Shown here piece by piece: positions 1-33,257 of a stretch of 33,257 nucleotides of DNA. A program made the position numbers and the translations under genes. A model generated the notes under the pieces. It was not told where the DNA came from. It saw only the letters and a program-made list of their open reading frames with translations, and ran no database searches. This stretch comes from a bacterium. GTDB lineage: Bacteria; Vulcanimicrobiota; Xenobia; Xenobiales; JADMJV01. The DNA lies in the NCBI GenBank assembly GCA_030149525.1, contig JASBRJ010000216.1:1-33257 (forward strand). Direction: 5' to 3'. The stretch's first letter is position 1. Every line of letters starts with the position of its first letter.

Positions 1-162
1 GTGGTTTGTCACATAAAGATTTTGGAGTCGAGGGCGTTCCAGAGGTGGTTGTGGGCTCACCGGTTTTTCCGCGGCGTGCCTGGCCGCACGTGAGGAAAAA
101 TCGGTGAGGCTACGGCCGCCTCTGGGGCGGTTTCGGCCCAAAATCTTTATGTGACAGACCAC
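1..162 (+). mobile_element. Palindromic MITE-like element / long RNA hairpin
   Basis: Bases 1-25 are the reverse complement of 138-162 with one wobble difference, and the match continues inward almost to the centre (loop about 80-85). Hand pairing gives about 75 bp with one bulge at base 26, another near 72-74, and mismatches at 34/130, 55/109 and 71/93. About a dozen further non-Watson-Crick positions (6/157, 28/136, 32/132, 33/131, 37/127, 38/126, 46/118, 49/115, 50/114, 53/111, 63/101 and one near 73/91) are all G-T when read on the plus strand and none is A-C. No protein is encoded. The size, full palindromy and sharp ends resemble a non-autonomous transposable element; the wobble bias suggests a structured plus-strand RNA. 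The outer end abuts a TA that forms part of the stop codon of the next gene. Family not identified. Confidence 0.7.
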
Positions 163-2390
163 TAGAGAGCCCTATCGAAGGCGGCAAGTCGGATGATACT
201 GATCACACCGTTTTGCCAACTCACGATGTCGGACGTACCGTCACCCGTGACGTCGCCCACTTCAAACCTTCGAAAATTGGCCGACACATTGGTCAGGTCG
301 GTAGTGCGAAGCGCTGTGCCGCCAATCGCAGGAACCGTGACTCCAAGAGCGCGCACTTCACCGGTTTCGAATCCGTCGAAGAACCTTTCTCCGGTGATCA
401 GCAAGCTCGGTGTGCGCCGGTTGGCGGCTTCGAGGAACATGCTCGACAGAGTGGAGGGTGCCAGCTCTCCGATGGTGAGAGGAGTTCCGCTGTCAAACTC
501 GTTTCCGTCCAGCAGATTGTTCAAAAGCAGGGCATTGGCGTTGCTGGAGCCTGGTTCAAGGTCACGAACCGCGACCAGAGCCGGCTGAACCTGACTGGTT
601 CGGCGGTTGACGACCACCGTGCCGGCAGGGCCCAGTTGCGCGTCGACTACCCGGGCATCGTTGTCGAGAGAGATACTTTTCAGTCGCTCCACCGACGACC
701 GACCCAGTCCCACGGACACTTTTAAGATATCGAGATTTCGGGAGTTCAAGCGATGGTGAAACAGATAGTCTCCGCGACCTTCCAGGTAGTCCCCGTCCTC
801 GATCAGATCATAGGAAAGTCTATTCACGGAAAACCGCGGCGTATTGGAATCCCTCGACTCGGGAGGCCCCACCAACACAGAAGTGAGGGAATTTTCCCGT
901 CCGCCATGGACCAATAACAGTCCTGAGGCATCGCTCATCTGCATCAATTTCGTGAGTTCGGTGCTCAGTGGCACGTTGGTCACCGAAGGGAAAAGTCGGA
1001 TCCCCCTCCTGTTCAGTGATGGACCGGCCACCAGGGCCAGTTGGTTCGAACCGACCGCGCCCACGGCAGCGTAGACGGTGCTGCCCACGGTGACAAATTT
1101 CACAAAGCCCTGATCGGCCCCGGCGAAAGGCAGCGGCACAACGAGCTCCTCTCGGGCGGGGTCCTGGAATGTGCCGTCGCCGTTGCCCAGATAGATGGCG
1201 ACCTTGCTGAAATCTGGTTGAGGCGGATTATCGTCTCCGGGCTCCTGGTCGGTGGGAAAAGCTGGTATTCCCACGATGTCGGTGCGTCCGTCCCCGTTGA
1301 TATCCCCCAGGCCATAGACGGACGAGAGCCCCTCCACGGTGTCCGGCAATACCGCGTTCTTCGAATACATGGTATCGAGAAATCCTCGCAGGACGGTGAC
1401 CGCAACTTGGGCGGGTGTGGTCCGGCGAAAATTGAGTAAACCCTGCAGCGTTGTGACACCCGCGTCGAAGCCTGTGATCTGTCCCAGGGTGTTCACTTCG
1501 ATGATCCCCAAGGGAGAAGCGGAGTAACTGAGCGCCAGGGTCACTTCTCTGCGAATGCCGTCGGAGAAGTCGCTAAAGGCTCTCATTTGCGCTCGAGCCC
1601 CGAAACTTTCCAATTCCAAGGCCCCCACCCGAAGCTGTCCGGTGGAGTCGGAAAAGAATAGATTCCCCGACGGGGTAGAATTGACAAACCGGGTCCTGAG
1701 CGGGGAAGTGGTGAGGTTTCCGAAGCTTGCCGAAATCCTCACGGAGTCCACTCCCAAGCGCAAACGAGCGTTATCTCCCAGCACCCCTCCCGCCATCAGT
1801 CCCGATCGGTTCTCCACAACGAAGGTGGCGGACCTGGTGACATCTCGAACGGTGTTGTCGTCGTAGGTGGCCAGGGCACGAAACTGGGTGGGTATGCCGA
1901 ACGGCGACGTGGCCGGCCCGGTAATCTCCAGTTTTTCAAGCCCTTCGGTGGGATCGGGATCGGGGTTGCGTACAATAAATTCCGAGCCGGAGGTAAGAGG
2001 GGGAAGTTGACCCCCCCAAATTTCCTTGACCTTGGCATCGTTATCGAGGTAATCGATCTGCACCTGGGTGCTGTCGGTGGGGATCTTCACGGAGATAACG
2101 GGAGCCACCTCAATCGGTGCCGACACAACTTCTTCCCCCGTCGACTTGGTCGACCGGACCCGGACGGTCTTGATAATCGGCGACACGTCCTTGGCCACCA
2201 CCGGCGAGTTGTCGAGAGTGGAAGCCAGGGTGAAGACAGCCTCATTCTGCACTTGAACCACCCCGTCGAGGTTTCCGGTGATCACCGAATCCGGCGACGA
2301 CCCGTCATTGCAACCCGAAACCGCAAGCATCGACAGACACAGCATTGAAGCCGAAAAAACTCTCCTAAAACCACCCTTAACACGACCCAT
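162..2390 (-). CDS. Lipoprotein with BIG2-like domains and FG-GAP/VCBS repeats
   Basis: A 742-residue exported protein. The chosen ATG gives a lipoprotein signal peptide with lipobox V-S-G-Cys27; upstream in-frame codons lack a signal and look non-coding. A GGAG lies about 11 nt before the start. Residues about 38-135 form a module also found in the lipoprotein at 3267-5234 (both contain QIDYLD). Residues about 150-235 and 255-335 resemble bacterial Ig-like (BIG2) domains. The rest contains FG-GAP/VCBS Ca-binding signatures (DINGDGRTD at 363-371, DVTGDGTSD at 713-721), suggesting an extracellular beta-propeller. Likely role: outer-membrane or surface-anchored adhesion or matrix protein; ligand unknown. 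The stop codon TAG takes its final G from the palindromic element at 1-162, so the original C terminus may have been different. Confidence 0.8.
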   Translation of the reverse strand: MGRVKGGFRRVFSASMLCLSMLAVSGCNDGSSPDSVITGNLDGVVQVQNEAVFTLASTLDNSPVVAKDVSPIIKTVRVRSTKSTGEEVVSAPIEVAPVISVKIPTDSTQVQIDYLDNDAKVKEIWGGQLPPLTSGSEFIVRNPDPDPTEGLEKLEITGPATSPFGIPTQFRALATYDDNTVRDVTRSATFVVENRSGLMAGGVLGDNARLRLGVDSVRISASFGNLTTSPLRTRFVNSTPSGNLFFSDSTGQLRVGALELESFGARAQMRAFSDFSDGIRREVTLALSYSASPLGIIEVNTLGQITGFDAGVTTLQGLLNFRRTTPAQVAVTVLRGFLDTMYSKNAVLPDTVEGLSSVYGLGDINGDGRTDIVGIPAFPTDQEPGDDNPPQPDFSKVAIYLGNGDGTFQDPAREELVVPLPFAGADQGFVKFVTVGSTVYAAVGAVGSNQLALVAGPSLNRRGIRLFPSVTNVPLSTELTKLMQMSDASGLLLVHGGRENSLTSVLVGPPESRDSNTPRFSVNRLSYDLIEDGDYLEGRGDYLFHHRLNSRNLDILKVSVGLGRSSVERLKSISLDNDARVVDAQLGPAGTVVVNRRTSQVQPALVAVRDLEPGSSNANALLLNNLLDGNEFDSGTPLTIGELAPSTLSSMFLEAANRRTPSLLITGERFFDGFETGEVRALGVTVPAIGGTALRTTDLTNVSANFRRFEVGDVTGDGTSDIVSWQNGVISIIRLAAFDRAL

Positions 2391-2521
2391 AACCCACCAC
2401 TCTCCAACGTTTTTTTGATTTTCGAGGAGCCCAGTTCGTTCAAGAGAGATTTCCACCTTTGGGGGGCCGCACCACACAACGGAGGCTGTGCGACGAGAAA
2501 AACTCCCATCGGGGCACGTCG

Positions 2522-2944
2522 TTACCCAAACATCGCCCAAGCAGCTCCGGCCGTTGCTAAAGCTGCTCCCCCACCAAATATCGCGAGTCCGGTGTTGCTG
2601 CCGCTGTCGGTGGTCATGGCGGCCAGTCCCAGAGACGTCAAACCCACCGTGGGAATGGCGGCGGCGGCTGCCACACCCAGCGCCACACCGGCTAGCGCAT
2701 GACCGGAGAACAAGCACTTGGCTGAACCCAAGGCTAGGGCGGCGGGGCCACCAATCCCTACGGCACCCATGCCACCCATCAGTCCTACACCCAGAATCGT
2801 TTCTCCTACGGAGCCAAAGGCAACTGAATCCGTCGGGGGGGTCGTTGAGGTCCCGGAGTCCGAAGGGTTGAAGTTTTCGGCAACGGCATTGGACTTGAGT
2901 GCACCGGGCAGGGGTCGTTGGAATTGACTGGATGAGATATTCAT
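2522..2944 (-). CDS. Small glycine-rich multi-helix membrane protein
   Basis: A 140-residue protein of unknown function. The first 45 residues are polar and rich in Ser, Thr and Pro. From about residue 46 the chain is almost entirely Gly, Ala, Val and Leu, with closely spaced glycines (GxxxG-type packing motifs such as GLMGGMGAVGIGG) forming perhaps three membrane segments up to the C terminus. A good ribosome site (AAGGA, 9 nt before ATG) supports the start. It lies 131 nt upstream of the lipoprotein gene on the same strand and could be cotranscribed with it. There is no cleavable signal peptide. It could be a glycine-zipper membrane protein or a pore-forming or bacteriocin-like peptide; nothing in the sequence decides between these. 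Confidence 0.65.
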   Translation of the reverse strand: MNISSSQFQRPLPGALKSNAVAENFNPSDSGTSTTPPTDSVAFGSVGETILGVGLMGGMGAVGIGGPAALALGSAKCLFSGHALAGVALGVAAAAAIPTVGLTSLGLAAMTTDSGSNTGLAIFGGGAALATAGAAWAMFG

Positions 2945-3266
2945 AGTTGGTATCCTTCTTATCTTTTATTGAAGATAAGGTAAGAACTCTAGGTCCAAAC
3001 GATATAGCCGAATTGTTAACCCGGGACCAGCTTCAGGAGGGACTTGGGAATACTAACCTCTGCTTCACAACTGTCACATTTTATTAATCTGAAGATGGTT
3101 TTCGTGCACTTCTCAAACAGGGTCGTCGGACACCTCGAAGACCCTCACCTACACTCCTGAATGACAAAAGGACTTCTCTTTGCTGTCGACAAAACTTGTG
3201 CCATAGGCAATCATGTGGCTCGTTGGGTGTGAAAGGCCACTACTTGGGACTGAAGAGGTGTAATCT
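2945..3266. promoter_or_regulatory. Divergent intergenic region (322 bp)
   Basis: This stretch separates the minus-strand glycine-rich gene from the plus-strand lipoprotein gene and must hold promoters for both. Apart from the inverted repeat at 2958-2979, I see no convincing -35/-10 pair, RNA gene or coding frame. It is noticeably more A+T-rich than the flanking genes. Confidence 0.5.
2958..2979 (-). promoter_or_regulatory. Perfect 8-bp inverted repeat in the leader of the glycine-rich gene
   Basis: CTTATCTT and AAGATAAG face each other across 6 nt. In the minus-strand transcript the 3' arm ends immediately before the AAGGA ribosome site of the gene starting at 2944. It could be a leader stem-loop that affects ribosome access, or a dimeric operator. 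Confidence 0.5.
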
Positions 3267-5234
3267 ATGGCTCGAAGTCTATTCTTGAATGCGCTCATCC
3301 TTGCTGCCATCGGCCTTTTTATCGGCTGTGGAAGCAGCAACTCTGATTTCTTTTTTGGGAATCAAGGGCAACAGTCCCCGCCGGTAAGTACTGTTGGTAG
3401 CATTCGATTAAATCAGGTGCTTCTGCGCTCGGTTCCCATGAGCGTCACTGACCAGCGCTTCCGGGGCTTCGATGTAACAGGTGTGGTCAGATACGGCCCA
3501 GTGAGCTTCCCGAAAGCTCCAACCATAGTCCTGGCCAATGTTCCCACAAATGTGGTCCGTTTACAGATAGACTATCTCGATGATGGTGTGTTGGTCGGCA
3601 CCGGGTCCCTGACTGTGGAAGTTCGACCGAACCAGACCACTGTGATCGAATCACCTGATTTCGTCGATCTCGAGCCTGCGAATCCGACGCCGAGTCCTTC
3701 TCCCACTGCGACTACTGCACCAACGCCTACTCCCACAGCGACGCCAACGCCAACGCCCACAGTTACCCCAACGCCAACTCCCACAGCCACACCAACGCCG
3801 ACGCCCACAGTAACCCCAACACCAACTCCCACAGTCACACCAACGCCAACGCCCACAGTTACCCCAACGCCAACTCCGAGCCCCAATGATGACGTGCAAG
3901 GCCAAGGTATCGTTAACTCCTCCACACTTGAGGTTTCGACTGCAAGCTTCCTTGGTCAAGGTATGGACGAAGGTGTGAAGGGTGCAGATTTAGCGCCCGA
4001 CCGGAAGATCGTGCTCGGAGGCAAAATCTCTAACACGACCTTTCCAGGAGTTATTCCCACCGAACTCACCTTGGGCCAACCCGCTTCCGGCGGCGCCATT
4101 TTTAGACTCAGTGGAGATGGACGGACGGTGGTATCTGTTACGCTCCTGGGAAGTGATGTCACCGATTTAGCTGTCCATCCCACCAGTGGAGAGATTTTGG
4201 TTGCAACTCCCGAAGCTGTTGTTCTTCTCAACGCAACGGCAGACGCTATCGTTTGGTCAGCAGGCAGCGGCGGCTCCAGGGTCGATATCGGAAGCGACGG
4301 GACCCTGGCGTACGTCAACGGCAACTCAACCGTGATTCTTTCTTCCAATCGAACCCAGACAGAAACGCTACAAGAAGGTGTCGATTACAGTGCCACGGAC
4401 GTGACTGACGTTTGTGTAGAACCCACAACCATGAGAGTTGTCGTCTCAGGATGGGAACAACGCGACGACAGCACCGGTAACGTAAGACAATGGCAGTCTC
4501 CGTGGTTGAAAGCATACTCTTACAACGGCGCTGCCGCTTGGACCGCCTACGACTTTAGCAACTCTCAAGCTGATGCGGAATCCCGTGGTTCAGATTCCAG
4601 GATGAATGTCGTTTCCAGAGGCGAGGATGGGCAAATTTACGCTGCCGGACAGTCTTCCGGTGGTGAGAGTGTGTTTCAGAGACTGCCTCAGGACATCTCC
4701 ACTAACGCCGGTTTAGTGGGGAACGACACCTATACGATACCCTCTAACCTGGGAGGGCCCAACATCACTTTTTACGGTCGCTTTAGTCCGGTCAACGGAA
4801 CTCTTCAAGCAGGCCAGATTGTGCTCACCCGCCTTATGAACGGAAGCGGAAACACTATCGTGCCAAGAGCTATTGCTGCAGACGGTTCCGGAAGGGTGTT
4901 TCTAGCTGGTAGCGCCAACGCTTCCCTGGCAAACAGGGACAATCTTATTATCAACGGCCAGAACATCGGAGGCTACTCAGGCCAAGATGGATTTATCTTG
5001 GTGGCAAGTTCAGACCTCTCAACACGAGAGTTGTGGACATCATTTACTACGGGCGGTCGAATGACCGGTCTTGCCCTAGCGGTAGACAGCGAGAAGGTCG
5101 TCTTTGCTGGACAAGGGCGTCAGAACGATGCTCAGACCGCATCGCCTTTCGTCACGGTGGAGCCGATTCAGAGTAGCTTCTCTAACGACACTAACGACAG
5201 GATGGGATTCTTCGCTGTTTTCAAAGCACCTTAA
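3267..5234 (+). CDS. Lipoprotein with Pro-Thr linker and beta-propeller-like C-terminal domain
   Basis: A 655-residue exported protein. The ATG is preceded by GAGG about 10 nt upstream. A signal peptide ends at the lipobox F-I-G-Cys21. Residues about 43-135 form the module shared with the protein at 162-2390 (QIDYLD at 100-105). Residues about 138-207 are a Pro-Thr-rich linker made of repeated 8-residue units (PTPTPTVT or PTPTPTAT), a typical wall or surface spacer. Residues about 215-655 contain repeated short hydrophobic strands with motifs such as [23 protein letters not shown] and VVFAGQGRQ, which fits SBBP/PQQ-like beta-propeller blades. Likely a surface-displayed protein, function unknown. 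It is a divergent relative of the neighbouring lipoprotein: same anchor module, different C-terminal head. Confidence 0.8.
3720..3884 (+). repeat. 24-bp tandem repeat encoding Pro-Thr linker
   Basis: About seven degenerate 24-bp units encode PTPTPTxT within the lipoprotein. They differ mainly at third codon positions, so the protein repeat is older than the last slippage event. The length may vary between strains. Confidence 0.8.
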
Positions 5235-5243
5235 CCGACGAAG

Positions 5244-5621
5244 TCAACCAGCCACCTGGAAATCGCTCCCCAGAAGCTGGGATTTGACATAGTCCATGAG
5301 GGGCGCGTGGGGGCGTAGATAACGGACCCCTATGTGCCACCTACCGTTTTTCTGTTTCTCATCTGCTCGCACTACGACCGCCCGGATCGACAAGGTTGTG
5401 ACCGACGGCACCTTCACTTCTACGGTGATGATCTCTCCCACATGGAGCATGGTGGGACTGGAGAGAAGACAACCTAGGAGAGAGACGTTCAAAACGCCGG
5501 CCGACTGCTCCTTACCTGTCCAGTGATGCACGGCCGCAGGGAAATACCAGTTCACTCGTGCTCTCTTTCGTCGTTCGGGAAACGCGGTTATCCCGCTCTC
5601 AATTGCGTTCATTGTTACCAT
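5244..5621 (-). CDS. PilZ domain protein (c-di-GMP binding)
   Basis: A 125-residue protein consisting essentially of one PilZ domain. The two hallmark motifs are present: RxxxR (Arg18 to Arg22 within RRKRAR) and N-x-S-x-x-G (Asn45, Ser47, Gly50), followed by the expected beta-strands. PilZ domains bind cyclic di-GMP and control motility, exopolysaccharide or secretion through partner proteins. No output domain is attached, so it probably acts by protein-protein contact. There are two possible starts, Met1 and Met4, and neither has a strong ribosome site. It ends 9 nt from the convergent lipoprotein gene and follows the two-TM protein gene on the same strand by 114 nt. Confidence 0.8.
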   Translation of the reverse strand: MVTMNAIESGITAFPERRKRARVNWYFPAAVHHWTGKEQSAGVLNVSLLGCLLSSPTMLHVGEIITVEVKVPSVTTLSIRAVVVRADEKQKNGRWHIGVRYLRPHAPLMDYVKSQLLGSDFQVAG

Positions 5622-5735
5622 CCAGTCCGGTGTTTTCTCTAGTTTGGATGTTCAGATGAGGAGCAAAGAGACACGAACGGCTCCCTTCAGCCCTATACCT
5701 TTGGGTGCAAAGAGTGGATAGACAGCCCGCCGAAA

Positions 5736-6221
5736 TTACAAGGAGTAGCTACTGGTTCGAGATTGACGCTGACGGTGTCTCGTCTTTCTGATGTGCTCGG
5801 CGAGAATATGGAACTGCTCTTTGCCGAGAAACAGCTCGGGCAACTCTACAAACTTCGAACCGTCGCTGATCAAAATCGTTTTGAAGCGGGTTTCGCCGGG
5901 TCCGGAGTACGCCATCTTGGCAATATCGACGGCAAACTCTTGACTCTCATCTTTGTGCTTGTACTCCAGAAGTCGACCCTTCACTCTGACCGTCCGCCCG
6001 GAATAGTGTCGAAGAAAAGCCAGGAGGCAGATCAGGATGGACAATCCCACGAGCAAGGGAATCCCCGCAAAAAGCCAACGGGTAGGATCACTTTGGTGAA
6101 ACTTGCGGAAGGCGTCTAGCGCGAAGACGATAAGCGCAGTCGCGGACAAAACAGGAACCACACTGTACAGAAGGAGTCTGGTGGTGACTCCGGTCTTGAA
6201 TGTTGTCCACTCAGTGTTCAT
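5736..6221 (-). CDS. Two-TM membrane protein with small C-terminal domain
   Basis: A 161-residue protein from the ATG at 6221; the open frame extends upstream to 6356, but that part overlaps the divergent PilZ gene and looks non-coding. Residues about 16-38 and 48-70 are hydrophobic membrane helices. The rest is a basic, beta-rich domain (strands around GRLLEYKHKDESQEF and FVELPELFLGK) that resembles a PH-like bPH domain, ending in a basic tail. An AGGGAG sits directly against the ATG, closer than ideal, so the start is uncertain. It lies between two PilZ genes, so it may belong to a c-di-GMP-linked envelope function; this rests on position only. Confidence 0.6.
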   Translation of the reverse strand: MNTEWTTFKTGVTTRLLLYSVVPVLSATALIVFALDAFRKFHQSDPTRWLFAGIPLLVGLSILICLLAFLRHYSGRTVRVKGRLLEYKHKDESQEFAVDIAKMAYSGPGETRFKTILISDGSKFVELPELFLGKEQFHILAEHIRKTRHRQRQSRTSSYSL

Positions 6222-6338
6222 CTCCCTATATATTTGGAGCTTAGGGAGCCTGCTCCTCCGAGCGTCTTTTCTCCCCAGGAGTTTTTTCAGGCCGAGGATT
6301 TCAGTGGCGCACAGCCAATTTATACACGAGGGTTTACA

Positions 6339-6803
6339 TTGAGTACCGAAAAGCACTTTAAGAGAAAACAGGGAGTCCTCGCCAGACTCGTCGGCTCGCT
6401 CAATTTTCTCATAACAGAAGACACGGGGACCCGAGAAATGAGAGCCTGCCCGAGGCTTGAGTTTCGTGCCGAGGTCACCTATGTGAGCCAGAAGGGCACT
6501 ACCGGTACCGGTTTTCTTGTGGACATCAGCAAGACAGGCCTTCAGTTAGAAACCGAACGAAAGCTCCCCAAAGGGATAACCTTGGCCCTTAATGCTCCCG
6601 ATCGCGACGAGGTCGAAGAAAACATTCCGTTTATGGCTCGAGTGAAGTGGACCCGCAAGGTCGGCGACAAATTTCGGGCCGGGCTCGCCTTGCCCCAGAG
6701 CGCTGTGGACGACGAACACTGGTTGGAAGTTCTTCTGGAAAAACTGGGTTATCGTGAAGAGAACTCCACGAATCAGGAAGAGACCGTTCCAAAGGCGGAA
6801 TAG
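6339..6803 (+). CDS. PilZ domain protein (c-di-GMP binding), TTG start
   Basis: A PilZ protein with RxxxR (RACPR) and D-x-S-x-x-G (DISKTG) motifs, about 30 residues apart as expected. From the TTG at 6339, which has GAGGG 6 nt upstream, it is 154 residues with a basic, amphipathic N-terminal stretch before the PilZ fold and an acidic Glu-rich tail. Alternatives are a TTG at 6234, which would overlap the divergent gene, and an ATG at 6438, which would leave almost only the PilZ domain. It is divergent from the two-TM gene across about 118 bp, and a second PilZ gene lies beyond that gene. Like the other, it has no fused output domain. Confidence 0.75.
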   Translation: MSTEKHFKRKQGVLARLVGSLNFLITEDTGTREMRACPRLEFRAEVTYVSQKGTTGTGFLVDISKTGLQLETERKLPKGITLALNAPDRDEVEENIPFMARVKWTRKVGDKFRAGLALPQSAVDDEHWLEVLLEKLGYREENSTNQEETVPKAE

Positions 6804-6886
6804 GCTCCATCGAGATCCAAACGGATAGGCCTGAAAGCACCTTCTTAGTCTGAGCGGATAAGATTCCATCGCCTATTCTTAAGGCT

Positions 6887-7282
6887 ATGAGAAACTTTAA
6901 AACCTTAACAGCAGCAACTCTCGCAACTCTTTGTCTTTCCGGCTTGGCCTCGGCTGAAATCCTGAAGGGCGAGGTCTACCAAGTTTCCGGTGGCGACGTC
7001 TATGTCAAAATGGCCGACACCACCGTGGCCAGAGTCCCCGCAGAAACAGCACACTTCTATCGAAGCGGAGTCATCACACCCTGGTCCAACCTGAACCGTG
7101 GTGAGAGTATTACCGTTGATTACACGCCGGTCTACGGCTTTCAACGCTATTATTACTCAAGCAGTGACGTGGCCAACCCCAACGCCACCTACCCCGTTTA
7201 TCTCGATCTCGACGTCGACACCGCAAGCGTCGACGAATACATCGAGTACGAAGGGAAGCTCTACCACCGTGTAGACCGCTAA
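6887..7282 (+). CDS. Small exported protein of unknown function
   Basis: A 131-residue protein with a clear signal peptide (residues 1-23, cleavage after ASA). The mature part is about 108 residues, beta-rich and Tyr-rich (YYYSSS, HFYRSG), with no cysteine and no recognised domain. It is probably a periplasmic or secreted protein. The only SD candidate, AAGG, is very close to the ATG. The gene is followed 10 nt later by a strong terminator, so it is likely a single-gene unit. The 83 bp upstream hold two similar GCGGATA-type words but no clear promoter. Confidence 0.7.
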   Translation: MRNFKTLTAATLATLCLSGLASAEILKGEVYQVSGGDVYVKMADTTVARVPAETAHFYRSGVITPWSNLNRGESITVDYTPVYGFQRYYYSSSDVANPNATYPVYLDLDVDTASVDEYIEYEGKLYHRVDR

Positions 7283-7292
7283 AACAAGAGCC

Positions 7293-7330
7293 GAAGCTGA
7301 ACCCTTTTGCGGGTTCAGCTTCGTTTTCTT
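7293..7330 (+). terminator. Rho-independent terminator (probably bidirectional)
   Basis: A perfect 12-bp stem (7293-7304 with 7311-7322, loop TTTTGC) is followed by a T-rich run. It lies between convergent genes. The A-run at 7281-7284 gives a weaker T-run on the minus strand, so it may also end the bpX operon. Confidence 0.9.
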
Positions 7331-9741
7331 TAGAGAAAGAATTTCCCCACCCGCCGCTGACTGGCAAGATCGGCGATGAGGAGGCGACCGCGATCATCGG
7401 AGATGATAGCCAGGTCCTCGTTGACGCGAACTTTGGCGGTCTTCGAGCCAGGTAGAGCCAAGGCGAGTTGTTTTTTGGGGTTGGCAGCCTCAAAAATACA
7501 GACTGAAAATCCATCCTCAGAGGTAGAATAGAAAACTCCGTAATTTTCGAAAAGCTCAACCCCCAGGGGATGCCCTCTATGGAACAGCGCCTGCCCCTTA
7601 TAACACCAGCTTTCCATCCTCTTGGAGAGAACCGCGCCACTCTTAGCAGCGAGAACAGCGGGGGCTCTGTCGTCAAGACCCCGAGTATTCTCAAGCTTCA
7701 TCTCAGGCGTCCGGTAAAAGTGAGCCACCTTGTCCAAAAGAACTCCTAGCCGACCCGCTCCGACCACAAGCTGTCGAGGTCGATTGGGTAGTTTGGTTTC
7801 AGAAAGTGCCTGCCATCCAGACTGTTCACCGGAAAGCAGTCGGGACAGGTCGATCTGATAGAGTGAAGTCCCAAGCCCTACGAGCCAGGCCAAGCCGTCA
7901 TGCGTGTCCGCGCAGATGTCCAGCGCGGCCGAACAGAGCGGTCGTGCCTTTCCGTCCATAAAGCAGCCAATTCGACTTCCAGATCGAGTGAGGAAGGCGC
8001 CACCCTTAAGAGGCACTGCCAGAGAATGACAAGGAAGCGAAAACTGTTGAGAACGCGCACCACCGGCCGATAATACAACCAAGCCCACATTTCCCAAAGC
8101 TACCAGAAACCGCCCGTCACCCAGGAAAGCGGCATCATAAATTGCCAGCCTTCCCGACTCTTCGACGACCTGGTGCCAGCGATCTAGTTGGAGCTTCGGC
8201 GGATCTTTGATCGTGGGCAGATCGACCTTAAGATACCAATCTTCGGATAAAGTCACCAGAAAGTCCACGGTCTTTCGGTCCCCCAAGGGCCAGGGGCTAT
8301 TCATCTGTCGCAACACTCTCCGAGCCGTGGTGGCTGCCCACTGCTGGATTTCAAGATCGCTTGTGCGCCCACCCGAGCGGGCCAGGATATTCAGTAATTT
8401 ACGACGGGTCGAAACTGTGACGGGACTCGTATCGTCGAGCCACCGTTTCAAATAGCCCGCGAGCCCCATCTGGCGGGTCACCTCGGGACTGGTGAGAATC
8501 AACGCCGCCGCATGAAACGCTTCCACATTTCCTACCCGAAGAGTGGTTTCCAACCAATCATCGTAGTCGGGAAGCTCCGGGCGGACAGACCAGCCTACCA
8601 GAACCGCTTCGCCGAACTGCCCGGCGCGGGCGAGGTCTTGAGCCCACACCACCCTGAAAGCGCGAGCAGCGTCTCTGTCCCTGCCCTCCAAAATGGTGAT
8701 AGCCAGAGCATGAACATAGTGACAGCGAGCCACCTGAAGAGCCTGCTCCACCTTGCCCGCCCGAAACCATAAAGCCACCTGAAGGGAGGCCGAAAGACCT
8801 TTGAGAGTCGCGATCTCGGCGGCTTTCTCATAGAGCCCGTGCTGCTCCAGGAGATCGACCGCTCCGTGGGCGTCGTCCAACAGTTCGGCCAGCACAAAGG
8901 CGGCCTCTTCGATGCGTCCTTCGCGTAGCAAGGCCTGATGGGCGTTACGATAGACGTTGCGCAACAAGTCCATTCCTGCGAAGGAGGTTCCAGTGGCGAT
9001 ACGATGGGGAAGCTTGGCCGTGAAGCTTAGGTCTTTGCGCGGTCTCAGACTGTTCAGGATGTCTCCCAATTTATTCGAAATCGCTGTGGCCGAATCGTCC
9101 AGAGGGACCGCGTATCGCAGAGCCTTATCCCAATCGCCCCGCTCGAAATAGGAAAGCATCCTGCTGATATAGTTCCGATCCGCCTTCGAGTGAAAGTAGG
9201 AGCCGAGAAGATCGAGGAAGCCCTGGATAGGATGGGACGATGTCTTGGCCTCCGGCTCTCGTTCCCATCTCTGCAGGTAGTCGCTTTGCTCCTGAGCAGG
9301 CTTCGGTATGGCTGTAAAAACCTCTCGAACATCGGCCTTGGCTTGCGGGCGTGCAATCAGTTCCGGTTCGCCGGTAACTTCTCCCAAAGGGCTCCCTTTT
9401 CGAAAATCGAGTTCCGAGTGGTCCCAAAGCCCGGCCAGTTCTACCTCTTTCAATCCGGCCACGGGGTGATTCCAGAGCTCTCCTCCCCACTTCAGGACCA
9501 ATTCGCCGGGGGCGGGCCGACCGGCTGGGAAAGAAGCCCAACCTTCGTGTCTTCTTAGGACCGGGAGGACAGCGAGTCGCTCGGCTAGGTATGCCTGTGG
9601 CCCTGGAAAGAGCAACAACCATCCCTCTCTTGCCCAGAGCAGTCTTGAACCCTCGCACCAATGCTCAAGGAGTCTCCGGGAACTGCAGACCGAAGGTGGA
9701 AACCACAGCCCGTCAGCCTCTATACGGCCCCGCCATTTCAA
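7330..9741 (-). CDS. bpX6-like domain + alpha-solenoid + beta-propeller protein
   Basis: An 803-residue cytoplasmic protein, last gene of the MoxR operon. Residues 1 to about 75 match my memory of the bpX6 domain (RG near the start, GLWFPP, then LLLFPGP). Residues about 170-450 are tandem helical hairpins (for example EEAAFVLAELLDDAHGAVDLL) of solenoid type, as in coat proteins. Residues about 505-803 are repeated beta-strands of a beta-propeller. In the described MoxR-vWA-beta-propeller ternary systems such proteins are thought to be scaffolds or recognition modules for the MoxR-vWA chaperone pair, possibly in biological conflict. The start is a TTG whose first two bases overlap the preceding stop (TTGA), implying translational coupling. 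The bpX6 label is from family recall; domain boundaries are rough. Confidence 0.75.
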   Translation of the reverse strand: MKWRGRIEADGLWFPPSVCSSRRLLEHWCEGSRLLWAREGWLLLFPGPQAYLAERLAVLPVLRRHEGWASFPAGRPAPGELVLKWGGELWNHPVAGLKEVELAGLWDHSELDFRKGSPLGEVTGEPELIARPQAKADVREVFTAIPKPAQEQSDYLQRWEREPEAKTSSHPIQGFLDLLGSYFHSKADRNYISRMLSYFERGDWDKALRYAVPLDDSATAISNKLGDILNSLRPRKDLSFTAKLPHRIATGTSFAGMDLLRNVYRNAHQALLREGRIEEAAFVLAELLDDAHGAVDLLEQHGLYEKAAEIATLKGLSASLQVALWFRAGKVEQALQVARCHYVHALAITILEGRDRDAARAFRVVWAQDLARAGQFGEAVLVGWSVRPELPDYDDWLETTLRVGNVEAFHAAALILTSPEVTRQMGLAGYLKRWLDDTSPVTVSTRRKLLNILARSGGRTSDLEIQQWAATTARRVLRQMNSPWPLGDRKTVDFLVTLSEDWYLKVDLPTIKDPPKLQLDRWHQVVEESGRLAIYDAAFLGDGRFLVALGNVGLVVLSAGGARSQQFSLPCHSLAVPLKGGAFLTRSGSRIGCFMDGKARPLCSAALDICADTHDGLAWLVGLGTSLYQIDLSRLLSGEQSGWQALSETKLPNRPRQLVVGAGRLGVLLDKVAHFYRTPEMKLENTRGLDDRAPAVLAAKSGAVLSKRMESWCYKGQALFHRGHPLGVELFENYGVFYSTSEDGFSVCIFEAANPKKQLALALPGSKTAKVRVNEDLAIISDDRGRLLIADLASQRRVGKFFL

Positions 9742-11342
9742 ACTTCACCCCTCCAAATGACGGCCGAATGCTCAAGATCGTAGCAGCCGAAATTGCCGCT
9801 TCGGGTGCGATAGGCGATTCGACCGTTGGGATGAACCACACAACTTTCCACAGGCTCACCTAGATCCAGGGACTCGCGAGTGATCGGCCCCTGTAGCATC
9901 AGCCAACCGTTAGTGTCCACGATCAAGAGCGGCCCGCGTTTATAGTCTGCGTAGAGCCCCACCACGTTTCCGAGAGCCTGGAGTTCAGCGTAGCCTTTCC
10001 CCTGGTGAATCCGCCACCAGGAGTCTTGGACATGAGTGGCCACGCAATATCCTAGACCCTGGACTCCGTGCTCGTAGCTTCGAGCGAGAAAGGCTTTGGC
10101 CGGCTGCTCGTGATCCAATTTGGAAATCGCTCTACCCGTAGAATTCAAAACGCGACCAGTCTCGTCGACCAAGATTGTGGAATCACCCAACGCGCAACCA
10201 CCTGTCACGCGGGTGAAAAAAAGCGGCTCGTCGATGAGCCAATAGAGGGAATCGGCAATCCAGACAGCCCAGTCGTCATTGCTCTTAAAACAGTGCCCTA
10301 ACGGCTGCTCTCCTATCTGCGGAGCCTCCACCCGATAGCACTCTCCTTCGCCTCCCTGAGAGGGGTTGAGACGGCGCACCATCCAATGCCCGTCGGATTC
10401 CAGCACAACGATAATCGCGCGTCTCACCAGGCTCACGGCGATCACCCTACCCTCCCAAGGCACCGGATAGACTCGAGCCCGTCCGGGCGGCTCGTTCAAC
10501 GACGACGGCAGTGGAATCGTTGTAACAGAACGATTGGAGACGATCAGAAGCTTCTGAGCACAGGCCGAAAAAGCCAAACTCCCCTTCTGCACCGGCGTGA
10601 CGGGCTTCTCACGAGCGGGTAGTTCCCATACCATCGGGCTTCGCAAAAGTCTCACAGCTTGCTTGGATGCCGGGAGTTCCAACTCCAATCGACGACCGAA
10701 AGCCCGCAGCTCTACAAGATTCGTCCCGATCTGCTCTAGAGAAATTTGACGAACATCGCGAGGAATTTGCGAACCCCAGGAAAGCCCTCCCACACACCAT
10801 GTCTCCAAAGAATCCATACGCTCAGGTGGACGCCGGGGAGGGTCGACGGAGCGCGCTTTCAGAAAGGTGTGCAACTCATCGGCTGCAAGCTTGTCGTAGC
10901 CTCGTTCCGGCTCCTGAACAACTCCCCAGTAAAACTGTCCGCCGCTATCCAAACACTTCTTCTGGAGCCAGAACAGAATAGCCAGCTGGACCACTCGGCA
11001 CCCTCCCAATTGCTCGGGCCCGGCGTCTACCCAAACCCAAAGAGAACGGGCCGCTTGATGGGACTCTTTCGCGAGGTCCCAAAATCCTAGCTCGCCTTCG
11101 TCGGCCCGACGCACAAACTCCTCGGGGTAGCTCTGGGCAAGAGCCCATTCGGAAACGACCAATCGTTCCCACGGCCCCTTGCTCACCAACCCGGACCAAC
11201 CGGCCGGCTCTCCGCTCCTCACCGCCGTAGTCGACAAAGGGAGGCCCCGATCCAGGCAATTCATAAGACGCCCTAAATCGGCACGGACGTCGGGCGCCAA
11301 AAAATCAAGCTGCTCCCACCAGGCTACGGGAGTCTGTTTCAA
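9738..11342 (-). CDS. Degenerate vWA + beta-propeller protein of the MoxR ternary system
   Basis: A 534-residue protein. Residues about 95-185 read as a von Willebrand A-type fold: a hydrophobic strand LWVWV leads into DAGPEQ (106-111), where a canonical MIDAS would have DxSxS, followed by a helix and the strand FYWGVVQ (137-143). Only the first Asp of the metal site is kept, so metal binding is doubtful. From about residue 250 to the end, the chain is a series of short beta-strands consistent with a beta-propeller. In ternary systems the vWA protein partners the MoxR ATPase, so this is the likely MoxR client or adaptor. The start is TTG within the TTGA overlap with the previous gene's stop, and its own stop forms the next TTGA. 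Confidence 0.75.
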   Translation of the reverse strand: MKQTPVAWWEQLDFLAPDVRADLGRLMNCLDRGLPLSTTAVRSGEPAGWSGLVSKGPWERLVVSEWALAQSYPEEFVRRADEGELGFWDLAKESHQAARSLWVWVDAGPEQLGGCRVVQLAILFWLQKKCLDSGGQFYWGVVQEPERGYDKLAADELHTFLKARSVDPPRRPPERMDSLETWCVGGLSWGSQIPRDVRQISLEQIGTNLVELRAFGRRLELELPASKQAVRLLRSPMVWELPAREKPVTPVQKGSLAFSACAQKLLIVSNRSVTTIPLPSSLNEPPGRARVYPVPWEGRVIAVSLVRRAIIVVLESDGHWMVRRLNPSQGGEGECYRVEAPQIGEQPLGHCFKSNDDWAVWIADSLYWLIDEPLFFTRVTGGCALGDSTILVDETGRVLNSTGRAISKLDHEQPAKAFLARSYEHGVQGLGYCVATHVQDSWWRIHQGKGYAELQALGNVVGLYADYKRGPLLIVDTNGWLMLQGPITRESLDLGEPVESCVVHPNGRIAYRTRSGNFGCYDLEHSAVIWRGEV

Positions 11343-11677
11343 AGGACCCAGGCCTCACTCATCCCCAAAACTCTACCGTCAGGTAAAAGCAGCCAGGGGG
11401 GCTCCCCCAACTTCGTCAGTCCGGCGACAATCCAAGAGATTGGCAGTTCCGGTTCCCACAGAGTAGGAAGATAGAGATTGCCCTTTCGACCCAAAAAGAC
11501 TGCGCCGTCGACCCATGGCGGCTCTTCCCCCAGCGCTACCACGAGGTCATCGCACTCAACAGCTTGCAGGCCACCTCTCTGCAAAAGCTTTCGCCGCAGC
11601 TCGTGCCCTGCCGCGCCTTCGGCCAAACAACCCTTTACTTCGAGAGGCTGAGAGCGCTTCCGCCAGGTGAGCTTCAT
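11339..11677 (-). CDS. bpX5-like small protein of the MoxR ternary system
   Basis: A 112-residue cytoplasmic protein between the MoxR and vWA genes. The pattern WRKR near the start, PPWVDGAVFLG in the middle and LYLPT after it matches my recall of the bpX5 domain, a short accessory component of MoxR-vWA-beta-propeller systems. No catalytic motif, signal or membrane segment is present. It starts with ATG inside an ATGA overlap with the MoxR stop and ends in a TTGA overlap with the vWA gene, so it is translated together with both. The family assignment is from motif memory only; the operon position supports it. Confidence 0.7.
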   Translation of the reverse strand: MKLTWRKRSQPLEVKGCLAEGAAGHELRRKLLQRGGLQAVECDDLVVALGEEPPWVDGAVFLGRKGNLYLPTLWEPELPISWIVAGLTKLGEPPWLLLPDGRVLGMSEAWVL

Positions 11678-12741
11678 GAGAGGCTGGACTTCAGTCTCTC
11701 CCGCAACTGAGCAAGCTCCGCCGGCAGATCGGTCTCGGAAAAGTTGGCGTCGATATCTCGCAGAACCCCCTCAACCCGCAAGCTGTCCACCGGTGGAGTC
11801 AAGGCCTTCTCACCTTCCTCTGTTAGCATGCGAGCCCGTACCTGAAGCGCCGCCGAAGCGTCTTCTGCCAAATGATGAAGAGCGGGGTTGTCGGTTTGGC
11901 TCAGCAACTCCCTTAGACAGCGCCGAGCCAGTTTCTGGTCGTCTTCCGTGGGAACAGCCAGAATTAACGGCCAGAGGTCTTCAGGCCCAGCTTTCTCCCG
12001 TCCGGAAATGGCTGCGGCGGCGGCGATGAGGTTCTGAGCGCGCACAGCGCGACGATCAGAAAGGTTGATCCCCTCCCGGCGCAATTTCCGAATAGCCTGG
12101 GCCAGAATGGGCTGCACTTCCTTGAGGTCAACGCTCTCAGCTTGAGTGGAAAGCTCGTCCAACACGTTCAGATCTCCTGCGCTCAATTCCACCTTCTCCC
12201 GACCGCCTGAGAGCATCTCTTCCAAGAGAGAGTCACTCACCGGATGCAGGAAACAACGCACCAAGAAGCGGTCGGCGAAAGCTGCCAGACTCTCCCCCTC
12301 GGGCAGGCTGTTACTGGCTCCCACACACACTCTCAAGGGGCACTTCAGCCGAGTGTTTCCTCGTCGGTAGACTCGTTCGTTCAAAAGGGTCAGGAGAGTG
12401 TTGAGGATGGCCGTAGACCCCGCGAAGACCTCATCGAGAAAGGCAACCTCAGCCTCCGGCAGCATCCCATCTGTGGCCGTTTCCAACACCCCGTCTTTGA
12501 GCTTGCGCAGATCGGTTGGCCCGAACAACTCCGAAGGTTCGGAGAACTTGCCCAGCAAATATTCAAAGTAGTTTCCGCCCAGGCCACGCGCCACCCGTCG
12601 AGCCGCTTCACTCTTGGCTGTCCCCGGGGGACCGATTAAGAGCACGTGTTCTCGAGCCACCGCCGCCAAAACGATAGCTTCCACCACCGGCCGGCGTTCC
12701 ACCAGACCCTGGCTACACTGTTCGATGAGGGTAGAGATCAT
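11674..12741 (-). CDS. MoxR-family AAA+ ATPase
   Basis: A 355-residue AAA+ ATPase of the MoxR/RavA class. Walker A is GPPGTAKS (37-44), Walker B is AFLDEVF (100-106, Asp103 and Glu104), sensor 1 is at GASNSLPEG (Asn144), and an arginine-finger-type Arg sits in ADRFL (Arg158). The helical lid and a C-terminal helical tail follow. MoxR ATPases act as hexameric chaperones that, with vWA proteins, remodel or load metals into targets. Here it is cotranscribed with bpX5-like, vWA-propeller and bpX6-like proteins, which defines the ternary system. The start codon overlaps the stop of the secreted-protein gene upstream (ATGA), which is unusual for a cytoplasmic ATPase. All residues needed for ATP hydrolysis seem present. 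Confidence 0.9.
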   Translation of the reverse strand: MISTLIEQCSQGLVERRPVVEAIVLAAVAREHVLLIGPPGTAKSEAARRVARGLGGNYFEYLLGKFSEPSELFGPTDLRKLKDGVLETATDGMLPEAEVAFLDEVFAGSTAILNTLLTLLNERVYRRGNTRLKCPLRVCVGASNSLPEGESLAAFADRFLVRCFLHPVSDSLLEEMLSGGREKVELSAGDLNVLDELSTQAESVDLKEVQPILAQAIRKLRREGINLSDRRAVRAQNLIAAAAAISGREKAGPEDLWPLILAVPTEDDQKLARRCLRELLSQTDNPALHHLAEDASAALQVRARMLTEEGEKALTPPVDSLRVEGVLRDIDANFSETDLPAELAQLRERLKSSLS

Positions 12742-13241
12742 GAGGACGGCCCGAGGAGAATCTTAGAGACCTTTCCGTTGTCGGTGGTGAGTTCAAGCGC
12801 CTGGGATGTCTTCTCCCAAGAGAATCGATAACCGTTGGGCAGTTCGGTGACCGCTACTTCCGGGTCGTCCTTGAGTTGTAGGGCCACCGCTTTCAACTCA
12901 ACCTCGAAACTACCGATATTGAGACCTCGATAAGCCCTTAGCTTGCACGGCGCCACGGCCGTGATGCGATAGATGGATTGCGTCTTACCCTCTTCGGTGG
13001 AGATATCCACCTCCAGGCCCTCGTTGGGGTAACTCCAGCGTTCGAACGTTGCCTTCGTGACCTCATCTGTCTGCTCGTCACTCTTGGCGGCAGGCGGCCC
13101 CATGGCGTTGAGAAGTTTGGTCTGATATTGGCCCAAAGTAAGGTTCCCAAGGCTGAGACCGGCTACGGCTCTTCGCCTCCCCAAAGTGGGAGTTGCCAGG
13201 AGGGCTAGAATCATGACAAGCATGGTGAGATTGGACTTCAT
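12738..13241 (-). CDS. Exported BamE-like protein, first gene of the MoxR operon
   Basis: A 167-residue protein with an N-terminal signal peptide (about residues 1-21) and no lipobox. The mature part holds LGNLTLGQYQTKLLNAMGPP (31-50), which resembles the BamE/SmpA-type pattern LxxGMTxxxVxxxLGxP, and a weaker second copy around RGLNIGSFEVELKAV (105-119). It is probably a periplasmic ligand-sensing or protein-binding module. The ribosome site AAAGGAG lies 6 nt before ATG and inside a short palindrome. Its stop overlaps the MoxR start, so translation of the cytoplasmic ATPase is tied to translation of this exported protein. It is not a known member of the ternary system; function unknown. The divergent gene at 13316 shares the motif. 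Confidence 0.7.
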   Translation of the reverse strand: MKSNLTMLVMILALLATPTLGRRRAVAGLSLGNLTLGQYQTKLLNAMGPPAAKSDEQTDEVTKATFERWSYPNEGLEVDISTEEGKTQSIYRITAVAPCKLRAYRGLNIGSFEVELKAVALQLKDDPEVAVTELPNGYRFSWEKTSQALELTTDNGKVSKILLGPSS

Positions 13242-13248
13242 TGATAGC

Positions 13249-13261
13249 TCCTTTGAAAGGA
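13249..13261 (-). promoter_or_regulatory. Palindrome over the ribosome site of the MoxR operon
   Basis: TCCTTTGAAAGGA is a perfect dyad with 6-bp arms. On the minus strand its 3' half supplies the AAAGGA Shine-Dalgarno of the gene starting at 13241. It could be an operator within the 74-bp divergent region or a small leader structure. The loop is too short for a strong RNA hairpin. Confidence 0.4.
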
Positions 13262-13315
13262 TAGTTTACCCTGTGGTGAAGGAGCACTCCTGGTGGAAGT
13301 GGGAGCAGTTGAGAC

Positions 13316-14410
13316 ATGAAAACTAACGATACCAATTGGTGGCTCTTGGTCACGCTTTGGTACGGGTTGCTGGGCGGAATGCTTATGGTATCAAGCAAGT
13401 TCGGACATTTGCGACTGAGCTTGCTGGCGGCGGTCATCCTGGCCGCCTACGGCTTGCTCCTGTTTTCCAGCAAAAGTCTGGCAGGCAAAGCTCACCGCTA
13501 TACCAGACTCCACCCCTGGATTTTTCTCCTGGTGGGATTCGCCATTGCCTACACCGGTGATCGCTGGTGGTTCCCGCCTCCCCAATTTGACTCGATATCC
13601 GCCGAACAGGATCCCTTTCAGCTGCCCCTGGAGATCGAAGGGATCACACTGAATATGACCCAGGACGAGGTCCTGGAACGCCTTAACAAGGAGCCGAAAG
13701 AAGAACGCTATTATTTTGGCTCGCTCACGCCACTCGAATCCGGGACCGCCTCAAAGATTCTTCGCGGTCTGACCACCTATAACAGTGGAACCGTCGGTTT
13801 GAACCTTTTGTACGCTGAGGAGATTATTGAGGCCCTCGAAACAAGCGCCGGAAGTTCTGAGCCTGATCCTTTCCACATCGCTCGCACCCTTACGGCTCAA
13901 TTCGTTGAAGAAGCCAAACGATGCAAGAAATTTGGAGCTTTGCTGACCGAGCAATCGCTTTCCAGAGCGAAAATACAGACCGTCCTCAGGTCGTTCCCGG
14001 CCGAGCAACTCCATCTCGACACCGTTCTTCTTGTGACGACCTCAAGGAGCAGTTTCAGCAAAGCCATTCTCCTCGAAGACCTGCAAGAGAGCTCACTCTG
14101 GACACTTGAATCTCGAAACCTGGACATCTTGTTTTCACCTGTAGACGACACCCAGAAAGTCATGATGATTGGAGGCCCAAGTCTCACCATCGAGGGTCGA
14201 GACTGGACGCGTGAGGGCGAGAGCCTCAGCCGACTGAACACTCCGGGCCCACCGCTCCAAGAAGACTCGGTGAGACTGTTCAGACCTCAAGGTACACTGA
14301 CGTTCAAGAAGGCGTGGGGGGAATCCGAACTCAGAGTGGGCGGTGACTCCGGGCGGATTCAAAGACTCGAAGTTTGGACCACGGACGAGCCGGAGTGGCT
14401 TTCGAAGTAG
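13316..14410 (+). CDS. Three-TM inner-membrane protein with BamE-like periplasmic motifs
   Basis: A 364-residue protein divergent from the MoxR operon across only 74 bp. Hydrophobic segments at about 8-26, 34-51 and 67-81 anchor it in the inner membrane, followed by a soluble domain of about 280 residues. That domain carries ITLNMTQDEVLERLNKEP (110-127), a good BamE/SmpA-type motif, and a second candidate at about 289-312 (LTIEGRDWTREGESLSRLN). The first motif matches that in the exported protein at 12738-13241, so the two genes flanking the shared promoter region encode related modules. A GGAG lies about 10 nt before ATG. Likely an envelope sensor or partner of the ternary system; this is inferred from position and shared motif. 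Confidence 0.7.
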   Translation: MKTNDTNWWLLVTLWYGLLGGMLMVSSKFGHLRLSLLAAVILAAYGLLLFSSKSLAGKAHRYTRLHPWIFLLVGFAIAYTGDRWWFPPPQFDSISAEQDPFQLPLEIEGITLNMTQDEVLERLNKEPKEERYYFGSLTPLESGTASKILRGLTTYNSGTVGLNLLYAEEIIEALETSAGSSEPDPFHIARTLTAQFVEEAKRCKKFGALLTEQSLSRAKIQTVLRSFPAEQLHLDTVLLVTTSRSSFSKAILLEDLQESSLWTLESRNLDILFSPVDDTQKVMMIGGPSLTIEGRDWTREGESLSRLNTPGPPLQEDSVRLFRPQGTLTFKKAWGESELRVGGDSGRIQRLEVWTTDEPEWLSK

Positions 14411-14434
14411 GCGCGCCTTGCTGCAAGACGCGCC
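14410..14434 (-). terminator. Stem-loop between convergent genes
   Basis: GGCGCG/CGCGCC and CTTG/CAAG arms enclose CTG. The single internal mismatch is C-A on the plus strand and G-U on the minus strand, which favours the minus (AraC gene) transcript. No T-run follows, so efficiency is doubtful. Confidence 0.5.
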
Positions 14435-14449
14435 CAAGCACGACCCGAC

Positions 14450-15292
14450 CTACTCCAAAGGCAAGTAGATATCCGTCTGCAACTCTTCCGGTGGCGTTCT
14501 CTCTGGATCGGTGACATATATTTCAAAGGGTGGAAGGTCTCTGAGCTGTTCGCCGGAGCCGCTGAGCCAGACGGAGAAGAACCAATCGTAGGTCGGAGCG
14601 AGTTCCGTGTAGGGGCCGGTGTGTCGGAGCACGGCGTAGCGACCCCCTTCCAGCTTCTGTTTGAGGATGTCTCCATCGGCCTGAAACGACTCCTCTACGG
14701 TAAGACAGCAGTCAAAGCGAATCTTGCTTTCGTCGGTGACATTGGGATCGTCGTGGCAAATCCCCAACAGTTTCGTCTCGGCGTTGAAAAGCCCGTTCAT
14801 CCCGGCCCATTGGCACAATCTCTGAAAAGTGGGCCCTGCGTTCTGGTAAGGCCCAACGTGTCGAAGTCCGGCTACAGTGAACGGCTCAAGTTGGACGATC
14901 TTGACATCGTAAGTGGTGGTTGACATGGTTTTGTTCCCCTTTTGGTAGTTCATCTTTGGTATGACCCCCTCGCGGAACTGACTAGGGCTGATGCCGAAAC
15001 GACGGACAAAGGCCCGAGTATAGGCTTCGTGGGTTCCGTATCCGGCGGTGAAGGCGATATCCACGATGGCACGGTCGGTATGCTTGACCAGAATCGCAGA
15101 CTGTTCCAGCCTCACTCGTCGAACATATTCGGCAAGCGTCTCACCGGTTTGTCCCTTAAACACTCGGTGAAAGTGATAAGGTGAGGTTTGGGCGACATCA
15201 GCCAACGACTCCAAACTCAGGTCTCCATCCAGGTTCTCCTGAATGTATAACTGGACTCTAAGAATGCGTTGCTCGTAGCGCTCGGGGTTCAT
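14450..15292 (-). CDS. AraC-family regulator with GyrI-like effector domain
   Basis: A 280-residue transcription factor. Residues about 8-107 are the AraC/XylS double helix-turn-helix (LSLESLADVAQTSPYHFHRVFK and the conserved second half IVDIAFTAGYGTHEAYTRAFVRRFG). Residues about 125-280 are a GyrI-like small-molecule binding domain (VKIVQLEPFTVAGLRHVGPY, then RYAVLRHTGPY and a final IYLPL strand). This Rob/TipA-like pairing is typical of regulators that sense drugs or amphipathic compounds and control efflux or stress genes. No clear ribosome site is seen at the ATG. Nearby genes give no obvious efflux target; the catalase region with its dyads is 0.6 kb upstream but regulation of it is only possible, not shown. 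Confidence 0.92.
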   Translation of the reverse strand: MNPERYEQRILRVQLYIQENLDGDLSLESLADVAQTSPYHFHRVFKGQTGETLAEYVRRVRLEQSAILVKHTDRAIVDIAFTAGYGTHEAYTRAFVRRFGISPSQFREGVIPKMNYQKGNKTMSTTTYDVKIVQLEPFTVAGLRHVGPYQNAGPTFQRLCQWAGMNGLFNAETKLLGICHDDPNVTDESKIRFDCCLTVEESFQADGDILKQKLEGGRYAVLRHTGPYTELAPTYDWFFSVWLSGSGEQLRDLPPFEIYVTDPERTPPEELQTDIYLPLE

Positions 15293-15331
15293 GGGTTAAG
15301 AATATCCGGATCCCCTATCGACTGCTTGACA

Positions 15332-15356
15332 GTTCTTGCTCAGTTTCAACAAGAAC
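15332..15356. promoter_or_regulatory. Inverted repeat upstream of the AraC-type gene
   Basis: GTTCTTG and CAAGAAC are perfect 7-bp arms with an 11-nt spacer, 40-65 bp upstream of the regulator's start and downstream of the previous gene's stop. It could be an autoregulatory operator. As a terminator for the upstream gene it lacks a T-run. Confidence 0.4.
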
Positions 15357-15400
15357 GTTGGGTATACGGCGTCAGGGGCAAATGCTCATTGGCCAGAGCA

Positions 15401-15805
15401 CTACTCCGGCTCCCACCCGTTGGGATGAAGCAGCCTATACTCACCGGGCTGTGATTCCCTGACAAAGAAAAGACCCGTGGCTCCCTCCCGCGGATGAGGA
15501 CGTTGGCCGCCGTCGCCCACCCAACCCGCCGGTCGCTGGTCAATCACCCAGCAATGAACATGGACGACTTGCCCCTTCTGCAGCGCGCCCTTCTCGCTTG
15601 AGACAACCTCGATCTCCAGCAGCAGCTCAAGATTCGAGGAGTCGCCCCCGAGCACTTTCTTACGCGAATAGATGGCTCTGATCTCTCCGCGAAAGACGTT
15701 GGTCGAGTTCTGATGGCGCTCGCTATCGTCTAAGGGCGGCAGTGCAGCCATACTGGGAGCGGCAAGGGCGAAGAAGAAAAAGAAGAGGATTGAGAATCGT
15801 GACAT
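15401..15805 (-). CDS. Small exported protein of unknown function
   Basis: A 134-residue protein with a signal peptide (a run of Phe, then LAAPSMA before the cleavage point near residue 20). The mature part has alternating beta-strands (FRGEIRAIYSRKK, LELLLEIEVVSSEKG, VVHVHCWVI) and a conserved-looking GLFFVRESQPGEYRLLHPNGW ending, a pattern like small OB-fold-like secreted domains. A single cysteine is present. It sits between the AraC-type regulator and the catalase gene and is read away from the catalase. The start is the ATG before SRFSILF; the best ribosome-site candidate is only GGAA, next to the stem-loop at 15818-15841. Confidence 0.65.
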   Translation of the reverse strand: MSRFSILFFFFFALAAPSMAALPPLDDSERHQNSTNVFRGEIRAIYSRKKVLGGDSSNLELLLEIEVVSSEKGALQKGQVVHVHCWVIDQRPAGWVGDGGQRPHPREGATGLFFVRESQPGEYRLLHPNGWEPE

Positions 15806-15817
15806 AAATTGGCAGTT

Positions 15818-15841
15818 CCAGGAGTGAGATCACTCTCCTGG
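15818..15841. promoter_or_regulatory. Stem-loop between exported-protein gene and catalase gene
   Basis: The inner dyad GAGTGA/TCACTC (loop GA) is extended by CCAG/CTGG after a 2-nt bulge, giving a 10-bp stem. It lies 13 nt upstream of the minus-strand start at 15805 and far upstream of the catalase, so a role in the minus transcript leader or as a binding site are both possible. Confidence 0.5.
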
Positions 15842-15868
15842 GCGGCCCCCTCGGACAGTCGTCAAACC

Positions 15869-15882
15869 TATCCCATGGGATA
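15869..15882. promoter_or_regulatory. 14-bp perfect palindrome, candidate operator
   Basis: TATCCCATGGGATA is perfectly self-complementary and lies 86-99 bp upstream of the catalase ATG within the divergent region. This is a typical position and form for a dimeric regulator's site. It does not match the PerR, OxyR or Fur consensus I know. Confidence 0.5.
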
Positions 15883-15920
15883 TCACCCCGATCACCGAGC
15901 GTACCACGACTTTGTCAACC

Positions 15921-15960
15921 TCCAGGTCTACCCTCAGTTTAATCTCTAAAAAGACCTGGA
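15921..15960 (+). promoter_or_regulatory. Inverted repeat covering the catalase ribosome site
   Basis: TCCAGGTCT and AGACCTGGA are perfect 9-bp arms with a 22-nt spacer. The right arm ends in the GGA of the GGAAG Shine-Dalgarno, so when formed in the mRNA it would hide the ribosome site. This suggests translational control, or a regulator site overlapping the leader. Confidence 0.55.
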
Positions 15961-15967
15961 AGTGACG

Positions 15968-17413
15968 ATGAGCAATCAAAAGAAAAACAACACAACAACA
16001 GACGCCGGTATACCGGTCGCAAGCGACGAACATTCCTTGACCGTCGGCCCGGACGGCCCTATTGTCTTGCACGACCACTACTTGCTTGAGCAGATGGCAA
16101 ACTTCAACCGCGAGATGATCCCCGATCGTCAACCTCACGCCAAAGGCTCGGGAGCCATGGGGTATTTTGAAGTCACCCATGACGTGAGTGCCTACACGAA
16201 AGCAGCCGTCTTTCAGCCCAAGACAAAAACAGACACCCTGATTCGCTTCTCCACCGTGGCCGGCGAAAGCGGCAGCCCCGACACCTGGCGCGATCCTCGG
16301 GGCTTTGCCTTGAAGTTCTACACCACAGAAGGCAACTACGACATGGTGGGCAACAACACACCCGTCTTCTTCGTGCGCGACCCCTTGAAATTCCAACATT
16401 TTATCCACTCCCAAAAGCGTCGTGCCGACAACGGCCTCCGGGACCATGATATGCAGTGGGACTTCTGGACTTTGTCGCCCGAGAGCGCCCATCAAGTGGC
16501 CTGGCTCATGGGTGACCGGGGCATTCCCAAGACCTGGCGCAACATGAACGGCTACTCCAGTCACACCTACATGTGGGTCAACGCCAAGGCAGAGCGGTTC
16601 TGGGTGAAATACCATTTCAAGACAGATCAGGGCATCGATTTCCTCACTCAGGAAGAAGCCGACAAGATGGCCGGTCAAGATGCCGACTATCATCGCCGAG
16701 ACCTGTTTAACTCCATCAAGGAAGGCGATTACCCCAGTTGGACCCTGAAGGTTCAGATCATGCCTTTCGAAGAAGCTAAGGACTACCGTTTCAACCCCTT
16801 CGACCTCACGAAAGTCTGGCCTCACTCCGACTATCCTTTGCATGAGGTGGGCAAATTGGTCCTCAATCAGAACCCCACCGACTGGCACTCCCAGATCGAC
16901 CAGGCCGCCTTTGAGCCCAATAACATGATCCCCGGTATCGGGCCCAGCCCTGACAAGATGCTCTTGGCCCGTCTCATGTCTTACGCCGATGCTCACCGCG
17001 CTCGATTGGGTGTCAACTACAAGCATATTCCAGCCAATGCCCCCAAATGCCCGGTTCGGAGCTACAGTAAGGGTGGTGCCATGCGAATCAACCTTGCCAC
17101 TGATCCTGTCTACGCCCCCAACTCCAAGGGCGGACCCCACGCCGACCCCCAGAGCTATCCTCAGAACGATGTGTGGAGTGCCGATGGTGAATTCGTCCGC
17201 GCCGCCTACACCAAGCGCCGCGACGACGATGACTGGGGTCAGGCCCACACTCTGGTGAGAGAAGTGATGGACGACGCTCAGCGCGACCGTCTGGTCTCGA
17301 ATGTTGTAGGCCACCTGAAAGACGGCGTCACCGAGCCTGTTCTCAAAAGGGCTTTCGAGTATTGGCGCAATATCGACAAAGAGGTAGGTGATCGGATCGC
17401 CAAAGAGTTCTAA
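15968..17413 (+). CDS. katA: Monofunctional haem catalase (clade 3 type)
   Basis: A 481-residue small-subunit catalase that converts hydrogen peroxide to water and oxygen. Catalytic His57 lies in [13 protein letters not shown], the distal Asn in VGNNTPVFF (129-130), and the haem-ligand Tyr339 in [14 protein letters not shown]. The length fits the small-subunit class without the C-terminal flavodoxin-like domain. The start is the ATG at 15968, with GGAAG 5-8 nt upstream, rather than the GTG two codons earlier. There is no signal peptide, so it acts in the cytoplasm. The Phe-Asn in FNREMIP replaces the more usual Phe-Asp, a minor change. The upstream region has three inverted repeats, one over the ribosome site; a stem-loop follows the gene at 17442-17484. 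Confidence 0.97.
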
Positions 17414-17441
17414 GCTCTAGCAGGTCGAGGCATCTCATTGT

Positions 17442-17484
17442 GGCCCCGATTCCTATGCCGTCAAAGCACGAAGGAGTCGGGGCT
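17442..17484 (+). terminator. Stem-loop downstream of catalase
   Basis: A 13-bp stem (17442-17454 with 17472-17484) encloses 17 nt. Two non-canonical pairs are G-U on the plus strand, which fits an RNA made with the catalase. There is no T-run, so it may stabilise the mRNA 3' end or act as a weak terminator. Confidence 0.5.
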
Positions 17485-17551
17485 CAACACATGTTACCAT
17501 TCCGTTAAACCATAGGTATCTCTCAAGATCTCTCGTATTCATGAACTTACG

Positions 17552-19516
17552 ATGGATCTCTCGAGAATACCGACAAATCGTATTCAGACGGTGGGCAGAG
17601 TCGCGCCTAAGACTCTCGTCCAACCGACTAAGCCGGCGGTTACCGAAAAAACGGCGCCCACCCAAGCAGAGTCGGTCTCCATCACCGCTCTTCCTCAGTT
17701 GGAGAAGGCTCCCGCCGACGCCGCTCCCAAGGCTCCGGTCAAAGCAGAATTCATCGACTTCAAGCCACCTCAGTTGGGCAATATTGAGGGCCAGGCCACC
17801 ATGAACGCCAACGGCACCATCTCCCTGTTTGAGTCGCCCCCCGCTTCTACATCGAAGAAAGACGAAAAATTCACCGAGAAGTATGGCCCCTGGGGCGTCA
17901 TTACCGGAGCCTCCCAGGGGATCGGAGCCGAGTACGCGCGGGCCATGGCCGAGAAAGGCATGAATGTTGTCATGGTGGCCCGAAACGGCGAGAAGATGAC
18001 CAAACTTGCCAAGGAACTCAGCGAAGAACACGGAGTTCAAGTGCGGGTTCTTCCAGCCGACCTCAACACCGACGACGGCGTCGACAGAGTCAAAGACGGT
18101 ACTAAAGACCTCAAAGTCGGTCTCTTGGTGAACAACGCCGGAGCCTGGCAGATGGGAAGCTTCCTCGACCAGGACATCGATCAAGCCACCGACAAAGTGG
18201 GTCTCAACTTCGGTGCTCCTCTCAAGCTATCCCAACACTTTGCCCAAAATATGGCAGACGACGGTAAGGGCGGCATTATCAACGTGGGCTCCATGGCAGC
18301 GTTCAACGGCGTTCCGGGTCAGGCGGCCTATTCCGGAAACAAAGGCTTTCTGCAGAATCTGACCGAGTCTCTGCACCGAGAGTTGAAGCCTAAAGGCGTG
18401 GATGTGATGATCACCAACCCCGGCCCGGTGAAAGGTGAAGCCAGTAGCTCTGTCTACGACCAGTCCAAGATTCCCCTGATGAAAGTGACCGGTCGAGACG
18501 TCGCCACCCAGTCGTTAGACAGGCTAGGGAAAGGCGGAAGCACTACCGTTCCCAACTTTCTCAACCGAATGGCCCTGGGTGCCGCCGTACGGATGATGCC
18601 TCGCGACTTGATGTCTTCCATGGCAGGTATGATTTTGGAGCGCTCGTCGCTCAAACCCGATGGTTCGGTCACTCCACAATCGGTTAAGGCCACAAAAAGC
18701 ACCGGCGACAGCCAGCCCAAAGACTTCAAAGATAAGTACGGCCCCTGGGGTGTGGTGACCGGAGCCAGCCAAGGGCTTGGCGCGGTTTATGCCGAGCAAC
18801 TCGCCAAAAAAGGCATGAACGTTGTCATCGTGGCTCGCAACGGCGAAAAACTGGACAAGCTTTCTCAGAAGTTGAAGGCCGACTACGGCGTGGAAGTGAA
18901 AGCGGTGGCCGCCGATCTCGGCAAGCCCGAAGGCATCGACGCCGTTAAGAAGGGCACCAAAGACCTCGACGTAGGTCTCCTGGTGAACAACGCCGGAGCC
19001 TGGCAGATGGGCAGCTTTTTGGAAAACGATATTCAAAAAGACGCCGGGAATCTTGGTCTGAATATCTCCGCCCCCATGAAGTTGAGTCACGAATTTGGCA
19101 ATCGGATGAAGGAGCGCGGAGGTGGCGGCATCATCAACGTGGGCTCCGGCGCCGCAGCCCATGGTATCCCCGGTCAGGCCACCTATTCGGCAGGCAAGGG
19201 CTTTTTGCAAAACTTCACCGAGAGCCTGGGTCCGGAACTCCGAAAACACGGCATCGATATCATCCAGACCAACCCTGCGGCCATCAAAGGCGAAGCGAGT
19301 TCCATCTACGACCAGTCTAAGGTCCCGTTGAAAACTCTCGACCCCGAACTCGTGGTCACCGACTCTCTGGATAAGCTGGGCAAAAAACAGACCAAGACAA
19401 CTCCCGGCCTCTTCAATCGAGTCGCCATGGGCCTCAACGGGATGGCCCTCTCTCGTGATCAACAGGTTCACGTGGCCGGTGAAATCCTCAAGCGCGCCAC
19501 CAAACCCACTGCCTAA
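17552..19516 (+). CDS. Tandem double short-chain dehydrogenase/reductase
   Basis: A 654-residue protein with two complete SDR domains in one chain. Residues 1 to about 105 are a Pro/Ala-rich linker-like region. SDR 1 (about 108-370): cofactor motif TGASQGIG (118-125), NNAG (194-197), catalytic Ser247, Tyr260, Lys264. SDR 2 (about 392-654): TGASQGLG (403-410), NNAG (479-482), Ser532, Tyr545, Lys549. The copies are close relatives (both contain LLVNNAGAWQMGSFL and GEASS), so this is an internal duplication, and both active sites look intact. Substrate unknown; related single-domain proteins are often annotated as generic oxidoreductases. The ATG has no clear Shine-Dalgarno. SDRs normally work as dimers or tetramers, so a fused pair may form a built-in dimer. 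Confidence 0.9.
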   Translation: MDLSRIPTNRIQTVGRVAPKTLVQPTKPAVTEKTAPTQAESVSITALPQLEKAPADAAPKAPVKAEFIDFKPPQLGNIEGQATMNANGTISLFESPPASTSKKDEKFTEKYGPWGVITGASQGIGAEYARAMAEKGMNVVMVARNGEKMTKLAKELSEEHGVQVRVLPADLNTDDGVDRVKDGTKDLKVGLLVNNAGAWQMGSFLDQDIDQATDKVGLNFGAPLKLSQHFAQNMADDGKGGIINVGSMAAFNGVPGQAAYSGNKGFLQNLTESLHRELKPKGVDVMITNPGPVKGEASSSVYDQSKIPLMKVTGRDVATQSLDRLGKGGSTTVPNFLNRMALGAAVRMMPRDLMSSMAGMILERSSLKPDGSVTPQSVKATKSTGDSQPKDFKDKYGPWGVVTGASQGLGAVYAEQLAKKGMNVVIVARNGEKLDKLSQKLKADYGVEVKAVAADLGKPEGIDAVKKGTKDLDVGLLVNNAGAWQMGSFLENDIQKDAGNLGLNISAPMKLSHEFGNRMKERGGGGIINVGSGAAAHGIPGQATYSAGKGFLQNFTESLGPELRKHGIDIIQTNPAAIKGEASSIYDQSKVPLKTLDPELVVTDSLDKLGKKQTKTTPGLFNRVAMGLNGMALSRDQQVHVAGEILKRATKPTA

Positions 19517-19535
19517 GGGCCGGGGCCGAATCCAC

Positions 19536-20315
19536 TCACAGATACCGTAGATATCGCTCCGGATTGTTCAAAAAATCTCGAGTCAATTGCACATGTTCTG
19601 TGTCTTTCCACTCAATAGGCTCGGGCGGTACCTGGTTGAGATTGAGGATAGTAGCTCCCGGAAAAGCCATCAGGATAGGCGAGTGAGTGGCGATGATAAA
19701 TTGGCAACCCTCGCCCTGCATCTCCTTGAGCAAGGCGATCAGCGCCAACTGCCTCTGCGGACTCAAAGCCGCTTCCGGCTCGTCTAAAAAGTAGAGTCCG
19801 TTGGGAACCAATCGCTCTTGAAACAGATGGAGGAACGCTTCACCATGAGAACTGGTCTCAAGCTCCTCATAACGGGTGAGCGCACGAGCTTGACCCCGCG
19901 CAACGCCGGTGGCCAACTGGCGGGCGTACCCTTTAAATTGAGCGTCGAACTCCGCCTCCAACTCTTCCATTTCCTTGCGAGACTCGGAAATCCGACGGGT
20001 AAACCCGATAAAATCCTCAGAGCGAAAGAAGAAGCCCCGCCCGCTCCGCTGAACCCAGCTGAGTCGTAGCTTCTCAGCCCAACGGCGAGACGTCTCAAGA
20101 GTGGGATCCTCATCAAGATCCATACCTCCCACGGTGGCCACCCGAGCGGCGATAGCGAGGCTTTCCAGCAGAGTGGACTTTCCGCACCCGTTCTCCCCCA
20201 CCAAAAAAGTGACCGGGCTCTCAAAGTCCAACCAGTCCATTTCCTGAACAAGAGGAAGCTCGAAGGGATGGCCCGTCTCAAGCTTCCCCACTCTTTGAAC
20301 CGATCTCAATAGCAC
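19536..20315 (-). CDS. AAA/ABC-type predicted ATPase
   Basis: A 259-residue soluble ATPase of the RecF/SMC-like predicted ATPase group. Walker A is GENGCGKST (40-48), the signature-like motif SSHGE lies at 155-159, Walker B is LYFLDEPE (174-181), and the H-loop His211 lies in ATHSPIL. The insert at about 110-150 is helical and charged, too short for a long coiled coil. There is no membrane domain and no partner gene. The start is a GTG with a weak ribosome site, 26 bp after the groEL terminator. Relatives are usually annotated only as AAA family ATPase; roles vary from DNA repair to defence, and nothing here decides. Confidence 0.85.
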   Translation of the reverse strand: MLLRSVQRVGKLETGHPFELPLVQEMDWLDFESPVTFLVGENGCGKSTLLESLAIAARVATVGGMDLDEDPTLETSRRWAEKLRLSWVQRSGRGFFFRSEDFIGFTRRISESRKEMEELEAEFDAQFKGYARQLATGVARGQARALTRYEELETSSHGEAFLHLFQERLVPNGLYFLDEPEAALSPQRQLALIALLKEMQGEGCQFIIATHSPILMAFPGATILNLNQVPPEPIEWKDTEHVQLTRDFLNNPERYLRYL

Positions 20316-20341
20316 CGTAAAAACGTTCGCAGACCCAACGA

Positions 20342-20376
20342 AAAAACCCCACCAGGGCTATCCCGGCGGGGTTTTT
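20342..20376 (-). terminator. Rho-independent terminator of groES-groEL
   Basis: A 15-bp stem with 5-nt loop is followed on the minus strand by six T. Two pairs are G-U on the minus strand (A-C on the plus strand), which agrees with the direction of groEL transcription. It lies 18 bp past the groEL stop. Confidence 0.92.
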
Positions 20377-20393
20377 CTTGACTCACCTACCGA

Positions 20394-22013
<1,620 letters not shown>

Positions 22014-22021
22014 CTATCTCC

Positions 22022-22327
22022 TTAGCCGATTACCGCGAGGATTTCGCTTTCTTTCACGATGAGGTAGGTTTCACCGTCGATTTTGACTTCGGTGCCGGAG
22101 TATTTTCCGTACAGCACTTTGTCGCCAACAGCAACGGTCATTTCCAGCAACTCACCGGTGTCGGTCATCTTGCCCTTACCCACAGCAACGACTTCGCCTT
22201 GCTGTGGCTTTTCTTTATCGGTATCGGGAAGAATGATTCCGCCCTTGGTCTTCTCTTCCTGAGGGAGAGATGCGATGATGACACGGTCGCCCATGGGGCG
22301 CACGCTGAGTTTGGTTTTGGTAGCCAT
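22022..22327 (-). CDS. groS: Co-chaperonin GroES
   Basis: A 101-residue 10-kDa co-chaperonin that caps the GroEL ring. It has the conserved PMGDRVII start, the mobile loop [23 protein letters not shown], and the [19 protein letters not shown] core, all at normal length. A near-ideal ribosome site AGGAGG lies 7 nt before ATG. It is the first gene of the groES-groEL operon; no CIRCE element is seen upstream, but a long palindrome at 22393-22416 may take that role. Confidence 0.99.
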
Positions 22328-22348
22328 TCAAGTTCCTCCTGATTTTAA

Positions 22349-22363
22349 GAGTGTTCTACACTC
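22349..22363. promoter_or_regulatory. Short inverted repeat in the groES leader
   Basis: GAGTGT and ACACTC flank TCT. It superficially recalls the HrcA/CIRCE half-sites, but their order is reversed (GAGTG first) and the spacer is 3 instead of 9, so it is not CIRCE. A small leader hairpin is possible. Confidence 0.35.
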
Positions 22364-22392
22364 ATGAAAACTTTTATCGAGGCCATATACTA

Positions 22393-22416
22393 TTTCTGTT
22401 CTATTAGAACCAGAAA
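22393..22416. promoter_or_regulatory. Long palindrome upstream of groES, candidate operator
   Basis: Arms of 11 and 12 bases (core GTTCTATTAGAAC at 22398-22410, extended by TTTCTG/CAGAAA with one extra base) are centred about 77 bp upstream of the groES ATG. It is in an A+T-rich stretch suited to promoter control. It may be a heat-shock or other stress operator. The intergenic region is shared with the divergent gene at 22567. Confidence 0.55.
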
Positions 22417-22566
22417 AGCGCTGTGTTAGAGTACTGTTAGACCGTTTGAGAAAACGGTTTTGCCAGCTCTTTGTGGCCTGCGGTAAAGCATGGATTCCCT
22501 CCCAGGGGTAGAGGGAAACGCATGACTTCATTAGAGTTGTGTTTGACTATGTGAGAGGACACAGAA

Positions 22567-23490
22567 ATGCTTTCCAAACTGCTATCCGAAAACACCTTAA
22601 TTCTGGCAGAATGCGCCATCGCCGAGCGCCTGAGGCGTATGGATGAGGTAGAGCTCCATCCGACTCTTTTCAACACCCCGCTTATCTACGGCCCCAAACA
22701 GGCCAGAGAACAGATGACCAACCTGTACCGAGAGTATCTGACCATCGCCGACCAGGCTGAGCTACCGCTTCTTCTCACCGCCCCTACCTGGCGGTTAGAC
22801 GCCCGACGGGTGGAAGAGGCCGGTGTCCCCTCCTCCATCAACACCGATGCCGTCGACTACCTCTGCGGTGTCAGAGACGCCTTTGTGAGCCGCTCTCCGG
22901 TATTGGTCGGTGCCCTGGTTGGCCCGAAGGAAGACTGTTATCGAGCCGATCTTTCTCCTGAGACCGAGGAGGCTGAGGCCTTTCACCTACCTCAAATCGA
23001 AGAGCTTGCGAAAAGCCAGGCAGAATTCTTGTTGGCTCAGACCATGTCGTCTGTTAGAGAAGCCCGAGGTATCGCTCGCGCCATGAGTCGATTCGACAAA
23101 CCGTACCTGATTAGCTTCTGCGCCCGCCCGGACGGCTCTCTCCTGGACGGAACCAGGCTGGATGAGGCCATGGCACAACTCGACAACGACAATCGCATCG
23201 AAAGGAAACCGGCAGGCTACTCCGTGAACTGCACTCACCCCAGCTTCCTTTTGGAATCCTACGAGCCGGGAACTCTGCACAGACTGGTAGGAATTCAGGC
23301 TAACGGCTCGTCCAAGGACGTGACCAAACTCGACGGCTCAGGCCAGACCGAGGCAGACCCGGTGGACCAGTGGGCCGCCTCCATGAAGGCCCTTCACACG
23401 ATTCATGAGGTGCCGATTCTTGGAGGTTGCTGTGGAACCACGGCGGCTCACATGAAGAGCTTGACTGATAACGCCCTGAAAAAACTCTGA
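22567..23490 (+). CDS. Homocysteine S-methyltransferase family protein
   Basis: A 307-residue single-domain barrel enzyme of the Pfam S-methyl_trans type. The zinc-thiolate ligands are all present: Cys222 in NCTHP and Cys288-Cys289 in GGCCGTT, at the expected ends of the barrel strands. Such enzymes move a methyl group from S-methylmethionine or a similar donor to homocysteine to make methionine, or act in related sulfur metabolism. No cobalamin or folate domain is attached, so it is not a full MetH. The ribosome site AGAGGA lies 7 nt before ATG. It is divergent from groES and appears to be a single-gene unit. The substrate is not fixed by the sequence. Confidence 0.88.
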   Translation: MLSKLLSENTLILAECAIAERLRRMDEVELHPTLFNTPLIYGPKQAREQMTNLYREYLTIADQAELPLLLTAPTWRLDARRVEEAGVPSSINTDAVDYLCGVRDAFVSRSPVLVGALVGPKEDCYRADLSPETEEAEAFHLPQIEELAKSQAEFLLAQTMSSVREARGIARAMSRFDKPYLISFCARPDGSLLDGTRLDEAMAQLDNDNRIERKPAGYSVNCTHPSFLLESYEPGTLHRLVGIQANGSSKDVTKLDGSGQTEADPVDQWAASMKALHTIHEVPILGGCCGTTAAHMKSLTDNALKKL

Positions 23491-23637
23491 AACATTCCGG
23501 AAACAAGATTTCAACAAACTTTTGTTAATTTCAAGTAACAGTCAAGACACGACATCGAAAACGTTGATTCTCGAGCGTGTCCGGTCTCCGATTAGCAGCG
23601 AGGGTCTAAAGAAAGATATAGATAGGCTCACACTCAC

Positions 23638-24912
23638 ATGCTCAATTCCGGTATCTGCAACAGCGGCTATCTTCAGGCGGCTGCTCAGGCCAATTCTCTC
23701 AGGAATTTCGCGCTTCAACAACAAGCGCTGTTCCAAGCTCAGATGCGAGCACAGGGTCCGGCACCCGGCTCCCTCATCATCCACGACACCTTCGAACCGT
23801 CCGGCAACACTCCATACGCGGTAGACGGACCGGGAGGCTACTGGAACAAAGGTGTCAACAAGAACAGCAAGCACGGGGAAATCGTAAGATACTCTGCCGA
23901 GTTCGACGGCTTTCAAGGTCCGGTGATCGAACGACAGACCTCCAGTGCAAGCGATCCCTATTTTTCGAGAATTCAAAATCAATCAGCCTCCGCCCTCAAG
24001 TCTCAGAACCTGACCAAAGAGCAGGCGAATCAAGCCCTCCGGAACCAGATGGGTGCTTTCACGGAAGGCCTCTACGACACTCAAACCAGGATGCTGAATC
24101 AAGATACAGCCTCGGGTGCACGCAACAGTGTCGTGAACATCAGTATGGGCACGAGTAAGGCGCGTCTGACTCGCGACTTTTACACAACGATGCTCAAGGG
24201 AGTACAGTCAAAAGATCCTCAGAAGAATAAAGAAGGCTTCACCACTCTCGGCAATTATGCCAGAGCGTTCGACCTGGACATGAATAAACTCACGAGCACC
24301 GACCCTAAGATTCACGGACCCGAGAGACAGAAATTGATGCAAGGTCTTGCCAACACTGCGAGTTCGGTCATCGACGACTCCCCGAGAATCGCACAGGCTC
24401 GAAAGAAGTTCGACGATGCTGTTAGCCGGTTTGAGGAAGGCAACAACTCCGTGGTCATAGCTGCGGGAAATGAGGGCGGAGTGGGCGATCTTTTGGCCAA
24501 GCTCAATCATGGACGCAGACTGGATCTTCCAGATGACTTCACCAAGAACGTTTTCGAAAATGATCAGGTGACAACGGTGGGCGCCACCCGATGGAAATAT
24601 GATAGTGAAGGTCGCCTTAAAGAGTCGAAAGCCGGTTACAGCAGCCGTTCGGACGGAATCGACATCTACGCTTCCGGGAGTGTCGGGTTTAAGGACCCCA
24701 ACAAAAAGGAGACCGACGGAACATCCTACAGCGCCCCGAGGGTAGCCTCAGCCATGGCTGAACTTCACAGGCAAAATCCGAACATGAGCAGCGCGCAGAT
24801 CGAGGCACTGATGAAGTCAAAATTGACCCACCAACTTCCCCAGGGCTCACCCGGCGAGAAGGTTCTAGACTATGGAAAGAGCTTTGCTTTCTTGAAAGGC
24901 CAAAAGTTCTAG
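23638..24912 (+). CDS. Subtilisin-like serine protease (S8) without signal peptide
   Basis: A 424-residue S8-family peptidase. The catalytic set is present: Asp50 in IIHDTF, His79 in KHGE, the oxyanion Asn278 in VVIAAGNEGG, and Ser363 in DGTSYSAP. VVNISMGTS (165-173) is the usual strand before the substrate cleft. Between it and VVIAAGN lies an unusual helical, charged insertion of about 95 residues. The N terminus is Gln/Ala-rich (about 1-45) with no signal peptide or recognised propeptide, so export by the Sec route is unlikely. No strong ribosome site is seen. The stop shares its CTAG with the stop of the convergent ribbon-helix-helix gene. Role unknown: a cytoplasmic subtilase, or one exported by a non-classical route. 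Confidence 0.85.
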   Translation: MLNSGICNSGYLQAAAQANSLRNFALQQQALFQAQMRAQGPAPGSLIIHDTFEPSGNTPYAVDGPGGYWNKGVNKNSKHGEIVRYSAEFDGFQGPVIERQTSSASDPYFSRIQNQSASALKSQNLTKEQANQALRNQMGAFTEGLYDTQTRMLNQDTASGARNSVVNISMGTSKARLTRDFYTTMLKGVQSKDPQKNKEGFTTLGNYARAFDLDMNKLTSTDPKIHGPERQKLMQGLANTASSVIDDSPRIAQARKKFDDAVSRFEEGNNSVVIAAGNEGGVGDLLAKLNHGRRLDLPDDFTKNVFENDQVTTVGATRWKYDSEGRLKESKAGYSSRSDGIDIYASGSVGFKDPNKKETDGTSYSAPRVASAMAELHRQNPNMSSAQIEALMKSKLTHQLPQGSPGEKVLDYGKSFAFLKGQKF

Positions 24913-25313
24913 GCCCAGAGCTCGTCCAGCCAGCGGTCATTATCGCGGTCGACCCACAAGGAGTTGCTCACGGTTCGACGTGGGTGTTCGATCTTGGGGA
25001 CGGTAGGCCGCAGGAGACTTTGATCGAGAAATTCCAAATAGGGCGTTTGTGCTTTGGTGGAGAGGCCAGAAGGCGAAAGAGTCCCGGGCTCGCGAAACTC
25101 AGTATCGATTGCGGGGGTGTGTTCCGGTCTGTAAGGCGCGGAGAGAAAGTCGTCTAACTCATCCAAGACATCCGGTTCTCGAGAAGCTCGCTCCAGATGT
25201 TGGGACAGAGCCTCACGGCAGATCTCTGCCATACTGACGCCCTCTTGCTCGGCGAAAGCCTTGAGAGCGTTGTGCAATTCCTCATTTAATCCGAATTCAA
25301 AGCGCTTTTTCAC
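24909..25313 (-). CDS. Ribbon-helix-helix (CopG-like) DNA-binding protein with long tail
   Basis: A 134-residue protein. Residues 1 to about 45 (KKRFEFGLNEELHNALKAFAEQEGVSMAEICREAL) give the strand-helix-helix fold of MetJ/Arc/CopG repressors. The remaining 90 residues are acidic, Pro-rich and end in WLDELWA, a plausible protein-binding tail. Many such proteins are antitoxins, but no toxin gene is next to it: the upstream gene is a large unrelated protein and the downstream one is a convergent protease. It may be a stand-alone repressor or an orphan antitoxin. Its stop codon overlaps the protease stop by the CTAG palindrome. Confidence 0.75.
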   Translation of the reverse strand: MKKRFEFGLNEELHNALKAFAEQEGVSMAEICREALSQHLERASREPDVLDELDDFLSAPYRPEHTPAIDTEFREPGTLSPSGLSTKAQTPYLEFLDQSLLRPTVPKIEHPRRTVSNSLWVDRDNDRWLDELWA

Positions 25314-25360
25314 TTCTCTACCATAGCAGAAGTTTTCACTTAAGCCAATGGTCGACCCGT

Positions 25361-26656
25361 TTACATTCTCTTCGCGAGTAACCTATCCACATCACCGGGA
25401 GACATTTGGGTGACGGCAATCTCTCCCACCGGGATCCCTTTGTCGAGCGCCCGTTTTAACTCCAGGACGCACCCGGTTGAGAAATCCCATCCCGGTGCCA
25501 AAACAACCTTGGAAGCCAGTTCTTTGACCACGGCATCCCAATGAGCCGCGTAGTGCGACTGCGACCATTCAGGGATAGTGATTTCACTTGGATCCATCAC
25601 CATTCCCACCTCTTGATTCTCCCGCACGCCTTCAGAGATACGAAAAGCCTGGTTGGTGTTCTTGATAATCACATCTTTTACGAACCGATGTTTAGCCGAT
25701 TCGTCGAACCCTGATTTGTCTTTGATCCCAAGCTCTTCGAACAGCTCAAATTTCTTGGTCCCGCCGGTAATGGGAGTGCTGATGTAGGTCATGGGTTGAC
25801 CATTGAGCTGCTCCTTGGCCGCCTCTACATAAAGTCGTGTAAATTCCGGTTGAGGTATTTTCCCCGCCTGCTTCGCACCGTCATTCTCCACATCATCAAC
25901 ACCGTGGAGAGTCCTCGCCACCACGTCAAAAACATATTGTTTGGGGTCCTTGAGCGTCTGCTCGGTCGTAAAAGCCTCGGTCGCTTTATCATCCAGGTAT
26001 TTTTGATCGACAGCTCCGTTGAGAGTGTCCACAAAATTGGGAGAGTCAAAGCCGCGATGGCGCAACTCCATCTCGGACTCTGCCAAACGGATCTCAATGT
26101 CCATGCGGGTCAGAGGCTTTTCTTCCAGCTGTTTAATGGGAATGCCCAGGGAGTTGGCATGTTGAGCAGCCCGAAGACAGTGTTTGTTCTCAGTCCATCC
26201 TGGAGCCATGACCATTTGCATGTCTTGGGAGAACGTCTCTCTGACTTCGTTCCAATGCCGACGGTAGTCAGCCGGTTTCCAACCCTCCACCACCAACTCG
26301 GAAGGGTCGAGGACCACACCGTAGTCTTCGTTGAGACGAAAGCCTTCGGCCACCTGGTGGCTGAGTTCTTTACGATGAACCGGCGTGGAGAGGAAGGTTA
26401 TCGGGCGATCCCCTTTCTGCTCGGCAATTTTGTCGATGAAAGCCTGGGTAAAGTCTTCGGCTGAACTGAGCAACTCCACTCGCTTGGCGATCTTGGGAAC
26501 ATCATCGTGCCCGTCGGTGGCTCTTCGAGAAATCCGATCCACGGTCTCCATCGGTGTGAAACGGATCACCGGGGAGGGCTGAAAAGACGGCTTTTTGGGT
26601 TGGAGAACGCAATGTGTGGTGACGAAATTCACCAGCGCTTTAGGCTGTAGTAACAT
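25361..26656 (-). CDS. Duplicated nucleoside deoxyribosyltransferase-like (DUF4406-type) protein
   Basis: A 431-residue protein containing two copies of one fold. Copy 1 (about 84-175): ITFLSTPV, VVLDPSELVVEGW, APGWTENKHC, GIPI. Copy 2 (about 288-411): MTYISTPITGG, MVMDPSEITIPEW, APGWDFSTGC, GIPV. The pattern APGW-x-x-S-x-G-C-x-x-E resembles DUF4406 and nucleoside 2-deoxyribosyltransferases, where a Glu after the Ser-Gly motif is catalytic. Copy 2 keeps Ser393, Gly395 and Glu399; copy 1 has Asn157, His159 and Ala163 and is probably inactive. A helical linker of about 90 residues joins them. The ribosome site GGAG lies 7 nt before ATG. Possible role in nucleotide salvage or sensing; function unknown. 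Confidence 0.7.
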   Translation of the reverse strand: MLLQPKALVNFVTTHCVLQPKKPSFQPSPVIRFTPMETVDRISRRATDGHDDVPKIAKRVELLSSAEDFTQAFIDKIAEQKGDRPITFLSTPVHRKELSHQVAEGFRLNEDYGVVLDPSELVVEGWKPADYRRHWNEVRETFSQDMQMVMAPGWTENKHCLRAAQHANSLGIPIKQLEEKPLTRMDIEIRLAESEMELRHRGFDSPNFVDTLNGAVDQKYLDDKATEAFTTEQTLKDPKQYVFDVVARTLHGVDDVENDGAKQAGKIPQPEFTRLYVEAAKEQLNGQPMTYISTPITGGTKKFELFEELGIKDKSGFDESAKHRFVKDVIIKNTNQAFRISEGVRENQEVGMVMDPSEITIPEWSQSHYAAHWDAVVKELASKVVLAPGWDFSTGCVLELKRALDKGIPVGEIAVTQMSPGDVDRLLAKRM

Positions 26657-26730
26657 GAGACCGCTCCTGCATAGTTGAGTCAGTCTGATGATGCCAGAAG
26701 CGTCTCAAAATTCGCTGAAATCAGAAGCTT

Positions 26731-28257
26731 CTAATCATGAGTCTTATAAATCGATTCTGAGCCGGAAAACCCCAAGCAGACGAGTCCAAGCAGGGCGTAA
26801 CCGCCGGCGATTTCGTTGGGGTAAAATCCGAGAGTGGGGCCGTGGACAACTCCAAAAAGAGTGAGAATCGCCCCGGCAAAGCAGAACGCCGCCGCCAATT
26901 TCACCTTATTATCGATGAGATAGGCTACGATGGCTCCCCAAATAAGGCCGCTGACAATGGCGCCTTGAGCCATAATCTGGTGCCCTGCCCAATGAATCCC
27001 CTGCGTGGCTAGTTGGCCGGTAAGCTCGTCATCATTCGCGATCCCTCCCACCTTCAGAACTCCCCCTACCTTGGTCACCAGGAGATTCGACATGTGACAC
27101 AACATGGCAAAAGCCACCGCGACTCCGTGGTTCTTGGGCGACTCGGCAAAGGCCTGAGCCACGATGACCGTGCCCACAAAAACCAGAAGTGGCGCAACCG
27201 CCGCCGTGGGGATGAGTTTGTAGAAGAAGGCGTGCAGGCCGGTGACCGCCACCAGAAAGAGAACAACACCCACTGCCGCCGCATATCCCAGTCGAGAGCC
27301 AAGCTTCTTGTAAGCTGGGTGACCGATATAAACAGTGGTAGGGAATGTGCTCCCGAAGAGAGCCCCTATCATAGTCCCTGCCCCGTCGGCCACCTGGCAG
27401 ATCCCCACCGGATACTTGTCACCGGCAGCCTCGGCCGACTCCACGTTGTTCATGGTTTCGATGAAATTGTAGATCTCGATTGGCAAGACCACGGCAAGGA
27501 TCGCGGGCCTGGACATCAATAACTTGAAGCCTTCCATGAGATCGGAGAAAACAGGGAGGGGGGCGTAAAGGGCCGGACGCCAGGTGGTGTCCACCTCCCC
27601 CACCCCCGTGATCAATCCCACCACACAGCCGATGACGATGGCCACCAATCCGGCGGGAAGCCCTCCCGGCAATCGAAGCCCGGCCACAAGACCTGCCAAC
27701 ACCACACCCAGGGCCGGGAGACCCACCAGAGGATGCTCCATGATGGCGGCTAGAGGCACCGTGGCAATATAGGCCAGGGCGATTCCCGCCAGGGTGCCTA
27801 ACATCCCGGCACGCGGTGTGATCTTCTTCAGGCTAGGTCCGAGAATGCTCCCCAGACATTCAATGGCACCGCCCATAAAACACGCCGCCACCCCCGCCTG
27901 CCACGCCATGACGGCGGCCTTCTCCCCGTACTCCTCAAGCCAACCAAAATAGAGCGGAGCGAGAACACCGAACAGATAAATGAACAGCACCGGCGTACTG
28001 ATCCCGTAAGGAAGGGCCGTAACATCGTCCCTATTCTCTTTCTCCTGAAGTTGGTAACCTTGATAGGCGTAAAAAGAGAGGCCGGCGATGAGAGAGACAC
28101 CCAGGCCCGGCAAAATGTGGCCGAAGACCACCTCGTCGGGCATGTTGAAAACGCCTTTACAGATACCGGCCGCGATGACTAGGTTGGCCACATTATCGGC
28201 CAAGAGCGCCCAGAAACCGTTCCAGTCGCCACTTCGGAAAAAGTGTTTCTCTCTCAT
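26731..28257 (-). CDS. NCS2/AzgA-type nucleobase permease-like transporter
   Basis: A 508-residue polytopic membrane protein with about 12-14 hydrophobic helices. It has the nucleobase-cation symporter-2 type features ALPYGISTPVLFIYLFG near the start, and IEIYNFIETMNNVESAEAAGD followed by GSTFPTTVYIGHPAYKKLG in the middle, which correspond to the substrate and cation region of xanthine/uracil/adenine permeases. It most likely imports a purine or related compound, or an anionic analogue. The neighbour at 25361-26656, on the same strand, resembles nucleoside-metabolising enzymes, which would fit nucleobase use. No clear ribosome site is seen before the ATG. The exact substrate cannot be read. 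Confidence 0.8.
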   Translation of the reverse strand: MREKHFFRSGDWNGFWALLADNVANLVIAAGICKGVFNMPDEVVFGHILPGLGVSLIAGLSFYAYQGYQLQEKENRDDVTALPYGISTPVLFIYLFGVLAPLYFGWLEEYGEKAAVMAWQAGVAACFMGGAIECLGSILGPSLKKITPRAGMLGTLAGIALAYIATVPLAAIMEHPLVGLPALGVVLAGLVAGLRLPGGLPAGLVAIVIGCVVGLITGVGEVDTTWRPALYAPLPVFSDLMEGFKLLMSRPAILAVVLPIEIYNFIETMNNVESAEAAGDKYPVGICQVADGAGTMIGALFGSTFPTTVYIGHPAYKKLGSRLGYAAAVGVVLFLVAVTGLHAFFYKLIPTAAVAPLLVFVGTVIVAQAFAESPKNHGVAVAFAMLCHMSNLLVTKVGGVLKVGGIANDDELTGQLATQGIHWAGHQIMAQGAIVSGLIWGAIVAYLIDNKVKLAAAFCFAGAILTLFGVVHGPTLGFYPNEIAGGYALLGLVCLGFSGSESIYKTHD

Positions 28258-28303
28258 TCGGCGGGGTTAGACGGGATGAGAGGAAGTCCTCGGCCTCAAC
28301 GCT

Positions 28304-29140
28304 TTAGGAGAACACGATGTCGGCCAACTTATCCACCTGGTCCAAATGATTGACCTGAGGCCAGAAACACAGCTCGTCGGCACCGGTGGACTTCATGTCC
28401 TCTACCGCCTGGCGAATCTGATCGGGGGTAGTGAGGACTCTGTCCTGCATGGTTTGCACAAAGTCTTCCCCGCCGGCCTCGTAATAAGCACGGACATTGC
28501 TCAGCATCTCATCTCGAACATCGTCGCCCAGGGCGAAGTAGCGAGAAGTCATTTTGCGCAGTTTCTTGTTGCCCGAGGCTTCGTCCACCGTGGCGAAGTG
28601 TTCCAGGACCTGCTCTTTGGGAAAGGGACCGGCGATGAAGACGTCTCCGATTCGAGCGGCCCGTTTCAAGGCAGCCTCTGCGGCACCACCTACCATAATC
28701 TCCGGCGGCGTCCCCGGGTCAGGCCCGATGTCGCCCTTGGACCAGATCTCCCGTAAGGCCTGAACTTGCTCCGCCAGGGCCTTCCCGCGCCGCCCCCACA
28801 ACTCTTCTGTACCCGTGACCTCAAAATCCGACTTGCGCCAACCAATCCCAAGACCCAGGGTGAGACGACCTCCGGAGAGGCTCTGGAGAGTGGCCGCCTG
28901 CTTAGCCAGCAGGGCGTTCTCCCGAGGAGGACCGATCATGACCGTGGTGTACAGTTTGATCGATTCGGTCACAGCAGCACATGCGGTGAGAGCGAGAAGC
29001 TCTTCATGACAATCGAAAAGAATGCGTCCGATGGTAGAAAGACTTGAGAAGCCCCGCTTTTCAGCTTGGACAGCCCATTTGGTCCAGATGCTCCCGGGCG
29101 TATTTGGAATTGCGTTGGGAATGCCGATCCCGATTTTCAT
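28304..29140 (-). CDS. LLM-class (F420 or flavin dependent) oxidoreductase
   Basis: A 278-residue luciferase-like monooxygenase family protein. It has the family's barrel landmarks: IGIGIPN at the start, a middle LSGGRLTLGLGIGWRKSDFEVTG, and GTPPEIMVGGAAEAALKRAARIGD, where the cofactor phosphate binds. Such enzymes use reduced F420 or FMN; the length and GRLTLGLGIGW style fit F420-dependent or related forms, but cofactor choice is not certain. The start at 29140 has AGGAGG 5 nt upstream; the open frame extends six codons further. It is 46 bp upstream of the permease gene on the same strand and could be cotranscribed with it. Confidence 0.88.
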   Translation of the reverse strand: MKIGIGIPNAIPNTPGSIWTKWAVQAEKRGFSSLSTIGRILFDCHEELLALTACAAVTESIKLYTTVMIGPPRENALLAKQAATLQSLSGGRLTLGLGIGWRKSDFEVTGTEELWGRRGKALAEQVQALREIWSKGDIGPDPGTPPEIMVGGAAEAALKRAARIGDVFIAGPFPKEQVLEHFATVDEASGNKKLRKMTSRYFALGDDVRDEMLSNVRAYYEAGGEDFVQTMQDRVLTTPDQIRQAVEDMKSTGADELCFWPQVNHLDQVDKLADIVFS

Positions 29141-29251
29141 AATTACCTCCTGCCCCAACTTTAGGAGAGTTGGAAAGCAAGGGAGAACTTACCTGCCGGT
29201 GTTCCGTCTAGGGCCTGTTCTTTGACGAGTGGACAGAGCACCAAACCCCGT

Positions 29252-31345
29252 CTAACGTGCGACCCGAAAGCCGAAGCCACCGTAGGATGAGTTGGGCAGA
29301 TCGGTGGAGTGACGCTCGGGGGTGAACGGTTTCACCCCACCGTTGCTCCAAGCCCCGCCTTTCAACAAAACGGAACCAGGACGGCGTTCCGTGGTGCCCT
29401 CCACCCATTCCAGGACGTTTCCAATCATACCCTTGGCTCCGTAGGGAGACGACTCTTGGACCTGATCGACGGGCTGCATGACTCCGCTGTCGGCCACCAG
29501 AGTAGAGGGAACGAAGGCAAAATTGTAGGTCGCTCCGTCCTCACCCCGAGCGGCTTTTTCCCACTCGTTCTCTTCAGGTAATCGACAGCCGGCCCACTCG
29601 CAGAAGGCTCGGGCGTCGTTGAAGGAAACATTGACCGCCGGTTCCTTGGCCTGGTCTTTGGAGGAATACTGCCCCCCCTCGGGAGCGCGCCAACCGCCCT
29701 CAACTTCGTATTCCGTACTCTGCACAAACTCCCGAAACTGATCGTTGGTCACAGGGTGCTTGCTCAATTGAAAAGCCTTGACATGGACTTCTTCGTTGTT
29801 TCGGCCAACCAGCGCTTTGCCTTCGGGGATGTCTATCCACTCAAACATCTTGTCGGCCGGCTTGGAGCCGTCTTCCGGCCGTAGACTGGTCTTGGGAGCA
29901 CTCTGCAAAACTCGTGCAGAGTCCAACATGCTCACCTCATGCTTTTCTAGCTCCTTGAGAGCCAGACTCAACGGAACGAAACCGGAGGCGGTAGCGCCCA
30001 CCAGGGTGGCAACGCGATTGGCCGTGGCGTGGAGAGTGTCGGAGGCTCCACGAGCCTCCTTGGTGTCGGAAGCACCGCCCAGTGGTCTCAATTCACGAGC
30101 GGAGCGAACCGCTTCCGCTAGAACACCAAGACTCTTGCCGGGTTTCTGATCGGACTGGGGCAGTTGAGAGGTGAGATTTTGGAAAGCTTGCTTGAGCTGC
30201 TTCTCCAGTCCGCTTTCCTCTTCCACCTTCCCACCTTGGCCGGCGGGCTTCGCTTCGGCCTCTTCGGAAAGGATCGCCAACGGTTGGTTGGGGGAAGCCG
30301 TTGGAGGAGCTTGAGTCTTCTCCGGCATCTCGTCGGTGACGATTCTGAACCCAAAACCTGCATAAGTGCTGTCAGGATATTCCGAGGTATGGCGAACCGC
30401 CCCAAACGGGTCGGACAGCTGATCGGCCCCTGGGCTACGATAGTTCTGCCAGGCTCCCCCTTTGAGAAGAACGGCGCCGGGGCGACGGATTGTCCCTGAA
30501 TCCACCCACTCCATGGCGTTCCCCACCATGTCGACAGCTCCGAACGGACTCACGTTACCGGCCTTTTCGAAGGCGGTCACAGGGGTGAGATCGCTCCCCT
30601 CGTTATTGCAAGCCTCGGGCCTCCAGTCGTTGCCCCAGGGGTAGAGACGTCCGTCGGTCCCGCGGGCAGCCTTCTCCCATTCCTGCTCGGTGGGGAGACG
30701 ACCGCCGGCCCACTTGGCGTAAGCCTTGGCATCGTGAAAATTCACATGAACACAGGGCTTTTCGGCGTTCTTGTCGCCCTCTGCATAGCCGCCTTCCGGT
30801 GGCCTCCAATTGCCCTGAGTCTGGTAGCCCGTTTCCGAGACGAATTTTTCAAAATCACGGTTGGTGACCGGATATTTTGAAATCCGATAGGCCGGGAGAT
30901 CAACTTTCTGCTTGTCCGGTCCGAATTGGAATTCCCCGGCGGGGACCTCTACCCAAGAAGTTTCCTCCAAGGGTCGTCGCTTGACGTCGGTGTTAACCTC
31001 GGCAACGGATTGGTCAAACTCAAGCCCCAGCAGTTTGCCCAGTTGGTTTTTCGATTCGAAATTCGCCAGGGCCACCCCGATCGGTCCGGCCGATCCGCTG
31101 TGTGTGGCCACCGAGCAAGCCAAAACTCTGTTGGCAGCACTGAGGGCGGCTCCGAGCTTTCGTCGGTTGTCTCGAGTTGGCTGAACCTGCTCGAAGGCGG
31201 TTAAAGCTTGACGACTTGCCGTATACAGCTCTTGCTGCACATCTGGAAGTTCGGATTTCTCCACTCCCTGATGCTCAACTCGCTTGCTCAGACCTTGCAG
31301 ACGGGTCGACTGCACCGGCCGATTATGAGAATTGATCGGTTTCAT
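29252..31345 (-). CDS. Double FGE-sulfatase-like (SUMF1 fold) protein
   Basis: A 697-residue protein with two formylglycine-generating-enzyme-like domains. Domain 1 (about 131-338): PAGEFQFG, YPVTNRDF, GGRLPTEQEWEKAARG, YPWGND, VGNAMEWV, LLKGGAW, GFGFR. Domain 2 (about 502-697) has the same order, but YPWGN is lost (YNFAFVP). Each is preceded by an alpha-helical module (about 40-110 and 380-480) with similar composition, so the repeat unit is helix module plus FGE fold. The paired catalytic cysteines of true FGE are absent after GGAW in both copies, so neither should make formylglycine. It may be a binding or scaffold protein; this C-type-lectin-related fold is used that way in several systems. 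No signal peptide. The ATG at 31345 is preferred over a TTG at 31417. Confidence 0.85.
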   Translation of the reverse strand: MKPINSHNRPVQSTRLQGLSKRVEHQGVEKSELPDVQQELYTASRQALTAFEQVQPTRDNRRKLGAALSAANRVLACSVATHSGSAGPIGVALANFESKNQLGKLLGLEFDQSVAEVNTDVKRRPLEETSWVEVPAGEFQFGPDKQKVDLPAYRISKYPVTNRDFEKFVSETGYQTQGNWRPPEGGYAEGDKNAEKPCVHVNFHDAKAYAKWAGGRLPTEQEWEKAARGTDGRLYPWGNDWRPEACNNEGSDLTPVTAFEKAGNVSPFGAVDMVGNAMEWVDSGTIRRPGAVLLKGGAWQNYRSPGADQLSDPFGAVRHTSEYPDSTYAGFGFRIVTDEMPEKTQAPPTASPNQPLAILSEEAEAKPAGQGGKVEEESGLEKQLKQAFQNLTSQLPQSDQKPGKSLGVLAEAVRSARELRPLGGASDTKEARGASDTLHATANRVATLVGATASGFVPLSLALKELEKHEVSMLDSARVLQSAPKTSLRPEDGSKPADKMFEWIDIPEGKALVGRNNEEVHVKAFQLSKHPVTNDQFREFVQSTEYEVEGGWRAPEGGQYSSKDQAKEPAVNVSFNDARAFCEWAGCRLPEENEWEKAARGEDGATYNFAFVPSTLVADSGVMQPVDQVQESSPYGAKGMIGNVLEWVEGTTERRPGSVLLKGGAWSNGGVKPFTPERHSTDLPNSSYGGFGFRVAR

Positions 31346-31455
31346 CCAAACACATGTTCTCCACGCCCTCTCTGTAGCCTCGCGACCCCGCGCTGATAAT
31401 TGTAAAAAAATCCCCAATGAAGGGTCCTAGTGGCCACAACGAAATAACTTCCGCT

Positions 31456-32490
31456 ATGAAGATTCTGGTTTTTGGCGCCGGCGCTATCGGTGGATATATC
31501 GGCGGAACTCTTTGCCAAGCAGGCCTCGACGTCACTCTCCTCGTTCGTCCGAGAGTGGCCGCTCGTTTGGAAGAACACGGGCTTCACCTTACCGACTACC
31601 AGGGTAAGGATGTGCATCTTCGAGAGGAGCTCCAGTACCGTGAGAGCCTGCAAGATTGCGATCCTAAGACCGATGTGGTGCTTCTCACCGTAAAATGCAC
31701 CGGGGTAGCCGAGGCGGCTCGCGAGTTGAAAGATTGGATCTCTCCTCACGCTGTGGTGGTCTCGTTACAGAACGGAATCGGAAGCCGGGAGACGGTTCAG
31801 TCGATCCTTCCCCACAATGAAGTCGTGGCGGGGATGGTCCCTTTCAACGTCGCAACACTTGAGGCCGGTCGACTCCATCGCGGGACAGAGGGAGAATTGT
31901 TGGTGGAAGGCCATGGAAAGCTTGTCCCACTTCTCGACGCCTGGCAGGCTTGCGGCGTCCCCGCCCATTCTACCCAGGATTTCCAATCGGTAGCCTGGGG
32001 GAAGCTGCTTCTCAATCTCAACAATGCGGTCAACGCCCTGGCCGGTGTCCCCCTGGTGGAAGAATTGACTCAACGTCCATATCGGCAAGTTCTCTCGGCC
32101 TGTATGAGAGAGCTCCTGCGGGCTCTGAAGAAAGCTGGAATTCAACCGGCTAAGATCAGCAAGGCGCCACCTTTCCTCATCCCTTGGATTCTGATTCTTC
32201 CCAACTGGCTTTTTAAGGTGTTCGCCCGGGCTATGCTGGCTATCGACCCGCTTGCTCGCTCCTCTATGTGGGATGATCTGGAGAGAGGCAGGGAAACGGA
32301 GATCGAGTACCTCAATCAAGCGGTGGTTAATCTAGCCCAACAATACGGGGTGGCGGCTCCCGTGAATCGAGACATCGTCCTCCTAATTAAAGAAGCGCAA
32401 AACCAGGGACAGGGCAGCCCACAAATTCCCGCCGAAGAGCTAAAAGCTAGACTTTTACCGCGTGTTAACAGGTTTTTAGGCATTTTTTAA
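31456..32490 (+). CDS. panE: 2-dehydropantoate 2-reductase (ketopantoate reductase)
   Basis: A 344-residue NADPH-dependent enzyme that reduces ketopantoate to pantoate in pantothenate and coenzyme A synthesis. The Rossmann motif GAGAIG (7-12) follows the N-terminal strand KILVF. Catalytic Lys183 lies in WGKLLLNLNNAVNAL, and Glu282 in the RGRETEIEYLN region, both as in PanE. The first in-frame ATG at 31417 would add 13 residues without homology, so the ATG at 31456 is used; no clear ribosome site is present at either. The divergent FGE-like gene starts 110 bp away. The family includes non-pantothenate members, and no panB or panC gene is nearby, so the assignment is strong for the family and moderate for the substrate. 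Confidence 0.88.
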   Translation: MKILVFGAGAIGGYIGGTLCQAGLDVTLLVRPRVAARLEEHGLHLTDYQGKDVHLREELQYRESLQDCDPKTDVVLLTVKCTGVAEAARELKDWISPHAVVVSLQNGIGSRETVQSILPHNEVVAGMVPFNVATLEAGRLHRGTEGELLVEGHGKLVPLLDAWQACGVPAHSTQDFQSVAWGKLLLNLNNAVNALAGVPLVEELTQRPYRQVLSACMRELLRALKKAGIQPAKISKAPPFLIPWILILPNWLFKVFARAMLAIDPLARSSMWDDLERGRETEIEYLNQAVVNLAQQYGVAAPVNRDIVLLIKEAQNQGQGSPQIPAEELKARLLPRVNRFLGIF

Positions 32491-32513
32491 CCCTGCTCGT
32501 AGATAATGCAGGG
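32491..32513 (+). promoter_or_regulatory. Inverted repeat directly before the Gly/Tyr-rich gene
   Basis: CCCTGC and GCAGGG are perfect 6-bp arms with an 11-nt loop. The right arm is the only purine-rich ribosome-site candidate and ends against the GTG start codon. It occupies the whole gap after the panE stop. Confidence 0.45.
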
Positions 32514-33221
32514 GTGAAGAATTATCTACTCCCCGTAACAGCGTGTCTCTTTTTCAGTCTCAGTGGTGCAGCCCATTCTCAGATTCATCCGGGAGGCGTA
32601 CCCAGTATCGCTCCCGCCATGCGTAGCTGTGGAACACCGGTTCGAGCCCTTCCCACCTGTGGAAGCACCAACCCGCAAGCCACCCGTCCTTGCCCCACCG
32701 TCAATTCTTCCATCCGTCCAACCAATACCGCAACGAGTGTTCCGGTAAGATACGTGAATGTCCCCGTCCCTAACTTTAACCGTGGAAACGGTTACGGATA
32801 CGGCTACGGCTACGGACCCGGCGGCTACGGCTACGGCTACGGTTACGGTGGCTACAACTACGGATTCAGCGGCTCCGCCGCCCCCATTAATGCAGGAGGC
32901 GCTCGACCCCAAACCGGTCAAAGTCGACCCGCAGCTAAGAAAGAAACCTTTCAGGCCAATCCCCAAACAGCCCGTAATTATCAGTATCGTAAGGCTCTCG
33001 ACGCCTATGCCAGAGAGAACTCCGTGGGGGGCAAACTGTTCCTAAACTCTCCCACTGGGCATTGGCTTCTGGAGTACGACGGTCAGCCCGAGTTCGAAGC
33101 CAACATGGCCTACATACCCTGCACCGCCAGGAATCCCAAAGGATTTGAAGAGAAAGTCACCCTGGCTCTCGAATTCGACGGCAACCGGGTGGTGCGGTCA
33201 GCTCTTCGTAAGAATCGGTAA
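32514..33221 (+). CDS. Exported Gly/Tyr-rich protein
   Basis: A 235-residue protein with a signal peptide (residues 1-22, cleavage near AAHS). Residues about 90-117 are a GYGYG repeat tract, typical of structural or surface-adhesive sequences. The N-terminal mature part is Pro-, Thr- and Cys-rich, and the last 90 residues form a folded-looking domain (ALDAYARENSVGGKLFLN, GHWLLEYDGQPEFEANM) with no recognised family. The start is a GTG; the AGGGG before it touches the codon. It lies 23 nt after panE on the same strand, so readthrough is possible, but there is no functional link apparent. The last 36 bases of the window hold no recognised feature. Confidence 0.7.
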   Translation: MKNYLLPVTACLFFSLSGAAHSQIHPGGVPSIAPAMRSCGTPVRALPTCGSTNPQATRPCPTVNSSIRPTNTATSVPVRYVNVPVPNFNRGNGYGYGYGYGPGGYGYGYGYGGYNYGFSGSAAPINAGGARPQTGQSRPAAKKETFQANPQTARNYQYRKALDAYARENSVGGKLFLNSPTGHWLLEYDGQPEFEANMAYIPCTARNPKGFEEKVTLALEFDGNRVVRSALRKNR

Positions 33222-33257
33222 TCGTCTTCTCCCCCAAGTACCTGAGAGGTTAGGACA

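What the first reader, a model, noticed from the sequence alone, without database searches (positions are those of the whole stretch)
1..162. Palindromic element whose non-canonical pairs are all G-U on one strand
Seen: the 162 bases fold almost end to end. In my hand alignment about a dozen arm differences are transitions, and every one gives G-T on the plus strand with no A-C. Neutral drift of a DNA palindrome should give both kinds about equally. Inference: a plus-strand RNA hairpin is (or was) under selection, antisense to the lipoprotein gene, making this more than a dead MITE; a possible small RNA or a structured mobile RNA-encoding element. The alternative is strand-biased cytosine deamination.
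Basis: partly seen in the sequence, partly recalled or inferred. Interest (0 to 1): 0.75.

Follow-up and report, generated by a model that had tools for sequence, protein, structure and literature searches.

The report
Mobile palindrome with one-sided wobble pairs
The 162 bases are one of about 40 copies of a small parasitic DNA element moved by a common type of bacterial jumping gene; unusually, one of its two strands has kept an almost perfect hairpin through G-U pairs, which suggests that the hairpin of that strand mattered to the element.

Summary
An energy-free palindrome alignment of window 1-162 gives 64 Watson-Crick pairs, 12 G-T, 0 A-C and 3 transversions; the + strand folds at -128.4 kcal/mol, the - strand at -87.5. 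The element is a MITE of the IS630/Tc1-mariner group: about 40 copies (many seen as half-copies cut by contig ends) in this genome, none found in sampled relatives, flanked by CTA...TAG (TA duplication in a CTAG target), with terminal repeats like those of IS630 transposase elements in the same genome. A second subfamily (B, 79% identical, 2 copies) has the same asymmetry, partly at different pairs: 17 distinct G-U pairs typical of a subfamily, no A-C, whereas changes confined to some copies split about 7:6. That fits past selection for pairing of one strand, relaxed in dead copies, better than strand-biased deamination; the numbers are small and partly hand-assigned. The Correia MITE, used as control, has no such asymmetry. 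Insertions are not oriented relative to host genes (18:16), no promoter-like site was found and no RNA data exist, so RNA is inferred, not shown. Verdict: a new member of a known kind (IS630 MITE) with an unusual strand-specific hairpin; 'small RNA' is unproven.

The parts
1..162 (+). IS630-type MITE, subfamily A, complete copy; also the end of contig C103
   Evidence: about 57 places with near-identical sequence in the same genome
1..25 (+). left terminal inverted repeat, GTGGTTTGTCACATAAAGATTTTGG
   Evidence: pairs with 138-162; shares GTGGTYTGTCA with the ends of IS630 elements on contigs C97, C130, C92, C315, C356
138..162 (-). right terminal inverted repeat, GTGGTCTGTCACATAAAGATTTTGG read on the - strand
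26..62 (+). left inner arm, holds most of the G-U partners (T28, G32, G33, T37, T38, T46, T49, T50, G53)
   Evidence: pair lists
102..137 (+). right inner arm, partner of 26-62
   Evidence: pair lists
63..101 (+). hairpin tip with a conserved internal loop (71-73 with 92-93) and 6-base loop; 35 of 39 bases identical in subfamilies A and B against 54 of 73 in the arms
163..164 (.). TA target duplication (right copy); with G165 the rest of the CTAG target
   Evidence: flanks of the complete copies: CTA on the left, TAG on the right in nearly all
162..2717 (-).

Best explanation
It is a non-autonomous DNA transposon (MITE) of the IS630/Tc1-mariner group. IS630 transposase made in trans by elements of the same genome recognises the GTGGTYTGTCA ends, cuts the element out and inserts it at the TA of CTAG, duplicating TA. 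Shown by sequence: copies, ends, target, partner transposases. Inferred: mobilisation by those transposases. In addition, the source lineage that gave rise to the copies was under selection for pairing of one strand, so that transitions leaving a G-U on the + strand were kept and those leaving A-C were lost; that hairpin is most likely the RNA of the + strand (a 160-nt double-stranded hairpin made when the source copy is transcribed), while single-stranded DNA is possible. Single dead copies have lost this constraint.
For: MITE: at least 40 copies at 96-100% identity; CTA/TAG flanks; IS630-family transposase elements in the genome with the same ends; known CTAG preference of IS630 (Tenzen and Ohtsubo 1991, listed in PMC2170065). 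Strand selection: 12 G-T: 0 A-C here; subfamily B, 79% identical, 12:1 and 11:2; 17 distinct G-U pairs typical of A or B (5 shared, 6 only A, 6 only B) with 0 A-C, versus 7:6 among changes confined to some copies, Fisher p = 0.003 to 0.005. Recent changes show no + strand C>T or keto bias. Subfamily-typical wobbles include A/G as well as C/T differences, so cytosine deamination alone does not account for them. Correia MITEs as control: 1-3 G-T, 1-3 A-C. The tip of the hairpin is better conserved than the arms.
Against: No transcript, promoter-like site or Rfam family. Insertions lie in both orientations to neighbouring genes (18:16), so host mRNAs carry either strand. Only two subfamilies in one genome, thus few independent events; the fixed/polymorphic division was partly assigned by hand, and A-C at pair 13/150 did spread to about half the copies. 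Covariation counts alone do not exceed shuffles. One copy (L112) shows that an arm can be rewritten from the other, so paired double changes are not evidence of selection.
Confidence: 0.58

Rival explanations
1. Ordinary IS630 MITE; the G-U bias came from strand-biased mutation (C to T, G/T-ward) while the source copies of A and B sat for long on the same replication or transcription strand.
For: C>T on the + strand gives exactly G-U; several subfamily-typical wobbles are C/T differences. Such skews exist in many bacteria (own knowledge).
Against: Recent changes are not biased. 17 of 17 has probability 0.001 even at a 2:1 bias. Both subfamilies need the same orientation. Several wobbles are A/G differences. 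The skew of the rest of the window is small (GC skew -0.05, TA skew -0.04).
Confidence: 0.22
2. Selection acts on a single-stranded DNA hairpin of the + strand (for instance during replication or excision), not on RNA.
For: The + strand is also the better DNA hairpin, -65.8 against -48.1 kcal/mol. IS transposition needs no RNA.
Against: IS630/Tc1-mariner transposition uses double-strand cleavage at the ends, by cut and paste (PMC2170065), and copies lie in both orientations to genes, so neither strand is privileged by position.
Confidence: 0.12
3. Chance in the founder, inherited by all copies.
For: Most G-U pairs are shared by all A copies, so they are one history; 5 of them are shared with B.
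Against: 12:0 alone has p = 0.0005; 6 A-only and 6 B-only G-U pairs arose separately, without a subfamily-typical A-C.
Confidence: 0.08

Closest known systems
RUP of Streptococcus pneumoniae (MITE of IS630-Spn1)
   Same: short, no coding capacity, TA target, ends like a resident IS630, transcript predicted as one long stem-loop (PMC2229807, PMC3049150)
   Different: 107 bp, other sequence; strand-specific G-U asymmetry not reported in the passages read and not tested here
Correia/NEMIS elements of Neisseria
   Same: about 155 bp, TA termini, long hairpin, RNA proposed to be cut by RNase III (PMC2229807)
   Different: no asymmetry of G-T over A-C in six copies (1-3 against 1-3) and nearly equal fold energies of both strands
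QMITE1/QMITE2 of Coxiella burnetii
   Same: MITEs whose copies give transcribed, very stable hairpin sRNAs (PMC5896051)
   Different: other target duplications; transcription was shown there, not here
ERIC of enterobacteria
   Same: 127 bp palindromic repeat with TA termini
   Different: weaker palindrome; 4 G-T against 1 A-C with 17 transversions in one sequence, too few to compare

Membership tests
MITE mobilised by IS630 (ITm group) | multiple near-identical copies without a coding gene, under 300 bp | tested here: met
   162 bp, about 40 copies
MITE mobilised by IS630 (ITm group) | TA target duplication, CTAG target | tested here: met
   CTA on the left, TAG on the right of nearly all complete copies
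MITE mobilised by IS630 (ITm group) | terminal repeats shared with an IS630 element in the genome | tested here: met
   GTGGTYTGTCA at ends of the C97- and C130-type elements, whose ORFs match NCBIfam NF033545 and Pfam DDE_3
MITE mobilised by IS630 (ITm group) | transposition by that transposase | not testable with these tools
   needs an assay
structured small RNA | match to a known RNA family | tested here: not met
   no Rfam match at E up to 1 in window 1-6000
structured small RNA | own promoter or transcript | tested here: inconclusive
   no sigma-70-like site in 1-400, other promoter types not covered; no RNA data
structured small RNA | strand-specific conservation of pairing | tested here: met
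   17 G-U to 0 A-C typical of subfamilies, 7:6 among recent changes

The most novel reading that the evidence does not exclude
An IS630-type MITE whose own + strand hairpin RNA is needed for its spread or for being tolerated by the host, so that the element has been selected as an RNA hairpin while G-U pairs keep its DNA from being a perfect, unstable palindrome.
Probability: 0.25. Interest if true: 0.75.

Novelty: new member of a known kind. Interest (0 to 1): 0.42.

Why it matters
MITE hairpins are usually treated as by-products of inverted ends. A fixed-versus-recent comparison of G-U and A-C pairs gives a simple test of which strand, if any, has been selected, and it can be run on every palindromic repeat family in sequenced genomes. 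Here it points to selection on one strand; in Correia elements the pairs show no such asymmetry.

Tried and rejected
Exact-pattern scan of genome contigs with a 17-base end found 43 loci from many phyla, taken as chance. BLAST, TIR patterns and a covariance model of the inner hairpin found no relative in up to 147 genomes of the phylum; the one weak hit (L009, 29 bases) looks like chance. Plasmids and viral contigs had no match. The relative G005 has a multi-copy IS630 with ends GTGGTCCGTCA but no MITE was found with them. A protein-coding role was rejected: the subfamilies differ by indels. Terminator function: no T-run after the end of the stem. A role of the + strand in host mRNAs is unlikely given the 18:16 orientation. 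attC, REP/IS200 and group II intron readings were considered and not pursued because the flanks show a TA duplication and IS630 ends.

Full report
Observation. Window 1-162 is an almost complete palindrome. As + strand RNA it folds at -128.4 kcal/mol (200 shuffles: mean -55.7, z -17.2), as - strand at -87.5 (z -12.4). With an alignment to its own reverse complement in which A/G and C/T differences score alike, there are 64 Watson-Crick pairs, 12 G-T, no A-C and 3 transversions. The claim therefore does not depend on the energy model.

What it is. The same sequence occurs at about 57 places of the genome: 15 complete or nearly complete copies at 96-100% identity, a truncated copy, a deletion copy and about 40 half-copies that stop at contig ends, hence roughly 40 copies in all. 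The window itself starts at the first base of a copy, so its left flank is unknown. Complete copies are flanked by CTA and TAG: a TA duplication within CTAG, the target known for IS630 (title of Tenzen and Ohtsubo 1991 in the reference list of PMC2170065). The genome holds elements with IS630-family transposase ORFs (C97; C130 with the partial ends on C92, C315 and C356) that begin with the same GTGGTYTGTCA. The outer repeat of subfamily A resembles that of C97 (GTCACA...), that of subfamily B resembles C130 (GTCAAT...); this is by eye. So the element is a MITE of the IS630/Tc1-mariner group, restricted to this genome among those searched.

Second subfamily. Two copies, C368:36953-37113 and C274:20909-21069, are 79% identical to A and 96% to each other. 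They also fold better on the same strand (-115.1 and -107.0 against -85.9 and -80.4) and have 12 G-T: 1 A-C and 11: 2. Aligned pair by pair with A, five G-U pairs are shared, six are typical of A only and six of B only (counted by hand from the lists). No A-C pair is typical of either; the one at 13/150 is polymorphic in A and in B.

Selection or mutation. Changes present in only some copies: making G-U, sites 58, 70, 96, 99, 119, 132 in A and 157 in one B copy; making A-C, sites 22, 25, 68, 150 in A and one in each B copy. That is about 7:6, against 17:0 for subfamily-typical pairs; Fisher p = 0.003, or 0.005 with 6:5. Recent changes toward G or T on the + strand (7) about equal those toward A or C (about 8), so no strand-biased deamination is visible in the copies. 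A constant mutational bias of 2:1 would give 17 of 17 with probability 0.001. Subfamily-typical wobbles include A/G differences (59/105, 28/136, 23/140) besides C/T ones. These points favour selection for pairing of one strand in the source lineage. Caveats: two lineages only, hand assignment, polarity by majority. The pair at 6/157 is itself polymorphic in A; without it the count is 16:0. The general covariation count is not significant, and copy L112, whose right arm is the exact reverse complement of the left arm, shows that arms can be rewritten, so double changes prove nothing.

Control. Six Correia elements from viral contigs have 1-3 G-T and 1-3 A-C pairs and nearly equal fold energies on both strands. 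The asymmetry is therefore not a general property of MITE hairpins. One ERIC sequence has 4:1, too few.

Surroundings. The 851-aa FG-GAP protein gene on the - strand ends with TAG made of the TA duplication and the last base of the element. This is common: by a simple codon-usage gene finder, in 22 cases the neighbouring gene stops exactly at the junction, 12 with the gene running into the + strand and 10 into the - strand; within 60 bases the numbers are 18 and 16 (counted by hand). In-frame TAG cannot occur within a gene, so these are native stops that the insertion leaves intact. In the window only 2 of 32 CTAG sites are stop codons. Orientation to host genes is thus random, and a role of the + strand in host mRNAs is unlikely.

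Mechanism. Shown: MITE anatomy, target, copy number, G-U asymmetry in two subfamilies. Inferred: mobilisation in trans; selection on one strand; RNA as the selected form. RNA is preferred because IS630-group transposition works on double-stranded ends (PMC2170065) and because MITE transcripts are known to fold and to be processed (PMC2229807, PMC5896051), but the + strand is also the better single-stranded DNA hairpin, and no promoter-like site or Rfam match was found.

Noticed in passing
window 162-165 and about 22 junctions in other contigs: Insertions fall very often exactly at a C-TAG stop codon, which the TA duplication restores; far more often than CTAG sites in the window are stops (2 of 32).
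   Followed up: partly
L112:1402-1529 (G000:C5): Chimeric copy: the right arm is the exact reverse complement of the left arm, the left end is missing, and a CTAG lies at the truncation point (C40 to T).
   Followed up: partly
L160:1-268 (G000:C92): A short deletion derivative with both terminal repeats lies directly against the right end of an IS630 element, sharing CTAG.
   Followed up: no
L005:462-622 and L154:654-814: The only two complete copies of subfamily B; one lies about 0.9 kb from an A copy.
   Followed up: yes
L146:1080-1193 (G000:C130): The IS630 element has a hairpin (CATAGCCTCCGGCG...CGTCGGAGGTTGTGCTATG) directly at the start codon of its first ORF, possibly translational control.
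   Followed up: no
L173-L177 (relative G005): A multi-copy IS630 with ends GTGGTCCGTCA and CTAG targets breaks the assembly of this relative; no MITE with these ends was found.
   Followed up: partly
window 7330-12741: Genes of a MoxR-vWA-beta-propeller ternary system (bpX6, bpMoxR).
   Followed up: no
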